DNA of 64,000 bases from Pseudomonas sp. WJP1. Lineage in GTDB: Bacteria; Pseudomonadota; Gammaproteobacteria; Pseudomonadales; Pseudomonadaceae. How positions within the stretch are numbered: position 1 is the stretch's first letter; each line of letters starts with the position of its first letter. Shown one piece after another: positions 1 through 64,000 of this stretch. The stretch lies in NCBI RefSeq assembly GCF_028471945.1, contig NZ_CP110128.1, positions 1,352,501 to 1,416,500 of the forward strand. The letters are read 5' to 3'. The translations under genes and the position numbers were made by a program. The notes beneath the pieces are model-generated. The model ran no database searches and was not told where the DNA came from. It saw only the letters and a program-made list of their open reading frames with translations.

Positions 1-119
1 CGGTCAGTCGCTTGCGCCAGCGCCTGCGTGATACGGAAAAACCACCGCGACTGATTCGCACCGTACGGGGCAGCGGCTATCAGTTGGCAGCCAGTGTGGT
101 TGCCGCCAATGGTCACTGA
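1..119 (+). CDS. gltR: Response regulator GltR, C-terminal end (partial)
   Basis: Only the last 38 residues are in the window, and the gene begins before base 1. They contain the end of an OmpR/PhoB winged-helix DNA-binding domain, recognisable by the RTVRGSGYQL wing followed by a short tail. The stop codon overlaps the start of the sensor kinase gene by 11 bases, so the two form a translationally coupled two-component pair. In Pseudomonas the regulator beside gtrS and the glucose ABC importer is GltR, which controls glucose uptake genes; that assignment rests on gene order because the receiver domain is not visible. Confidence 0.8.
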   Translation, partial: VSRLRQRLRDTEKPPRLIRTVRGSGYQLAASVVAANGH

Positions 120-1578
120 TTTCCTGCGCAAGCTGGCCGGCCGCGTGCCGGTGCCGCGCTCGCTGCTCGGGCGCATGTTGTTGCTGACGTTACTCGCGGT
201 GTTGTTCGCCCAGGCATTGTCGAGCGTGATCTGGGTCTCCCAACTGCGGGCGACCCAGCTCGAAGGCCTGGTCACCAGCGCGCGCAGCCTCGCCCACTCG
301 ATGAACGCCAGTGTCAGTTACCTGCGCTCGTTGCCGGTGGCGTACCGCCCGTTGGTGCTCGACCAGCTGCGCAGCATGGGCGGCACACGGTTTGTGGTGA
401 CGCTCAATGACAAACCCCTGGGCATGGAAGTGCTGCCGATCACGCCGCGCAAGGAGGCGGTGATCAAGGCGGTGGACGAAGTGCTGCGCCAGTCCCTGGG
501 GCAGGACACCGACATCTCGGTGACTTTTGTCAGCCCCGAAGACCTGCGGATCTTCAATGGCGGGCTCAAGCTCGACGAACTGCCGCGCTCCTGGGCGCAC
601 TACGCATTGACCCTGGAACCGGTGAACCCGCCGGTGCTGGTCACGCAGATCCAGATGGCGCCCGGCGAGTGGCTGTACATCGCCTCGCTGTTGCCCGAAC
701 CCTACACCAGCCTTGAAGAGCAAGGCCTGCCGGCGCAGCAAGTGTGGTTCATCTTGCTCACCAGCGGCTTTCTGCTGTTGTTCATCGGCCTGCTGGTGCA
801 CTGGCAAAGCCGGCCGCTCAAGCGCCTGGCGCGGGCGGCGCGGGACCTGTCACTGGGCGCCGACGTCGAGCCGGTGGCCGAAGGCGGCGGCAGTGAAGTG
901 GTCGAAGTCGGCCGCGCCTTCAACACCATGCGCGAGCGCATCAGCCGTTACCTGACCGAGCGCAGCCAGCTATTCAGCGCGATTTCCCATGACCTGCGCA
1001 CGCCCATCACCCGCTTGCGCCTGCGCGTCGAGTTGCTGGAAGACGAAAAGCTGCAAGCCAAGTTCGGTCGCGATCTGGATGAGCTGGAGCTGCTGGTCAA
1101 GGGCGCGCTGCAATGTGTGAAAGACACCGACATCCACGAAAACATCGAGCCGGTGGATCTCAATCATGTACTCGAATGTCTGGTGGAGCCGTACCTGTCG
1201 CCCACCGGTAACGGTCGCGTGACCCAGCAAGGCCGTGCCCTGGCCGCCTATCCGGGTAAACCACTGGCGCTCAAGCGTTGCATCGGCAACCTGATCGACA
1301 ACGCCCTGAAGTACGGCCAGAACGCCCACCTGCACATCGATGATGACGACAGCGCGTTTGTCCTGCATGTCGATGATGAAGGGCCGGGGGTTCCCGAGCA
1401 GCGGCTGGAACAGGTGTTCGAGCCGCACTTTCGTTTGGCCGGGCAACAGCAGGGGTATGGGTTGGGGTTGGGGATTGCGCGCAACATTGCCCATAGTCAT
1501 GGGGGGGAAGTGAGTTTGCAAAATTTGCGTGAAGGCGGGTTGAGGGTGACCTTGCAATTGCCTCGCAGTGCTGACTAG
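109..1578 (+). CDS. gtrS: Sensor histidine kinase GtrS (glucose/2-ketogluconate sensing)
   Basis: This is a 489-residue inner-membrane histidine kinase. A first membrane helix lies near residues 22-45, a periplasmic sensor region follows to about 210, a second helix is at about 211-231, and then come a HAMP linker, a dimerisation/phosphoacceptor box (SAISHDLRTPITRLR, His near 294) and an ATPase domain with the N box GNLIDNALKYG (Asn near 398) and glycine boxes DDEGPGVP and GYGLGLGIA. I chose the ATG at 109 that overlaps the gltR stop; an upstream in-frame GTG at 94 is less likely. GtrS family members respond to 2-ketogluconate or 6-phosphogluconate and signal to GltR. The glucose importer genes lie immediately downstream, which supports the name. 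Confidence 0.88.
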   Translation: MVTDFLRKLAGRVPVPRSLLGRMLLLTLLAVLFAQALSSVIWVSQLRATQLEGLVTSARSLAHSMNASVSYLRSLPVAYRPLVLDQLRSMGGTRFVVTLNDKPLGMEVLPITPRKEAVIKAVDEVLRQSLGQDTDISVTFVSPEDLRIFNGGLKLDELPRSWAHYALTLEPVNPPVLVTQIQMAPGEWLYIASLLPEPYTSLEEQGLPAQQVWFILLTSGFLLLFIGLLVHWQSRPLKRLARAARDLSLGADVEPVAEGGGSEVVEVGRAFNTMRERISRYLTERSQLFSAISHDLRTPITRLRLRVELLEDEKLQAKFGRDLDELELLVKGALQCVKDTDIHENIEPVDLNHVLECLVEPYLSPTGNGRVTQQGRALAAYPGKPLALKRCIGNLIDNALKYGQNAHLHIDDDDSAFVLHVDDEGPGVPEQRLEQVFEPHFRLAGQQQGYGLGLGIARNIAHSHGGEVSLQNLREGGLRVTLQLPRSAD

Positions 1579-1597
1579 GAATACCGAGTTATCGTTC

Positions 1598-1672
1598 ATC
1601 GCGAGCAGGCTCGCTCCCACATTGGATTTGCGTACGACACAGAACCCCTGTGGGAGCGAGCCTGCTCGCGAT
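1598..1672. repeat. REP doublet (REPIN) between gtrS and the AGE isomerase gene
   Basis: Two inverted 23-bp REP copies (1598-1620 and 1650-1672) of the GTGGGAGCGAGCCTGCTCGC type flank a 29-bp spacer and can fold into one long hairpin. The same element recurs through the window. Confidence 0.9.
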
Positions 1673-1706
1673 GGCGTCAGACCCTTCAACAAAAACATCA
1701 AGGCAA

Positions 1707-1771
1707 ATGTCACAAGTCGGTGACATAACTCGCCCCCTTCGTTACAAGCCCGCCACGGCCCGTTGTTTAGA
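1707..1771 (+). promoter_or_regulatory. Probable operator/promoter of the AGE isomerase gene, duplicated before gtsA
   Basis: A perfect dyad ATGTCAC-N6-GTGACAT (1707-1726) is followed by the block CGGTGACAT-N9-CCTTCGTTAC-N18-TGTTTAGA (1718-1771). The block recurs with exactly the same spacing at 3073-3126 before gtsA, where the dyad is ATGTAAC-N6-GTGACAT. This suggests one regulator and a similar promoter geometry, with the TTTAGA element at a plausible -10 position. GltR is the obvious candidate regulator, but that is inference. Confidence 0.6.
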
Positions 1772-1783
1772 CTGCCCCTCAGT

Positions 1784-1800
1784 CATAACAACAAAAAAGG
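1784..1800 (+). promoter_or_regulatory. A-rich leader motif at the RBS (candidate Crc/Hfq site)
   Basis: The leader reads CATAACAACAAAAAAGG directly before the start codon, giving AACAACAA, a perfect AANAANAA motif that overlaps the ribosome binding site. Such motifs are bound by Hfq with Crc in Pseudomonas carbon catabolite repression. A nearly identical sequence sits before gtsA. Confidence 0.6.
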
Positions 1801-1807
1801 CCCCCCC

Positions 1808-3067
1808 ATGCACACCTCCCAACCCGCGTTCAGCAGTTGGCTGAATGCCCCCGCCCACCAGCAATGGCTCGCCGCCGAAGGCTTGCGCCTGCTGGCGTTT
1901 GCCAAGGCTTCGAAGCTGCCTGAAGGCTTTGGCAATCTCGACGAAAAAGGTCGCCTGCCGCCCGACGCGCAAGCACACACCATGAACACCGCACGCATGA
2001 CCCACAGCTTCGCCATGGCGCACATCCAGGGCCTGCCGGGCTTTGCCGAGCTGGTGGATCATGGCATCCAGGCCCTGCGCGGGCCGTTGCGCGATGCCGT
2101 GCACGGTGGCTGGTTCGCGGTTGCCGAACACCGCGACGGCAACACCGGAAAAAATGCTTACCTGCATGCCTTCGTGGCCCTGGCCGCCAGTTCCGCGGTG
2201 GTCGCGCAACGGCCCGGTGCGCAAGCCTTGCTCGATGACGCGATCGACATCATCGACAGCTGTTTCTGGAGCGAAGAAGAAGGCGCCCTGCGCGAATCCT
2301 TCAGCCGCGACTGGAGTAGCGAGGAAGCCTATCGCGGTGCCAACAGCAACATGCACGCCACCGAAGCCTTCCTCGCCCTGGCCGATGTCACCGACGACAA
2401 GCGCTGGTTGTGCCGCGCCCAGCGCATCGTCGAGCGGGTGATCCATGGTCACGCCGCCGCCAATGACTATCTGGTGATCGAGCATTTCGATCGCGACTGG
2501 CAGCCACTGCGCGAGTACAACCACGACAACCCGGCCGACGGTTTCCGTCCCTACGGCACCACGCCGGGTCACGGTTTCGAATGGGCCCGATTGCTCTTGC
2601 ATCTGGAAGCCGCGCGGGTGCGCGCCGGCATGCTCACCCCGGGATGGCTGGTCACCGACGCGCAAAAACTCTTCGCACAGAACTGCCGCCACGGCTGGGA
2701 CATCGATGGCGCGCCGGGCATGGTCTACACCCTCGACTGGGACAACAAGGCGGTGGTTCGCCATCGCCTGCACTGGACCCATTGTGAAGCCAGCGCCGCG
2801 GCCAGTGCCTTGCTCAAGCGCACGGGCGATGAGCAATACGAACACTGGTACCGCCTGTTCTGGGATTTTTGTGAGGGTCATTTCATCGATCGCGAAGGCG
2901 GCAGCTGGCACCACGAACTCGACCCATTGAACCGCCCCAGCGGCGATATCTGGACCGGCAAACCCGATCTCTATCACGCCTGGCAAGCCGTCCTGATCCC
3001 GCGCCTGCCCCTGGCGCCGAGCATGGCCATTGCGCTGGCGGCATTGTCCCAGAGCGTTTCCATGTAA
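1808..3067 (+). CDS. AGE-family sugar isomerase/epimerase (mannose isomerase-like)
   Basis: The 419-residue product belongs to the N-acylglucosamine 2-epimerase (AGE) family, an alpha/alpha-barrel fold. Typical stretches are the early RMTHSFAMAH, then NSNMHATEAFLAL, GTTPGHGFEWARLLLHLE and the late WTGKPDLYHAWQAVLIP, with several conserved His residues of the active site. Members of this branch interconvert unphosphorylated aldoses and ketoses such as mannose and fructose, or glucose epimers, in the cytoplasm. The ATG at 1808 follows an A-rich leader and an AAAGG site. The gene lies between gtrS and gtsA with its own copy of the gts-type promoter, so it is probably co-regulated with glucose uptake. 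The exact substrate cannot be read from the sequence. Confidence 0.82.
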   Translation: MHTSQPAFSSWLNAPAHQQWLAAEGLRLLAFAKASKLPEGFGNLDEKGRLPPDAQAHTMNTARMTHSFAMAHIQGLPGFAELVDHGIQALRGPLRDAVHGGWFAVAEHRDGNTGKNAYLHAFVALAASSAVVAQRPGAQALLDDAIDIIDSCFWSEEEGALRESFSRDWSSEEAYRGANSNMHATEAFLALADVTDDKRWLCRAQRIVERVIHGHAAANDYLVIEHFDRDWQPLREYNHDNPADGFRPYGTTPGHGFEWARLLLHLEAARVRAGMLTPGWLVTDAQKLFAQNCRHGWDIDGAPGMVYTLDWDNKAVVRHRLHWTHCEASAAASALLKRTGDEQYEHWYRLFWDFCEGHFIDREGGSWHHELDPLNRPSGDIWTGKPDLYHAWQAVLIPRLPLAPSMAIALAALSQSVSM

Positions 3068-3126
3068 CCATGCGGTGACATTCGCGCGTCCCTTCGTTAC
3101 CTGCGAAGGGGCGTCCCCTGTTTAGA
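3062..3126 (+). promoter_or_regulatory. Probable operator/promoter of gtsA
   Basis: The dyad ATGTAAC-N6-GTGACAT (3062-3081) starts over the stop codon of the upstream gene and is followed by CCTTCGTTAC and TGTTTAGA at exactly the spacing seen at 1718-1771. The sequence between the conserved blocks has diverged, which argues that the conserved parts are functional. Confidence 0.6.
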
Positions 3127-3158
3127 ATCCTCTGCAGCGCAAGCACCAGACTTGCATG

Positions 3159-3175
3159 CATAACAACAAGAAAGG
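3159..3175 (+). promoter_or_regulatory. A-rich leader motif before gtsA (candidate Crc/Hfq site)
   Basis: CATAACAACAAGAAAGG contains AACAACAA and AACAAGAA overlapping the AAAGG ribosome binding site of gtsA. It matches the AANAANAA consensus for Hfq/Crc translational repression and nearly duplicates the leader at 1784-1800. Confidence 0.62.
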
Positions 3176-3185
3176 TACTTCCAAG

Positions 3186-4484
3186 ATGAATGCGATTTCT
3201 CGCCTCGCTACTGTCATTTCTCTCGTCTCCCTGTCTGCGCTCCCTCTCAGTGTGCTTGCCGCCGAATCCAAAGGTTCCGTGGAAGTCGTTCACTGGTGGA
3301 CCTCGGGTGGCGAAAAAGCGGCGGTCGATGTCCTCAAGGCCCAAGTCGAAAAAGACGGCTTCACCTGGAAGGACGGCGCAGTCGCCGGTGGTGGCGGTTC
3401 CACGGCCATGACCGTGCTCAAGAGCCGCGCCGTAGCGGGTAACCCGCCGGGCGTTGCCCAGATCAAGGGCCCGGACATCCAGGAGTGGGGCAGCACCGGC
3501 CTGCTCAGTACCGACACCCTGAAAGACGTCGCCAAGTCGGAAAACTGGGACAGCCTGCTGCCGGTGAAAGTCTCCGACACCGTGAAGTACGAAGGCGATT
3601 ACGTCGCCGTGCCGGTGAACATCCACCGCGTCAACTGGCTGTGGATCAACCCGGAAGTGTTCAAGAAAGCCGGGATCGACAAGGCGCCGACCACCCTCGA
3701 AGAATTCTATGCCGCTGGCGACAAGCTCAAAGCCGCCGGTTTTATCGCGCTCGCCCACGGTGGCCAGCCTTGGCAGGACAGCACCGTGTTCGAAGATGTG
3801 GTGCTCTCGGTCATGGGCGCCGACGGTTACAAGAAAGCCCTGGTAGACCTGGATCAGAAAACCCTCTCGGGCGCCGAGATGACCAAGGCCTTCACCGAGC
3901 TGAAAAAAATCACCACCTACATGGACCCGAACCGCGCCGGTCGTGACTGGAACATCGCCGCCGCCGACGTGATCAACGGCAAGGCCGGCATGCAGATGAT
4001 GGGCGACTGGGCCAAGAGCGAGTGGACCGCGGCGAAGAAAGTCGCCGGCAAGGACTACCAGTGCGTGGCGTTCCCGGGCACCGAAAAAGCCTTCACCTAC
4101 AACATCGACTCGATGGCTGTGTTCAAGTTGAAAGCCGATCGCAAAGGCGATATCGCCGCCCAGCAAGACCTGGCCAAGGTCGCCCTGGGCAAGGACTTCC
4201 AGAAAGTCTTCAGCATCAACAAGGGCTCGATCCCGGTGCGTACCGACATGTTGAACGACATGGCCGGCCTGGGCTTCGATTCCTGCGCCCAAGCGGCGGC
4301 CAAGGACTTCCTGGCGGACGAGAAGAACGGCGGCCTGCAACCGAGCATGGCGCACAACATGGCCACCTCCCTGGCCGTGCAGGGCGCGATCTTCGACGTG
4401 GTCACCAACTTCATGAACGACAAGGACGCCGACCCGGCCAAGGCCAGCGCCCAACTGGCGTCGGCCGTAAAAGCCGCCCAGTAA
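3186..4484 (+). CDS. gtsA: Glucose ABC transporter, periplasmic binding protein
   Basis: This 432-residue extracellular solute-binding protein (family 1, COG1653 type) carries a signal peptide ending near [14 protein letters not shown]. The mature protein starts with the [20 protein letters not shown] beta-strand/loop typical of sugar binders. It is the glucose/mannose-binding component that delivers substrate to GtsBC. The ATG at 3186 is preferred because it starts a good signal peptide; an in-frame ATG at 3156 would add ten residues encoded by the A-rich leader. The gene heads gtsABCD-oprB but is separated from gtsB by a REP hairpin, which could give higher gtsA transcript levels. Confidence 0.92.
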
Positions 4485-4508
4485 TCCCTGACACCGAGTG
4501 AGCCCCCT

Positions 4509-4589
4509 GTAGGAGCGAGCCTGCTCGCGATGGTGTGTCAGCTACACAGATGTCGACTGACACTCCATCGCGAGCAGGCTCGCTCCTAC
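4509..4589. repeat. REP doublet (REPIN) between gtsA and gtsB
   Basis: Inverted REP copies at 4509-4531 and 4567-4589 enclose a 35-bp spacer and form a long imperfect hairpin inside the transcription unit. Its location between the binding-protein gene and the permease genes parallels the malE-malF REP of enteric bacteria. Confidence 0.9.
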
Positions 4590-4635
4590 AAGGGATCGCA
4601 CTCCGATCCCCTACATCTAAACCTGGATTATCCCG

Positions 4636-5544
4636 ATGAGCTCTGTGGCGGTTTTCAGCAAAGCCTCACCGTTCGATGCGCTGCAACGCTGGTTACCCAA
4701 GTTGGTACTGGCGCCGAGCATGCTGATCGTGTTGGTTGGCTTCTACGGTTACATCATCTGGACATTCATACTGTCCTTCACCAACTCCAGCTTCATGCCG
4801 AGCTACAAGTGGGTCGGCCTGCAGCAATACATGCGCCTGATGGACAACGACCGCTGGTGGGTTGCGAGCAAGAACCTGGCGCTGTTCGGCGGCATGTTCA
4901 TCGGCATCAGCCTGGTGCTGGGCGTGCTCCTCGCCGTGCTGCTGGACCAGCGCATCCGCAAGGAAGGCTTCATCCGCACCATCTACCTGTACCCGATGGC
5001 GCTGTCGATGATCGTCACCGGTACCGCGTGGAAGTGGCTGCTCAACCCGGGCCTGGGCCTGGACAAGATGCTGCGTGACTGGGGCTGGGAAGGCTTTCGC
5101 CTGGACTGGCTGGTGGATCAGGATCGCGTGGTCTACTGCCTGGTGATCGCCGCCGTGTGGCAAGCCTCCGGGTTCGTGATGGCGATGTTCCTCGCCGGCC
5201 TGCGCGGTGTCGATCAGTCGATCATCCGTGCTGCGCAAGTCGACGGCGCGAGCCTGCCGACCATTTACTTGAAGATCGTATTGCCGAGCCTGCGCCCGGT
5301 GTTCTTCAGCGCCTTCATGATCCTTGCACACATCGCGATCAAGAGCTTCGACCTGGTGGCGGCGATGACCGCCGGTGGTCCTGGCTACTCGTCCGACCTG
5401 CCGGCGATGTTCATGTATTCCTTCACCTTCAGCCGTGGCCAGATGGGCATCGGTTCGGCCAGCGCCATGCTGATGCTCGGCGCCGTGCTGACCATCCTCG
5501 TGCCGTACCTGTATTCCGAGCTGCGAGGCAAACGCCATGACTAA
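4636..5544 (+). CDS. gtsB: Glucose ABC transporter permease, first subunit
   Basis: The 302-residue inner-membrane protein has six predicted helices, starting near VLAPSMLIVLVGFYGYIIWTF. The binding-protein-dependent permease (MalF-type) EAA loop appears in the second half as AAQVDGASLPTIYLKIVLPSLRP, which contacts the ATPase. It forms the translocation channel with GtsC. The gene overlaps gtsC by eight bases, indicating coupled translation. No strong Shine-Dalgarno is visible before 4636. Confidence 0.92.
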   Translation: MSSVAVFSKASPFDALQRWLPKLVLAPSMLIVLVGFYGYIIWTFILSFTNSSFMPSYKWVGLQQYMRLMDNDRWWVASKNLALFGGMFIGISLVLGVLLAVLLDQRIRKEGFIRTIYLYPMALSMIVTGTAWKWLLNPGLGLDKMLRDWGWEGFRLDWLVDQDRVVYCLVIAAVWQASGFVMAMFLAGLRGVDQSIIRAAQVDGASLPTIYLKIVLPSLRPVFFSAFMILAHIAIKSFDLVAAMTAGGPGYSSDLPAMFMYSFTFSRGQMGIGSASAMLMLGAVLTILVPYLYSELRGKRHD

Positions 5545-6382
5545 TCAACTCGGCAAACCGTCGCTCAGCTTCAGCCGCATCGCCATCTACGCCACCTTGT
5601 TGCTGGCTGCCGCGGTGTACCTGATCCCGCTGATCGTGATGCTGCTGACCAGCTTCAAGACCCCGGAAGACATCCGCACCGGCAACCTGTTGAGCTGGCC
5701 GACGGTGATCGACGGCATCGGCTGGATCAAGGCCTGGGACGTGGTCGGCGGCTACTTCTGGAACTCGGTGAAAATAACCGTGCCGGCGGTGCTGATCTCG
5801 ACCTTCATCGGTGCCATGAACGGCTATGTGCTGTCGATGTGGCGCTTCCGCGGTTCGCAGCTGTTCTTCGGCCTGTTGCTGTTCGGCTGCTTCCTGCCGT
5901 TCCAGACCGTGCTGCTGCCGGCCTCGTTCACCCTCGGCAAGTTCGGCCTGGCCAACACCACCACGGGCCTGGTGCTGGTGCACGTGGTCTACGGGCTGGC
6001 GTTCACCACGCTGTTCTTCCGCAACTACTACGTGAGCATTCCGGATGCGCTGGTGAAGGCCGCGCGGCTCGATGGCGCGGGCTTCTTCATGATCTTCTGG
6101 AAGATCCTGCTGCCGATGTCGATCCCGATCGTGATGGTCTGCCTGATCTGGCAGTTCACCCAGATCTGGAATGACTTCCTGTTCGGCGTGGTCTTCGCCA
6201 GTGGCGATGCCCAGCCAATTACCGTGGCCCTGAACAACCTGGTCAACACCAGCACCGGGGCCAAGGAATACAACGTTGATATGGCCGCCGCGATGATCGC
6301 CGGGCTGCCGACACTGCTGGTCTACATATTCGCTGGCAAGTATTTCCTGCGTGGGCTGACGTCCGGCGCGGTCAAGGGGTAG
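5537..6382 (+). CDS. gtsC: Glucose ABC transporter permease, second subunit
   Basis: This 281-residue MalG-type permease has six membrane helices and the EAA loop KAARLDGAGFFMIFWKILLPMS. It pairs with GtsB in the inner membrane. Its start lies inside the end of gtsB and it ends four bases before gtsD, so the permeases and ATPase are read as one unit. Confidence 0.92.
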   Translation: MTNQLGKPSLSFSRIAIYATLLLAAAVYLIPLIVMLLTSFKTPEDIRTGNLLSWPTVIDGIGWIKAWDVVGGYFWNSVKITVPAVLISTFIGAMNGYVLSMWRFRGSQLFFGLLLFGCFLPFQTVLLPASFTLGKFGLANTTTGLVLVHVVYGLAFTTLFFRNYYVSIPDALVKAARLDGAGFFMIFWKILLPMSIPIVMVCLIWQFTQIWNDFLFGVVFASGDAQPITVALNNLVNTSTGAKEYNVDMAAAMIAGLPTLLVYIFAGKYFLRGLTSGAVKG

Positions 6383-6385
6383 AAC

Positions 6386-7546
6386 ATGGCAACTCTCGAA
6401 TTACGCAACGTCAACAAGACCTACGGCGCTGGTTTGCCGGACACCCTGAAGAACATCGAACTGAAGATCGATGACGGGGAATTCCTGATCCTGGTCGGCC
6501 CGTCCGGCTGCGGCAAATCCACCTTGATGAACTGCATCGCCGGCCTGGAAACCATCAGCGGCGGCGCGATCCTGGTGGACGACGCCGACATCAGCGGCAT
6601 GAGCCCGAAAGATCGCGACATCGCCATGGTGTTCCAGTCCTACGCGCTGTACCCGACCATGAGCGTGCGCGACAACATCGCCTTCGGCCTGAAGATCCGC
6701 AAGATGCCGACTGCGGAAATCGACGAAGAAGTCGCTCGGGTGTCCAAGCTGCTGCAGATCGAACACCTGCTCAGCCGCAAGCCGGGCCAGCTCTCCGGCG
6801 GCCAGCAACAGCGCGTGGCGATGGGCCGTGCCCTGGCGCGGCGGCCGAAGATCTACCTGTTCGACGAACCGCTGTCCAACCTCGACGCCAAGCTGCGGGT
6901 CGAGATGCGCACCGAAATGAAACTGATGCACCAACGCCTGAAAACCACCACGGTGTACGTGACCCACGACCAGATCGAGGCCATGACCCTGGGCGACAAG
7001 GTGGCGGTGATGAAGGACGGGATCATCCAGCAGTTCGGCACGCCGAAAGACATCTACAACAACCCGGCCAACCTGTTCGTGGCGAGCTTCATCGGTTCGC
7101 CGCCGATGAACTTCATCCCCCTGCGTTTGCAGCGCAAGGACGGTCGCCTGCTGGCGCTGCTCGATAGCGGCCAGGCCCGTTGCGAATTGCCGCTGGGCAT
7201 GCAGGACGCAGGTCTCGAAGACCGCGAAGTGATCCTCGGCATGCGCCCGGAGCAGATCGTGCTGGGCAACGGTGAAGCCAATGGTTTGCCGACCATTCGC
7301 GCCGAAGTCCAGGTCACCGAACCGACCGGGCCCGACACCCTGGTGTTCGTCAATCTCAACGACACCAAGGTCTGCTGCCGCCTGGCGCCCGATGTTGCGC
7401 CAGCGGTAGGCGAGACCCTGACCCTGCAGTTCGATCCATCGAAAGTGCTGCTGTTCGATGCCAAGACCGGCGAACGGTTGGGGGTTGCCGGCCTGCCGAA
7501 AATCGAATCACACACGGCCAACGTCGCCCAATTCAAAGGCCGCTGA
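6386..7546 (+). CDS. gtsD: Glucose ABC transporter ATPase (MalK/MsmK type)
   Basis: The 386-residue ATPase shows Walker A (GPSGCGKST, near residue 37), the Q loop [10 protein letters not shown], the signature [15 protein letters not shown], Walker [17 protein letters not shown] and the switch histidine in [10 protein letters not shown]-terminal TOBE/regulatory region of about 140 residues is typical of sugar importers of the CUT1 class. It powers uptake through GtsBC. The gene follows gtsC after three bases. Confidence 0.93.
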
Positions 7547-7557
7547 AGATCAAAAAA

Positions 7558-7581
7558 TGTGGGAGCGGGCTTGCTCCCACA
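7558..7581. repeat. Single REP-like hairpin
   Basis: A short inverted repeat of the TGTGGGAGCGGGCTTGCTCC type lies between gtsD and oprB. It is a lone or reduced member of the REP family seen elsewhere in the window. Confidence 0.7.
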
Positions 7582-7599
7582 GGGGATGTAACCGCGTTA

Positions 7600-7623
7600 A
7601 ACAAAAAAGTTAATAACAATAAG
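7600..7623 (+). promoter_or_regulatory. A-rich leader before oprB (candidate Crc/Hfq site)
   Basis: The leader contains AACAAAAA and AATAACAATAAG (7612-7623) just upstream of the GAGGAAG ribosome binding site. These match AANAANAA motifs and resemble the gtsA and AGE leaders. Confidence 0.5.
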
Positions 7624-7637
7624 ACGAGGAAGTAGGG

Positions 7638-8984
7638 ATGAAGAAGAACAACAGCGCTCAGCTTATCTGCCAGTTATCGGCCGTTGCGGCCATGATGCTG
7701 GCCGGCAGCGTGCACGCGGCTGAAGCGTTTAGCGCCGATTCCGAATGGATGACCGGCGATTGGGGCGGCGAACGGACCCGGCTGATCGAGCAAGGCATCG
7801 ACATCAAGATGGACTATGTCGGTGAAGTGGGCGGCAACCTCCACGGCGGCTTCAACGATGATAAGACCGCGCGCTACAGTGACCAGTTCGGCCTGGGCGC
7901 GGCGCTGGACCTGGAGAAACTGTTCGGCTGGGACAACACCCAGGCCAAGGTCCAGCTCACCAACCGTAACGGTGAAAACATCTCCAATGACCGCATCGGC
8001 GACCCGCGTGCCGGCACCTTGAGTTCCTCCCAGGAAGTCTACGGTCGTGGGCACATGGTCCGGCTGACCCAGCTGTGGATCAAGCATCAGTTCCTCGACA
8101 ACAAACTCGACATCAAGGCCGGTTACTTCGGTGAGGGTGAAGACTTCAACACCTTCCCGTGCGAATTCCAGAACCTGGCGTTCTGCGGTTCCCAGGTGGG
8201 CAACTGGGCCACCAATATCTGGTACAACTGGCCGGTCAGCCAGGCCGCTATCCGCCTGAAGTGGAACATCTCGCCTGAGTTCTATGCGCAGATCGGCGCG
8301 TACAACCAGAACACGTCGCAACTGGAGCACGGCAACGGCTTCAAGCTCAGCGGCAGTGGCACCAACGGCACCGTACTGCCGGTCGAACTGGTGTGGTTGC
8401 CTAACCCTGGCAACCTGCCGGGCGAGTACCGTGTCGGTTACTACAAAAGCACGGCCAAAGCCGATGACGTCCTTAAAGACGACAACGGCAATGATGCAGC
8501 CACCAGCGGCAACGCCTATCGCAGCCACAGCAGCAAGCACGGCTACTGGTTCGTTGCACAACAGCAACTCACCAGCCATAACGGTGACGCAACCCGCGGT
8601 CTGAACATTGCCGCCAACGCCACGTTCCACGACAAGGACACCAACATCGTCGACAACTACCAGTCGTTGATGTTTGTGTACAAAGGGCCGTTCGATGCAC
8701 GCCCCAAAGATGACATGGGGATCGGTTTCGCGCGTATCCATGTCAACGATGACGTGAAGAAAAACGCCGAGCTGGTCAACGCCTCCAATGGCGTCAGCGA
8801 CTACAACGACCCGCTGTTCTCGCCCCTGCGTGACACCGAATACAACTACGAGCTCAACTACGGTTTCCACGTGACCAACTGGCTGACCGTGCGTCCCAAC
8901 CTGCAATACATCACTCACCCGGGTGGTGTGGATGAAGTCGATAACGCTTTGGTCGCCGGCCTGAAAATTCAGTCGGTGTTCTAA
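7638..8984 (+). CDS. oprB: Carbohydrate-selective outer-membrane porin OprB
   Basis: This 448-residue porin has a signal peptide ending near AGSVHAAEAF and the mature N-terminal SEWMTGDWGGERTRLIEQGI typical of OprB. The rest shows alternating amphipathic strands, ending in a beta-strand with terminal Phe (LKIQSVF), the usual outer-membrane assembly signal. OprB lets glucose and other sugars cross the outer membrane. It follows gtsD by 91 bp and is probably co-transcribed or co-regulated with it; a good terminator follows. Confidence 0.94.
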   Translation: MKKNNSAQLICQLSAVAAMMLAGSVHAAEAFSADSEWMTGDWGGERTRLIEQGIDIKMDYVGEVGGNLHGGFNDDKTARYSDQFGLGAALDLEKLFGWDNTQAKVQLTNRNGENISNDRIGDPRAGTLSSSQEVYGRGHMVRLTQLWIKHQFLDNKLDIKAGYFGEGEDFNTFPCEFQNLAFCGSQVGNWATNIWYNWPVSQAAIRLKWNISPEFYAQIGAYNQNTSQLEHGNGFKLSGSGTNGTVLPVELVWLPNPGNLPGEYRVGYYKSTAKADDVLKDDNGNDAATSGNAYRSHSSKHGYWFVAQQQLTSHNGDATRGLNIAANATFHDKDTNIVDNYQSLMFVYKGPFDARPKDDMGIGFARIHVNDDVKKNAELVNASNGVSDYNDPLFSPLRDTEYNYELNYGFHVTNWLTVRPNLQYITHPGGVDEVDNALVAGLKIQSVF

Positions 8985-9021
8985 CGCGACTGCGATAAGC
9001 TCCTCTCCATGTGCGCATTTT

Positions 9022-9051
9022 GCGGACGGCCAAGGCTGTCCGCTTTTTTTT
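9022..9051 (+). terminator. Intrinsic terminator after oprB
   Basis: A GC-rich stem (GCGGACGG pairing with CTGTCCGC) is followed by eight T residues. It closes the gts-oprB transcription unit before the mutarotase gene. Confidence 0.85.
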
Positions 9052-9097
9052 GCGGGCCGCGCACCCCGGTAACAGATGATTTTCAGGACCGTGGCAC

Positions 9098-9952
9098 ATG
9101 CTTGAGCATCCGCTACAACGCTTCTTCAAATCCTTGCGTGAACGGCCGGTGTTCGCATGGGAGCGCTATCAGAAGCGCGACGTGTTGGTGATCGATCATC
9201 CGCTGTGTCAGGCGGTGTTCAGTCGTCAGGGCGCGCAGTTGCTGCACTTTCAGCCCAAGGGGCAGAAACCCTGGCTGTGGTGCGCGGCGAAGTGGCCGCA
9301 GGTTGGAGCCATTCGCGGTGGCGTGCCGGTGTGCTGGCCATGGTATGGCCGTCATCCCAGCGAGAACGCCTGGCCGTCTCATGGCTGGGCGCGCTTGCTC
9401 GACTGGAAACTGATCGACAGCGGCAGCGATGACGATGGCGTGCGCCTGCACTGGCGGCTTGAGCTGTGCGACTGGCAAGTGGACCTGCACGCGCATCTGG
9501 GCGAGCGCATGGAGCTGCACCTGAGCACCGAGCATCAGGACGACATGCCGTGCCAGTTGAGCCAGGCTTTGCACGCTTACTGGCGTATTGGTGATGTCAG
9601 TGAGATAGCGCTGTCTGGGCTTGAGGGCGCGCAGGGTTATGACCAGTTGAGCCGGCAGAGTTGCCAGCAGGAGGGCGAGTTGCGCGTCGATGGCGGTTGT
9701 CAGCGGGTGTTCCAGCATGACGGCGAACTGCAGCTCAACGATCACGCCTGGGAGAGGGCGTTGTGCATCGATACCGGCGACACGGCGGACACGGTGGTGT
9801 GGCACCCGGGCTCGCGGCCGCTGTTGGGGGTGAGCTGGAATGAGATATCGGAATTCGTTTGTGTGGAAGCGGCGAGCGGCGGCACCGACAGCTTGTGCCT
9901 GAAACCAGGGGAGCGGGCGCATTTGAGTTTGCAGGCGCGGGTGGGAGTTTAG
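9098..9952 (+). CDS. D-hexose-6-phosphate mutarotase
   Basis: The 284-residue product belongs to the aldose 1-epimerase-like superfamily, YeaD branch. Markers are IRGGVPVCWPWYG, the following HGWAR and the C-terminal VVWHPGSRPLLGVSWNEISEFVCVE. It equilibrates alpha and beta anomers of glucose-6-phosphate in the cytoplasm, feeding Zwf, whose gene lies 1.2 kb away. Its position between oprB and hexR is the usual Pseudomonas arrangement. Confidence 0.88.
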   Translation: MLEHPLQRFFKSLRERPVFAWERYQKRDVLVIDHPLCQAVFSRQGAQLLHFQPKGQKPWLWCAAKWPQVGAIRGGVPVCWPWYGRHPSENAWPSHGWARLLDWKLIDSGSDDDGVRLHWRLELCDWQVDLHAHLGERMELHLSTEHQDDMPCQLSQALHAYWRIGDVSEIALSGLEGAQGYDQLSRQSCQQEGELRVDGGCQRVFQHDGELQLNDHAWERALCIDTGDTADTVVWHPGSRPLLGVSWNEISEFVCVEAASGGTDSLCLKPGERAHLSLQARVGV

Positions 9953-9982
9953 TTCTGGGTTTGCGGCGCTCCGTCTACCGCC

Positions 9983-10073
9983 ATCGCGAGCAGGCTCACT
10001 CCCACATTGGATCTTCAGTGGACACAGCATCTGTGTTCAAACCAATCCCCTGTAGGAGTGAGCCTGCTCGCGA
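9983..10073. repeat. REP doublet (REPIN) between mutarotase and hexR
   Basis: Inverted REP copies at 9983-10005 and 10052-10073 carry a shared variant base (CTCACTCC/GGAGTGAG). It lies in the convergent space between the mutarotase gene and hexR. Confidence 0.88.
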
Positions 10074-10104
10074 AGAGGCCCGATCAGGCAATGCAGATGT
10101 CGGA

Positions 10105-10974
10105 CTAGTTGAACTCGTCCCCCACCGGATACCGGCTGGCATTCAAGCTCTCCTTGATCTTGCGCAAATGCGGCTGGAAATCCACCCCGCGGCGCAAGGT
10201 CATGCCGGTAGCGAGCACATCCAGCACGGTCAGCTGGATGATCCGCGAAGTCATCGGCATGTAGATGTCGGTGTCTTCCGGCAGCGGAATGTTCAGGCTC
10301 AAGGTACTGGCCTTGGCCAGGGGCGAGTTCTCGGCGGTCAGGCCAAGCACCGAAGCACCGTTCTCCCGGGCGATGCGCGCTACTTCCACCAGTTCGCGGG
10401 TGCGGCCGGTGTAGGAGATGATCACGAACAGCTCGCCCGTGTGCGCCACCGAGGCAATCATGCGCTGCATCAGCACGTCGGCATGGGCGGTCACGGCCAG
10501 GTTGAAACGGAAGAACTTGTGCTGCGCATCCAATGCCACCGGGGCCGAGGCGCCGAGGCCGAAGAAGTGGATCTGCCGGGCCTGGATCAACAGGTCGACG
10601 GCGCGGCTGATCAGGTTCGGGTCCAGCGCCTGGCAAGCGCTGTCCAGGGACGCGATGGCGCTGCCGAAGATTTTCTGCGTGTAGGCTTCCGGATTGTCAT
10701 CGGCTTCCACCGCACGGCTGACGTAGGCGGCGCCACTGGCCAGGCTCTGGGCCAGTTGCAACTTGAGCTCCGGATAACCGCTGACGCCAAACGAACGGCA
10801 GAAACGGTTGACCGTCGGCTCACTGACCGAGGCGGCCTGGGCGAGGGCGGCGATGCTGAATCGGGTGGCCTGCTGTGGATTGAGCAGGATCACCTCGGCC
10901 ACTTTGCGTTCGGCCTTGTTCAGCTCTTCAAGGCGATTCTGGATCTGCTCCAGTAAATTTCGCACGCGGTCCAT
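10105..10974 (-). CDS. hexR: Transcriptional repressor HexR (RpiR family)
   Basis: The 289-residue regulator has an N-terminal RpiR helix-turn-helix domain (residues about 1-77, with [25 protein letters not shown]) and a C-terminal sugar isomerase (SIS) domain with [20 protein letters not shown] and [22 protein letters not shown]. HexR represses zwf-pgl-eda, edd-glk and gap genes and releases DNA on binding 2-keto-3-deoxy-6-phosphogluconate. The gene is divergent from zwf with 217 bp between them, and a matching operator is visible there. The ATG at 10974 follows an AAAGGAT site. Confidence 0.95.
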
Positions 10975-11016
10975 ATAAGTATCCTTTACACCTGCGCCAA
11001 CAAGCGCGCGGCTAAT

Positions 11017-11041
11017 GCAAAAAGGGCCTTTGATGAGGCCC
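11017..11041 (-). terminator. Terminator-like hairpin in the hexR 5' region
   Basis: Read on the minus strand, GGGCCT-N6-AGGCCC is followed by TTTTTGC, a canonical intrinsic terminator shape. It stands 43-67 bases upstream of the hexR start. It would stop or attenuate any transcript initiated closer to zwf; alternatively the hexR promoter lies downstream of it. Confidence 0.55.
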
Positions 11042-11103
11042 GTAACGGTGGCCTATCCTACTGATGGCTCCGACCGACCACCACTCGGAATCTGTATTTT
11101 GCG

Positions 11104-11130
11104 AAAATGTTGTGGTTATTACTACATTTT
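11104..11130. promoter_or_regulatory. HexR operator in the zwf promoter
   Basis: Ten-base arms AAAATGTTGT and ACTACATTTT (one mismatch) flank a 7-bp spacer. The core fits the known HexR pattern TTGT-N7/8-ACAA with one deviation. It sits 62-88 bp upstream of the zwf start codon, between hexR and zwf, so HexR probably binds here to repress zwf and perhaps itself. Confidence 0.75.
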
Positions 11131-11178
11131 CCCTTGAGTGATGCCTTGAAAAAAGGTATTTGTAGCTTAACTTGATAA

Positions 11179-11186
11179 AAGAACAA
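11179..11186 (+). promoter_or_regulatory. AANAANAA motif in the zwf leader (candidate Crc/Hfq site)
   Basis: AAGAACAA lies five bases before the zwf start codon and occupies the place where a Shine-Dalgarno would be; no GGAG-like sequence is seen. Hfq/Crc binding here would block translation. Confidence 0.45.
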
Positions 11187-11191
11187 ACATC

Positions 11192-12661
11192 ATGCCTTCG
11201 ATTACGGTTGAACCGTGCACCTTTGCCTTGTTCGGCGCTTTGGGCGATCTGGCCTTGCGCAAGCTGTTTCCTGCTCTCTATCAACTCGATGGCGCAGGCC
11301 TCCTGCACGAGGACACGCGGATCATCGCGCTGGCCCGTGAGCCTGGCAGCGAGCATGAGCACCTGGCGTTCATAACGTCCGAGCTGCACCGCTACGTCGG
11401 TGCCAAAGAGCTGGACGAAGCCGTGGCCGAGCGTTTCCTCGCACGCCTGAGCTACCTGCACGTCGACTTCCTCAAGGCCGAAGACTACGTGGCCCTGGCT
11501 GAAGCTGCCGGCAGTGCGCAGCGGGTCATCGCCTATTTCGCCACGCCGGCAGCGGTCTACGGCGCGATCTGCGAAAACCTGGCCAAGGTCGGCCTGGCGG
11601 AAAACACCCGCGTGGTGCTGGAAAAACCCATCGGTTCGGACCTGGAATCCTCGCGCAAGGTCAATGACGCCGTGGCGCAGTTCTTCCCGGAGAACCGCAC
11701 CTATCGCATCGACCACTACCTGGGCAAGGAAACCGTGCAGAACCTGATCGCCCTGCGTTTTGCCAACAGCCTGTTCGAAACCCAGTGGAACCAGAACTAC
11801 ATCTCCCACGTGGAAATCACCGTGGCCGAGAAGGTTGGCATCGAAGGCCGCTGGGGTTACTTCGACAAGGCCGGCCAGCTGCGCGACATGATCCAGAACC
11901 ACCTGTTGCAACTGCTCTGCCTGATCGCCATGGACCCGCCGGCCGACCTGTCCGCCGACAGCATCCGTGACGAGAAAGTCAAAGTGCTCAAGGCACTGGC
12001 GCCGATCAGTCCGGAAGGCTTGACCACCCAAGTGGTACGTGGCCAGTACATCGCCGGCTACAGCGAAGGGAAATCGGTGCCCGGTTACCTGGAAGAACCC
12101 AATTCCAACACCCAGAGCGACACCGAGACCTTCGTCGCCCTGCGTGCCGATATTCGCAACTGGCGCTGGGCCGGCGTGCCGTTTTACCTGCGCACCGGCA
12201 AGCGCATGCCGCAGAAGCTGTCGCAGATCGTCATCCACTTCAAGGAACCGTCGCACTACATTTTCGCTCCCGAGCAGCGCCTGCAGATCAGCAACAAGCT
12301 GATTATCCGCCTGCAACCGGACGAAGGCATTTCCTTGCGTGTGATGACCAAGGAACAAGGCCTGGACAAGGGCATGCAGCTGCGCAGCGGTCCGTTGCAG
12401 CTGAATTTTTCCGACACCTGGCGCAGCGCACGGATTCCCGATGCCTACGAGCGGTTGTTGCTGGAAGTGATGCGTGGCAATCAGAACCTGTTTGTCCGTA
12501 AAGATGAAATCGAAGCCGCGTGGAAGTGGTGTGACCAGTTGATCGCCGGGTGGAAAAAATCCGGTGATGCGCCCAAGCCGTACGCGGCCGGGTCCTGGGG
12601 CCCCATGAGTTCCATTGCTCTGATCACGCGGGACGGGAGGTCGTGGTATGGCGATATCTGA
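11192..12661 (+). CDS. zwf: Glucose-6-phosphate 1-dehydrogenase
   Basis: The 489-residue enzyme oxidises glucose-6-phosphate to 6-phosphogluconolactone with NAD(P)+. The nucleotide-binding start [19 protein letters not shown], the [11 protein letters not shown] motif and the active-site signature [15 protein letters not shown] are intact. It is the first gene of zwf-pgl-eda and overlaps pgl by 14 bases. HexR control is supported by the operator upstream. Confidence 0.96.
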
Positions 12662-13361
12662 TTTGAAACTGCCTAAGGGCGTTCACGCACATGCGTTCAA
12701 GAGCCCGGTCTTGCTGGCTGAAAGCCTGGCCCTGAACGTGGCCAAGCAACTGAGCGATGCCATTGAGGCCCAAGGCACGGCGACCCTGGTGGTTTCCGGT
12801 GGCCGCAGCCCGGTGGCGTTCTTCCAGCACCTGGCCAAGCAAACGCTGGACTGGTCGAACGTGGTGGTGAGCCTCGCCGACGAGCGTTGGGTGCCGGTCG
12901 AGCATGCCGACAGCAATGCCGGCCTGCTGAAAAAATACCTGTTGCAGGGGCCTGCGGCCAAGGCTCAGTTCCTCAGCTTGTACAGCGCCAGCGCCAACCT
13001 TGAGCAAGCCGCCGAGCACGCCGATCGTTTGCTTTCCGAACTGCCGGTGATCGACGTGTTGGTGTTGGGCATGGGCGATGACGGTCACACCGCATCACTG
13101 TTCCCCGGCAGCCCGAATCTCGCCGAGGCGCTGCAGGCCGACGGCACCCGTCGCTGCTACCCGATGCTGGCGCCGACCGTGCCGCGTCAACGCCTGACCA
13201 TGAGCCGTGCGCTGCTGGCCTCGGCCAAACACAAGATCCTGTCGATTTCCGGTCAGTCCAAGCTGACCACCCTGAGTTTCGCGCTGGCCGGTGACGATGT
13301 CGCCGAAATGCCGGTGCGCGCCTTTCTGCAACCCACGTTAGAGATTTACTGGTGCCCATGA
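12648..13361 (+). CDS. pgl: 6-phosphogluconolactonase
   Basis: The 237-residue enzyme hydrolyses 6-phosphogluconolactone to 6-phosphogluconate. It shows [16 protein letters not shown] near the N-terminus, the middle [12 protein letters not shown] and the catalytic [16 protein letters not shown]. Its start lies within the end of zwf, so the two are translationally coupled, and eda follows at once. Confidence 0.95.
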
Positions 13362-13378
13362 GCCAAGGAACAGCCGCT

Positions 13379-14044
13379 ATGACAAACCCATCCCCGACCG
13401 TTTCCATGGCGGATAAAGTTGCCCTGATCGACAGCCTCTGCGCCAAGGCGCGGATCCTGCCGGTGATTACCATTGCCCGCGAACAGGACATCCTGCCGCT
13501 GGCCGACGCCCTCGCGGCCGGTGGCCTGACTGCCCTGGAAGTGACCTTGCGTTCGCAGTTCGGCCTCAAGGCCATCCAGGTCCTGCGTGAACAGCGCCCG
13601 GAGCTGGTGACCGGTGCCGGCACCGTGCTCGATCGCCACATGCTGGCTGCTGCTGAAGCTGCAGGTTCGCAGTTCATCGTCACGCCAGGCATCACCCGTG
13701 ACCTGCTGGAAGCCAGCGTTGCCAGCCCGATTCCACTCCTGCCTGGTATCAGCAATGCCTCGGGCATCATGGAAGGCTACGGCCTGGGCTATCGCCGCTT
13801 CAAACTGTTCCCGGCAGAAGTCAGCGGCGGCGTCGCGGCCATCAAGGCCCTGGGCGGCCCGTTCGGCGAAGTGAAGTTCTGCCCGACTGGTGGCGTAGGA
13901 CCAGCCAATATCAAGAGCTACATGGCGCTGAAAAACGTCATGTGCGTGGGCGGTAGCTGGATGCTTGATCCGGAGTGGATCAAGAACGGCGACTGGGCCC
14001 GTATTCAGGAATGCACCGCCGAGGCCCTGGCGCTGCTGGACTGA
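13379..14044 (+). CDS. eda: KDPG aldolase (2-dehydro-3-deoxyphosphogluconate aldolase)
   Basis: The 221-residue TIM-barrel aldolase cleaves KDPG to pyruvate and glyceraldehyde-3-phosphate. Catalytic Glu is in LTALEVTLRS and the Schiff-base Lys in YRRFKLFPAE; the phosphate-binding GGVGPAN is also present. I chose ATG 13379, which follows an AAGGA site by eight bases; an ATG at 13358 overlapping the pgl stop (ATGA) has no clear Shine-Dalgarno. The gene ends the zwf operon and is followed by a terminator. Confidence 0.95.
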   Translation: MTNPSPTVSMADKVALIDSLCAKARILPVITIAREQDILPLADALAAGGLTALEVTLRSQFGLKAIQVLREQRPELVTGAGTVLDRHMLAAAEAAGSQFIVTPGITRDLLEASVASPIPLLPGISNASGIMEGYGLGYRRFKLFPAEVSGGVAAIKALGGPFGEVKFCPTGGVGPANIKSYMALKNVMCVGGSWMLDPEWIKNGDWARIQECTAEALALLD

Positions 14045-14085
14045 TCCGTTTTACCTGACACTTCGTTGTGTGCTTTACGGCTTTA

Positions 14086-14116
14086 CGGTGCGCTTGGTCG
14101 GTGCACCGTTTTTTTT
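14086..14116 (+). terminator. Intrinsic terminator after eda
   Basis: CGGTGC pairs with GCACCG across an 11-base loop, followed by eight T residues. It closes zwf-pgl-eda. Confidence 0.8.
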
Positions 14117-14134
14117 GCCTGATGAAAAACCCCT

Positions 14135-14232
14135 GTAGGAGCGAGCCTGCTCGCGATGAACCCGAGAGCGCCGCGTTCATCCAGAAAACCCGCGTTATCG
14201 TTAACGTCCATCGCGAGCAGGCTCGCACCTAC
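14135..14232. repeat. REP doublet (REPIN) after eda
   Basis: Inverted REP copies at 14135-14157 and 14210-14232 flank a 52-bp spacer in the convergent region between eda and the aminotransferase gene. Confidence 0.9.
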
Positions 14233-14237
14233 AGTTG

Positions 14238-15419
14238 TCAGCGCAGTTCCGTGAGAGCCGTGGTCAACAGCATCATGTCAGCCGCAGTCGTGGTCAGCCC
14301 CGGCGTGATCCGAATGCACGGACCACAGGCCGCACCGCTACGCACCACGGTGAACAGGTTGTAGTCGCGCAGCAAACGCTCAACCATCGGCTGCTGCTCG
14401 GCATGAGCGACAAAACGCATCGACGTGATGCCGCAATACAGCCTGGGGTCATCCGGCGTCATGACTTCGATCCCCGACAGCTCGCGCGCCGGCCTTACCC
14501 ACAAGTTACGCAAGTAGTTGAGCCGCGCACCCTTGGCCGCCGAACCGCCCATCGCGTGATGTTCCTCGATGACCAGCGGCAGGGTCAGCAAGGCCGGGAT
14601 GTTCGGTGTGCTGTAGGGCGTGCGGGCGCGGATGTCGGTTTCCGGGAAATGCATCTCACCCATGTCCGGGTCGATGTCGGCCAGGCGCTCGGGGGCAATG
14701 AAGATGAAACCCAGGGTCAGCGGCGCACCGATCCACTTGTGCAGGTTGTAGGCGGCGAAGTCGATACCCAGCTCATTGAGGTCGAATTCGAACTGGCCCA
14801 GCGCGTGGGCGCCGTCGAGGATCACGTCGATGCCATGCTCCCGGGCGGCGGCTGCAATCGCCTGGACCGGCATCACCAGGCCGGTGCGATGGGTGACGTG
14901 AGTCAGGGCCATCAGCTTGAGTCGCGGGTATCGCGTGAAGGCGTCGCGGTAGGCGCCCAGCAGGCTGTCGAAACTGGCGGGATGCGGGTGCTCGATCTCG
15001 ATCACTTCGACGCCGCGGTTGCGCGCCAGCCAGCGCATGGCGCCCTTGACCGTGTCGTACTCCAGGTCGCTGAACAGCACCTGGTCGCCTGGCTGCAAGC
15101 GGTTGTAGTTGCGGATCAACGATTGCAGCCCGTCCGTCGCGTTGCGGGTGAGGGCGACGCTCTCTGCGGCAACGCCAATCAAACCGGCCACCTGCGCGCT
15201 GATCCTGTGGCTCTCGCCCTGTTCGAAACGCTGGCGCACGTACACCGAGTTGCTGCGGTTGATCAGCTCGATGTTGCGTTGGTATTCCTCGACCACCGTG
15301 CGCGACATACGCCCGAAGTAACCGTTTTCCAGGTTGATCGGGCCGGGTTGGACATCGTAGCGGTCGGCAAAGGTTCGCCAGAAAGCTTCATCACGGGCAC
15401 GGCGGGTGTTGTCGGGCAT
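14238..15419 (-). CDS. Class V PLP-dependent aminotransferase (isopenicillin-N-epimerase-like)
   Basis: The 393-residue cytoplasmic enzyme belongs to fold-type I class V aminotransferases, close to the isopenicillin N epimerase/cysteine desulfurase branch. Visible marks are LTRNATDGLQSLI (cofactor phosphate region), LTHVTHRTGLVMPV, the Asp of DVILDGAHALGQ and the Schiff-base Lys in YNLHKWIGAP. There is no Tat signal, unlike the pyoverdine enzyme PvdN. The substrate is not evident. The gene reads toward the eda terminator and stands upstream of no obvious partner; the DUF3820 gene lies 12 bases before its start on the same strand and may be co-transcribed. Confidence 0.8.
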   Translation of the reverse strand: MPDNTRRARDEAFWRTFADRYDVQPGPINLENGYFGRMSRTVVEEYQRNIELINRSNSVYVRQRFEQGESHRISAQVAGLIGVAAESVALTRNATDGLQSLIRNYNRLQPGDQVLFSDLEYDTVKGAMRWLARNRGVEVIEIEHPHPASFDSLLGAYRDAFTRYPRLKLMALTHVTHRTGLVMPVQAIAAAAREHGIDVILDGAHALGQFEFDLNELGIDFAAYNLHKWIGAPLTLGFIFIAPERLADIDPDMGEMHFPETDIRARTPYSTPNIPALLTLPLVIEEHHAMGGSAAKGARLNYLRNLWVRPARELSGIEVMTPDDPRLYCGITSMRFVAHAEQQPMVERLLRDYNLFTVVRSGAACGPCIRITPGLTTTAADMMLLTTALTELR

Positions 15420-15431
15420 GGGTTACTCGAT

Positions 15432-15668
15432 TCAATGACGGGGTGCGGGTTTGCCATGTTTGGCGCGCAAGGGTTCGAGCAACTCGGACAAGCCGTTGTG
15501 ATCGATTTCCTGCATCAGGGCCAGCAAGCCACCCAGTTCGCCATGGGGAAAACCTTCCCGGGCGAACCAGTTGAGGTAGGGGCCGGGCAGGTCGGCGATG
15601 ATTCGGCCCTTGTATTTGCCAAAGGGCATTTGCCGGGTAATCAGCAGTTCGAGCTTTTCGGGGTTCAT
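15432..15668 (-). CDS. DUF3820 family small protein
   Basis: The 78-residue protein has the family core MPFGKYKGRIIADLPGPYLNWFAREGFP. Relatives are annotated as putative quorum-sensing-regulated virulence factors, but no biochemical role is established. The ATG at 15668 follows AAGGCGA by eight bases; a TTG at 15689 is the upstream alternative. It probably shares a transcript with the aminotransferase gene. Confidence 0.78.
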   Translation of the reverse strand: MNPEKLELLITRQMPFGKYKGRIIADLPGPYLNWFAREGFPHGELGGLLALMQEIDHNGLSELLEPLRAKHGKPAPRH

Positions 15669-15872
15669 CAATCTATCGCCTTGAATCAATCAGTCTGGAA
15701 AATACAGGCATTCTGCATGCAGGCCAAATGACAGATCATGCAAATAAAACGGATACAGATTTTCTGATTGATTCTAAATTATTGAAAAATAACAAATTAC
15801 TGATCGGTTCCAGGCTGGCATGACGAGTGCAATACCTATTGCATCTTTCATCAACCCGCAAGGAATTGAAAA

Positions 15873-16340
15873 ATGACCGACATGAATAAAGAAGCGATTT
15901 CTGTACTCAACGACCTGATTGAAACCAGCAAGGACGGTCAGGAAGGGTTCAAGACTTGCGCTGAAGACATCAAGCACCCTGAACTCAAAACCCTGTTCGT
16001 GCAACGCTCGGCCGATTGCGCCGCAGCGGCGGCAGAACTGCAGGGCGCCGTGCGTTCCATGGGTGGCGATCCGGAAACTTCCACCAGTGTCAGCGGTGAT
16101 TTGCACCGTCGCTGGGTCGACGTGAAGTCGATGTTCACCGGCAAGGACGAAGAGGCCGTGCTCAATGAGGCCGAGCGCGGTGAAGACCATGCGCTGAAGG
16201 CCTACCGCGACGCCATGGAAAAAATCAACAAGCACAACCTGGTGGGCATTCGTGACATCGTTGAGCGCCAGTACCACGGCGTACAACGCAATCACGATCA
16301 GGTAAAAGCCCTGCGTAACCAGGCTCGCGCACGCTCGTAA
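15873..16340 (+). CDS. PA2169/DUF2383 four-helix-bundle protein
   Basis: The 155-residue, helix-rich, acidic protein fits the ferritin-like DUF2383 family. It has regularly spaced Glu, Asp and His residues, as in NDLIETSKDGQEGF, DPETSTSVSGDLHRRW and the C-terminal HGVQRNHDQVKALRNQAR. Family members are often stress- or stationary-phase-induced, but the reaction is unknown. Upstream bases 15,700-15,870 are unusually AT-rich, consistent with a strong or regulated promoter. A good terminator follows. Confidence 0.8.
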   Translation: MTDMNKEAISVLNDLIETSKDGQEGFKTCAEDIKHPELKTLFVQRSADCAAAAAELQGAVRSMGGDPETSTSVSGDLHRRWVDVKSMFTGKDEEAVLNEAERGEDHALKAYRDAMEKINKHNLVGIRDIVERQYHGVQRNHDQVKALRNQARARS

Positions 16341-16356
16341 GCGTTCGTTAGCTGTC

Positions 16357-16385
16357 AAAAACGCCAGCCAGCCTGGCGTTTTTTT
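16357..16385 (+). terminator. Intrinsic terminator after the DUF2383 gene
   Basis: AACGCCAG and CTGGCGTT form an eight-pair stem with a short loop. It is preceded by an A run and followed by a T run, so it may work in both directions. Confidence 0.88.
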
Positions 16386-16497
16386 GTGTTATGGATTTAC
16401 TGCTGGACGGGATATAGATAGCTAGCTAATAATTTGTTTTTCAAGTTACACGGCCCAGGCCGACTATCGTTAAATCGTCCTTTCAAGAGTCCATTCC

Positions 16498-18486
16498 GTG
16501 CCTATCACTCTGCAGGCCCTGTTCCTGCCTGACCGCCGCGCCGTGCAATTCGCGATCAAGACCTTGATCGGCGGGGGCGTTGCGCTGTGGCTCGCGTTGC
16601 GCTGGGGCCTGGAGCAACCGGCCTGGGCGTTGATGACGGCCTTCATCGTAGCCCAGCCGTTGTCCGGGATGGTCCTGCAAAAGGGCTTGGCGCGGCTGCT
16701 GGGGACATTGGTCGGGACAATCATGTCGGTGGTGTTCATGGGCGTCTTCGCCCAGACGCCCTGGCTGTTCCTGTTGGCGCTGGCGTTGTGGCTGGGGCTG
16801 TGTACCGCCAGTTCAACACTGTTGCGCAGCGCCTGGTCCTATTCATTTGTGCTGGCCGGTTACACGGTGGCGATCATTGCCTTGCCCGCCATCAATCATC
16901 CGCTGACGGTGTTCGATCAGGCGGTCGCGCGTTGCACGGAAATCTGCCTGGGGATTATCTGCGCCACAGCCAGCAGTGCCTTGATCTGGCCGCTGCGGGT
17001 CGAACGGCAATTGGCGGATCAGGCCCGGGCTGCCTGGCAAAGCGGCATCAAGGCGGCGCAGGCGACCCTGGCCGGTGATGCCCAGGCGCGCAAGGGGCTG
17101 CTGGAAATCCTCGGACGAATCGTCGCGGTCGACGCCCAGCGCGAACACGCCTGGTTCGAAGGCGGCCGTGGCCGCCAACGCGCGCGGGCCATCAGCGGCT
17201 TGAGCCAGAAGCTGTTGATGCTGCTGCGTATTGCCCGTTCGGTGCGCCGGCAGTGGAAGCAGTTGGCGCCGCAGGAGTCCGAGCAGTTGTTGCCCTGGAT
17301 GAACCAGGTTCAGGAGGCGCTGAACAGTGCCGATGGCGCGACCCTGCAAGCCTTGCGCCCGCGCTTGCTCGATGCTTCCCATGATCCGGGCATCAGTTCT
17401 GCGCAGAGTTACTGCCTGGTCCGCTTCACCTTGTTGATCGATACCGCCTTGGCGGCAAACGCGGCGTTGAAAGCGGTGGAGCAGGGCGGTGAAACACTCG
17501 ACCCGCCGAGAACCCTGACACCGCACCGCGATCTGTCCCTGGCCCTGGTGTTCGGCGCCCGCAGCGCACTGGCCTTCCTGGTGGTGTCGTGCTTCTGGCT
17601 GGCGACCGCCTGGCCCGCTGCCGCCGGTGCACTGGTATTGACCTGCGTGGTATGCAGCCTGTTTGCCAGTCGTGAGAACGGCGCGCAGATCGGCATGAGT
17701 TTTATGCGGGGTATCTTTCTGGCCATTCCAGCGGCGTTTATCGTCGGGCAAATTCTACTGCCGCAGTGGAGCAGTTTCGCGATGCTCTGCCTGGCCATGG
17801 GTGTGCCGCTGTTTTTCGGCGCGCTGGGCATGGCCAAGGCGCAGATCGGTGCTACTGCCACCTCGTTTTGCCTGCATTTCATTGTGTTGGTCGCACCGTT
17901 GAACCAGATGCAGTTCGACGTCGCAACGTTCTTCAACAGCGCGCAGGCCATGGTGATCGGTGTCGGAGCGGCGGTGCTGGCGTTCCATCTGCTGATCCTG
18001 CGCAATCCGGCCTGGCATGGCCGACGCCTGCTGGCGGCCACCCTGGACGATCTGGTGCGCCTGACCCGGCGCAACCTGGCCGGCGCCGAAAGCTGGTTCG
18101 GCGGGCGCATGGCCGACCGCTTGCTGCAACTGGCGCGGCACTATCCGGAACTGCCGGAACCGGCGCGCAGTCGTTGGGACGACGGCTTGCTCGGCCTGGA
18201 CATCGGCGATGAATTGTTGCACCTGCGCTTGAGCCTGGCGGTGGCGCAGGTGTCGGTCACCGAGCCGCAACGGCGTTATCTCGATGACCTGGAAAAAATC
18301 CTGCGCCAAGGCCCGGCCGGCAGTCGCGCCGAGGCATTGGCCGAACCGAGCGCAGCGTTGCTGAAAACCTTGTACGCCTTGCCCCCCGGCGATGCGGTGA
18401 AGCTGGCCCAGGGGGCGGTGCTGCAATTGCAAAACAGCTGGCGCGCCTGGTGCCGCCAGCAGGAGGAAGTCGATGGGCTTGCGTGA
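16498..18486 (+). CDS. FUSC/AaeB-type aromatic acid efflux permease
   Basis: The 662-residue inner-membrane protein has two blocks of hydrophobic helices (residues about 15-165 and 355-500), each followed by a soluble stretch, which is the layout of FUSC/AaeB proteins. The start is a GTG at 16498, giving MPITLQALFLPDRRAVQFAIK. It overlaps the DUF1656 gene by 14 bases, and an HlyD-type gene follows, giving an aaeB-aaeX-aaeA-like set. Such systems export p-hydroxybenzoate-like or other toxic aromatic acids; the actual substrate here is inferred only from family. Confidence 0.85.
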   Translation: MPITLQALFLPDRRAVQFAIKTLIGGGVALWLALRWGLEQPAWALMTAFIVAQPLSGMVLQKGLARLLGTLVGTIMSVVFMGVFAQTPWLFLLALALWLGLCTASSTLLRSAWSYSFVLAGYTVAIIALPAINHPLTVFDQAVARCTEICLGIICATASSALIWPLRVERQLADQARAAWQSGIKAAQATLAGDAQARKGLLEILGRIVAVDAQREHAWFEGGRGRQRARAISGLSQKLLMLLRIARSVRRQWKQLAPQESEQLLPWMNQVQEALNSADGATLQALRPRLLDASHDPGISSAQSYCLVRFTLLIDTALAANAALKAVEQGGETLDPPRTLTPHRDLSLALVFGARSALAFLVVSCFWLATAWPAAAGALVLTCVVCSLFASRENGAQIGMSFMRGIFLAIPAAFIVGQILLPQWSSFAMLCLAMGVPLFFGALGMAKAQIGATATSFCLHFIVLVAPLNQMQFDVATFFNSAQAMVIGVGAAVLAFHLLILRNPAWHGRRLLAATLDDLVRLTRRNLAGAESWFGGRMADRLLQLARHYPELPEPARSRWDDGLLGLDIGDELLHLRLSLAVAQVSVTEPQRRYLDDLEKILRQGPAGSRAEALAEPSAALLKTLYALPPGDAVKLAQGAVLQLQNSWRAWCRQQEEVDGLA

Positions 18487-18679
18487 GTGGTCGGTGGGCG
18501 GCGTGCTGCTCAGCCCGTTCCTGATTTATGTGGTGCTGGCACTGCTGGTGACCGGTGCCTTGCGCCTTTTGTTGCGCCTGACGCCAGCGAGCCGCTGGAT
18601 CTGGCATGAAGCGTTATTCGATTGCGCCTTGTACGTCTGCGTATTGACCGCGATCACCGTCGTCCTCGGACCTTTGTAA
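18473..18679 (+). CDS. DUF1656 small membrane protein (AaeX-like)
   Basis: The 68-residue protein has two membrane helices (LSPFLIYVVLALLVTGALRLLL and ALYVCVLTAITVVLG) and the family core around WIWHEALFDCALYVC. It is translated from within the end of the FUSC gene and ends ten bases before the HlyD gene. DUF1656 proteins always accompany this efflux type; their role is unknown. Confidence 0.85.
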   Translation: MGLREWSVGGVLLSPFLIYVVLALLVTGALRLLLRLTPASRWIWHEALFDCALYVCVLTAITVVLGPL

Positions 18680-18689
18680 GGAGTTGAAT

Positions 18690-19553
18690 ATGCGTACCTC
18701 CGTACGTGTCGCGGTCACCCTGTGCCTGGTGGCGGCGGCGATTTTTGCAGGTTTGCATTTGTGGCAGTACTACATGCTGACCCCCTGGACCCGCGACGCG
18801 CGCATCCGTGCCGACGTGGTGGTGATTTCCCCGGATGTGTCAGGCTGGGTGCGCGAGCTCAAGGCGTACGACAACCAGCAGGTGAAGGCCGGCGATCTGT
18901 TGCTGAGCATTGACCGCGACCGTTTCGAAGCTGCGCTGGAAAAGGCCCAGGCCGTGGTGCAAACCCGCCAGCAGCAACTCAGTCTACGCGAGCGCGAAGC
19001 CAGCCGACGCGCCAGCCTCGGGCCGCAGGCGATCAGTGCGGAGCTGCGGGAAAACGCGCAGATCAACGCCGGCATCGCACGTGGCGAGCTGCGCGAAGCC
19101 CAGGCCGAAGCCAAGGCCGCGCAAATCAATCTGGACCGCAGCCAGGTCCACGCCCCGCGCAACGGGCACATCACCAACCTGCGCCTGGCCCAGGGCAACT
19201 ATGTGAATGCCGGGCAATCGGTGATGGCCCTTATCGATGACTCGACCTTTTATGTTCAGGCGTATTTCGAAGAAACCAAACTGCCGCGCATTCGTGTCGG
19301 CGACCCGGTGAAGGTCTGGTTGATGAGTGCCGGGGATGCCTTGCAGGGGCGGGTGGAAAGCATCAGCCGGGGGATTACCGACCGCAATACCACGCCGGAT
19401 GGCCAGTTGTTGGCAGAGGTGGAGCCGACGTTCAACTGGGTTCGGCTGGCGCAACGGATTCCGGTGCGGATCAAACTCGACCACGTGCCTGAAGGGCTCA
19501 ACTTGAGTGCGGGGATGACGGCGAGCGTGCAGGTGCAGGAGGGGGAGCGCTGA
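18690..19553 (+). CDS. HlyD/AaeA-type periplasmic adaptor
   Basis: The 287-residue membrane-fusion protein has one N-terminal anchor helix, then the biotinyl-lipoyl-like half RIRADVVVISPDVSGWVREL, a coiled-coil hairpin of about 80 residues and the returning DRSQVHAPRNGHITNLRLAQG. It links the FUSC permease to an outer-membrane channel. ATG 18690 follows AAGGAG by six bases. No outer-membrane component is encoded here. Confidence 0.88.
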   Translation: MRTSVRVAVTLCLVAAAIFAGLHLWQYYMLTPWTRDARIRADVVVISPDVSGWVRELKAYDNQQVKAGDLLLSIDRDRFEAALEKAQAVVQTRQQQLSLREREASRRASLGPQAISAELRENAQINAGIARGELREAQAEAKAAQINLDRSQVHAPRNGHITNLRLAQGNYVNAGQSVMALIDDSTFYVQAYFEETKLPRIRVGDPVKVWLMSAGDALQGRVESISRGITDRNTTPDGQLLAEVEPTFNWVRLAQRIPVRIKLDHVPEGLNLSAGMTASVQVQEGER

Positions 19554-19582
19554 TCGTTCCCACGCAGAGCGTGGGAACGATC
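19552..19582. repeat. 31-bp palindrome, copy 1
   Basis: A palindrome of the GATCGTTCCCACGC type overlaps the stop codon of the adaptor gene. An identical 31-bp copy occurs at 25,090, and a related palindrome occurs at 33,588. This family differs from the REP doublets. It may also act as a terminator, although no T run follows. Confidence 0.8.
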
Positions 19583-19594
19583 GTAGCGGGCGGG

Positions 19595-20065
19595 TCAGCC
19601 AATGCTGATCGGCGGCAACTCGGTCAAGGTCACCGACTGTTGCTTGCGCGGCGCCAGGATCTGCGCCTCGCCATCCACCACCAGCTCATCGCGCTGGTTG
19701 AACACGCGAGTGGCGATGCGCACACGAAACTTCGGCAGTTTCTCGAGGATTTCCAGGCGCACCGTCAGGGTGTCGCCAATCTTCACCGGCTTCTGAAAGC
19801 TCATCTGCTGGCCGATGTAGATAGTGCCCGGCCCAGGCAGCTCGCAGGCTACCGCGGCACTGATCAGCGCGCCGCTGAACATGCCGTGGGCGATACGCTC
19901 CTTGAACATGGTGCTGGCGGCGTATTCGGCGTCCAGGTGCACCGGGTTGTGGTCGCCCGACATCGCGGCGAACAGCTGGATATCGCGCTCTTCGACGGTT
20001 TTGCTGAAGCTGGCGGTCTGGCCGACTTCGAGGTCTTCGTAAGGGGTGTTGGTAACCTGGGTCAT
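19595..20065 (-). CDS. phaJ: (R)-specific enoyl-CoA hydratase, MaoC family (PhaJ-like)
   Basis: The 156-residue hot-dog-fold enzyme carries the hydratase motif FAAMSGDHNPVHLDAEYA with catalytic Asp and His, then MFSGALISAAVACELPGPG. PhaJ enzymes convert trans-2-enoyl-CoA from beta-oxidation to (R)-3-hydroxyacyl-CoA, the monomer for medium-chain polyhydroxyalkanoate. Its position beside a lipase and two fadD genes is the usual location of phaJ4 in Pseudomonas. The start ATG is at 20065. Confidence 0.82.
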   Translation of the reverse strand: MTQVTNTPYEDLEVGQTASFSKTVEERDIQLFAAMSGDHNPVHLDAEYAASTMFKERIAHGMFSGALISAAVACELPGPGTIYIGQQMSFQKPVKIGDTLTVRLEILEKLPKFRVRIATRVFNQRDELVVDGEAQILAPRKQQSVTLTELPPISIG

Positions 20066-20106
20066 GTGTCTGGATTCCTGTGACGAATTAAAAAATTCAC
20101 AAAAAA

Positions 20107-21051
20107 CTATTCGGTTCGGTGTGGTCGTGGACTGCTCAACGCCTGGTTGATCCAGGCCAACACGTCGCTCGTCACTTCATCACGGTTGATGTCGTTGAAC
20201 AGTTCGTGCCGTGCCTGCGGGTAAACGGTCAGTCGCAGGCTCTGGCTGCCAGCCTCGCGCAACGCGTTGGCCAGATCCTTCAGACGCTTGCCCTCACTCA
20301 CCGGATCACATTCGCCGCCAATCACCAGCAGCGGCAGGCCCGGGTCGATCTGGGCGAGATTGGACGCTTTGCTGATTTGCTGCAACCCGCCGAGCAAATC
20401 GATCCACAGTTGGTTGGTACAGCGAAAGCCGCACAGCGGATCGTTGGCGTACAGGTCGACTTCCACCGGGTCTCGGCTGAGCCAGTCGAAGCGGGTGCGC
20501 GCCGGTTTGAATTTTTTGTTGAACGAACCGAACGACAGCCATTCGATCAGGGCGCTACGCCCCTTGGGGCCCTGGCGCAGGCGTTCGACACGGGCGATTT
20601 GGCGGGCCGCTCGATAAAGCGCCACGGGCTGGAAATTCGAACCGCTGAGAATGGCTCCGTGCAGGCTGGCGCTGTGATGCAACAGATAGGCCTGGGCGAT
20701 GTAGCTGCCCATGCTGTGCCCCAGCAGCACGATGGGTACCCCGGGGTGCTGCTGGCCGATGTGCTGGTTGAGGCACGCCAGGTCGCCCACCACTTTGGCC
20801 CAGCCGCCTTCGTCAGCGAAATGGCCGAGCGTCCCATTTTCGGCAGTTTTGCCATGTCCACGCTGGTCGGGTGCGTAGACGCCGTAGCCCTGTTCGCAGA
20901 GTTTTCCCGCCAGGCGCGCGTAGCGGCCGCTGTGTTCCGCCATGCCGTGAGCCAGCAAAATCACGGCCTTGAGCCCGCCAGCAGGCAGCCACTGGTTGAC
21001 GAAGAGACGGCTGCGGTCACTGGTGGTCAGCCAGAACGTGTCGTGGATCAT
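20107..21051 (-). CDS. Alpha/beta hydrolase, monoacylglycerol lipase/lysophospholipase type
   Basis: The 314-residue serine hydrolase has the oxyanion segment VILLAHGMAEHSGRYARLA, the nucleophile elbow VLLGHSMGSYIAQ, an acidic residue in LPLLVIGGECDPVSEG and the late His in YPQARHELFNDI. It should release fatty acids from monoacylglycerols or lysolipids that the adjacent acyl-CoA ligases then activate. The ATG at 21051 follows AAAGGAAT; a longer frame to 21117 lacks such a site. The gene lies 41 bases upstream of phaJ on the same strand. Confidence 0.85.
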   Translation of the reverse strand: MIHDTFWLTTSDRSRLFVNQWLPAGGLKAVILLAHGMAEHSGRYARLAGKLCEQGYGVYAPDQRGHGKTAENGTLGHFADEGGWAKVVGDLACLNQHIGQQHPGVPIVLLGHSMGSYIAQAYLLHHSASLHGAILSGSNFQPVALYRAARQIARVERLRQGPKGRSALIEWLSFGSFNKKFKPARTRFDWLSRDPVEVDLYANDPLCGFRCTNQLWIDLLGGLQQISKASNLAQIDPGLPLLVIGGECDPVSEGKRLKDLANALREAGSQSLRLTVYPQARHELFNDINRDEVTSDVLAWINQALSSPRPHRTE

Positions 21052-21278
21052 GGCGATTCCTTTCCATGCAGGGGGCGCGAGGTGGTTGCATTGTATAGCG
21101 CATAACGGCGCTGGCATCAGCCCACGCCACGGCGGGAAGATTCACACGATCAATGACGCCTTGGCCCATATTTGCCTGATTCACCATAGCTGCTAGTGTC
21201 CGTGAAGCTCCGCGTTCTGTTGTCGAGAAATGACAGATCAGCGGCCCCGGATAGGTTCAGGTAAAGAGGACAAGAACA

Positions 21279-22967
21279 ATGCAACCTGATTTCTGGAATG
21301 ACAAACGCCCGGCCGGCGTACCCCTGGACATTGATGTCACTGAATACAAGTCGGTCATCGAGGTGTTCGAACGTTCCTGCAAGAAGTTCGCGGATCGCCC
21401 GGCATTCAGCAACATGGGCGTCACCCTGACCTACGCCGAACTGGAACGCTACAGCGCAGCGTTCGCCGGTTACCTGCAAGCCCACACCGACCTGGTGCCG
21501 GGGGATCGCATCGCGGTGCAGATGCCCAACGTCCTGCAATACCCGATCGCTGTGTTCGGCGCCTTGCGCGCCGGGCTGATCGTGGTCAACACCAATCCGC
21601 TGTACACCGCGCGGGAGATGCGTCATCAGTTCAAGGACTCCGGTGCCCGGGCACTGGTGTACCTGAACATGTTCGGGGCCAAGGTCCAGGAAGTGCTGGC
21701 GGACACCGACATCCAGTACCTGATCGAAGCGAGGATGGGCGACCTGATGCCCTCCGCCAAGGGCTGGCTGGTCAATACGCTGGTGAGCAAGGTGAAGAAA
21801 ATGGTCCCGGCCTATTCCTTGCCCCAGGCCATTTCCTTCAAAAGCGCTTTGCACCAGGGCAAAGGAAAGAGCATCAAGCCACTGAACGCCGGCCTCAAGG
21901 ATATCGCCGTGTTGCAGTACACCGGCGGTACCACCGGCCTGGCCAAGGGGGCGATGCTGACCCACGGCAACCTGGTGGCGAACATGCAGCAGGCGCGGGC
22001 CTGCCTCAGCCAGTTCGCGGCCGACGGCCAGGCGCTGCTGCGCGAAGGCCAGGAGGTGATGATCGCACCGCTGCCGCTGTACCATATCTATGCATTCACG
22101 GCCAATTGCATGTGCATGATGGTGACCGGCAACCACAACGTGCTGATCACCAACCCGCGGGACATCGGCGGGTTCATCAAGGAGCTGAAAAACTGGCGGT
22201 TCTCGGCATTGCTGGGGCTCAACACGCTGTTTGTCGCGCTGATGGACCACCCGGATTTCAAGACCCTCGACTTCTCCAGCCTCAAGCTCACCAACTCCGG
22301 CGGCACCGCACTGGTCAAGGCCACGGCCGAACGCTGGGAACAGTTGACCGGTTGCCGCATCACCGAAGGTTACGGCCTTACCGAAACCTCGCCGGTGGCC
22401 TGTACCAACCCGTATGGCGACCAGTCGCGCATCGGCACGGTCGGCCTGCCGGTGCCGGGCACCACCTTGAAGGTCATCAACGACGAAGGTGTCGAGCAGC
22501 CGTTGGGCGAGCGGGGCGAGTTGTGCATCAAGGGCCCGCAGATCATGAAGGGCTACTGGCAGAAACCCGAGGCGACCAACGAAGTGCTGGATGCCGAGGG
22601 TTGGTTCAAGTCTGGCGACATTGCGGTGATCGACCCGGACGGCTTTGTGCGCATCGTCGATCGCAAGAAGGACATGATCATCGTCTCGGGTTTCAACGTG
22701 TACCCGAACGAAATCGAAGACGTGGTCATGGCTCACCCGAAAGTCGCCAACTGCGCGGTGATCGGTGTGCCGGACGAGCGTTCAGGCGAGGCGGTGAAGT
22801 TGTTCGTGGTGGCCCGTGAGGCGGGGGTCAGCCTGGAAGAGCTGAAGGCCTACTGCAAGGAAAACTTCACGGCGTACAAAGTGCCCAAGCACATCGTCTT
22901 GCGTGAATCGTTGCCGATGACGCCGGTGGGCAAGATTTTGCGGCGGGAGTTGCGGGATATCGCATAA
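21279..22967 (+). CDS. fadD2: Long-chain acyl-CoA synthetase FadD2
   Basis: The 562-residue enzyme activates fatty acids to acyl-CoA using ATP. It has the ATP-binding loop YTGGTTGLAKGAMLTH, the motif GYGLTETSP, the FACS signature with DGFVRIVDRKKDMIIVSGFN and the catalytic Lys near the end (VGKILRREL). A very similar paralogue follows at 23,344. The order hydrolase, fadD2, fadD1 matches that known from P. aeruginosa and P. putida, which is why I call this one fadD2. A REP doublet and hairpin separate the two genes. Confidence 0.9.
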   Translation: MQPDFWNDKRPAGVPLDIDVTEYKSVIEVFERSCKKFADRPAFSNMGVTLTYAELERYSAAFAGYLQAHTDLVPGDRIAVQMPNVLQYPIAVFGALRAGLIVVNTNPLYTAREMRHQFKDSGARALVYLNMFGAKVQEVLADTDIQYLIEARMGDLMPSAKGWLVNTLVSKVKKMVPAYSLPQAISFKSALHQGKGKSIKPLNAGLKDIAVLQYTGGTTGLAKGAMLTHGNLVANMQQARACLSQFAADGQALLREGQEVMIAPLPLYHIYAFTANCMCMMVTGNHNVLITNPRDIGGFIKELKNWRFSALLGLNTLFVALMDHPDFKTLDFSSLKLTNSGGTALVKATAERWEQLTGCRITEGYGLTETSPVACTNPYGDQSRIGTVGLPVPGTTLKVINDEGVEQPLGERGELCIKGPQIMKGYWQKPEATNEVLDAEGWFKSGDIAVIDPDGFVRIVDRKKDMIIVSGFNVYPNEIEDVVMAHPKVANCAVIGVPDERSGEAVKLFVVAREAGVSLEELKAYCKENFTAYKVPKHIVLRESLPMTPVGKILRRELRDIA

Positions 22968-22990
22968 TCGTTAGAGATCGCGCTTCGCGC

Positions 22991-23079
22991 ATCGCGGGCA
23001 AGCCCGCTCCCACAGGTTCAGCATTGTTCACAAGGTAAGAGAACGACGCGAAACGTGTGGGAGCGGGCTTGCCCGCGAT
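22991..23079. repeat. REP doublet, GGGCTTGCCC variant
   Basis: Inverted copies at 22991-23013 and 23057-23079 are of the GTGGGAGCGGGCTTGCCCGC type. It takes up much of the 376-bp gap between the fadD genes. Confidence 0.88.
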
Positions 23080-23091
23080 GCGTTTAAAGGG

Positions 23092-23114
23092 AAAGCCCCG
23101 AATTTCGGGGCTTT
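23092..23114. terminator. Hairpin after fadD2 (possible terminator)
   Basis: AAAGCCCCG and TCGGGGCTTT pair around a four-base loop. No extended T run follows, so it is a weak terminator at best. The remaining 230 bp up to fadD1 probably hold the fadD1 promoter; I see a small GTCAC-AAAA-GTGAC dyad at 23164-23177 and an AATAATAA motif near 23288, and nothing else clear. Confidence 0.55.
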
Positions 23115-23343
23115 CAGCGACATATAGGTTTTTTGCTCTAAAATGACCGACTACTGTTCTTGAGTCACAAAAGTGACCATAGAGGCCGCTTTTGGCTCTA
23201 GTCGACCCAATTTAAAGCTGCTACTCTCGGCGCGCTTTGTGACTTCTCGGCCTAGTAAAAAGCCAGACTCACCTATAGACAAACACCAATAATAATCGCA
23301 TCAAATGCGGTGTTGAATTCGCGTTGCTGAGGAGTGGGCTTCC

Positions 23344-25044
23344 ATGATCGAAGACTTTTGGAAGGATAAGTACCCAGCTGGAATTGCTGCCGACATCAAT
23401 CCAGACGAGTACCCGAATATTCAGGCAGTGTTGAAGCAGTCCTGCCAACGCTTCGCCAACAAACCGGCTTTCAGCAACCTGGGCAGGACAATCACCTACG
23501 GTGAGCTGTATGAGTTGTCCGGTGCCTTTGCCGCTTACCTGCAACAGCATACCGATTTGCAGCCGGGCGATCGAATCGCCGTGCAACTGCCGAACGTGTT
23601 GCAGTACCCGGTTGCCGTCTTCGGTGCCATCCGCGCCGGCTTGATCGTGGTCAACACCAACCCGCTGTACACCGCGCGGGAGATGGAACACCAGTTCAAC
23701 GACTCCGGTGCCAAAGCCCTGGTTTGCCTGGCCAACATGGCTCACCTGGCTGAAACCGTGGTGCCGAAAACCGGGGTCAAGCACGTGATCGTCACGGAAG
23801 TGGCGGACCTGCTGCCACCGCTCAAGCGTCTGCTGATCAACAGCGTGATCAAGTACGTGAAGAAGATGGTGCCGGCCTATCACTTGCCCAAAGCCGTCAA
23901 GTTCAACGACGTGCTGAGCAAGGGCCACGGCCAGCCCGTGACCGAAGCCAGCCCGGCCAGCAGCGATGTGGCTGTGCTGCAATACACCGGCGGCACCACC
24001 GGCGTGGCCAAGGGCGCGATGCTGACCCACCGCAACCTGGTGGCGAACATGCTGCAGTGCAAGGCGCTGATGGGCTCCAACCTCAATGAGGGTTGCGAGA
24101 TCCTGATCACGCCGCTGCCGCTGTACCACATCTATGCCTTCACCTTTCATTGCATGGCGATGATGTTGATCGGCAACCACAACATCCTGATCAGCAACCC
24201 GCGCGACCTGCCGGCGATGGTCAAGGAACTGTCGAAGTGGAAGTTCAGCGGTTTCGTCGGCCTCAACACCTTGTTCGTGGCCCTGTGCAACAACGAAGGC
24301 TTCCGCAAGCTGGATTTCTCTGCGCTGAAAGTCACCCTGTCCGGCGGCATGGCCCTGCAATTGGCGGCGGCGGAGCGCTGGAAAGCGGTCACCGGTTGCG
24401 CCATTTGCGAAGGTTACGGCATGACCGAAACCAGTCCGGTGGCCACGGTCAACCCGATCCAGAACATCCAGATCGGCACCATCGGTATTCCGGTTCCGTC
24501 GACCCTGTGCAAAATCGTCAATGATGCCGGTGTCGAGCAGCCAATGGGCGAAATCGGTGAGTTGTGTGTGAAGGGGCCGCAAGTCATGAAGGGCTACTGG
24601 CAGCGCCAGGAAGCCACCGATGAAATCCTCGACAGCGAAGGCTGGTTGAAGACCGGCGACATCGCGCTGATCCAGCCCGATGGCTACATGCGCATTGTCG
24701 ATCGCAAGAAAGACATGATCCTGGTGTCCGGTTTCAACGTGTACCCGAATGAGCTCGAAGACGTGCTGGCGACCCTGCCGGGCGTGCTGCAATGCGCGGC
24801 CATCGGCGTGCCGGACGAGAAGTCGGGCGAGGCGATCAAGATTTTCATCGTCGCCAAGCCGGGCGTGACCCTGACCAAGGAACAGGTGATGGAGCACATG
24901 CGCGCCAACGTCACCGGCTACAAGGTTCCGAAAGCCGTGGAATTCCGCGATGCGCTGCCGACCACCAACGTTGGCAAGATCCTGCGTCGTGAACTGCGTG
25001 ATGAAGAGCTGAAGAAGATCAACGCGAAGAAAACCGCCGCGTAA
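23344..25044 (+). CDS. fadD1: Long-chain acyl-CoA synthetase FadD1
   Basis: The 566-residue paralogue of the upstream ligase has YTGGTTGVAKGAMLTH, GYGMTETSP, the FACS signature with DGYMRIVDRKKDMILVSGFN and VGKILRREL. It is the main fatty acid activating enzyme feeding beta-oxidation in related species. A separate long leader (376 bp gap) suggests independent regulation from fadD2. The ATG follows GAGGAG. A strong terminator follows the stop. Confidence 0.92.
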   Translation: MIEDFWKDKYPAGIAADINPDEYPNIQAVLKQSCQRFANKPAFSNLGRTITYGELYELSGAFAAYLQQHTDLQPGDRIAVQLPNVLQYPVAVFGAIRAGLIVVNTNPLYTAREMEHQFNDSGAKALVCLANMAHLAETVVPKTGVKHVIVTEVADLLPPLKRLLINSVIKYVKKMVPAYHLPKAVKFNDVLSKGHGQPVTEASPASSDVAVLQYTGGTTGVAKGAMLTHRNLVANMLQCKALMGSNLNEGCEILITPLPLYHIYAFTFHCMAMMLIGNHNILISNPRDLPAMVKELSKWKFSGFVGLNTLFVALCNNEGFRKLDFSALKVTLSGGMALQLAAAERWKAVTGCAICEGYGMTETSPVATVNPIQNIQIGTIGIPVPSTLCKIVNDAGVEQPMGEIGELCVKGPQVMKGYWQRQEATDEILDSEGWLKTGDIALIQPDGYMRIVDRKKDMILVSGFNVYPNELEDVLATLPGVLQCAAIGVPDEKSGEAIKIFIVAKPGVTLTKEQVMEHMRANVTGYKVPKAVEFRDALPTTNVGKILRRELRDEELKKINAKKTAA

Positions 25045-25045
25045 C

Positions 25046-25079
25046 AAAAAAAGCCCCGCAGATGCGGGGCTTTTTGTTT
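25046..25079. terminator. Intrinsic terminator after fadD1
   Basis: AGCCCCGCAGATGCGGGGCT forms the hairpin, with a preceding A run and a following TTTTTGTTT. It may serve both fadD1 and the convergent gene at 25,138. Confidence 0.88.
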
Positions 25080-25089
25080 GTGCTCAATT

Positions 25090-25120
25090 GATCGTTCCCA
25101 CGCAGAGCGTGGGAACGATC
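25090..25120. repeat. 31-bp palindrome, copy 2
   Basis: It is identical over all 31 bases to the palindrome at 19552-19582. It lies between the fadD1 terminator and the convergent small gene. Confidence 0.8.
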
Positions 25121-25137
25121 AGTGCAGAGAGCGGGTG

Positions 25138-25515
25138 TTACTGGCGAAACGGCGCGAAATTGACGTTGGTGCCCGCCGGGCGCATGTCCTGCAGGAACGA
25201 GTCCTTGTCGGCGCTCAATTCCAGGCTCAGGGCTGCCTTGCGCTTGCCTTCATTGCGCACCACCAGGCCTTCGAGCTTCTCGCGCAGGAACACCGTCGGC
25301 ACTTTCAGGTGCAGCAGTTCGTCGGTGTCCGGGGTGTGCATCAGCAGGTGAATCCACTCGTACTGACCCACCGCCAGGCGCGACACCGGGATGTCGAACC
25401 ACCAGATGTTGCGGTTGCGGTTCAGTTCGGTGAAGTGGCAATTGTTGACGCCAAGCACAGCACCGCCGAGTTCCTGATTTCTGCGGGCAATGGCCTGCTT
25501 TTTATCGAGTTTCAT
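25138..25515 (-). CDS. Conserved hypothetical protein next to fadD1
   Basis: The 125-residue soluble protein begins MKLDKKQAIARRNQELGGAV and contains NNCHFTELNRNRNIWWFDIP and YEWIHLLMHTPDTDELLHLKVP. I do not recognise a domain. ATG 25515 follows TAGGAAT by a few bases, and upstream in-frame sequence is low quality. A conserved gene in the same place next to fadD1 exists in other Pseudomonas, so it is likely real. Function unknown. Confidence 0.7.
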   Translation of the reverse strand: MKLDKKQAIARRNQELGGAVLGVNNCHFTELNRNRNIWWFDIPVSRLAVGQYEWIHLLMHTPDTDELLHLKVPTVFLREKLEGLVVRNEGKRKAALSLELSADKDSFLQDMRPAGTNVNFAPFRQ

Positions 25516-25714
25516 AACATTCCTACAAAATTGGATCTTCAGCGCCAGGGCCTGAATACGTTGCGCATTCTCGGGGGTTGCCGGGCAAACATAAAGCCCA
25601 ACCTGCATTGAACGATGAAATGTCAGCGGAAAATAAATGAAACTCCCTGCAAACGCCCCCGGTCAACCTTGTGTAACCACTTTTTCTCATTGAGATGTTC
25701 ACAGGAGAAACACC

Positions 25715-25906
25715 ATGGGCAGCACAAGCGATAAAGTCAAAGGCATGGCCAACGAAGCCGCGGGTAACGTCAAGCAAGGCGTGGGCAAGGCCACCAATAA
25801 CCCCAACCTGCAAGCGGAAGGCAAGGCTCAGGAACGGAAAGGCGAGGCCCAGCAGGCCGTCGGCAAAGCCAAGGACGCGATCAAGAAAGGTGTCGACAAA
25901 GCGTAA
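25715..25906 (+). CDS. CsbD family stress protein
   Basis: The 63-residue hydrophilic protein has the CsbD pattern [20 protein letters not shown] and [19 protein letters not shown], then a Lys-rich tail. CsbD proteins are general-stress proteins of unknown mechanism. It has a CAGGAGAAACACC ribosome binding region and its own terminator. Confidence 0.9.
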
Positions 25907-25928
25907 TGCGGCCTTTTGTGAGCGTAAG

Positions 25929-25956
25929 AAACGGCCATCCACGGATGGCCGTTTTT
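25929..25956 (+). terminator. Intrinsic terminator after the CsbD gene
   Basis: ACGGCCATCC and GGATGGCCGT form a ten-pair stem with a two-base loop followed by five T residues. Confidence 0.88.
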
Positions 25957-26083
25957 GTGTCAGCCTGAACTTGAGCGACGAAATCGTTTCAAAGTCGCCA
26001 GGTAGGCTAGTTTGATCAATACAAGCGGCCCCTGAGTCGCCACGATCTCAACCCAACCCTGTATGCGGCGAATGGAGACGCGA

Positions 26084-27043
26084 ATGATTTTCCCGGACAT
26101 GAGAGGCCTGCCCCTGCACCGTGTGATGATGCGCACGGTCACCGAGTTCGTCGATGACGAGATGTCGACCTATGCCTCGGCGCTGGCCTATCAAATGCTG
26201 TTTTCGCTGTTTCCGTTCATCCTGTTCCTGATTGCCCTGATCGGCTTCCTGCACCTGCCGGATTTCTTTTCCTGGTTGCGCCTGCAATCGGAACTGGTTT
26301 TGCCACCCCAGGCGCTGGAACAGGTGAACCCGGTGATCGACCAGCTCCAGCAATCCAAGGGTGGCCTGCTGTCGGTGGGTATCGTGATTGCCCTGTGGAC
26401 CGCCTCGGCCGGTGTGCGCCTGATGATGAGTGCGATGAACGCCGCCTACGATGTGGTTGAAGGCCGGCCGGCGTGGAAGCGCTTTCCGCTGTCGATCATC
26501 TACACCGTCGGCATCGCCGGGATGCTGCTTATCGCTGCCGCCCTGATGGTGCTCGGGCCGCAGGTAATGAGCTGGATCGCGGCGCAAGTCGGTCTCGAGT
26601 ACTTCATCGTCACGTTGTGGAATATCGCGCGCTGGCCGGTGATCGTGATTCTGTTGATGGTCGCCGTGGCGCTGATTTACTACGTCATGCCCGACGTCAA
26701 ACAGGAATTTCGCTTCATCACCCCAGGTTCGGTGCTGTCGGTGGTGGTGTGGATCATCGCGTCCCTGGGCTTCGGTTTGTACGTCAAGGAATTCGCCAAC
26801 TACAACGCCATGTATGGCAGTATCGGTGCGATCATCGTGCTGTTGCTGTACTTCTACATATCCGCCGCCGTGTTGCTGCTGGGCGCGGAAATGAATGCGG
26901 TGATCGAGCACATGTCGCGAGAGGGCAAGGACCCTGGCGAGAAGGTTCCCGGCGAACATGGCCCCGTCCATGAAGAAAAACACCACGTGTCGGGACTGGG
27001 CCGCGATCATTCAAAACCCAAACCGACCATTGACGAAACCTGA
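26084..27043 (+). CDS. YihY/BrkB family membrane protein
   Basis: The 319-residue inner-membrane protein has about six helices, the N-terminal [22 protein letters not shown] and the late [29 protein letters not shown], both characteristic of YihY/BrkB. A hydrophilic, His/Lys/Glu-rich tail of about 45 residues follows. The transported or bound substrate is not established; the old RNase BN name is wrong for this family. ATG 26084 follows GGAG by six bases, while ATGs at 26063 and 26072 lack a clear site. The deformylase gene starts three bases after the stop. Confidence 0.85.
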
Positions 27044-27045
27044 CC

Positions 27046-27585
27046 ATGATCCGTGAAATCCTGAAAATGGGCGATGAACGCCTGCTGCGCATTGCCCCGC
27101 CAGTGCCGGCCGAAATGTTCGACAGCCCCGAGTTGTGGCAACTGATCGACGACATGTTCCAGACCATGGAAAGCGTCGGCGGGGTCGGCCTGGCCGCGCC
27201 GCAGATTGGTGTCGACCTGCAACTGGTGATCTTCGGGTTCGAGCACAGCGAACGTTACCCGGACGCCGAAGCGGTACCGCAGACCATTCTTATCAATCCG
27301 TTGATCACGCCGCTGAGTCCGACCCTGGAAGAGGGTTTCGAAGGCTGCCTGTCGGTGCCTGGCCTGCGCGGCGCGGTGGATCGATATCAACACATCCGCT
27401 ACGAAGGGTTCGACCCCAAGGGCGAGCCGATCGTGCGCATCGCTTCGGGGTTTCACGCGCGGGTGGTGCAGCACGAGTGCGACCACCTGATCGGTCGGTT
27501 GTACCCGTCGCGCATCAGCGACTTCAGCAAGTTCGGGTTTACCGAAGTGATGTTCCCGGACCTTGATCCCAACGCAGACGACTGA
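27046..27585 (+). CDS. def: Peptide deformylase
   Basis: The 179-residue metalloenzyme removes formyl from nascent N-terminal Met. All three motifs are present: [18 protein letters not shown] and QHECDHLIG. The metal ligands are the Cys of motif 2 and the two His of motif 3. It lies directly after the YihY gene rather than beside fmt, so it is likely a secondary deformylase in this genome; that second point is inference. Confidence 0.92.
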
Positions 27586-27591
27586 CCTGTC

Positions 27592-28002
27592 TTACGGCGT
27601 CAGGCCCATGGCGATCATCGGCTTGCTGCGGGCGTAGCGACTCAGGCGCTCGACCATGGCGTACGGCATCGGTGGATCGAAGGCAAAACCGCGACGTTGA
27701 TAAAAATCGCGCAAGTCCGGATGGCAGAACAGCCATACCGGGCTTTCTATGTGGCGGGTGGCCGCGCCGATCAGTGCGGCGGCGACACCCTGTTCGCGAC
27801 AGGCCGGGTCGACAAACAGTCCGGTCAACCAATGCCCGCCGGACACCGGCCGCAAACACAGCGCTGCGATGATCTCGTCGCGCCGCGCCACCCACAGTTG
27901 TGCGTCGCGGACCGCCTTCATCGACGATTGGTGGGCGCGATAAAACTTGTTCATCAGCGGCCATAACGGCTCGTCGAGCCGGGTGTACTGGGTATCGGGC
28001 AT
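27592..28002 (-). CDS. GNAT family N-acetyltransferase
   Basis: The 136-residue protein has a GNAT core: the strand GGHWLTGLFVDPACREQGVAAALIGAATRHI provides the acetyl-CoA pyrophosphate loop (R-x-x-G-V/A), followed by VWLFCHPDLRDFYQRRGF. The acceptor is unknown. ATG 28002 gives the domain at normal length; the Shine-Dalgarno is weak. It converges on def with only a 6-bp gap. Confidence 0.8.
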   Translation of the reverse strand: MPDTQYTRLDEPLWPLMNKFYRAHQSSMKAVRDAQLWVARRDEIIAALCLRPVSGGHWLTGLFVDPACREQGVAAALIGAATRHIESPVWLFCHPDLRDFYQRRGFAFDPPMPYAMVERLSRYARSKPMIAMGLTP

Positions 28003-28105
28003 GATCTTGGATTGTCGGTGTGCAAAGCAGGTGATTATAAAAGAACACGCCGGCTGCGATAGGTGTATACCTGATCTCACATCCCCAGTCAGAGGAGTAC
28101 GCATC

Positions 28106-28216
28106 ATGTCCAAAGGTATGGATTCGAAGAAAGCAGCGAAGAAAAAACCGCTGAAAACCGCCATCGAAAAGCGTACGGAAAAGAAAGCCAAGAAGGTGGG
28201 CGTGTTCGGTCATTGA
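28106..28216 (+). CDS. 36-residue lysine-rich small protein
   Basis: The frame begins with ATG 28106 after AGAGGAG and ends TAKK-like then VGVFGH; 12 of 36 residues are lysine. It is short but has an excellent ribosome binding site and a strong hairpin behind the stop. The sequence looks like a nucleic-acid-binding or ribosome-associated micro-protein, but no function can be assigned. Confidence 0.6.
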   Translation: MSKGMDSKKAAKKKPLKTAIEKRTEKKAKKVGVFGH

Positions 28217-28228
28217 GCCCGCGCGGGT

Positions 28229-28257
28229 GATCGCTCCCATGCAACATGGGAGCGATC
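28229..28257. terminator. Perfect 13-bp stem hairpin after the small protein gene
   Basis: GATCGCTCCCATG and its exact complement flank a CAA loop. There is no T run, so it may be a repeat element or a weak terminator. Confidence 0.6.
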
Positions 28258-28317
28258 CTCATGAAAGAATCTGTTAAGTTTGCCCACGCCCTTCAACCCT
28301 GTCCGAGAAAAGTCTGC

Positions 28318-28875
28318 ATGGAGCTAAAGACCAACGCGGCGCTGATCATCATCGACCAACAGAAAGGCATCCTGCACCCCAAGCTCGGTCGGCGGAACAA
28401 TCCCCAGGCCGAGGAGCGCATGCTGGAACTGCTGGGCCATTGGCGCCATAGCGCTCGGCCGGTGATCCACGTGCAGCATCTGTCCCGTTCTGAGGATTCA
28501 GTGTTCTGGCCCGGGCAGTCCGGGGTGGAATTTCAGGAACGATTTCTGCCTGCGCCTGGCGAAAGACACATTCAAAAACAGGTACCGGATGCGTTTTGTT
28601 CGACGGGGCTGGAAGCCGTTTTGCGCGAGGCGGGGATCGAGCAATTGGTCATCGTTGGCGTGGCGACCCACAACTCGGTGGAGTCCACGGCGCGCACGGC
28701 AGGTAACCTGGGGTTTGATACCTGGGTCGTGGAGGATGGCTGCTTTACCTTCGACAAGGCCGATTTTTTCGGCAATGCCCACTCAGCCGAAGAGGTGCAT
28801 GGGATGTCGCTGGGGAACCTGCATGGCGAGTACGCCACGGTCACCAGCACCGCGCATATTCTCAATAACGACTGA
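28318..28875 (+). CDS. Isochorismatase-like hydrolase with Ser at the usual Cys position
   Basis: The 185-residue protein has the isochorismatase fold with the catalytic Asp in LIIIDQQKGIL and a candidate Lys in HIQKQVPDAFCSTGL. At the nucleophile position the sequence reads VGVATHNSVESTARTAG, with Ser where cysteine hydrolases have Cys. True isochorismatases also lack Cys, and other subfamilies have Gly here, so it may be a non-amidase member or inactive. ATG 28318 is the first start that keeps the normal N-terminus. The gene is alone between hairpins. Confidence 0.78.
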   Translation: MELKTNAALIIIDQQKGILHPKLGRRNNPQAEERMLELLGHWRHSARPVIHVQHLSRSEDSVFWPGQSGVEFQERFLPAPGERHIQKQVPDAFCSTGLEAVLREAGIEQLVIVGVATHNSVESTARTAGNLGFDTWVVEDGCFTFDKADFFGNAHSAEEVHGMSLGNLHGEYATVTSTAHILNND

Positions 28876-28981
28876 ATCTGCGTAGGAGCCAGGCTTGCCG
28901 GCGAACCAGACAGCGCGGTATGTCAGCCTGCCGCTTTCTACAAAGCGTCGACCCGACAAGCCAGCCCTACAGTTCAGCCGA

Positions 28982-29188
28982 TCAAGCGCCGTGGCACTTC
29001 TTGAACTTCTTGCCGTTGCCGCATGGGCAAGGGTCGTTGCGGCCGACGTCTTTCAAGGCGTTGCGCACCGGTTCCTGGTGGGCGTGGCCGCAGTTCGGGC
29101 CGTGTACATGGCCATGGTCGTGATCATGCTGGTGATGGTCATGATCGTGGTTGCAGTCTGGGCCATGAACATGGGGTTGCTGGGTCAT
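28982..29188 (-). CDS. His-rich SEC-C motif zinc-binding protein
   Basis: The 68-residue protein has 13 histidines within its first 37 residues and a C-terminal SEC-C motif ([20 protein letters not shown]), the zinc-binding tail also found in SecA. It could bind zinc or other metals and dock to SecB- or ribosome-like partners, but nothing specific is known. Its start overlaps the end of the LEA lipoprotein gene by four bases, so the two are translated together. Confidence 0.85.
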
Positions 29189-29679
29189 CGAGGTTGCTCC
29201 GGAATTAGATCGGCGGGGATTATCACGCCATTACGCGCCAGGTGCACGTAGTGAGCGATGAATAAACCGGTTTCCATCTCACCTTCCAGACGATAGGGAA
29301 CGGCCTGCTCGGGGTTTTTCAGCTGTTTGACCAGGTCCTTGACCTTGGGCCAAAGGTTGGTGCGGATCGGCACCTTGTAAAAACGGCTGCTCCTGGGGTT
29401 AACGGAGATCCAGTGCTCATGCTCACCTTCGGCCAACAGGATGTCGCCCAGATGGATGCGATACTCCAGCCCGCGCACGGTCAACTCGCTGTCGCGGCGG
29501 TTGTCGATGCGAAAGTGCAGGACAAACCGTTGCTCCAGCAGCTTGGCCCGCACGACTTCGACCCTGACCAGATGCACCTCGGGGTCTGGTTCATCTGTAC
29601 TGAACCAGGATGCGCAGCCGCCGAGCCCCAGGCAAAGAGCCAGCGTGAGTAGAATGCGTGAGAGTTGCTGGGTGATCAT
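29185..29679 (-). CDS. LEA type 2 family lipoprotein
   Basis: The 164-residue protein has a lipoprotein signal ([10 protein letters not shown], lipobox Cys near 22) and then a late-embryogenesis-abundant type 2 (WHy-like) beta domain: [20 protein letters not shown] through [20 protein letters not shown]. It is expected to be anchored in the envelope; in bacteria the role of these domains is unknown. It is coupled by a four-base overlap to the SEC-C gene. Confidence 0.82.
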
Positions 29680-29724
29680 GGTCGTTTGTCTCCCTTGAAC
29701 CCCAGTCTAGCCGTTGACCTTGTG

Positions 29725-30201
29725 TCAGCTACCGAAATACCCCGAACAGCACTTCTTGAACTTGTGCCCGCTCGCGCAAGGGCAGGCGTCGTTGCGTCCG
29801 ATGTCCAGTTGCACGGTAGGGTCGATGAAGTACCAGCGTCCGGCATTCTGCACAAACGAGGAGCGTTCGCGATGGCTGTGTTCGCCGCTGCCGTCGTGCC
29901 AGCGTGCGGTGAACGTGACGAAGGCATGCTCCGGCTGGCCGCCGAGTACTTCGGAACTCTCGACTTCAAGGCCCAGCCAGGTGCTCTGGGCACTCCAGTC
30001 GGTGATCGATTGACGATCGAGCCCGCTCTGCTGGGCGGGCAGGGTGGTTGCCACCAGGTAATCGATCAGGCCCAGCACGTAGGCGCTATAGCGCGAGCGC
30101 ATCAGGGCTTCGGCGCAGGGTGCCGGATGCCCGGCATGGTAATGGCCGCAGCAGGCATCGAGCAGGGTGCCGCTGCCGCAAGGGCAAATGGATGTACTCA
30201 T
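29725..30201 (-). CDS. YchJ family protein with two SEC-C motifs
   Basis: The 158-residue protein begins with a cysteine cluster ([14 protein letters not shown]), has the central YchJ domain ([21 protein letters not shown]) and ends with a second SEC-C motif ([20 protein letters not shown]). Function is unknown. ATG 30201 directly precedes the N-terminal zinc motif. It ends the pair with the upstream DUF6231 gene (4-bp gap). Confidence 0.85.
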
Positions 30202-30205
30202 TGCG

Positions 30206-30703
30206 TTACCACCAGTATTTCCCGAAATTTTCCGGATTGGCCCAGAACCGCGAATTGAGCCAGTCGGGTACTTGTTTGTATTCAAGCAGATCATAGGTGA
30301 ACAGGGTCAGCACCTGTTCGTCACGCTGGAAGCGTTCGCTGGCTTGCAGCGCCAGGGAGAAAAAATCCGTTTCCTGCCAGCCGCTCGCCGGCAGGTCGGC
30401 CAGCACCGCGATGCGGCTGGCGTTGAGGTTGCGAATGCCACCGAGCAGGTTCAGGCCATCACGCTTGGGCAAGTGTTCGAGGCAGTCGACCACCAGCGCC
30501 AGATCAAAGCGGCGCGCCGCCAGCTCGGCGGGCAACGGCCCGGGTGCCGTATGCGCGACGCTGGTGTCCGGGTGCGCAAGCTTGAAGGCCTCAAGCGCGG
30601 GGAACTCGCTGGCGCCAATCAACAACAGGCGCGCAGGGGCATAACGGTCCAGCAAAGCGGCCAACGCCTGCTGCGGCGTACGTGAAGAAATACCTGCAAT
30701 CAT
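30206..30703 (-). CDS. DUF6231-like protein resembling a SAM-methyltransferase fold
   Basis: The 165-residue protein shows a Rossmann-like start ([22 protein letters not shown]) and the strand [28 protein letters not shown], as in class I methyltransferases, but the glycine-rich SAM loop is not standard. It ends with the aromatic [18 protein letters not shown]. It is conserved in Pseudomonas and of unknown function, and is likely co-transcribed with the YchJ gene. Confidence 0.65.
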
Positions 30704-30825
30704 CGAAGATCCTCAATCAGATTTGCCAAGACTAGCCTGCCCGCTTGTTCGATCCTAGAGCGGCTTTGCCTGAAAAGTCACGATCGCCTGTGAACACGGG
30801 ACAAAACTGCTATGGCCTATTGCTG

Positions 30826-30890
30826 GCGGAGATTAAAACTCCGGTCTTTACTCCCTGAATCGGTTCTAAGCCGATCCTTCAGGAGAAAAC
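30826..30890 (+). promoter_or_regulatory. Leader with SD-sequestering hairpin, first OmpA lipoprotein
   Basis: A small hairpin (CGGAG...CTCCG) is followed by GGTCTTTACTCC and then a stem in which CTCC, TGAA and TCGG (30851-30863) pair with CCGAT...TTCAGGAG (30871-30885). The AGGAG Shine-Dalgarno is thus buried. The second paralogue has the same arrangement. Confidence 0.6.
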
Positions 30891-30893
30891 TAG

Positions 30894-31589
30894 ATGAGCA
30901 TAGTTCGGACAGCATTACCCCTGGTTCTGCTAACCAGTGTGTTGACTGGTTGCGCAGGTTTGCAGAAAACCGACTGGCCGACCTGTGCCGCGGTCGGTGG
31001 TGTCGTAGGTGCGGGTCTCGGTGCAACCGAGAGTTCATCATGGGCCGGTTATGGCGCGTTGGTAGTCGGTGCTACGGCGGCAGCCTATTGCTGGGTTCAC
31101 GGTGATGGTGACGAAGATGGCGATGGTGTGCTCGATAGCCGCGACAAGTGCCCAGGCACGCCAAGAGGCGTGAAGGTCGATGCCGATGGCTGCCCACCAC
31201 CAGCGCCTGCTCCAGTGGTTGAAGAGGTCGTGGTGGTCAAGGAAGAAACCATCGTGATTCGCGATGTCAACTTCCAGTTCGACTCGGCCAAGCTGACAGC
31301 CGCCGATAAAGACAAGCTCAACACCATTGCCACTCGCCTGAAACAGGAAGCAGCCAGCGCCCGACTGACCGTGACCGGTCACACCGACAGCGTGGGCAGC
31401 GATGCCTACAACCAGAAACTGTCGGACCGTCGCGCGCATTCGGTGGTGGAATATCTGATCGAAAGCGGTGTGCCTCGTAGCAGCTTCGTGTCGGTCAGCG
31501 GCGCTGGGGAAAGCCAGCCGGTTGCCGACAACAAAACCGCTGACGGCCGCGCGATGAACCGTCGCACGGAAATCAAAATCAACCGCTAG
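30894..31589 (+). CDS. OmpA-family lipoprotein with TSP3 calcium-type repeat (paralogue 1)
   Basis: The 231-residue protein has a lipoprotein signal (LLTSVLTGC), a glycine-rich hydrophobic segment (VGGVVGAGLGATESSSWAGYGALVVGATAAAYC), a thrombospondin type 3-like repeat (DGDEDGDGVLDSRDKCPGTP) and a C-terminal OmpA domain with FQFDSAKL, VTGHTDSVGSDAYNQKLSDRRA and GESQPVADNKT. The OmpA domain should bind peptidoglycan and the TSP3 repeat calcium. ATG 30894 lies eight bases after AGGAG. A close paralogue follows in tandem. Confidence 0.88.
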   Translation: MSIVRTALPLVLLTSVLTGCAGLQKTDWPTCAAVGGVVGAGLGATESSSWAGYGALVVGATAAAYCWVHGDGDEDGDGVLDSRDKCPGTPRGVKVDADGCPPPAPAPVVEEVVVVKEETIVIRDVNFQFDSAKLTAADKDKLNTIATRLKQEAASARLTVTGHTDSVGSDAYNQKLSDRRAHSVVEYLIESGVPRSSFVSVSGAGESQPVADNKTADGRAMNRRTEIKINR

Positions 31590-31670
31590 ACCCCTCGCAT
31601 CCACGGCTTGTGCAGTCGTGGATGCGGGTCTTTACTCCTGTGTAACCGGCATCGGCCGGTGACACAGGAG
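31589..31670 (+). promoter_or_regulatory. Two-hairpin leader, second OmpA lipoprotein
   Basis: A first stem (CGCATCCACG with CGTGGATGCG, plus outer GACC/GGTC) directly follows the stop codon of paralogue 1 and may be its terminator. Then GGTCTTTACTCC leads into a second stem: CTCCTGTGT (31635-31643) pairs perfectly with ACACAGGAG (31662-31670), with an inner ACCGGC/GCCGGT-type stem. The Shine-Dalgarno AGGAG is fully paired. Confidence 0.7.
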
Positions 31671-31679
31671 CTTTCAGAA

Positions 31680-32396
31680 ATGAGCAATTTCACACGGACC
31701 GTCTTACCGGTTCTGCTGCTTGGCAGCCTGTTGACCGGTTGCGCTACTCACAGTGATGGCACCGCCCCCCTCAATCAACGTACCTGGCCGATCTGCAGCC
31801 TCCTTGGCGGACTCGTCGGCGGAGGTCTGGGCGCTATCGAAAGTGGCGGTTGGGCGGCCGGTGGAGCGGCGCTCGGGATCTTGGGCGGTGGCTTGATCTG
31901 TTATGCCCAGGATGGCGACGAAGACGACGATGGCGTATTCGACCGTCGCGATCGCTGCCCTGACACGCCCGCCAATACCCCTGTGGAACATCATGGCTGC
32001 CCGTTGCCGCAATACCCGGCCAGCGTGAAAGCCGAACCTGTGCAAGCCGAAGTCATTACCCTGAGCGATGCCGATGACGTGCTGTTTGCGTTCAATAGCG
32101 CTGACTTGACCCCCAGCATGCAAAGCAAGCTGGATTCGGTGATGGGCAAACTGCAGGACCCCAGCGTCGCGAGCATCAAGGTGGTCGGCCATACCGACAG
32201 CGTCGGATCGGATGAGTACAACCAGGAACTGTCGCAAAAACGAGCCAGCAGCGTCGCCGAATACCTGCTCAGCCAGCACGTTGCGCCCGATAAAGTCACC
32301 AGCGAAGGCAAGGGTAAAAGCGAGCCTGTGGCCGATAATGAAACCGAAGAAGGCCGCGCGAAAAATCGCCGAGTGGAATTGCATATCAATCGCTGA
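31680..32396 (+). CDS. OmpA-family lipoprotein with TSP3 calcium-type repeat (paralogue 2)
   Basis: The 238-residue protein repeats the layout of its upstream neighbour: lipobox LLGSLLTGC, glycine-zipper-like segment (LLGGLVGGGLGAIESGGWAAGGAALGILGGG), a TSP3-like repeat (DGDEDDDGVFDRRDRCPDTP) and an OmpA domain (FAFNSADL, VVGHTDSVGSDEYNQELSQKRA). It probably arose by tandem duplication, leader included. ATG 31680 lies nine bases after a sequestered AGGAG. Confidence 0.88.
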   Translation: MSNFTRTVLPVLLLGSLLTGCATHSDGTAPLNQRTWPICSLLGGLVGGGLGAIESGGWAAGGAALGILGGGLICYAQDGDEDDDGVFDRRDRCPDTPANTPVEHHGCPLPQYPASVKAEPVQAEVITLSDADDVLFAFNSADLTPSMQSKLDSVMGKLQDPSVASIKVVGHTDSVGSDEYNQELSQKRASSVAEYLLSQHVAPDKVTSEGKGKSEPVADNETEEGRAKNRRVELHINR

Positions 32397-32514
32397 ACCG
32401 CGCAATAGAGCCGTCGGGCGATGATTCATGTCGTTCCGTCGGCCATTTGCCATCTTCCTCAAGAATTTTCGCTTGCCCTCTGGCATATCCCGCGTGGAAG
32501 CCGTTACTGTGCGG

Positions 32515-32533
32515 GCAAATAATAATTCTCATC
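32515..32533 (-). promoter_or_regulatory. Candidate Fur box
   Basis: Read on the minus strand, GATGAGAATTATTATTTGC matches 12 of 19 positions of the classical Fur consensus. It ends 11 bases before the DUF1145 start codon. This is a sequence match only. Confidence 0.45.
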
Positions 32534-32543
32534 GGGGGCGGGT

Positions 32544-32822
32544 ATGAAGGTGATATGGGGGCTGGGGAAGCTGTTGACCCTGGTGTTCTGGTTGGTGGTG
32601 CTGGTCAATCAGCTCACACCGTTCATCTATCCGCTGCACCCGCTGGTCAACCTGGCCGGCTGCCTGCTGGCGGGGCTTCATCTGCTGGAGGCGGTGTTTT
32701 GCTACCGCAGCCTCAGGGGGCGTGCCCACCCTTGGCTCGATCGCTTGAAAGTGCTCATTTTCGGCGTTTTCCACCTGCAAACCCTCCCGGCTCCCACCGC
32801 ACGTAAGGCTTCCCATGCGTAA
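32544..32822 (+). CDS. DUF1145 membrane protein
   Basis: The 92-residue protein has two membrane helices (LGKLLTLVFWLVVLVNQLTP and LVNLAGCLLAGLHLLEAVFCY) and a short basic tail, matching DUF1145. Its role is unknown. It overlaps the start of the collagen-like gene by eight bases, so they are coupled. A possible Fur box lies just upstream. Confidence 0.8.
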   Translation: MKVIWGLGKLLTLVFWLVVLVNQLTPFIYPLHPLVNLAGCLLAGLHLLEAVFCYRSLRGRAHPWLDRLKVLIFGVFHLQTLPAPTARKASHA

Positions 32823-33573
32823 ACTCTGTCTGCTCGCCGCCCTCATCAGCCCATTGGCTTGCGCCCAGGTGGTGAGTGTCGAAACCAACTCGCTGATGCG
32901 CCTGCCCAACACCGCCAGCACCTTGCAACTGGAACGCCTGGAAGTGGCCGACTACGGCACCTTGCTGATTCCCTCGAACGTGACCGAGGTCAGTGTCGGT
33001 GAACTGCACTTGGGCCGCGATGCGCGGATTACCATTGTGCCCGGCGAGCAGCCGCTGGAGCTGAAGGTCAACCGTGCCGACTTGTCCGAGGGCAGCCAAA
33101 TCACCGCGCGTGGCGCACCGGGGACCTACCAGAAGGCTGCCCGCTCCGGGCGCAACCTGAACATGCAGATCAAGGCACTCAAGGCGCCGCAACTGCTGGT
33201 GGATGCTCGCGGTGGTGCGGGTGCCCCGGGCTTTGTCGGCCTCGACGGGGCCAACGGCCAGGCACCGGGTTGTGCCTGGGGCCAGGCGGGTCGCGGTGCC
33301 GACGGCAGCGATGGCAGCAAGGGCCAGGCCGGTGCGCCTGGCGCGGCGGTCAGGCTGGCCGTGCCGCGTGATTACCCGGCCGACAAAATCAAGGTGCAAG
33401 TGGCCGGCGGTGCCGGTGGCGTGGCCGGACCTGGCGGCAAGCCGGGGGCGGGCGGTAAAGCCAAGGGCTGCTTCGTCTACAAGGCCGATGGCGGCAAGAG
33501 TGGCAAGCCTGGCGTAGACGGGCAGCCGGGAGTGGAGGGGGCTGCGGGTTCGGTGACGGTGCAGCGGTTGTAA
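32815..33573 (+). CDS. Exported collagen-like protein
   Basis: The 252-residue protein has a signal peptide (MRKLCLLAALISPLACAQ), a beta-rich domain to about residue 120 and then a glycine-rich region with imperfect Gly-X-Y triplets such as GAPGFVGLDGANG, GSDGSKGQAGAPG and GKSGKPGVDGQPGVEG. Two Cys (GCAWG and KGCFV) may form a disulfide. Such proteins may form surface or periplasmic filaments. I know no characterised relative. Confidence 0.7.
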   Translation: MRKLCLLAALISPLACAQVVSVETNSLMRLPNTASTLQLERLEVADYGTLLIPSNVTEVSVGELHLGRDARITIVPGEQPLELKVNRADLSEGSQITARGAPGTYQKAARSGRNLNMQIKALKAPQLLVDARGGAGAPGFVGLDGANGQAPGCAWGQAGRGADGSDGSKGQAGAPGAAVRLAVPRDYPADKIKVQVAGGAGGVAGPGGKPGAGGKAKGCFVYKADGGKSGKPGVDGQPGVEGAAGSVTVQRL

Positions 33574-33587
33574 TCCCCCTGACCGAT

Positions 33588-33635
33588 CATTCCCACGCTC
33601 CGCGTGGGAATGCAGCCCGGGACGCTCCGCGTCCC
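33588..33635. repeat. Two adjacent palindromes
   Basis: CATTCCCACGC and GCGTGGGAATG pair around three bases (33588-33612); then GGGACGC-TCC-GCGTCCC follows (33619-33635). The first is related to the 31-bp palindromes at 19,552 and 25,090. It sits between convergent genes. Confidence 0.75.
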
Positions 33636-33643
33636 TTGAGGCA

Positions 33644-34108
33644 TTAAAGCGTCGGCCTGGCCGCCGCAATCGCCACCAGCACCAGGCCAACGATCAGATT
33701 GATCCCCACCAACCGGCGAATCCTCCCCAGCACCGCAGCCCCCGCCGGCCAATCCTGGGCCGTCACCGCCGTGCGCAACTCCGGCAACATCAACGCCTGG
33801 ATCCGGATAAACAGCGCGGTCATCACCACATACAACCCCATCATCACCTGCACGTAACGCGGCGCGGTTTCAAAACCGCTGTACTGCAGATGAATCATGC
33901 CGACGCCACTGATCGGCAACAGCACCACCGCGACCCACACCCAACGAAAAAACCCCTGAAACACTTCTACCCACAGCTTCAGCCGGGCAGGGCCCTCCAG
34001 TGCCTTCAAGGCCGCGGGGCGCAAGACCATCCAGGCGAAAAACATGCCGCCAACCCACACCAGTGCGGCGAGGACATGCAGGCTGTAAATGAGGCTAAAG
34101 GGTGTCAT
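33644..34108 (-). CDS. CopD family membrane protein
   Basis: The 154-residue protein has four membrane helices with the start MTPFSLIYSLHVLAALVWVGGMFFAWMVLRP (His in helix 1), the middle FRWVWVAVVLLPISGVGMI and YVQVMMGLYVVMTALFIR. It fits the CopD/cytochrome-b561-like domain found in copper uptake proteins, though it is a short stand-alone version without a copper motif. It is divergent from dinG. Confidence 0.75.
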   Translation of the reverse strand: MTPFSLIYSLHVLAALVWVGGMFFAWMVLRPAALKALEGPARLKLWVEVFQGFFRWVWVAVVLLPISGVGMIHLQYSGFETAPRYVQVMMGLYVVMTALFIRIQALMLPELRTAVTAQDWPAGAAVLGRIRRLVGINLIVGLVLVAIAAARPTL

Positions 34109-34207
34109 TGGGTTACTCCGTTCTGCGCGGGATTCATTAGCGGGGTATGATAGCGGCCGAACCGAACTACTGAAAATTTATCCAGCGTTTTTTGCGCCCG
34201 ACAATCC

Positions 34208-36352
34208 ATGATCAGCACTGAACTTAAAACCACGATCCAGGGCGCCTATTCGCGTTTTCTCGAAGCCAAGAGCCTCAAGCCGCGCTACGGCCAACGCCTG
34301 ATGATCGCCGAAATCGCCAAGGTCCTCGGTGACATCGACACCGACGACGAAGGCCGGCGCAGTGGCGACCCCGCGATTGTCGCGGTGGAAGCCGGCACCG
34401 GTACCGGCAAGACCGTGGCCTACAGCCTGGCGGCCATCCCCACGGCCAAGGCGGCCGGCAAACGCTTGGTGATCGCCACCGCCACCGTCGCCTTGCAAGA
34501 GCAGATCGTCTACAAGGACTTGCCCGACCTGATGCGCAACAGCGGGCTGAATTTCAGTTTTGCGCTGGCCAAGGGGCGTGGGCGCTACATGTGCCTGTCC
34601 AAGCTCGACATGTTGCTCCAGGAAGGTCACGCGCAAACCGCCACCGCCCAGCTGTTCGAAGAAGAAGGCTTCAAGATCGAGGTCGATGAGGCCAGCCAGA
34701 AGCTGTTTACCAGCATGATCGAGAAGCTCGCCGGCAATAAATGGGACGGTGACCGCGACAGCTGGTCCACTGCCCTGGAGGACGCCGACTGGGCACGCCT
34801 GACCACCGATCACAGCCAGTGCACCAACCGCCATTGCCCGAACTTCGGCCAGTGCGCCTTCTACAAGGCCCGCGAAGGCATGGGCAAGGTCGATGTGATC
34901 GTCACCAACCACGACATGGTCCTGGCCGACCTGGCACTGGGTGGCGGTGCCGTGCTGCCCGATCCGCGCGACACCATCTACGTGTTCGACGAAGGCCATC
35001 ACTTGCCGGACAAGGCCATCGGCCACTTCGCCCATTACACGCGCCTGCGCTCCACTGCCGACTGGCTGGAAACCACCGCCAAGAACCTCACCAAGCTGCT
35101 GGCCCAGCATCCCTTGCCGGGTGACCTGGGCAAGCTGATCGAGCAAGTGCCGGAGCTGGCGCGGGAGATCAAGACCCAGCAGCAGTTCATGTTCACCGCC
35201 TGCGAACAGGCCGCCGATTTCAAACCCGGCGAAGATGTCGAGGGCCGCGAACGCCCGCGTCACCGTTTCGTCGGCGGGGTGATTCCCGAGCACATGCGCG
35301 AAATGGGCATCGAGCTGAAGAAAGGCTTCGCGCGCCTGACTGACCTGTTTACCCGCCTCACGGAATTGCTCAAGGAAGGCATGGACGGCGAGGTCAATAT
35401 CGGGATCGCCAGTAACCAGGCCGAAGAGTGGTATCCGCTGTTTGGCAGCCTGTTGTCCCGCTCTTCGGGCAACTGGGAATTGTGGGTCGCCTTCACCGCC
35501 GAAGACCCGGAAGACAACCCGCCCATGGCCCGCTGGCTGACCCTGTCGGAAAGCGGCTCGCTGTTCGATATCGAAGTCAACGCCAGTCCCATCCTGGCGG
35601 CGGAAATGCTCCGGCGAAACCTGTGGAACGTGGCCTATGGCGCGCTGGTGACTTCGGCGACCTTGACTGCCCTGGGCACCTTCGACCGCTTCCGCATGCG
35701 CGCCGGCCTGCCGAAAAAAGCCGTGACCGCCGTGGTGCCGAGCCCGTTCCATCACGCCGACGCCGGTGTGTTGCGGGTGCCGAACCTGAACGCCGATCCG
35801 CGGGATGCGGCGGCCCATACCGCGGCGATCATCCGCGATCTGCCAGAGCTGGTCGAAGGCTCAAGGGGCACGCTGGTGCTGTTTTCCTCGCGCAAACAGA
35901 TGCAGGACGTGTTCGACGGCCTGGACCGCGACTGGCGCAAGCAAGTGTTCATTCAAGGCAACTTGTCGAAACAGGAAACCCTGAACAAACACAAGGCGCG
36001 GGTCGATGGCGGTGATTCCAGCGTGCTGTTCGGCCTGGCGAGTTTTGCCGAAGGGGTCGACTTGCCTGGCGCGTACTGCGAGCACGTGGTGATCGCCAAG
36101 ATCCCGTTCTCGGTACCGGATGATCCGGTCGAAGCGGCGCTGGCCGAATGGATCGAGGCCCGTGGCGGCAATCCGTTCATGGAAATTTCGGTTCCGGATG
36201 CCTCGCTGAAACTGGTCCAGGCCTGCGGTCGCCTGCTGCGCACCGAAGAGGACCGCGGCACCATCACCTTGCTTGATCGGCGCCTGGTCACCCAGCGCTA
36301 TGGCAAGGCGATCCTCAATGCGTTGCCTCCCTTCCGTCGTGAAATTTCCTGA
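34208..36352 (+). CDS. dinG: ATP-dependent DNA helicase DinG
   Basis: The 714-residue superfamily 2 helicase (XPD-like) shows Walker A in VEAGTGTGKTVAYSLAA, four iron-sulfur Cys (one in RYMCLSK and three in CTNRHCPNFGQC), the DEAH-type box YVFDEGHHLPD and the C-terminal motif QACGRLLRTEEDRGT. DinG unwinds R-loops and damaged DNA with 5'-3' polarity. I see no clear LexA box in the 99-bp upstream gap. Confidence 0.95.
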   Translation: MISTELKTTIQGAYSRFLEAKSLKPRYGQRLMIAEIAKVLGDIDTDDEGRRSGDPAIVAVEAGTGTGKTVAYSLAAIPTAKAAGKRLVIATATVALQEQIVYKDLPDLMRNSGLNFSFALAKGRGRYMCLSKLDMLLQEGHAQTATAQLFEEEGFKIEVDEASQKLFTSMIEKLAGNKWDGDRDSWSTALEDADWARLTTDHSQCTNRHCPNFGQCAFYKAREGMGKVDVIVTNHDMVLADLALGGGAVLPDPRDTIYVFDEGHHLPDKAIGHFAHYTRLRSTADWLETTAKNLTKLLAQHPLPGDLGKLIEQVPELAREIKTQQQFMFTACEQAADFKPGEDVEGRERPRHRFVGGVIPEHMREMGIELKKGFARLTDLFTRLTELLKEGMDGEVNIGIASNQAEEWYPLFGSLLSRSSGNWELWVAFTAEDPEDNPPMARWLTLSESGSLFDIEVNASPILAAEMLRRNLWNVAYGALVTSATLTALGTFDRFRMRAGLPKKAVTAVVPSPFHHADAGVLRVPNLNADPRDAAAHTAAIIRDLPELVEGSRGTLVLFSSRKQMQDVFDGLDRDWRKQVFIQGNLSKQETLNKHKARVDGGDSSVLFGLASFAEGVDLPGAYCEHVVIAKIPFSVPDDPVEAALAEWIEARGGNPFMEISVPDASLKLVQACGRLLRTEEDRGTITLLDRRLVTQRYGKAILNALPPFRREIS

Positions 36353-36447
36353 TAAACCGGTGGGCAGTTTTGCCCGCCGCGTTGTCTATCTCTCTACCAT
36401 CGCTTTTCCATTGGCCCGACCGGGTCGCTAGGGAGAATTCCGTTCTC

Positions 36448-38958
36448 ATGATTCGCCGTTCGCTGCGTCGCTCGCTACCTGCCGTTCTTGCCCTGTTCGC
36501 AACGCCCTTGCTGGCCGCACCCGCAGGCCAACAGACGCTGTTCAACTTTGTGCGCCCCGCCGACGTGGTCCAGGTGGCGACCCAGGACGCCAGCCTGCCG
36601 CAATCCAATGCTGAACAGACGCCTGAAGGCGAAGTGTTGCGCCGGGTGACGTTCAACCCTGTAGCCCGGCCAACCCTGCGCCTGTCGCCGCAGAGCGGGG
36701 CGTGGGACTGGTCGCAGTCGGGCGTGATGAGCCTGCGGATCCAGAGCGCGATGAACTGGGCCGTGACCCTGTACGTGACTATCCAGAGCAACGATGGCAA
36801 GACATTGGTCAGTCGCGTCGATCTTCCAGCCGGCCCGGCCCAGACCCTGTTGGTGCCCTTGCAGCCGACTTCGCCGCTTAGCCAGGGCATGAAGGCGGGG
36901 CCTCCGATGCCGATGACGGTCGACGGTCAAAGGGTTTTGCTCGCCAGCAGTGCCGGTGAACTGGACCGCAGCCAGGTGGTGTCGGTCAGCTTGTCCATGG
37001 ATCAGCCGAAAGTCGCCCAGAGCATCCTGCTGGAGCGCTTTGGCGTGCAGGATGGCGAAGGGGTGACCCAAGCGGTCTATGGCGCTCTGGTGGACGCTTA
37101 TGGCCAATCGACCCGGGCCAAATGGCCAGAAAAAGTCAGCAACGACGAACAACTGAAAAGCGCCGCCGCCAAGGAACAACAGCAGCTGAAAACCTGGCTG
37201 GTCGAGCGCGAAAAGTCCTCCCTGGACAAGTTCGGTGGCTGGACCACAGGGCCGACGTTCAAGGCCAGCGGCTTTTTCCGCACCGAGAAACGCGACGGCC
37301 GCTGGTACCTGGTGACGCCGCAAGGGCATCCGTTCTACTCGCTGGGGGTCAACGCGGTTACGGCGGACGTCAACCAGACCTATGTCGCCGGTCGTGAATG
37401 GATGTTCGAAACCCTGCCCAAGCCTGACGAACCGCTGGCCAATCACTACGGTGAAGGCGACAACCGCGGTGGTAACGGTGTCGATCAGGGCCGGGGCTTC
37501 AATGCTGGCAAGTGGTACGACTTCTATGGGGCCAACTTGCAGCGCCTGCATGGCGACCCTTGTGCATTGGGCAGCAATACCAAGGCCGGCGTCGCTGAAG
37601 CGGCCAAGGCAGACGCGGTAGAGGCAACGGCCGAGAAGTCTGCCGAGCCGCCCGTCGCGCCATCAACCGCCGAATCCGGTGTCGCCGAAGCCGCCCGGAC
37701 TGGCGCCGTCGATGCGACGGTGGCGAAAGCGGCCGAGCCAACACCTGCCGAACCCTGCAAAACCACGTTTGATGAGCAGCGCTGGACCGGCCACACCCTC
37801 GATCGCCTGCAGGCCTGGGGTTTCAACACCCTCGGTAATTGGAGCGCTGAGACCCTGGGTGACGCTGAACGCGTTCCCTACACCTTGCCCCTGTCGATCG
37901 TCGGCGATTACGCCAGCATCAGCACCGGCAGCGACTGGTGGGGCGGGATGCCCGACCCGTTCGACCCGCGGTTCGCCATGGCGACCGAACGCGCGGTGGC
38001 CATTGCCGCCCGGGACCACCGCGACGACCCTTGGCTGATCGGTTACTTTGCCGACAACGAACTGGCCTGGGCCGGTCCAGGCGATGACCCGAAAGCCCGT
38101 TACGCGCTCGCGTACGGCACCTTGAAAATGACCACCGACGTGCCGGCCAAGCGCGCGTTCCTCAAGCAGTTGCGCGACAAATATCGCAACCAGGCAGGCT
38201 TGTCGAAAGCCTGGGGTATCGATCTGCCAGCCTGGGAGCTGATGGAAGACCCGGGCTTTGTGCCGCCTCTGCCAAGCGCCGAACACCCGGAAATCGAGGC
38301 CGACTTCAAATATTTCCAGAAGGTTTTCGCCGACACCTACTTCAAGACCATTTCCGACTCGCTCGAGTGGCACGCGCCGAACCAGCTGTTGCTCGGTGGC
38401 CGGTTCGCCATCAGCACCCCGGAAGCGGTTGAGTCCTGTGCGCAGTACTGCGATGTCCTGAGCTTCAACATGTACACCTTGCAACCCCAGGACGGTTACG
38501 ACTTCGCCCGACTGCGCAGCCTCGACAAACCGGTGCTGATCACCGAATTCAACTTCGGCTCGACCGATCGCGGCCCGTTCTGGGGCGGCGTCACGCAACT
38601 GGCGAAGGAAGAAGACCGTGGCCCGGCCTACGCGAACTTCCTGAAACAGGCGCTGACCGAACCGTCGATTGTCGGGGTGCACTGGTTCCAGTACCTCGAC
38701 CAACCTGTGACGGGGCGCCTTCTGGATGGCGAAAATGGTCACTTTGGCCTGGTAGGCATTACCGATCTGCCGTTCCAGGGCTTTGTCGACAGCGTGCGCA
38801 AGAGCAATCTGGCGGCGCTTGAGCAGTTGCGCAAAGAGGCGCAGAAGGCTGCAGCCGAAGTCGACAAGGCGAACCATGACGCCGAGGGCGGGCGCAAGGC
38901 CGAGGCCGGCACAGGCCCGGGCAAGGGCGCAGGTGGGCATTCCGGCAAAGGTCATTGA
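36448..38958 (+). CDS. Secreted clan GH-A glycoside hydrolase (beta-agarase-like) with inserted repeat
   Basis: The 836-residue protein has a signal peptide (AVLALFATPLLAAPAG), an N-terminal beta-sandwich, carbohydrate-binding-like region of about 230 residues and a TIM-barrel catalytic part. The acid/base is likely Glu538 in GYFADNELAW and the nucleophile Glu700 in LITEFNFGS. This fits beta-agarase/GH50-like enzymes. Residues about 377-436 form an Ala/Glu-rich insertion made of two 30-residue repeats (GVAEAAKADAV..., GVAEAARTGAV...) inside the barrel. A Lys/Gly/His-rich tail ends the protein. The true substrate may be an exopolysaccharide rather than agar. Confidence 0.75.
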   Translation: MIRRSLRRSLPAVLALFATPLLAAPAGQQTLFNFVRPADVVQVATQDASLPQSNAEQTPEGEVLRRVTFNPVARPTLRLSPQSGAWDWSQSGVMSLRIQSAMNWAVTLYVTIQSNDGKTLVSRVDLPAGPAQTLLVPLQPTSPLSQGMKAGPPMPMTVDGQRVLLASSAGELDRSQVVSVSLSMDQPKVAQSILLERFGVQDGEGVTQAVYGALVDAYGQSTRAKWPEKVSNDEQLKSAAAKEQQQLKTWLVEREKSSLDKFGGWTTGPTFKASGFFRTEKRDGRWYLVTPQGHPFYSLGVNAVTADVNQTYVAGREWMFETLPKPDEPLANHYGEGDNRGGNGVDQGRGFNAGKWYDFYGANLQRLHGDPCALGSNTKAGVAEAAKADAVEATAEKSAEPPVAPSTAESGVAEAARTGAVDATVAKAAEPTPAEPCKTTFDEQRWTGHTLDRLQAWGFNTLGNWSAETLGDAERVPYTLPLSIVGDYASISTGSDWWGGMPDPFDPRFAMATERAVAIAARDHRDDPWLIGYFADNELAWAGPGDDPKARYALAYGTLKMTTDVPAKRAFLKQLRDKYRNQAGLSKAWGIDLPAWELMEDPGFVPPLPSAEHPEIEADFKYFQKVFADTYFKTISDSLEWHAPNQLLLGGRFAISTPEAVESCAQYCDVLSFNMYTLQPQDGYDFARLRSLDKPVLITEFNFGSTDRGPFWGGVTQLAKEEDRGPAYANFLKQALTEPSIVGVHWFQYLDQPVTGRLLDGENGHFGLVGITDLPFQGFVDSVRKSNLAALEQLRKEAQKAAAEVDKANHDAEGGRKAEAGTGPGKGAGGHSGKGH

Positions 38959-39070
38959 GTTCTGATCAGTTCTGCCAGTGATTGACCGCCCAGCCCGCAC
39001 CTGTTCCCAAAACCCTCAAGGGCTGGAACAATGCGGGCCACTTTTACAGAACGTTTGCGGGGAGTTGCGG

Positions 39071-40216
39071 GTGCAGATTCAGGGTCATTACGAGCTTAAG
39101 TTCGAGGCAGTGCGTGAAGCGTTCGCGGCGCTGTTCGACGATCCTCAGGAACGTGGCGCCGCGTTGTGCATCCAGATCGGCGGCGAAACCGTCGTCGACC
39201 TGTGGTCCGGCACCGCCGACAAGGACGGGGCCGAAGCCTGGCACAGCGACACCATCGCCAACCTGTTCTCCTGCACCAAGACCTTCACCGCCGTCACCGC
39301 CCTGCAACTGGTGGCCGAAGGCAAGTTGCAACTGGATGCCCCGGTGGCTCGCTACTGGCCTGAATTCGCCGCCGCTGGCAAAGAATCGGTCACCTTGCGC
39401 CAGCTGCTTTGCCATCAGGCCGGCCTGCCGGCGTTGCGCGAGCTGTTGGCCCCTGAAGCGCTCTACGACTGGCAAACCATGGTCGAGGCGCTGGCCGCCG
39501 AAACACCCTGGTGGACGCCCGGTGAAGGCCACGGTTATGCGGCAATCACTTATGGCTGGCTGATCGGCGAGCTGCTGCGCCGTGCTGACGGCCGCGGCCC
39601 GGGTGAGTCCATCGTGGCGCGGGTTGCCAAACCGTTGGGCCTGGATTTTCATGTCGGCCTGGCCGATGAAGAGTTTCATCGCGTGGCGCACATTGCCCGC
39701 GGCAAGGGCAATGTCGGCGATGCGGCGGCCCAGCGTCTGCTGCAAGTGACCATGCGCGAGCCAACGGCCATGACCACCCGCGCGTTCACCAATCCGCCCT
39801 CGGTGCTGACCAGCACCAACAAGCCGGAGTGGCGGCGCATGCAGCAGCCGGCAGCCAATGGCCATGGCAATGCCCGCAGCCTGGCCGGGTTCTACACCGG
39901 GTTGCTCGATGGCAGCCTGCTCGAAGGCGAGTTACTCGACGAACTGACCCGTGAGCACAGCCTTGGCGAGGACAAGACGTTGTTGACCCGGACCCGCTTC
40001 GGCCTGGGCTGCATGCTCGATCAACCGGATGTGCCCAATGCCACCTTCGGCCTGGGCGCGCGAGCGTTCGGGCATCCGGGCGCTGGCGGTTCCGTTGGGT
40101 TCGCTGACCCCGAGCATGATGTGGCGTTCGGATTTGTGACAAATACCCTGGGGCCGTACGTCTTGATGGATCCGCGCGCACAAAGGCTTGTGCGGGTACT
40201 GGCCACTTGTCTGTAA
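39071..40216 (+). CDS. Class C beta-lactamase-fold serine hydrolase (EstB-like)
   Basis: The 381-residue protein has the SxxK nucleophile motif in LFSCTKTFTA, a Tyr motif in HGYAAITYGW and HPGAGGSVGF in the KTG position, which is the pattern of EstB-type esterases rather than true beta-lactamases. No signal peptide is seen, so it is probably cytoplasmic and hydrolyses esters. I chose GTG 39071, eight bases after GGGGAG; the frame is open upstream to 38978 but that part does not look coding. Confidence 0.8.
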   Translation: MQIQGHYELKFEAVREAFAALFDDPQERGAALCIQIGGETVVDLWSGTADKDGAEAWHSDTIANLFSCTKTFTAVTALQLVAEGKLQLDAPVARYWPEFAAAGKESVTLRQLLCHQAGLPALRELLAPEALYDWQTMVEALAAETPWWTPGEGHGYAAITYGWLIGELLRRADGRGPGESIVARVAKPLGLDFHVGLADEEFHRVAHIARGKGNVGDAAAQRLLQVTMREPTAMTTRAFTNPPSVLTSTNKPEWRRMQQPAANGHGNARSLAGFYTGLLDGSLLEGELLDELTREHSLGEDKTLLTRTRFGLGCMLDQPDVPNATFGLGARAFGHPGAGGSVGFADPEHDVAFGFVTNTLGPYVLMDPRAQRLVRVLATCL

Positions 40217-40329
40217 ATCACGCTTAAAGGTTCCGGAGCTGGAACCCGACAGCCTTTTCAGTTTCCAAGCGTCTGTTTATGCGGGCCGATTCGGCCTGAT
40301 CTTTATTACCTCATTTTTGTGGATATCCA

Positions 40330-41442
40330 ATGTCAACCAAACCCACCCTCGCCTTGGCACTGTGCTTCGCTATTACTGGTTGCGCACAGACTCCTAAAAG
40401 TGATGTAGACGGCGGCAGCTGGTGGCCGTTCGGGTCGTCCGACAAAGTCGCGACCAAGACACCGGCTCCAGCCCCGACCCCAACCCCGGCACCGCTGAAA
40501 CCGGTGGCCGCGCCGGTTGCCAAGGCTGAAAGTTCCAGTCCTTGGTATTGGCCGTTCGGCTCCGAGGAAGCGCTCGATAAAAAACCGGAAGTAAAACCTG
40601 CAGCCAAGCCGGTCGAAGTGGCCAAGGCCAAGGCTGAGGCCGATGCGGGTGGCAAGTGGTGGTGGCCGTTCGGTGGCAAAGAGCAGAGCACTGCCAAAGC
40701 CGTGCCGATGCCGGATCCGAAAGTCACCCAGGCCTGGCTTGATGACTACGAGCCGCGCCTGCGTACAGCGATCAAGGACAGCAACCTGCAACTCGAGCGC
40801 CGTGAAAACGTATTGGTGGTAACCGCGCCGGTAGAAGGCTCGTTCAACCCGGACCGTCCGGCCATGCTGCTGCCGGTGGTGCTCGGCCCGTTCACTCGCG
40901 TTGCGAAAATCCTTGAAGCCGACCCGAAGACGGCCGTGCTGGTACTCGGCCACAGCGATACCTCGGGTGCCGCGCCCGCTAATGTGAAGCTGAGTCAGGA
41001 ACGTGCGCAGTCCGTGGCTGCAATCTTCCGTCTCAGCGGTCTGCAGCGTGATCGCCTGATGCTGCGCGGCATGGGCGGCGAAGCCCCGCGTGCCGCCAAC
41101 GACAGCGTTGAAGGTCGTGCCTTGAACCGTCGGGTGGAGCTGTTGGTCACGCCGCAAAACACCATGGTCGCGCTGCTGAGCAAGTACAATATGCCGGCTC
41201 CGGCGCCTGTGCGCATGGTCGCGGCCCAGGACATCAAACCGGTGGCCAAGCCTGTGACTCCAGCACCTGCCGATGCGAAGAAAGCGGCTGCACCGGTCGC
41301 GAAAAAAGCGCCGGCCAAGAAAGCCGCCAAGGCTCCAGCCAAGAAGGCACCGGCTAAAACCGCGACGCCAGCGAAAAAGACTGCACCGGCCAAAGCCGCT
41401 GCCGACTCGACGAAGGTCGCCGCCGATTCCACAAAGAAGTGA
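40330..41442 (+). CDS. OmpA-domain lipoprotein with WPFG repeats and AlgP-like Lys/Ala/Pro tail
   Basis: The 370-residue protein has a lipobox (CFAITGC), three aromatic repeats (SWWPFGSSDK, WYWPFGSEEA, WWWPFGGKEQ) separated by Ala/Pro/Lys linkers, an OmpA domain (VLVLGHSDTSGAAPANVKLSQERAQSV) and a C-terminal tail of about 75 residues rich in AKK/APAK units, like histone-H1-type AlgP. The OmpA domain suggests peptidoglycan binding; the basic tail could bind anionic polymers. pdxH follows after 24 bp. Confidence 0.82.
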   Translation: MSTKPTLALALCFAITGCAQTPKSDVDGGSWWPFGSSDKVATKTPAPAPTPTPAPLKPVAAPVAKAESSSPWYWPFGSEEALDKKPEVKPAAKPVEVAKAKAEADAGGKWWWPFGGKEQSTAKAVPMPDPKVTQAWLDDYEPRLRTAIKDSNLQLERRENVLVVTAPVEGSFNPDRPAMLLPVVLGPFTRVAKILEADPKTAVLVLGHSDTSGAAPANVKLSQERAQSVAAIFRLSGLQRDRLMLRGMGGEAPRAANDSVEGRALNRRVELLVTPQNTMVALLSKYNMPAPAPVRMVAAQDIKPVAKPVTPAPADAKKAAAPVAKKAPAKKAAKAPAKKAPAKTATPAKKTAPAKAAADSTKVAADSTKK

Positions 41443-41466
41443 TTCGTTAACCATAAGGAATGCGCC

Positions 41467-42114
41467 ATGACCAAGGCCCTGGCTGATATGCGCCGCGACT
41501 ACACCCGTGATGGCCTGACCGAGGCGCAAGCGCCGGCCGAGCCGTTTGCGCTGTTCCACCAATGGTTTGCCGACGCGGTGAAAACCGAGCAGGCACCGGT
41601 GGAGGCCAATGCCATGACCTTGGCCACTGTCGACCAGGACGGGCGGCCGCATTGCCGCATTCTGCTGCTCAAGGGCCTGGATGCGCAGGGCTTCACCTTT
41701 TTCACCAACTACGACAGCGCCAAAGGCCAGCAGCTGGAGGCGAATCCATTCGCCGCCATGACGTTTTTCTGGCCAACCCTGGAGCGTCAGGTGCGGATTG
41801 AAGGTCGGGTGGTGAAGGTTACTCCCGAGGAGTCCGACGCGTACTATCAGGTCCGCCCGCTAGGCAGCCGCCTGGGTGCCTGGGCTTCGCCGCAGAGCCG
41901 GGTGATCGCCGATCGCAATGAACTGGAGTCGCTGCTCAAGGATACCGAGCAACGTTTCAGCGATACCCAGCCTCACTGCCCTGAACACTGGGGCGGTTAT
42001 CGTCTGCTGTCAGAACGCATCGAGTTCTGGCAAGGCCGCCCAAGCCGCCTGCACGACCGCCTCAACTATCGCCTGCAGGGTGCCAGCTGGATTCTTGAAC
42101 GTCTGGCTCCTTAA
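41467..42114 (+). CDS. pdxH: Pyridoxamine 5'-phosphate oxidase
   Basis: The 215-residue FMN enzyme makes pyridoxal 5'-phosphate from PNP or PMP. FMN and substrate segments are clear: [56 protein letters not shown] and the C-terminal [17 protein letters not shown]. Length is normal. Confidence 0.95.
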
Positions 42115-42119
42115 GCAGT

Positions 42120-42356
42120 CTACCGCTCGGGATAACCTGCCGCTGCGGCCTCAAGCCACTGCGGCAGGTCTCGACGCTTGATTTTCTGCGCCTGAGCGCT
42201 CGCCAACCGTTCGAGCATGAATGCTTTCTTCTGCTCGTCCTTGCCCGCCAGCGCTAACGCCAGGTCCCGGTCCATCCAGCGTCGGATGCGTACATACAGC
42301 CAGCCATGGAAGTACAGTCCGGCGACGGTCGTGACGACAATGATAAAGTAATCCAT
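42120..42356 (-). CDS. Small single-pass membrane protein, unknown
   Basis: The 78-residue protein has one N-terminal helix (YFIIVVTTVAGLYFHGWLYV) followed by a basic, helical cytoplasmic part (IRRWMDRDLALALAGKDEQKKAFMLERLASAQAQKIKRRDLP). I do not recognise a family. It converges on pdxH with five bases between the stops. Confidence 0.65.
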   Translation of the reverse strand: MDYFIIVVTTVAGLYFHGWLYVRIRRWMDRDLALALAGKDEQKKAFMLERLASAQAQKIKRRDLPQWLEAAAAGYPER

Positions 42357-42521
42357 ATAAATCCCCGTCAGTGGCGCAGTGTTGAGTAAAGGCCGCTACT
42401 GTGTGGTGAGTTCGCAGACGGCCTGTACGGAGCCTGAATCGAAGCAATTTTCTCCGGGCAAGGCCGTGACAGGCGTCAAGCTGGGGAGTTTAATGGTTAC
42501 TTGTCCTTTGGAGTTGATGCT

Positions 42522-42986
42522 ATGCGTAAGTCTGTTCTGCTGGTTGCTTCCTTTTCTACCATGGCGATGTTGCTCACTGGCTGCCAATCGAGCCTGACCG
42601 GTGACTCCTATTCCCGTGACGAAGCGCGTCGCGTGCAGACGATTCGCATGGGCACCATCGAAGCCCTGCGACCGGTGAAAATCGAAGGTACCAAAACCCC
42701 GATCGGCGGTGCTGCGGGTGCAGTGGTCGGCGGCGTCGGCGGCAGCGCCATCGGCGGCGGTAAAGGCAGCATCGTCGCTGCAGTCATCGGTGCAGTTGCC
42801 GGCGGCCTGCTGGGCTCGGCCACTGAAGAAGGCCTGACCCGTACCCAGGGCGTGGAAATCACAGTGCGCGAAGATGACGGCAGCATGCGCGCCTACGTGC
42901 AACAGGTTCAGGAAAACGAAGTGTTCCGTGTCGGCGAGCGCGTGCGCATTGCCACGGTTGATGGCACCAGCCGCGTTTCCCACTAA
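42522..42986 (+). CDS. Glycine-zipper outer-membrane lipoprotein (SlyB-like)
   Basis: The 154-residue protein has a lipobox (MAMLLTGC), a basic linker and a glycine-zipper 2TM segment (IGGAAGAVVGGVGGSAIGGG...GAVAGGLLGSATEEG), then a beta-rich end (VEITVREDDGSMRAYVQQVQ). SlyB/OsmB-like proteins stabilise the outer membrane under stress. ATG 42522 begins the signal peptide. A good terminator follows. Confidence 0.88.
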   Translation: MRKSVLLVASFSTMAMLLTGCQSSLTGDSYSRDEARRVQTIRMGTIEALRPVKIEGTKTPIGGAAGAVVGGVGGSAIGGGKGSIVAAVIGAVAGGLLGSATEEGLTRTQGVEITVREDDGSMRAYVQQVQENEVFRVGERVRIATVDGTSRVSH

Positions 42987-43004
42987 GCGGGGGTACGGGT
43001 AAAA

Positions 43005-43042
43005 GAAAACCCCGATCAGGGTGACTGGTCGGGGTTTTCTTT
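43005..43042. terminator. Bidirectional intrinsic terminator
   Basis: GAAAACCCCGATCA and TGGTCGGGGTTTTC pair around a short loop with A and T runs on the two sides. It can serve both the glycine-zipper gene and the convergent immunity-like gene. Confidence 0.88.
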
Positions 43043-43064
43043 TGCGCCGGTTTCCCGCATCAGG

Positions 43065-43535
43065 TTACAAATCGCTGTTCTTCAGGGCAGTTTCGATTAT
43101 CTGCTCCGGCGTGAGTTCTCGAGCATTGTCTCCATCGCCAGAATATTCACCGGGCCAGAAAAAAAGATCGGAAATACGAGCATCCGGAATATTGAGTACC
43201 AACATTTTCAGCCACAAGTCGGTGGCATGTACCGGGCTATCGGCATTCATGACTCTTCGAGCGATTTCGATCAGTTCAGATTGGGAGATGTCCCTCAGGC
43301 GTCGTTCATAAGGAGCCGCCAGGATCTGGCGAACCCATGTGTCATGATCCTGGGCCCCGTAAAGGCCTTGAAAGTCGAGAAAGGTCAGGTGGGTCATGGC
43401 CTCTCGATTGAATTCAGCCAACTGACTCCTGGTTCGATACTGGTCTGCGCCAGCAATTTCGGCCGCAAGGTCTGCAAGGCGAGATACCCTGGATTCGCAA
43501 AGATGCGGGGGCATCAGTTCCTGACGCAGCGCCAT
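43065..43535 (-). CDS. Orphan bacteriocin/polymorphic-toxin immunity-like protein
   Basis: The 156-residue protein ends with SELIEIARRVMNADS...LWLKMLVLNIPDARISDLFFWPG...LTPEQIIETALKNSDL, the pattern of bacteriocin immunity proteins (acidic helix, then hP-SDLhhhP and SPE/TPEqIv). Its N-terminal half (EFNREAMTHLTFLDFQGLYG, DHDTWVRQIL) is common to Pseudomonas relatives. I chose ATG 43535 just after GGAGAGG. No toxin gene is visible on either side, so it is an orphan. Local GC is lower than the neighbours, hinting at transfer. Confidence 0.55.
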   Translation of the reverse strand: MALRQELMPPHLCESRVSRLADLAAEIAGADQYRTRSQLAEFNREAMTHLTFLDFQGLYGAQDHDTWVRQILAAPYERRLRDISQSELIEIARRVMNADSPVHATDLWLKMLVLNIPDARISDLFFWPGEYSGDGDNARELTPEQIIETALKNSDL

Positions 43536-43692
43536 AACCCTCTCCAACATTACTGAATTTGACCGTGCCTGGATTAAGCAGAAGGCACGGGTCAGAAATC
43601 GCAAAGTTATCGAGAAAGGCCTGGAGACTTATGCAGGCAGCATCCGTAAAGATCGTAGGAAGAATCCGATAGTGTTGTGCGAAAGCTGGCCC

Positions 43693-43720
43693 TGTAGGAG
43701 CGAGCATGTTCGCCCCTACA
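43693..43720. repeat. Reduced REP hairpin
   Basis: TGTAGGAGCGAGCATGTTCG followed by CCCCTACA forms a single short hairpin and is a degenerate member of the REP family, downstream of nhaA. Confidence 0.7.
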
Positions 43721-43738
43721 GAATTTCCGGCGTCCGGG

Positions 43739-44926
43739 TTACGCAGCTTGCAGCACAGACTTGCGACTCGCCGCTGCCGTCACGGCATAACCTATCAGCG
43801 CCGCCAGAATCGAACCGGTCAGGATCCCCATCCGGTCCATCCCGGCGTAGTCACTGACGCCCGGTTCAAAGGCCAGCGAACCGACGAACAGGCTCATGGT
43901 GAAGCCGATGCCGCAGAGAATCGCGACCCCCAGCACCTGGCCCCAATTGGCCCCCAGGGGCAGGGCGGCGATGCCGGTTTTCACCGCCAGCCAGGTCAGG
44001 CCATACACGCCGACGGTCTTGCCCAGCAGCAGGCCGACCGCGATGCCCATTGGTACGTCATGGGTGAAGCTTTCGGCGGTCACGCCACTCAGGGACAGGC
44101 CGGCGTTGGCGAAGGCGAACAACGGCAGGATGCCGTAGGCCACCCAGGGGTGCAGCGCGTGTTCCAGTGTCAGCAGGGGTGACGGTTCGGCGTTTTTCGT
44201 GCGCAACGGGATGCAGAAAGCCAGGGTCACGCCCGCCAGCGTGGCATGTACACCGCTCTTGAGCACGCAGACCCAGAGGATCAGGCCGATGATCATGTAC
44301 GGCCCGAGCTTCACCACGCCGAGCCGGTTCATCCCGATCAGCGCCGCGATGCAGGCGGCGGCCAGGGCCAGGGACAGGGTCGACAGCGCGCCGGAATAGA
44401 AGATCGCGATGATAACGATGGCGCCGAGGTCGTCGATGATCGCCAGGGTCATCAGGAACAGCTTCAGCGACACCGGCACGCGTTTGCCCAGCAGCGCCAG
44501 TACACCCAGCGCGAAAGCGATGTCGGTGGCCGTCGGGATCGCCCAGCCGTTCAGGGCTGGCGGGTTGTCACGGTTGAGGAACCAGTAGATCAGCGCCGGC
44601 ACGACCATGCCGCCAATGGCGGCCGCGCCGGGCAGGACGATCTGCGACGGCTTGGACAGTTGCCCGTCGAGGACTTCGCGCTTGACCTCCAGCCCGATCA
44701 GCAGGAAGAACATCGCCATCAGCCCGTCGTTGATCCACAGCAGCAGCGGCTTGGCGATTTTCAGCGCGCCGACCTGAGCGACGACGGGGGTTTCCAGCAG
44801 GTCGTTGTAAAGCCACGACAGGGCGGAGTTGTTGATGATCAGCGCGAGGACAGCTGCGGCGATCAATAGCAGACCGCTGGCAGCTTCCAGCTGAAAGAAA
44901 CGCGTGAACGTGCTACGCAGAGGCAA
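43739..44926 (-). CDS. nhaA: Na+/H+ antiporter NhaA
   Basis: The 395-residue inner-membrane antiporter has twelve hydrophobic segments and the ion-binding aspartates in [18 protein letters not shown], plus conserved [17 protein letters not shown] and [15 protein letters not shown]. It exports Na+ or Li+ in exchange for protons. It is transcribed alone, divergent from the cysteine-synthase-like gene; the 250-bp gap is AT-rich near 44,980-45,030. Confidence 0.94.
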
Positions 44927-45176
44927 GGTCGCTCTCCATCGATAAAGTCAAAAGGTGGCACACCCTAACCCGTACCGTTAGTTGTTAAAACAAAAGTTAT
45001 ATTCTTTTTTGTTATATGTCGTAACAGCGCAATTCTGCGGCAAGGACCTGAGCCTAGCAGTTGCCGGACGTATTGGAACTCAGCTGTATCTGTGCTGGAT
45101 GTAGGATTTTTCCTAAGCTTGGAGGTTGAGGCTTGTGAAAAGGCCGCCTATTGCCCGACCCATCGAGTAAACCACC

Positions 45177-46271
45177 ATGAGCGACAACCGACAGTGGTCC
45201 CGCGAAGCCATCCGGATCATCGAAGCGGATTTCCAGCGCAGCGCCGACACTCACCTGATCCCTTTGTCGCTGCCAGGTTTTGCAGGCATCGAGTTGTACT
45301 TCAAGGATGAGTCGAGCCATCCCACCGGCAGCCTGAAGCACCGTCTGGCGCGGTCGCTGTTCCTGTATGCGCTGTGCAATGGCTGGCTCAAGCCCGGTGC
45401 GCCGGTGATCGAGGCGTCCAGCGGTTCGACGGCGATTTCCGAGGCCTACTTCGCGCGTTTGCTGGGGGTACCGTTCATTGCCGTGGTGCCGGCCAGCACG
45501 TCGAGGGAGAAGATTGCGCAGATCGCGTTCTATGGCGGGCAGACGCACCTGGTCGCGGACCCTACGCAGATCTACGCCGAGTCCGAGCGCCTGGCGCGCG
45601 AACACGACGGCCACTTTATCGACCAGTTCACCTACGCCGAGCGCGCGACCGACTGGCGGGCGAACAACAACATCGCCGAATCGATCTTCCAGCAGATGCG
45701 CTTCGAAAAGCACCCGGAGCCGAGCTGGCTGGTGTCCAGCCCCGGCACTGGGGGCACGACGGCGACCCTGGGACGTTACGTACGCTATCGCCAGCACGCC
45801 ACCCGCGTGTTGTGTGCCGATGCCGAACGTTCGGTGTTTTTCGATTACTACCAGAGCGGCGATGCCAGTCTGCGCCTGGATCACGGTTCGCGGGTCGAGG
45901 GCATTGGCCGGCCCCGGGTGGAGGCGTCATTCCTGCCCAAGGTCATCGATGCGATGGTCAAGGTGCCGGACGCATTGTCGCTGGCAGCCATGCATTACCT
46001 GGCTGAACGCCTGGGGCGTCACGTTGGTGGATCGAGCGGAACCAACCTGATCGGCGCCTTGATGGCGGCGCAGCAGATGGCAGCGGCGGGAGAGGAGGGG
46101 TCGATCGTGGCAATTCTGTGCGACAGCGGCGAGCGCTACGCCACGACGTATTACGATCAGGCGTGGCTCAAGGCCGAGGGGTTTGAGCTGAGCGGGTTGA
46201 TTGACGCGGTTAAAGCGACGGTTGAGCGCGGCGAGCCGCTGCCGGCAAGCGTGTTGCGCGCCAATATCTAA
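45177..46271 (+). CDS. PLP-dependent cysteine synthase/desulfhydrase family enzyme
   Basis: The 364-residue fold-type II enzyme has the PLP Lys in HPTGSLKHRLARSL, the Ser/Thr-rich loop IEASSGSTAISEAYFARLLG and the phosphate-binding SSPGTGGTTATLGRY. It groups with cysteine synthase-like proteins often annotated as L-cysteine desulfhydrases (Cds1 type). Either cysteine breakdown to pyruvate, ammonia and sulfide or a synthetic role is possible. The upstream gap has a repeated GTTATAT in AT-rich DNA that could bind a regulator. Confidence 0.8.
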   Translation: MSDNRQWSREAIRIIEADFQRSADTHLIPLSLPGFAGIELYFKDESSHPTGSLKHRLARSLFLYALCNGWLKPGAPVIEASSGSTAISEAYFARLLGVPFIAVVPASTSREKIAQIAFYGGQTHLVADPTQIYAESERLAREHDGHFIDQFTYAERATDWRANNNIAESIFQQMRFEKHPEPSWLVSSPGTGGTTATLGRYVRYRQHATRVLCADAERSVFFDYYQSGDASLRLDHGSRVEGIGRPRVEASFLPKVIDAMVKVPDALSLAAMHYLAERLGRHVGGSSGTNLIGALMAAQQMAAAGEEGSIVAILCDSGERYATTYYDQAWLKAEGFELSGLIDAVKATVERGEPLPASVLRANI

Positions 46272-46297
46272 GATCTTTCAGACAATGAAGGCCCCAT

Positions 46298-46385
46298 GTG
46301 GGAGCGAGCCTGCTCGCGATAGCGGAGTGTCATTCAACGATGATGTTGACTGATAGTCCGCTATCGCGAGCAGGCTCGCTCCCAC
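46298..46385. repeat. REP doublet (REPIN)
   Basis: Inverted copies at 46298-46320 and 46363-46385 lie in the convergent gap before the FAD oxidoreductase gene; the spacer ends extend the hairpin (ATAGCGGA/TCCGCTAT). Confidence 0.9.
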
Positions 46386-46397
46386 AGGGGATTTGCG

Positions 46398-48011
46398 TTA
46401 GGCTTCGAGGCCCAGGATGTCCCTGGCCACGGCTTCGGCAATGCGAATCCCATCCACACCCGCCGACAGAATCCCGCCCGCGTAACCCGCGCCTTCACCG
46501 GCCGGGAACAAGCCCTTGACGTTCAGGCTTTGCATCGATTCGTTGCGGGTGATGCGCAGTGGCGACGAAGTACGGGTCTCGATCCCGGTCAACACGGCAT
46601 CGTGCAGCGAGTAACCGCGAATCTGTTTCTCGAACGCCGGCAAGGCTTCGCGAATCGCTTCGATGGCGAAGGCGGGCAAGGCCAGCGCCAGGTCACCCAG
46701 GGCAACGCCCGGCTTGTAGGACGGTTCGACGCTGCCCAGTTCGGTGGACGGCTTGCCGGCGATAAAGTCGCCGACCAGTTGCGCCGGTGCCTCGTAGTTG
46801 CTGCCGCCGAGCACAAAGGCGTGGGATTCCAGGCGTTCCTGCAACTCGATACCGGCCAGCGGGCCGCCCGGGTAATCGACTTCCGGGGTAATCCCGACAA
46901 CGATCCCGGAGTTGGCGTTGCGCTCGTTACGCGAGTACTGGCTCATGCCATTGGTGACCACGCGGTTCGGCTCGGACGTCGCCGCCACCACCGTGCCGCC
47001 CGGGCACATGCAGAAGCTGTAGACGGAACGGCCGTTCTTGGCGTGGTGCACCAGTTTGTAGTCGGCGGCACCGAGTTTCGGGTGGCCGGCGTACTTGCCC
47101 AGGCGCGCGCGGTCGATCAGCGACTGCGGGTGCTCGATGCGGAAACCTACCGAGAACGGCTTGGCTTCCATGAACACGCCACGGCCGTGGAGCATGCGGA
47201 AGGTGTCACGGGCGCTGTGGCCGAGGGCCAGGATCACGTGTTTCGAATGGATCTGTTCGCCGCCATCGAGTTCGACGCCAACCAGTTGGCCGTCCTCGAT
47301 CAGTACGTCGGTCACTCGCTGCTGGAAGCGCACTTCGCCGCCCATGGCGCGAATCTGCTCACGCATGTTTTCCACAACGCCCGTCAGACGGAACGTACCG
47401 ATGTGCGGTTTGCTGACGTAGAGGATTTCTTCCGGGGCGCCGGCCTTGACGAACTCATTGAGCACTTTGCGCCCGATGAACTTCGGGTCCTTGATCTGGC
47501 TGTAGAGCTTGCCGTCGGAGAATGTCCCCGCGCCGCCCTCGCCGAATTGCACGTTGGACTCGGGGTTGAGCACGCTTTTACGCCACAGGCCCCAGGTGTC
47601 CTTGGTGCGCTGGCGCACTTCGGTGCCGCGTTCGAGGATGATCGGCTTGAAGCCCATTTGCGCCAGCAGCAGCCCGGCGAAAATCCCGCACGGACCAAAA
47701 CCGACCACAACAGGGCGCACGCTCAGGTCGGCCGGCGCCTGACCGACCATTTTGTAGCTGACATCCGGTGCCACGTTGACGTTACGGTCATCGGCGAACT
47801 TGTGCAGCACCGCCGCTTCATCGCGAACATCGAGGTCGATGGTGTAGATGAAGCACAGCTCCGAGGACTTTTTGCGTGCATCGTAGCTGCGCTTGAACAG
47901 GGTGAAGTCGAGCAAGTCATCGCTGCTGATGCCCAGGCGCTGCAGGATGGCAGGGCGCAGGTCTTCATCGGGATGGTCGATCGGCAGCTTGAGTTCGGTG
48001 ATTCGTAACAT
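46398..48011 (-). CDS. FAD-dependent oxidoreductase (COG2509 type)
   Basis: The 537-residue protein has an N-terminal helper domain of about 95 residues, then the dinucleotide-binding motif VVVGFGPCGIFAGLLLAQMG, the segment FGEGGAGTFSDGKL, CMCPGGTVVAATSEPN and a C-terminal FAD motif GLFPAGEGAGYAGGILSAGVDG. This is the widespread uncharacterised FAD-dependent dehydrogenase family. The substrate is unknown. Confidence 0.88.
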   Translation of the reverse strand: MLRITELKLPIDHPDEDLRPAILQRLGISSDDLLDFTLFKRSYDARKKSSELCFIYTIDLDVRDEAAVLHKFADDRNVNVAPDVSYKMVGQAPADLSVRPVVVGFGPCGIFAGLLLAQMGFKPIILERGTEVRQRTKDTWGLWRKSVLNPESNVQFGEGGAGTFSDGKLYSQIKDPKFIGRKVLNEFVKAGAPEEILYVSKPHIGTFRLTGVVENMREQIRAMGGEVRFQQRVTDVLIEDGQLVGVELDGGEQIHSKHVILALGHSARDTFRMLHGRGVFMEAKPFSVGFRIEHPQSLIDRARLGKYAGHPKLGAADYKLVHHAKNGRSVYSFCMCPGGTVVAATSEPNRVVTNGMSQYSRNERNANSGIVVGITPEVDYPGGPLAGIELQERLESHAFVLGGSNYEAPAQLVGDFIAGKPSTELGSVEPSYKPGVALGDLALALPAFAIEAIREALPAFEKQIRGYSLHDAVLTGIETRTSSPLRITRNESMQSLNVKGLFPAGEGAGYAGGILSAGVDGIRIAEAVARDILGLEA

Positions 48012-48106
48012 GGCAGGATCCGGTTCGCGGGGCGCACAACTGCGCCAGGGCGTTTGAAACCGGCGATTATAAGCCTCAAAGGCGCAGGCCCGTGAGGCTT
48101 AAACGA

Positions 48107-48772
48107 TCAGTCGTCGCGCGATCCGCCGAAATACCCGCAACCACGTTGCACCTGGCCGTTGATTCGCAGTTCGGCACTCATGTGCTGGATGCTGCCGGTT
48201 CTGCTGTCGACGCAGCGTTGCGGTGCGACCCACAGTTCGATGTGCTGCTGGTTGGCTTCGGTGCTGAGGTTGAAGCGGCCATCGCCCAATTGCTCCTCGA
48301 CGTAGGGTACGGCCAACGGCGCCTGGCCGGCGCGTTCGAGGACCATGCCTTTGCCGGTGACCCTCACGCTCCACTCGGGGGTATGGCCGGCGGTGCGCAG
48401 GATCAGCTTCTTGAAGTCGGGATCGGCACAGGCATTGCCCGAACGCTCGACGCGGTACAGCTGTTCGAGGTCCAGTTGCCCGTCGCCGGAACCGGAAACG
48501 ATCCGCCCGCGCACATCGGCAAACAGTTTGCCCTGGGCATCGGCCAGGCTCGCGGCCTGTTGCAGGACGCTAGTTGCGCCGGTGTCGTTGACCGCATAAC
48601 GTTTCTGCTCGCCGCATGGTTGGAACATCAGTTTGCCCTCGGCGGCGCTCAACTGGCCCTGCATGCGGGTCTGGCCTGCGTGGGAAGCGCTTTCCCGCGC
48701 GCCATCGAACAACTGGCAGGCGGCGAACAGCGGAAGAAAGGCAACGAGGACTAAGGAACGGGCAGCACGCAT
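48107..48772 (-). CDS. Putative lipoprotein with NlpE/COG3650-like domain
   Basis: The 221-residue protein has a lipobox (LPLFAAC, Cys near 20), then a beta-rich region (GKLMFQPCGEQKRYAV; VRGRIVSGSGDGQLDLEQLYRVE) and a tail with two cysteines (QRCVD, RGCGYFGG). It resembles envelope lipoproteins of the COG3650 group. ATG 48772 follows AGGAGA. Function unknown. Confidence 0.75.
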   Translation of the reverse strand: MRAARSLVLVAFLPLFAACQLFDGARESASHAGQTRMQGQLSAAEGKLMFQPCGEQKRYAVNDTGATSVLQQAASLADAQGKLFADVRGRIVSGSGDGQLDLEQLYRVERSGNACADPDFKKLILRTAGHTPEWSVRVTGKGMVLERAGQAPLAVPYVEEQLGDGRFNLSTEANQQHIELWVAPQRCVDSRTGSIQHMSAELRINGQVQRGCGYFGGSRDD

Positions 48773-48908
48773 CGTGGGGTCTCCTGACAAGTGCCGTCAC
48801 GTTACTCAGCCTGACCGTTCATCACAACCCATGAGTTGGACTTGCATGGGAAACCGCGCTGCGAAAGAAACATTCAGCTGTACTTGAACCACCAGGGTGA
48901 AAGGCGCG

Positions 48909-49226
48909 ATGCAATGTCTGGCGGCAGACATTGATCTTTCGTCCAGATCTGACTTTATGGAAATGAACCTGGAGCTCAAACGGGTCGATGATCCGAATCC
49001 GCAATCCATTGCGCTCAAGGTCGTACTTAGCCCCGATGCGCAAAGCCGTCTGGAACAGGTAACGCGTCAGGAAATGCACCAGTCTTTGCGCCTGTCCATC
49101 AACGGCATCCTGGTGTCGACCTCGACGGTTCAATCGGTGATCAGAGGCCCCGGTTTGATGATATCCGTACCGCGCGAGATCGCTGACAATCTGCTGCCTA
49201 CGCTGCTGGAGCCGCCGGCAACCTGA
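48909..49226 (+). CDS. Stand-alone SecD P1-head-like protein
   Basis: The 105-residue protein contains LELKRVDDPNPQSIALKVVLSPDAQSRLEQVTRQEMHQSLRLSINGILVSTSTVQSVI, which follows the SecD periplasmic head pattern (substrate-like strand, helix, V-hG-hhS-P-h-I). It has no signal peptide from ATG 48909; a GTG at 48897 is an alternative. Its role is unknown and it may bind other proteins. Confidence 0.55.
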   Translation: MQCLAADIDLSSRSDFMEMNLELKRVDDPNPQSIALKVVLSPDAQSRLEQVTRQEMHQSLRLSINGILVSTSTVQSVIRGPGLMISVPREIADNLLPTLLEPPAT

Positions 49227-49261
49227 TGCGACGCTGAGTCAGCGCCGCACCTTGGGTTTGT

Positions 49262-49858
49262 TCAGATGTGAAAGGTCTGGCCGGTCTGCAAGCCTTCGAC
49301 GCTCTTGGCGTAGGCCAATGCCACATCAGCCGCCGGAACCGGTTTGAAGCCGCGGAAGTAGGGTGCGTATTTGCCCATGGCTTCGACCAGCACGTTCGGG
49401 CTGATCGAGTTCACCCGCAGGCCGCGCGGCAATTCGATGGCCGCGGCACGGACAAAGCTGTCCAGGGCACCGTTGACCAGCGCTGCGGAGGCGCCGCTGC
49501 GGATCGGGTCGTGGCTCAATACGCCAGTGGTAAAGGTGAAGGACGCACCGTCATTGGCGAACTCACGACCGATCAGCAGCAAGTTGACCTGGCCCATCAA
49601 CTTGTCTTTCAGGCCCAGGGCGAAACTCTCTTCGGTCATTTCATCCAATGGCGCGAAGGTCACGTTGCCAGCGGCGCACACCAGTGCATCGAACTTGCCG
49701 GTTTGCTCAAACAGCTTGCGAATCGAGGCGCTGTCACTGATATCCACCTGGAAATCACCGCTGTTGCGGCCGATGCGCACGATCTCGTGGCGCTGGGACA
49801 GTTCCTTGTCGACGGCCGAACCGATGGTGCCGCCTGCGCCGATCAAAAGAATTTTCAT
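49262..49858 (-). CDS. Short-chain dehydrogenase/reductase
   Basis: The 198-residue protein has the NAD(P) motif KILLIGAGGTIGSAVDKEL, the CAAGNVTF segment and a weak active-site region; the usual YxxxK is not obvious (GALDSFVRAAAIELPRGLRVNSISPNV shows the later part of the fold). It resembles short SDRs of about 200 residues. The LysR-type gene is divergent 106 bp away and may control it. Confidence 0.82.
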   Translation of the reverse strand: MKILLIGAGGTIGSAVDKELSQRHEIVRIGRNSGDFQVDISDSASIRKLFEQTGKFDALVCAAGNVTFAPLDEMTEESFALGLKDKLMGQVNLLLIGREFANDGASFTFTTGVLSHDPIRSGASAALVNGALDSFVRAAAIELPRGLRVNSISPNVLVEAMGKYAPYFRGFKPVPAADVALAYAKSVEGLQTGQTFHI

Positions 49859-49964
49859 GCGGGCCTATCCTCGTATCGATTGAGTGAGGTTTCAGTTTAG
49901 AGTGGTTTTTTCTGCGGATAAGCGCACTAATAGGCAACCTTTGGTTTTCAAATGGAAACAATCC

Positions 49965-50873
49965 ATGAGCGAGATGGATGACCTGGCGGCATTCGCCGTG
50001 TTGGTCGAAGCGGGCAGTTTTACCTTGGCGGCGCAGCAATTGGGTTGCAGCAAGGGCCAGTTGTCAAAGCGCATCAGCCAGTTGGAAGCGCAGTTTTCCG
50101 TGGTCCTGCTGCAGCGCACCACCCGGCGCTTGAGCCTGACGGCGGCGGGCGCTGCGTTGTTGCCCCAGGCCCAGGCGCTGGTGGTGCAAGTCGAGCGCGC
50201 GCGCCAGGCCCTGGCACGGCTGAAGGACGACATGGCCGGCCCTGTGCGGATGACGGTTCCAGTGTCGCTGGGGGAAACTTTCTTCGATGGCTTGCTGCTG
50301 GAGTTCTCCGCCCAGTATCCCGAGGTGCAGATCGAGCTGGAGCTCAGCAACAACTATCGCGATCTGTCCCGTGACGGCTTCGATCTGGCGATCCGCTCCG
50401 ATGTCGCGATCGACCAGCGCCTGGTGGCGCGCCCGCTACTGGCGTGGCGGGAACTGACCTGCGCCAGTCCGGCCTATCTGGAGCAATACGGTGAACCGCA
50501 GACCCCGCAGGCGCTGGCCGAGCACCGGTGCCTGCTCAACAGCCACTACAGTGGTCGGGAGGAGTGGTTGTATCACCAACAACACGAACTGTTGCGGGTG
50601 CGGGTTTCGGGGCCGTTCGCCAGCAACCATTACAACCTGTTGAAAAAAGCCGCGCTGGCTGGCGCCGGCATTGCCCGTTTGCCTTCCTACGCATTGCCGG
50701 CGGAATTGGCTGACGGACGTTTGCGCTGGCTGCTGCGTGATTATCAGACCCGGAGTATGCCGATGTATCTGGTGCATCCGTATCAGGGCGGGTTGCCCAA
50801 GCGCACGCACGTGCTGGCGGACTATCTGATGGGGTGGTTCAAGCGCAGTGGCGAAGCGCTGGACAGACTCTAA
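49965..50873 (+). CDS. LysR-type transcriptional regulator
   Basis: The 302-residue protein has the winged helix-turn-helix (DDLAAFAVLVEAGSFTLAAQQLGCSKGQLSKRISQLE) and a substrate-binding domain with NNYRDLSRDGFDLAIRSD, as in the AaeR/CrgA subgroup. It probably regulates the divergent SDR gene in response to a small ligand. ATG 49965 has a weak site; ATG 49974 is possible. Confidence 0.88.
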   Translation: MSEMDDLAAFAVLVEAGSFTLAAQQLGCSKGQLSKRISQLEAQFSVVLLQRTTRRLSLTAAGAALLPQAQALVVQVERARQALARLKDDMAGPVRMTVPVSLGETFFDGLLLEFSAQYPEVQIELELSNNYRDLSRDGFDLAIRSDVAIDQRLVARPLLAWRELTCASPAYLEQYGEPQTPQALAEHRCLLNSHYSGREEWLYHQQHELLRVRVSGPFASNHYNLLKKAALAGAGIARLPSYALPAELADGRLRWLLRDYQTRSMPMYLVHPYQGGLPKRTHVLADYLMGWFKRSGEALDRL

Positions 50874-50890
50874 ACGCTCACATAACCCCT

Positions 50891-50988
50891 GTAGGAGCGA
50901 GCCTGCTCGCGATGGATGTTAACGATGACGTGGGCTGTCTGGATGAACGCAGCGCCCTCCAGTTCTTCGCGAGCAGGCTCGCTCCTAC
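50891..50988. repeat. REP doublet (REPIN)
   Basis: Inverted copies at 50891-50913 and 50967-50988 lie between the LysR gene and the convergent liv operon. Confidence 0.88.
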
Positions 50989-51023
50989 AGTGGGTTTTCA
51001 TTGTTGGCGGGATTGTGGCAGGC

Positions 51024-51055
51024 AAAAAAAACGGCCCGTGAAGGCCGTTTTTTTG
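51024..51055. terminator. Terminator at the end of the liv operon
   Basis: ACGGCC and GGCCGT pair around CGTGAA with an A run before and a T run after, so it can stop transcription from both sides. Confidence 0.88.
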
Positions 51056-51069
51056 TTTAACGCCGAGGC

Positions 51070-51771
51070 TTAGCCACCGAGGTACGCTTCACGCACTTTC
51101 GGATCGGTCAGCAGCGCTTCACCGGTGCCTGTCATCACCACCCGGCCGTTTTCCAATACGTAGGCACGGTCAGCGATTTTCAGGGCCTGGTTGGCGTTCT
51201 GCTCGACCAGGAACACCGTTACACCGTCCTTGCGCAGCTGCTCGATGATATCGAAGATCTGCTGGATGATGATCGGGGCCAGGCCCAGCGAAGGCTCGTC
51301 GAGCAGCAGCAGCTTGGGTTTGCTCATCAGCGCACGGCCGATGGCGAGCATTTGCTGTTCGCCACCGGACATGGTGCCGCCACGTTGGGCGAAGCGTTCT
51401 TTCAGGCGTGGGAAAAGTCCGAGGACCTTGTCCATCTGTTCCTGATAGTCGCCCTTGGCGGTGAAGAAGCCACCCATGGAGAGGTTTTCTTCCACGGTCA
51501 GGCGGGAAAACACCCGACGGCCTTCCGGCACCACGGCAATGCTCTTGCGCATGATCTGCGAAGAATCCTGCCCGACGAGTTCCTCACCCATGTAGCGGAT
51601 GCTGCCGCTGTGGGCCCGCGGCGAACCGCACAGGGTCATCAACAGGGTGGACTTGCCGGCACCGTTGGCGCCGATCAGGGTCACGATCTCGCCCTGGCGG
51701 ACTTCGACGTTGACGCTGTGCAGGGCCTGGATCTTGCCGTAGAAGGTGGAAACGTTTTCGAACTGCAGCAT
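51070..51771 (-). CDS. livF: Branched-chain amino acid ABC transporter ATPase LivF
   Basis: The 233-residue ATPase has Walker A GANGAGKSTLL, the signature MSGGEQQMLAIGRAL and Walker B LLLLDEPSLGLAP. With LivG it energises uptake of Leu, Ile and Val (BraG in P. aeruginosa naming). It is the last gene of livHMGF and abuts livG directly. Confidence 0.95.
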   Translation of the reverse strand: MLQFENVSTFYGKIQALHSVNVEVRQGEIVTLIGANGAGKSTLLMTLCGSPRAHSGSIRYMGEELVGQDSSQIMRKSIAVVPEGRRVFSRLTVEENLSMGGFFTAKGDYQEQMDKVLGLFPRLKERFAQRGGTMSGGEQQMLAIGRALMSKPKLLLLDEPSLGLAPIIIQQIFDIIEQLRKDGVTVFLVEQNANQALKIADRAYVLENGRVVMTGTGEALLTDPKVREAYLGG

Positions 51772-52539
51772 TTACGCTTCCCCCAGGTAGGCTTTGATCA
51801 CTTCAGGATTGTCGCGGATCTGTTCCGGCGTACCGTTGGCCAGAGGCGTGCCCTGGTTGATCACGACGATGTGGTCGGAAATGCTCATGACCAGTTTCAT
51901 GTCGTGCTCGATCAGCAGCACGGTGACGTTGTGCTCTTCACGCAACACGCTGATCAGCGCCTTGAGGTCTTCGGTTTCCTTCGGGTTCAGGCCGGCGGCC
52001 GGTTCGTCGAGCATGAGGATCCGTGGACGGGTCATCATGCAGCGGGCGATTTCCAGGCGTCGTTGCTGACCGTAGGCCAGGGTGCCGGCCGGACGGTTGG
52101 CGAACTCCTTGAGGTTGACCTTTTCCAGCCAGTACTCGGCGAATTCCATGGCCTCGCGTTCGCTCTTGCGAAACCCCGGGGTCTTGAACAGGCCGGACAG
52201 GAAGTTGGTGTTCAGGTGGCGATGCTGGGCGATCAAGAGGTTCTCGACCGCGGTCATGTCCTTGAACAACCGCACGTTCTGGAAGGTGCGCACCACGCCC
52301 TTGAGGGCGATCTTGTGGCCTGGCAGGCCTTCGATCTGCTCTCCGTCGAGCAGGATGCTGCCGCCGCTCGGCTTGTAGAAGCCGGTCAGGCAGTTGAACA
52401 CGGTGGTCTTGCCGGCGCCGTTGGGGCCGATCAATGCAACCACTTGTTTCTCTTTCACGCTCAAGGCAACGCCGTTGACCGCCAGCAAGCCGCCGAAGCG
52501 CATGCTCAGGTTTTCTACTTTCAGGATCTCGCGGCTCAT
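51772..52539 (-). CDS. livG: Branched-chain amino acid ABC transporter ATPase LivG
   Basis: The 255-residue ATPase has Walker [17 protein letters not shown], the signature [15 protein letters not shown] and Walker [14 protein letters not shown]. It overlaps livM by four bases and abuts livF. Confidence 0.95.
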
Positions 52540-53792
52540 TTGCGCAGCTCCATGTGAGGACGTTGCATGGGCAGCAGGCCCTGAGGGCGCCAGATCATCA
52601 TCAGTACCATCAAGGCACCGAACATCAACATGCGGTACTCACTGAACTCACGCATCATTTCCGGCAGCAGGATCATCACCACCGCGGCGAGGATCACACC
52701 CAGCTGCGAGCCCATGCCACCCAACACCACGATGGCGAGGATGATCGCCGACTCGATGAAGGTGAAGGACTCCGGTGTCACCAGGCCTTGGCGGGCAGCG
52801 AAGAAACTACCGGCGAAACCGGCAAAGCTGGCCCCAAGGGTGAACGCCGAAAGCTTGATCACGGTCGGGTTCAGACCCAGTGCACGGCAGGCGATTTCGT
52901 CTTCACGCAAGGCTTCCCACGCACGGCCCAGGGGCATGCGCAGCAGGCGGTTGATGACGAACAGCGCGCCGAGCGCCAGCAACAGGGCAACCAGGTAGAG
53001 GAAAATCACCTTGTTGATCGAGTTGTAGGCGATGCCGAAATACTCGTGGAACGTCTGCATCCCTTCAGCGGCTTTACGTTCGAAGGTCAGGCCGAAGAAC
53101 GTTGGTTTCTCGATGTTGCTGATGCCGTTCGGACCGCCCGTGAGGCCGGTCAGGTTACGCAGGAACAGACGGATGATTTCACCGAAGCCCAGGGTCACGA
53201 TCGCCAGGTAGTCACCGCGCAGACGCAGCACCGGGAAACCGAGGAGGAAGCCGAAGGTGGCCGACATCAGGCCGGCAATCGGCAGGCAGATCCAGAAGCT
53301 CAAGCCGTAGTAGTGCGACAGCAGCGCGTAGCTGTAGGCGCCGACGGCGTAGAAGCCGACGTAACCAAGGTCGAGCAGGCCAGCCAGACCGACCACGATG
53401 TTCAGGCCCAGGCCCAGCATCACGTAGATCAGCACCAGCGTCGCGATATCCACCGCGCCGCGCGAGCCGAAGAACGGCCAGACCAGGGCGCCGGCGATCA
53501 GCGCAATGATGATCCAGCGCTGGGTAGTCGGCAGGGTCAGGAAGTTGCTGGCCTTGGCCGGAATCAGCGGCATGCTCGGCGAGGAGCGCCAGGCCGAGCT
53601 GATCTGCTGGTCGAACAGAACGCGCAGGAACATCAGCACCGAGCACACGGCGATGGTGATCAACGTGGCGGTGCTAGTGCCATGGACTTCGAGGTTGATG
53701 CCAACGATGCTCAGCTTCAGACCCAGTACCGGATAGGCAACGGCCCACACCAGCAAGGCACTGAACAGCGCCTGTTTAAGATTCCTAGTCAT
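52536..53792 (-). CDS. livM: Branched-chain amino acid ABC transporter permease LivM
   Basis: The 418-residue permease has an extra N-terminal membrane domain (about residues 1-90, DUF3382) common in proteobacterial LivM, then the permease core with [25 protein letters not shown] and the EAA-like [20 protein letters not shown]. It overlaps livH and livG by four bases each. Confidence 0.94.
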
Positions 53793-54712
53793 ACTTTCTC
53801 AACCTCCGGGCGGCCCAGCAGGCCGGTTGGCCGGAACAACAACACCAAAACCAAGAGGCCGAAGGCCACGACGTCCTTGTACTGGTCGCCGAAGATATCG
53901 GCACCGAAGGCTTCCGCCACGCCCAGTACCAGCCCGCCGAGCATGGCGCCCGGTATGCTGCCGATACCGCCCAGTACCGCGGCGGTGAAGGCCTTGAGGC
54001 CGACCAGGAAACCGGCGTTCGGGTTGATCACGCCGTATTGCATGCTCAGCAGCACGGCCGCGATGGCCGCCAGCGCGGCACCGATGACGAAGGTCAGGGC
54101 GATGATGTTGTTGGTGTTGATACCCAGCAGGTTGGCCATCTTGATGTCTTCGGCACAGGCGCGGCAGGCGCGCCCCAGGCGAGAGCGGGAGATGAACAGC
54201 GTCAGGCCGAGCATGGCGACCAGGGTCACCACGAACACCACGATTTGCATGTAGGAAATCAGCACTTCATGTGCGCCACCTGGCCCGAAGGCGAAGTTGC
54301 CCGGAATCAGGTTGGGGATGGATTTGTCCTTGGAGTCTTGCGCCAGCAGAACCGTGTTCTGCAGGAAGATCGACATGCCGATGGCGGAAATCAGCGGGAT
54401 CAGACGGTTGCTGCCGCGCAAGGGGCGGTAGGCGATCCGTTCGATGCTGTAGCCGTAGGCACTGGTGACGACGATGGTCGCCAGGAAAGCGGCGGTCATC
54501 AACAGCGGAACACTGTCGAGTCCCAGCATGGCCAGCCCGGCGATGGCGATGAACGCCACGTAGGAGCCGATCATGTACACCTCGCCGTGGGCGAAGTTGA
54601 TCATTCCAATGATGCCGTAAACCATCGTATAGCCGATGGCGATCAGGGCATACGTGCTGCCAATGGTCAGACCATTAACCAGCTGTTGGAAGAAGTGATA
54701 GATGTCAGGCAT
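53789..54712 (-). CDS. livH: Branched-chain amino acid ABC transporter permease LivH
   Basis: The 307-residue permease shows [37 protein letters not shown] at the start and the loop [26 protein letters not shown]. It pairs with LivM. It begins 233 bp after the binding-protein gene; a hairpin in that gap may lower expression relative to livK. Confidence 0.95.
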
Positions 54713-54895
54713 TACAGCGCTCCTAAAAACCTGATACGCATTTCACTGGTGGAGTCATTTTCCCGCCCGGGCCCCGTGGATCTGCATCCACTTCGAATCC
54801 GGAGTTTGCCAGCGAACCGCTGATGACGGTTTTGAGATTTTCAGGTGGGGAGACTAGCGGATCACGCCAGCGCGGCCCAGATACGTTCGTAAAAC

Positions 54896-54922
54896 AAAGC
54901 CCACGGCACGCCGTGGGCTTTG
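54896..54922. terminator. Hairpin between livK and livH (partial terminator)
   Basis: AAAGCCCACGG and CCGTGGGCTTT form an 11-pair stem. On the minus strand it is followed by GTTTTACG, a weak T run. It would let the binding protein be made in excess over the membrane parts. Confidence 0.75.
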
Positions 54923-54945
54923 TTGGCAGTCAGTCAGGCAATGCC

Positions 54946-56073
54946 TTACTGAGGCTTGGCTTCAGTTTTTGGTTTGCCGAAGTGCCACTCGTAGACCACG
55001 AATTTGAAGTCTTTCAAGTCGCCTTTTTCGTCGAAGCTCAGGTCGCCGGTAGGTGTCTTGAAGGTGCCGGCGTGGATGGCTTCAGCCACTTTGGCAGAGT
55101 CTTCGGACTTGGCAGCCTTGATGCCGTCGGCGATCACGGTCACAGCCGAGTAGGCCGGGAACACGAACGGACCGCTTGGATCTTCTTTCTTGGCCTTGAA
55201 CGCATCAGCCAGGGCAACGTTGGCCGGATCCTGGTCGAAGGATTTCGGCAGGGTCACCAGCAGGCCTTCGGAGGCGTCCTTGGCGATCTGCGAAATGGAG
55301 TCGTTACCCACGCCTTCCGGACCCATGAACTTGGCTTTCAGGCCTTTCTCCTGGGATTGACGCAGGATCAGGCCCAGCTCCGGGTGGTAGCCGCCGTAGT
55401 AGACGAAGTCGACGTTGGCTTGCTTGAGCTTGGCGATCATCGACGAGAAGTCCTTGTCGCCGGCGTTGACGCCTTCGAACACGGCAACCTTGACGCCTTT
55501 GCCTTCCAGGGTTTTCTTCACGGCAGAGGCGATGCCTTCACCGTATTGCTGTTTGTCGTGCAGGACAGCAACGATTTTCGGTTTGACGAAGTCGGCGATG
55601 TAGTTACCGGCGGCAGGACCCTGGGCGCTGTCCAGGCCGATGGTGCGGAACACCATTTTGTAGCCACGGTTGGTGATGTCCGGGCTGGTGGCAGCCGGGG
55701 TGATCATGATCACGCCTTCGTCTTCGTAGATGTCCGAAGCCGGTTGAGTGGAGCTGGAGCACAGGTGGCCAACCACGAATTTCACGCCGTCGTTGACGAC
55801 TTTGTTCGCGACCGCTACCGCTTGTTTTGGATCACAGGCGTCATCGTATTCAACGGCTTCGAGTTTCTTGCCGTCTACGCCGCCTTTGGCGTTGATCTGT
55901 TCAATGGCCATTTTGGCGCCGCTGAACTGCATGTCGCCATATTGGGCTACAGGGCCGGTTTTAGGGCCGGCGATGCCGATCTTGATGGTGTCAGCTGCGA
56001 ACGAATGGCTGGCAACCCCGGCCAGAACCATAGCGGCAAACAGTTTGGAAATCTGCTTAGTAGCCTTAGTCAT
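54946..56073 (-). CDS. livK: Branched-chain amino acid binding protein (BraC/LivK)
   Basis: The 375-residue periplasmic protein has a signal peptide ending VASHSFAAD, then the Leu/Ile/Val-binding fold: IKIGIAGPKTGPVAQYGDMQFSGAKMAIEQIN and FVVGHLCSSSTQPASDIYEDEGV with the typical disulfide Cys. It delivers branched-chain amino acids, and often Ala or Thr, to LivHMGF. Promoter elements lie in the 349-bp gap upstream, where a perfect 16-bp palindrome is visible. Confidence 0.94.
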   Translation of the reverse strand: MTKATKQISKLFAAMVLAGVASHSFAADTIKIGIAGPKTGPVAQYGDMQFSGAKMAIEQINAKGGVDGKKLEAVEYDDACDPKQAVAVANKVVNDGVKFVVGHLCSSSTQPASDIYEDEGVIMITPAATSPDITNRGYKMVFRTIGLDSAQGPAAGNYIADFVKPKIVAVLHDKQQYGEGIASAVKKTLEGKGVKVAVFEGVNAGDKDFSSMIAKLKQANVDFVYYGGYHPELGLILRQSQEKGLKAKFMGPEGVGNDSISQIAKDASEGLLVTLPKSFDQDPANVALADAFKAKKEDPSGPFVFPAYSAVTVIADGIKAAKSEDSAKVAEAIHAGTFKTPTGDLSFDEKGDLKDFKFVVYEWHFGKPKTEAKPQ

Positions 56074-56172
56074 AGTGCTCCACTCTTACTGTTGTAATTT
56101 TTATAGTCCTGGCGCCGTAGGCGGCAGAACCGGGTAAGTATCTACGACATTCCCCGGAAAAGCCCCTCGGCA

Positions 56173-56188
56173 ACTGTACCGGTACAGT
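56173..56188. promoter_or_regulatory. Perfect 16-bp palindrome upstream of livK
   Basis: ACTGTACCGGTACAGT is centred about 107 bp upstream of the livK start codon. It looks like a dimeric repressor or activator site (GntR/MocR-type sites are similar), but the protein is unknown. The rest of the gap 56,074-56,422 shows no gene. Confidence 0.55.
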
Positions 56189-56422
56189 GTAGAGCGCCGA
56201 TTGTCAGCCTGGGAAGCTGGCGCCAGGGGGCAAAACTTGGAGGTGTCGCTTTTTTGAAAGAAAAAGTCAGAATTGCGGCGGGGGTTTGACGGGCTTATAG
56301 CCATATTCCGTGCATTCCCTGGCCTTCCTGCGCTTTTCATTCGGTGATGCAAATTGCTTCTGGGTTTTTCTGCCTGACTACCGACGTTATCATTGCGTCG
56401 ATTTCTTTTCCGGACCGGACCC

Positions 56423-56728
56423 ATGACTGAAGAACCTAGCACCCTCTATGCCAAGCTGCTTGGCGAAACCGCATCTATTACCTGGAAGGAGTTGGAGCCG
56501 TTCTTCGCCAAGGGTGCCCTATTGTGGGTCGACCCCAGTCTTGATCTGATCGCTGCCGCCGAGGCCATGGCAACCGACGACGGCGAGAAAGTGGCTGCCT
56601 GGCTGGCCGCCGACCAGGTCGCCAAGCTGTCTGAAACGCGGGCGCTGGATCTTTTCGAACGCGATCCGCCGTTGTGGGCAGTGGTGGTTTCGCCGTGGAT
56701 CATGATCCAGGAAAAGGCGCCGGCTTGA
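56423..56728 (+). CDS. DUF2288 family protein
   Basis: The 101-residue acidic protein contains LYAKLLGETASITWKELEPFFAKGALLWVDPSLDL and PLWAVVVSPWIMIQE, matching DUF2288. It is soluble and of unknown function. ATG 56423 is favoured; the upstream frame (56393) lacks a site. Confidence 0.82.
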   Translation: MTEEPSTLYAKLLGETASITWKELEPFFAKGALLWVDPSLDLIAAAEAMATDDGEKVAAWLAADQVAKLSETRALDLFERDPPLWAVVVSPWIMIQEKAPA

Positions 56729-56917
56729 ATGGTCGCACCGTATTGGTGCGATGGCTTGGCGGGGATAAGTGTGTAGCCGAGTAGCGTGATGGCACGTTGC
56801 CGTAGAGAAAGGCCACGCTTCACGGTGACGTAAACGTAACGGGAACAGTTGCGGGGACAACCAAGCGGCTTCTCAATTGTTTCTGGATGTTGAAAGTGTG
56901 TTGATTCTGAGGACGCC

Positions 56918-57000
56918 ATCGCGAGCAGGCTCGCTCCCACAGGGATCGCATTTCATTCATAAGGAACGCGGTCAACTGTGGGAGCGAGCCTGCTCGCGAT
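56918..57000. repeat. REP doublet (REPIN)
   Basis: Inverted copies at 56918-56940 and 56978-57000 lie just after the end of the tubulin-like gene. The rest of the 298-bp gap 56,729-57,026 shows only a short dyad near 56,733 (GGTCGCACC/GGTGCGAT) and no gene. Confidence 0.9.
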
Positions 57001-57026
57001 AGGGCCGACTCGGTGTTGCGTCGGGC

Positions 57027-59222
57027 TTAGAAAGTCTTGCCCGTATGGTTATTCAGCGAAATAACCTTAGTCTTGCCAATCCGGTGACGATAGATCTCAC
57101 GCAGGTACTTGATCGCTTTTTTCACGCAGTCGCGGGACAGGCGGATGTCATTGATTGAGACAAACTTGTCCTTGTCGTTGATCAGCTCGCGATACTTCTT
57201 CTCGTACATCGGTTTGATCGCATACCAATTGGTATCGAGAATTTTCGCCGGGTTCTCGAACTCGTTGAGCAGGTCGTCGATCAGGTTTTCATCGAATTCT
57301 TCGTTGATGATGAAGTCCAGGACCGAGTTGTCCAGGGTGTCATCGAAGCGGTAAGGGGTACGCGCAAAGCAACGCTTGATGAACGCCACGATCAAGGTCA
57401 GGAAATCGTCCGACAGGCACGGGCTCTTGGCGATCAGGGTGGTCAGCGACAGGTTGGCCGAGGCACCGATCACCAGTGCATAGCGCTTGAGCGTGGTGTT
57501 GGGGAACAGGTTGTTGAGGTGCGTCTTCAACCGGTTCAGGTCCATGTAGGACAGCTTGTAGTCCTTGGGCAGGGAAACGATCGACACTACCGACGAACAG
57601 TTCTTGAAGAAGTGCAGGTCGTGCAGGGCCGCCGCGTCATATCCCGAATTCTTGTACTGCTCCAGCGACGCCCGATAGCGCTTGGACTCGATCGGCAACA
57701 GGCTGATGCCTTCGATGGCTTGGGTGACTTTATTGAAGTGCGGCAGGTCGATGGAGCGGAAGAACAGGTCGTCGATGTTCAGGCGTTGTGGCTCTTTCTC
57801 GAACACCTTGAATTTGTCGCCGGTAGGCGCCGGGGTTTCCGGAACCACGGACTCGGCGTAGGCAATCGCTACCGGGCCGGCCAGGCTCATGAACAGGTCG
57901 TTGGCGTCCAGGCGAATGGTTTCGCCAATGTCGATGCCGGCACGGCGGAAATAGTTCTGGTCGTAGTCTGTCGTGACCGCCTGCGCGGTCAGGATGTTGA
58001 AGATCTGCTGCGAGATGTACTGGTTGGCATGCTTTTCCATCGCGTTGACGTCGATGTTCTGGATGTTGCCGTCATCGCTTTCTTCGGCATAGCGCATGAT
58101 GTCGTTGGAAATCAGCATCATCGCGTTCCAAGGGCGGATACGGCCCATGACACTGGCTTCGCTGCTGTCTTCGTTGGCGAAGTTGTAGGAAAAGTCCCAC
58201 TCCTCCGACAGGTATTTGCACAGCAGGCGACCGGCGTTGATGTGAAGCGCTTCGGACATTTCACTGCGGTGATCGGAAATGTTCGGCAATACGCAGATGC
58301 CGCTGGTGAAGATCGGCTCGAAGACGAAGGCGTGGCCACTCTTGCTGTCATGCTCGTCCATCGGCTTGGTGTCGAACGTCTTGTTCATGTACGAGTGTTG
58401 CTGGGCCAGGCCGAACTCCGAGGCCATGCCTGAACCGGTGCCGCCGCCGGCACTGAAGATCGAGAAGTACAGGCGCGACTGGTTGGCCTTGATGCCGCAG
58501 CTGTCGATCAGGTACGAGTGGATCATCTTCCAGTCCGGGCTGGAGAAGCGCTGGGTGTCCTTGTTCAGGATGATCTTGGCCAGGTACTGGCCGAGGATCG
58601 GCGCGTTACCGGCACCCCCGGCATGGACTTCCGACAGGTCCATGATTTTCATTTTGCTGTAGTCACGCAGGAACCCGCTTTTTTCGCCTTTGCGCGAGAA
58701 GCGGATACGCCCGGCAATGTCCTTGTCCAGGTCGCCCAGCATCACCAGCGGTTCTACCAGGAACACCGGTTTGGTGGCCTTGTTCGCCCCCAGGCGCAAA
58801 TTGTTACGAATCCACTGTGCCGGGCTGTAGCCCTTTTCCGAATAGCGTTTGTCTGGCGAGAGGCGGTCTTCGTTGTTGAACTCGTTGAGGTAGAACTTGC
58901 GGGCGTTGTAGACCAGTTCCGCGACATCCAGCGCGATGTTCGAACCGCAACGGCCCAGGCCAATCAGGCACACTGACGGGAACTGCTGGTCGTTGTGCTG
59001 TTCGTTGTCGCCTTCCAGATGCGGTGGGCGGGGGAACACCATGTCGCGCAGGCCGTCGAGGTTGTCGAGGATGCGATCGGTGTTGGTTTCGGTGAAGTAC
59101 AGGTATTGCTGGGTCGCCAGTGGGCGCGACGGCGTCAATGGCTTCGAGGGTACGGGGCTGTTAGCCGCCGGGCTCAGCGTCAGGTCGGAAAGCGCAGGGG
59201 CCGGGTTGTTTTTGGAAGTCAT
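57027..59222 (-). CDS. Divergent tubulin/FtsZ-superfamily GTPase-like protein
   Basis: The 731-residue protein (from ATG 59222; a GTG/ATG at 59276/59273 would add up to 18 residues) has a Pro/Ser-rich N-terminus, then a readable tubulin/FtsZ core: T1-like IGLGRCGSN (88-95), T3-like HAGGAGNAPILGQ (200-212), T4 AGGGTGSG (258-265), T6-like MLISND (369-374), an H7-like helix with HANQYI and a T7-like RLDANDLFMSLAG with Asp439 and Asp442 in the places of FtsZ catalytic Asp209/Asp212. The FtsZ C-terminal peptide is absent; instead there is a C-terminal region of about 250 residues. It may be a FtsZ-like/Tubulin_2-type filament protein. No partner gene is adjacent. Confidence 0.72.
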   Translation of the reverse strand: MTSKNNPAPALSDLTLSPAANSPVPSKPLTPSRPLATQQYLYFTETNTDRILDNLDGLRDMVFPRPPHLEGDNEQHNDQQFPSVCLIGLGRCGSNIALDVAELVYNARKFYLNEFNNEDRLSPDKRYSEKGYSPAQWIRNNLRLGANKATKPVFLVEPLVMLGDLDKDIAGRIRFSRKGEKSGFLRDYSKMKIMDLSEVHAGGAGNAPILGQYLAKIILNKDTQRFSSPDWKMIHSYLIDSCGIKANQSRLYFSIFSAGGGTGSGMASEFGLAQQHSYMNKTFDTKPMDEHDSKSGHAFVFEPIFTSGICVLPNISDHRSEMSEALHINAGRLLCKYLSEEWDFSYNFANEDSSEASVMGRIRPWNAMMLISNDIMRYAEESDDGNIQNIDVNAMEKHANQYISQQIFNILTAQAVTTDYDQNYFRRAGIDIGETIRLDANDLFMSLAGPVAIAYAESVVPETPAPTGDKFKVFEKEPQRLNIDDLFFRSIDLPHFNKVTQAIEGISLLPIESKRYRASLEQYKNSGYDAAALHDLHFFKNCSSVVSIVSLPKDYKLSYMDLNRLKTHLNNLFPNTTLKRYALVIGASANLSLTTLIAKSPCLSDDFLTLIVAFIKRCFARTPYRFDDTLDNSVLDFIINEEFDENLIDDLLNEFENPAKILDTNWYAIKPMYEKKYRELINDKDKFVSINDIRLSRDCVKKAIKYLREIYRHRIGKTKVISLNNHTGKTF

Positions 59223-59415
59223 TGTTCGCCATGTACCTGGGCTGGTTGGTCGCGGACTACTGTCGTCGACCATCACGGAATGAGAGCTCGCGTCTTTTAT
59301 CAGCGCGTATTAGTCCCGGGCGGCGCAGTCAGCTTGCGCGTCGCTCGGCGGAATCCTTTCCTGCATCTTGATGAATCGGCCAATATTCGGTGTTCTTTAA
59401 TCAAAAGGAGGCAAA

Positions 59416-60309
59416 ATGATGTCAACGCTACCGGCCCTGGGTTTTGCCGGAATCGGCCTGATGGGCCTGCCAATGTGCCGGCGTTTGCTCGCCGCGGGTT
59501 ACCCACTGACTGTGTGGAACCGCAATCCGGCCAAGTGCGCGCCGCTGGTCGAGGCCGGTGCACGCCAGGTCGCCACGCCTGCCGAGTTGTGCCAACACGC
59601 CGAAGTAGTCATGTTGTGCCTGGCGGATACGGCGGTGGTTCGCGAGGTGGTTTTCGGCAAGTCGGGCATTGCCGAGGGGGCGAAAAAGGATCAATTGCTG
59701 GTGGATTTTTCCAGCCTGGAACCCACGGCGACCCGGGAGATGGCGGCAGAACTCGGCAAAACCGGCATGGGTTGGCTGGATGCACCGGTGTCTGGCGGGG
59801 TGGTGGGCGCTGAAGCCGGCAGCCTGGCGATCATGGTCGGCGGCACCGTGGCGGACCTTGAGCGAGTCAAACCGGTTTTGTTGAGTCTTGGCCAGCGCGT
59901 GACGCACATGGGCGCCGTGGGCGCAGGGCAGGTGACCAAGGTCTGCAACCAGATGATCGTTGCCTGCAACGCGCTGGTCATCGCCGAAGTGGTGGCCTTG
60001 GCGGAGCGCTCCGGGGTCGACGCCAGTCTGATCGCCGAGGCACTGACCGGTGGGTTTGCCGATTCAAGGCCCTTGCAGTTCCTGGCTCCGCAAATGGCCG
60101 AGAGCCGTTTCGAACCGGTCAAATGGCACGTGCGGACTTTGCTGAAGGATCTGGACGGTGCGGTGAAGTTTTCCCGCGAACAAGGTTCGGCGACGCCGAT
60201 CAGCGGCTTGGCTGCGCAATTGATGCGCCTGCACGGTGGGCAAGGTTTCCTGGAGAAAGACCCGTCTACATTAGTGCAGATGTACCGTGAACCCGACCCA
60301 GGTGCGTGA
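59416..60309 (+). CDS. 3-hydroxyisobutyrate dehydrogenase family oxidoreductase
   Basis: The 297-residue enzyme has the NAD(P) motif LGFAGIGLMGLPMCRRLLAAG, the substrate motif LDAPVSGGVVGAEAGSLAIMVGG and the catalytic Lys in GAGQVTKVCNQMIVA. It belongs with tartronate semialdehyde reductase and 3-hydroxyisobutyrate dehydrogenase; the substrate is open. AAGGAGG precedes two adjacent ATGs (59416, 59419), and the second has better spacing. Its 3' end overlaps the convergent MHYT gene by 44 bases. Confidence 0.88.
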   Translation: MMSTLPALGFAGIGLMGLPMCRRLLAAGYPLTVWNRNPAKCAPLVEAGARQVATPAELCQHAEVVMLCLADTAVVREVVFGKSGIAEGAKKDQLLVDFSSLEPTATREMAAELGKTGMGWLDAPVSGGVVGAEAGSLAIMVGGTVADLERVKPVLLSLGQRVTHMGAVGAGQVTKVCNQMIVACNALVIAEVVALAERSGVDASLIAEALTGGFADSRPLQFLAPQMAESRFEPVKWHVRTLLKDLDGAVKFSREQGSATPISGLAAQLMRLHGGQGFLEKDPSTLVQMYREPDPGA

Positions 60310-62482
60310 CGGTGCATGACTGCTTGCGCTGGTTGATTTCGTTCAGCACCGGCTGCAGTTCGGTCAGCGGGACCGGCCTGCTGAGCAGGTAACCCTGGAC
60401 GAAGTCGCAGCCGTGGCCTTCGAGAAACCGGTACTGCTCGAAGGTTTCGACACCTTCGGTAACCACATCCAGATGGAGGGTGTGGGCCATGACGATGATG
60501 GCCTGGACGATCTCCATGTCCTGGGTGGATTTCGGAATATCCTGGATGAATGAGCGGTCGATCTTCAGCGTGTTCAGCGGCAAGCGCTTAAGGTAAGCCA
60601 GGGATGAATAACCGGTGCCGAAGTCATCGATCGACAGCGAAACGCCGAGGGCGCGTATCTGCTGCAGCAACACCAGCGTATCGGCTATGTTGCCCATCAG
60701 CGCACTCTCGGTGACCTCCAGTTCCAGTCGATGGGGCTCCACCCCGGCACTGCGCAACGCGAGTGAGATTTCGTCGCTCAGTTCTTCGCGCGCCAGGGTC
60801 AGGGGGGAGCAATTGATGGCAATCTTCAGGTGCCCGCAACCCTGGCGCGCCAACTCGCCCAGATCCACGCAGGCCTTGCGCAGCACCCAGTTGTCCAGTT
60901 CGGTAATCAGGCCATTGGCCTCTGCTACGCCAATGAAACGGTCCGGCGCGAGGAAGCCGTGGACGGGGTGTTGCCAGCGGATCAAGGCTTCGAGCTTGCT
61001 GACCTGGTTGGTCTTGAGGTCAAGGATCGGTTGGTAATAGAGCATCAGGCCGGTGTCTTCGCGCAGGGCATGGCGCAGTTCTTCCTCCATTTGCAGTTCC
61101 AGCATGGCGCGAGCCTTGAGGTTGGCACTGAAGAAGTTCAGACCGTTACGGCCGCTGTCCTTGGATTGATACAGCGCCAGGTCGGCGTTTTTCAGCAGTT
61201 CTTCACAAGTCTTGCCGTCCTCGGGAAACACGCTGATACCGATGCTGGTGGTCATGACCATGCGTCGCCCGGACAGCTCGATGGGTTCCTTCATTTTCAG
61301 CATGATGCGCTGGGCCATCTGCCGCGCCTCTTCACGGTCATGCAGGTCGATGAGAATGCAGAATTCGTCGCCACCAAAGCGTGCCACCACATCGTCATGA
61401 CTGCGTACCGAGCTTTTGATGTGCCGGGCGAGGACCTTGAGCAGTTCATCGCCGGCGTCGTGGCCGAGGCTGTCGTTGATTCGCTTGAAATGGTCGATGT
61501 CGAGGAACAGGACGGCGAGCATGCCGCCTGAATGAGTACGCTCCAAAAGCTTCTCGGCGAAGAGCTGGTTGAACCCGCGACGGTTGACCAGGTTGGTCAG
61601 GGCGTCGTAGTGCGCCACCTGTTGCAGGGACATGCGCGCCTGGTCCAGTTGGCTGAGTAGCGAGTTGACCCGCAGCAGGTCACGGTCCTTGTGCTGCAGT
61701 TTCTTGTCCGCCAGCGCTGCGCTGATGCAACTGCCGATGATCAGCAGTGTCATGACGGCTACCGTCAGGCCCAGTTGCAGATGGTTGTTTTCGGAAGGTT
61801 GAGTCACCTGGCTGCCGGTTGGCAGGACCAGGTCGAAGGCGGCCATGCCGGTGAAGTGCAGGCTCATGATGCCTGCGCCCAGCACCAGGCTGGCGGCGTA
61901 TTTGCGCAGTTGGTGAAAAATACCCGCGCTATTGCGCAGGTAGCTCGCCAGCAGCAGTAACGCCAGGCTGGCGCCGGTGGCGATCACAATGGAAAGGACG
62001 AGCAGCGCCGGATGGTAGTAGGCCGTCGCTTGCGAACGCATGGCGGCCATGCCCACGTAGTGCATGGTGGCGATGCCCAGGCCAATAATGAACGATGCCT
62101 TGCAGCATTGGCGGACATTCAAGACAGGCAAGCTGAGGGTGTGCATCGCCAGCCACGACGCACATAGGGCGATCAACAGCGACAGGAGCGTGATGGGCAA
62201 ATGGTAGTGGACGTCGATCGGCGCCTGGAACGCCAGCATGCCGATGAAGTGCATGGCCCAGATTCCACCGGCCAGGCACCCGGCACCGATCCAGCGCCAA
62301 AGGCGTTGGGAAGCCGGTTTTTGCGCATGGCTGATTCGTTCGGCCATATCCAGTGCGGCAAAACAGCTGGCGCAGGCGACCAGAAAAGCCAGCAGCACCA
62401 GAAAAGGGTCATGTGCGCAATGGAGTATGACCTGTCCGCTTTCTGCTAGCTCTGTAGTGAAATGCAGACCAAGCCACTCCAT
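60266..62482 (-). CDS. mucR: MHYT-GGDEF-EAL cyclic-di-GMP enzyme (MucR type)
   Basis: The 738-residue membrane protein begins with an MHYT sensor of seven helices (MHFIGM, MHYVGM and LHFTGM motifs, which may bind copper or sense O2/NO), followed by GGDEF (FGGDEF intact, residues about 300-455) and EAL (KLEALIRW, DDFGTGYSSL and ESA, about 475-725) domains. Both catalytic motifs look intact, so it may make and degrade c-di-GMP. P. aeruginosa MucR has the same layout and influences alginate; the name is by domain order. ATG 62482 is chosen over an upstream frame. Confidence 0.85.
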   Translation of the reverse strand: MEWLGLHFTTELAESGQVILHCAHDPFLVLLAFLVACASCFAALDMAERISHAQKPASQRLWRWIGAGCLAGGIWAMHFIGMLAFQAPIDVHYHLPITLLSLLIALCASWLAMHTLSLPVLNVRQCCKASFIIGLGIATMHYVGMAAMRSQATAYYHPALLVLSIVIATGASLALLLLASYLRNSAGIFHQLRKYAASLVLGAGIMSLHFTGMAAFDLVLPTGSQVTQPSENNHLQLGLTVAVMTLLIIGSCISAALADKKLQHKDRDLLRVNSLLSQLDQARMSLQQVAHYDALTNLVNRRGFNQLFAEKLLERTHSGGMLAVLFLDIDHFKRINDSLGHDAGDELLKVLARHIKSSVRSHDDVVARFGGDEFCILIDLHDREEARQMAQRIMLKMKEPIELSGRRMVMTTSIGISVFPEDGKTCEELLKNADLALYQSKDSGRNGLNFFSANLKARAMLELQMEEELRHALREDTGLMLYYQPILDLKTNQVSKLEALIRWQHPVHGFLAPDRFIGVAEANGLITELDNWVLRKACVDLGELARQGCGHLKIAINCSPLTLAREELSDEISLALRSAGVEPHRLELEVTESALMGNIADTLVLLQQIRALGVSLSIDDFGTGYSSLAYLKRLPLNTLKIDRSFIQDIPKSTQDMEIVQAIIVMAHTLHLDVVTEGVETFEQYRFLEGHGCDFVQGYLLSRPVPLTELQPVLNEINQRKQSCTVTHLGRVHGTSALM

Positions 62483-62772
62483 AGCATGCCCCGTGGTTGT
62501 CTCCCTTGCCGGCAATCAACGCTGGCGAATGTGTTGGAGTATAGAGGCCGTGGATTGAACGCAAGGGATAGTGGCACATTGTCTCCCAATGATTTTGGAA
62601 TGGACCTTAGTTCGTTTGGAAATAAAATGTCGCATGGGCCGCGTCTGTCCCCATGGTTGGGTATCAGCTTTACGAATAATTACAGACAGTCCTGGCCCGC
62701 CTGACTAGATTGCAGGTTCCGGGCTCGGATGCACTGGCAGTGAAGCCCCATAACAATAAAAGAGACGGACCC

Positions 62773-64000
62773 ATGCAGAACTCGACCCAAGCGGCGAATG
62801 CCTGGCGCATTCTGTTCCTGCTGTTCCTGGCCAACCTGTTCAACTTCTTCGACCGCACGATCCCGGCCATCATTATCGAACCGATCCGCATGGAGTGGCA
62901 CCTCAGCGACTTTCAACTGGGGATCATCGGTACGGCCTTCACCATCGTCTACGCGATCGCAGGCCTGCCGCTGGGGCGAATGGCCGATACCGGCTCGCGC
63001 AGCAAGTTGATGGGTTGGGGGCTGGCGGCGTGGAGCGGCCTGACCGCGGTCAATGGCATGGTCGGCAGCTTCTGGAGTTTCCTGATCGTGCGCATGGGCA
63101 TCGGCATCGGCGAAGCCAGTTACGCACCGGCCGCCAACTCGCTGATCGGTGACTTGTTTCCGGCGCATCGCCGGGCGCGGGCCATGGGCATTTTCATGCT
63201 CGGACTGCCGTTGGGCCTGTTGTTGGCGTTCTTCACCATCGGCGCGATGGTCAAGGCCTTCGACAGCTGGCGCGCACCGTTCTTCATTGCCGCGGTACCG
63301 GGGCTGATCCTGGCGATCTTCATGTTTTTCATCAAGGAGCCGAAACGCGGCGCGGCTGAAAGCGTGCAGGTGTCGCAGGAGAAGGTTGACCGGCCTATCC
63401 GCCGTATCCTGGCGGTGCCGACATTCCTGTGGCTGGTGCTGGCCGGGCTGTGCTTCAACTTCGCGACCTATGCCTGCAATTCGTTTCTGGTGCCGATGCT
63501 GCAGCGCTATTTCCTGATGCCGTTGCAGGAAGCGGCGGTGGCGACCGGGGTGATCGTCGGCGTGACCGGGTTGGTCGGCCTGACCCTGGGTGGCTGGGTC
63601 GCGGACAAGATTCATCAGCGAATTGCCAACGGTCGTCTGTTGTTCGCTGCGTTCAGTCTGATTATCTCAACCCTGTGCACGGCGTGGGCGCTGCATTCGG
63701 GGCGAATCGAGATCGGGGTGTTCGTGGCCGTGTTCAGTGTGGGCTGGCTGTTTGCGTATAACTTCTATACCTGCGTCTACACAGCGATTCAGGATGTGGT
63801 CGAACCGCGCCTGAGGGCCACCGCCATGGCCTTGTTCTTTGCCGGGCTTTACCTGTTGGGCGGTGGGTTGGGGCCAGTGGTGGTCGGCGCGTTGTCCGAT
63901 CACTTTGCCCACACGGCGATGCTGGCGGCGGGTGCCGAACAGATGACCGAGGCGTTCAAGGCCGTGGGCCTGCATGACGCGATGTACCTGATCCCAGTGG
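62773..64000 (+). CDS. MFS transporter, spinster-like (partial, runs off the window)
   Basis: About 409 residues are visible, with no stop before the window ends. The protein has at least ten membrane helices and MFS motifs: NFFDRTIPAIIIEPIR, the loop GLPLGRMADTGSRSKLMGWG (motif A) and GIGEASYAPAANSLIGDLFP. Spinster-like MFS proteins include transporters for hexuronates and lipids. The substrate is unknown. Confidence 0.85.
   Translation, partial: MQNSTQAANAWRILFLLFLANLFNFFDRTIPAIIIEPIRMEWHLSDFQLGIIGTAFTIVYAIAGLPLGRMADTGSRSKLMGWGLAAWSGLTAVNGMVGSFWSFLIVRMGIGIGEASYAPAANSLIGDLFPAHRRARAMGIFMLGLPLGLLLAFFTIGAMVKAFDSWRAPFFIAAVPGLILAIFMFFIKEPKRGAAESVQVSQEKVDRPIRRILAVPTFLWLVLAGLCFNFATYACNSFLVPMLQRYFLMPLQEAAVATGVIVGVTGLVGLTLGGWVADKIHQRIANGRLLFAAFSLIISTLCTAWALHSGRIEIGVFVAVFSVGWLFAYNFYTCVYTAIQDVVEPRLRATAMALFFAGLYLLGGGLGPVVVGALSDHFAHTAMLAAGAEQMTEAFKAVGLHDAMYLIPV

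Follow-up and report, generated by a model that had tools for sequence, protein, structure and literature searches.

Outside cell division, the tubulin superfamily includes the plasmid and phage tubulins TubZ and PhuZ. Two further families, FtsZl1 and FtsZl2, were described, and kept separate, in the 2010 study of Makarova and Koonin (PMC2875224). FtsZl2, whose type is PFL_1302 of Pseudomonas fluorescens Pf-5, was reported to possess T1, T4, T6, T7 and H7 and a C-terminal region of ~300 aa that resembles no other family, and to lack associated genes, the type protein matching PF00091 in HHpred with E = 0.0033. FtsZl1 was characterised by a coiled coil, by operons with vWA proteins and by a T6-H7 that is not clear. 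Filaments were predicted for these families and a direct role in division was judged unlikely. The family, its T-loops, its unique C-terminus and its lack of associated genes were therefore already published in 2010. No later study of FtsZl2 was found in the open-licence literature searched, the name FtsZl does not occur in the available portions of PMC9871819 and PMC3349469, and the string 'FtsZL272E' in PMC7327170 is unrelated to FtsZl2.

The protein described here is encoded in a stretch of 64,000 nucleotides of Pseudomonas sp. WJP1 (the window) and almost certainly belongs to FtsZl2, as judged from its sequence features. It shares with the published description the genus of the type, the GGGTG(S/T)G signature of T4 (here GGGTGSG) accompanied by T1, T6 and T7, of which the last two are recognised by pattern only, a C-terminal region of ~300 aa without similarity to other families, the presence beside FtsZ and the lack of associated genes, no conserved neighbours being found among what are mostly unannotated ORF clusters; all named carriers found here are Proteobacteria. 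No difference was seen in this comparison, which was made with that description. We infer orthology to PFL_1302 from the single match found in every same-genus genome that carries the gene. The FtsZl1/Tubulin_2 (PF13809) proteins are similar in being distant FtsZ/tubulin relatives with long C-termini, and in their profile similarity at T4, but the window protein falls below the PF13809 cut-off and no vWA operon was seen in the window, where the nearest genes (DUF2288, hydroxyisobutyrate-dehydrogenase-like and MHYT-GGDEF-EAL) encode no vWA protein, protein kinase, GTPase or OmpA. The label "FtsZl/Tubulin_2 families" used in the original prediction joined two things, the window protein scoring below the PF13809 cut-off and FtsZl1 and FtsZl2 being separate families in PMC2875224. 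FtsZ itself shares the T1, T3 and T4 motifs in order and the two Asp of the putative T7, but the window protein is longer, contains insertions and lacks both the C-terminal peptide and any FtsZ-type C-domain that could be found. TubZ and PhuZ, compared by description rather than by sequence, are likewise tubulin-superfamily proteins outside division, but the FtsZl2 gene is chromosomal and matched none of 72,556 plasmid and 50,697 phage records.

The gene is real, and its position and size (Table 1) are those originally predicted. A GTG at 59276 in the same frame, giving 749 aa, is a possible start, but the ATG at 59222 is favoured because the aligned relatives begin near it. The closest named relatives are from Pseudomonas, with 98% identity, and the comparison with six Pseudomonas loci of 80.7-97.5% identity yielded dN/dS ratios of 0.026, 0.041, 0.067, 0.080, 0.131 and 0.115; the gene is under strong purifying selection. 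FtsZ is encoded elsewhere in the genome, in agreement with the proposal of a chromosomal superfamily protein apart from it, and has 397 aa, so that the window protein is indeed larger, by a factor of ~1.8 (731 vs 397 aa). The Pro/Ser-rich N-terminus anticipated from the sequence is there, with 8 P and 6 S in 35 residues; this tail has no invariant column out of 38 in 17 diverse members and is missing from the four alignment rows of f196, a one-genus family, and is therefore not essential to the FtsZl2 family. Hydropathy over 19 residues peaks at 1.4, and therefore no obvious membrane segment is present.

Table 1. Features of the FtsZl2 locus, with positions in the window; counts of 341 refer to distinct relatives
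Feature	Position	Strand	Residues and remarks
FtsZl2-type tubulin-superfamily protein gene	57027..59222	-	731 aa; ATG 59222 to stop 57027
T1 loop GLGRCGSN	58938..58961	-	residues 88-95; G[LF]GxCGSN in 341/341
T3 loop HAGGAGNAPILGQ	58587..58625	-	residues 200-212; exact in 320/341
T4 tubulin signature GGGTGSG	58428..58448	-	residues 259-265; 340/341; aligned to FtsZ T4 by profile comparison
Putative T6 ISND	58101..58112	-	residues 371-374; 340/341; pattern and position only
Putative T7 LDANDLF	57891..57911	-	residues 438-444; two candidate catalytic Asp (439, 442); 341/341
Most conserved block of the unique C-terminal half	57363..57617	-	residues 536-620; 53/85 columns invariant in 17 members
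MHYT-GGDEF-EAL protein gene	60266-62515	-	near FtsZl2 in most Pseudomonas loci read

Conservation of the loops was followed in 341 distinct relatives, mostly from Pseudomonas, that were obtained from 219 database proteins (among the matches listed) and 125 proteins from loci after merging duplicates; the last 22 f196 sequences to be added were recognised by NAPILGQ, which biases the count toward T3. The five loop signatures claimed in the original prediction are all present in order and near-invariant. Only T1, T3 and T4 stand out in scans with FtsZ matrices, which did not pick the expected site of T6 or of T7; these two are assigned from their position, their residue pattern and their invariance. 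T4 was kept in all relatives but one (P0033), and T7, together with the two FtsZ-type Asp expected in it, in every one, the single miss at T6 being P0002. The distance from T4 to T7 is 179 residues in the window protein and 103 in the FtsZ of the same genome, an excess of ~75 that agrees with the insertion of about 70 residues first proposed. A divergent FtsZl2 from Pseudomonas caspiana (P0107) has His in place of Arg in T1 (GLGHCGSN) and forms a long branch beside the window sequence.

The similarity to the superfamily is distant and lies around T1-T4. Matches of the window protein to PF00091 (E = 0.0036, below the curated cut-off) and to PF13809 (E = 0.0042, 16.8 bits against a cut-off of 27) both fall around T4, and both families match weakly in all 17 diverse members; no protein of the window's own genome exceeds the PF13809 cut-off. 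Profile comparisons with FtsZ and Tubulin_2 gave scores of 31.9 with 30 FtsZ sequences and 32.1 with three Tubulin_2 sequences, above all of 28 control families built from flanking ORFs, some of which may be shadow ORFs (at most 23.3 and 26.3, respectively), and by the same method the accepted pair FtsZ/Tubulin_2 scored 33.3; the alignments span 17-46 columns only, around T3-T4. The N-terminal part alone scored 28.0; the highest of 100 column shuffles reached 26.4. T1, T3 and T4 in order reached 19.6 with matrices from the 30 FtsZ sequences, a value equalled by none of 3000 shuffles and by 2 of 1411 other ORFs, none of which contains GGGTG[ST]G. The score of the window protein was attained by 11 of 572 decoys when five FtsZ matrices were used and by 34 of 572 when seven were used. 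PDB sequence searches returned chance matches only, and no bridging family was seen among the best 120 matches of an alignment-based protein search (672 at E <= 10, compared with 667 at 1e-3 in the single-sequence search; ~8000 candidates were scored). The relationship of the window protein to the division protein FtsZ is real, and the protein is strongly conserved.

The C-terminal half was foreseen as unique, and accordingly nothing in Pfam, NCBIfam or the PDB sequences matched residues 445-731 significantly; rows below threshold, MIF4G (E = 0.089) for instance, were weak and taken as chance. An FtsZ-type C-domain, suggested by eye for the conserved block, was rejected: in the block scan 1045 of the 2000 shuffles and 416 of the 572 decoys equalled or exceeded the score, and the profile score was 11.7, against a mean of 12.8 and a maximum of 23.5 in column shuffles (n = 100) and a maximum of 17.0 in the 28 controls. 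A pattern that we take to represent the FtsZ C-terminal peptide was found in none of the 341 relatives, in line with the absence of this peptide from the earlier reading of the protein.

FtsZl2 was detected in 26 of 35 other genomes of the same genus, with one match each; about three quarters of the sampled congeners thus carry a second, strongly conserved tubulin-superfamily protein. The remaining 9 lack it, and therefore the genus can live without the gene. Beyond the genus it was found in 1 of 21 same-order genomes (the overall tally of 28/57 counts the window's own genome), in 13 of 244 genomes of an order-wide draw, and in 2/274 and 2/369 of two class-wide draws, both times the window's own genome and G092, a genome of another order. 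Within f196, which is perhaps Marinomonas, a genus listed in PMC2875224, 29 of 48 genomes have it. A relative is encoded in 487 stretches of GTDB species genomes, and the 80 of these that were listed are all from Pseudomonas; other named carriers among the best 120 matches of each protein search include Rheinheimera, Arsukibacterium, Cellvibrio, Alkalimonas, Catenovulum and Ectopseudomonas. In a 37-row tree Cellvibrio was grouped with Rheinheimera, Arsukibacterium and Alkalimonas (100/99) and G092 fell inside the Pseudomonas group (95/91), positions which, with some branches being long, suggest transfer of FtsZl2 between orders. The G092 gene (locus L103) has a long branch and lies on a 9.4-kb contig of a draft genome, being the product of either transfer or contamination.

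We favour, with moderate confidence, the reading of FtsZl2 as a GTP-dependent filament whose role is separate from division, and we infer for it GTP binding, T7 catalysis, polymerisation and a non-division role. GTP would very likely be held in the pocket made by T1, T3 and T4; by analogy with FtsZ, the active site of an adjoining subunit would be completed by the Asp pair of the putative T7, and the subunits, stacked head to tail, would hydrolyse GTP in polymer form. The family's own function may reside in the unique C-terminal half, which would either regulate the filament or bind a partner, a cargo or a membrane one, encoded elsewhere. FtsZl2 would act alongside FtsZ but not in essential division, and as a one-gene unit. 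If the filament reading is true, Pseudomonas would have a further chromosomal tubulin-type filament; FtsZl2 is a single gene, dispensable to the genus, in genetically tractable bacteria. It is tempting to speculate further, as a tentative and rather doubtful generalisation, that FtsZl2 could be a self-contained one-gene tubulin-type cytoskeleton of Gammaproteobacteria, moving between orders as a single gene and coexisting with FtsZ, whose GTP-driven filaments would have their output in their own C-terminal domain and not in an operon partner.

FtsZl2 could instead bind GTP without forming filaments, as a nucleotide-dependent switch or scaffold acting through its C-terminal half. The conserved block of that half (53/85) is nearly as rich in invariant columns as the GTPase stretches of the 17 diverse members (60/80 at residues 196-275, covering T3-T4, and 68/100 at residues 361-460, covering T6-T7), the T7 assignment has no statistical support in the FtsZ matrix scan, and the large insertions could hinder stacking; on the other hand, an LDANDLF shared by all 341 relatives is as expected of a catalytic T7, and we regard this alternative as unlikely, if worth keeping in mind, beside the filament reading.

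It appears quite improbable that FtsZl2 is a mobile defence gene or some other accessory gene. Its patchy presence (26/35 within the genus, 29/48 in f196, 2/369 in the class including the window's own genome), its gain or loss as a single gene and the tree positions suggesting transfer would all fit a gene of this kind, but it has no PADLOC match and none to plasmids or phages, it is subjected to strong purifying selection, it keeps a stable place in f196 and in most Pseudomonas loci read, and 16 other alignment rows are 57-87% identical to the window protein. Such identity is unlike what is usual for fast-evolving defence genes.

As to its surroundings, FtsZl2 lies in the window between two opposite-strand genes, DUF2288 after it and a hydroxyisobutyrate-dehydrogenase-like gene before it. 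Branched-chain amino-acid transport genes, identified by eye, also follow it, and the MHYT-GGDEF-EAL gene, on the same strand as FtsZl2, precedes it beyond the dehydrogenase-like gene. Pseudomonas neighbours, compared as ORF clusters, were not common to the other lineages read, though some were common within Pseudomonas; with no neighbour gene conserved across these lineages, the lack of a recognised partner stated in the original prediction is borne out. Two of the commonest clusters around the gene (c4 and c28) were discarded as shadow ORFs inside FtsZl2. GGDEF-EAL is the sole neighbour type that recurs across lineages, but as a partner of FtsZl2 it was rejected. In f196 its orthologue is about equally common with and without FtsZl2, occurring in 25 of 29 genomes that have FtsZl2 and in 15 of 19 that do not (54-80% identity in those 15). 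Eight FtsZl2-lacking f196 loci were compared: two show Ppx, Amt-GGDEF-EAL and antiporter-like genes that we take to be mnh in order, with FtsZl2 missing, five keep Amt-GGDEF-EAL beside mnh with a contig end or another gene upstream, and in one it lies elsewhere. Therefore, the neighbour belongs to the place and not to FtsZl2, which in f196 comes or goes as a single-gene unit. That the two proteins act jointly in cyclic-di-GMP signalling is consequently very improbable. In its favour, 87 of 103 loci have a same-strand GGDEF-EAL gene within 1.5 kb of FtsZl2 and one more has it at 2.2 kb, these loci being mostly from close Pseudomonas and so not independent; the two genes are directly adjacent in 20 of 29 f196 genomes (GGDEF-EAL downstream in 16, upstream in 4) and separated by a single gene in G092, and the sensor parts of the neighbouring proteins are of three kinds (MHYT, ammonium transporter-PAS, PAS-GAF). 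Against it, besides the f196 counts and the two loci that keep GGDEF-EAL in place without FtsZl2, an opposite-strand gene separates the pair in the window, 15 of the 103 loci have no such neighbour, and genes of this type are numerous, this query giving 25-92 first-look candidates per f196 genome.

At L126 and other f196 loci the GGDEF-EAL protein is an ammonium-transporter-PAS-GGDEF-EAL fusion of ~1020 aa, encoded near Ppx/GppA and the antiporter-like genes. Finally, an inverted repeat lies 3' of the FtsZl2 gene at 56918-57000; the window contains 19 copies of its 21-base motif at <= 3 mismatches (mean expectation 0.01), with the other sites at 1601 to 50989 and nearly all of them arranged as inverted pairs, which we presume to be REPIN-like.
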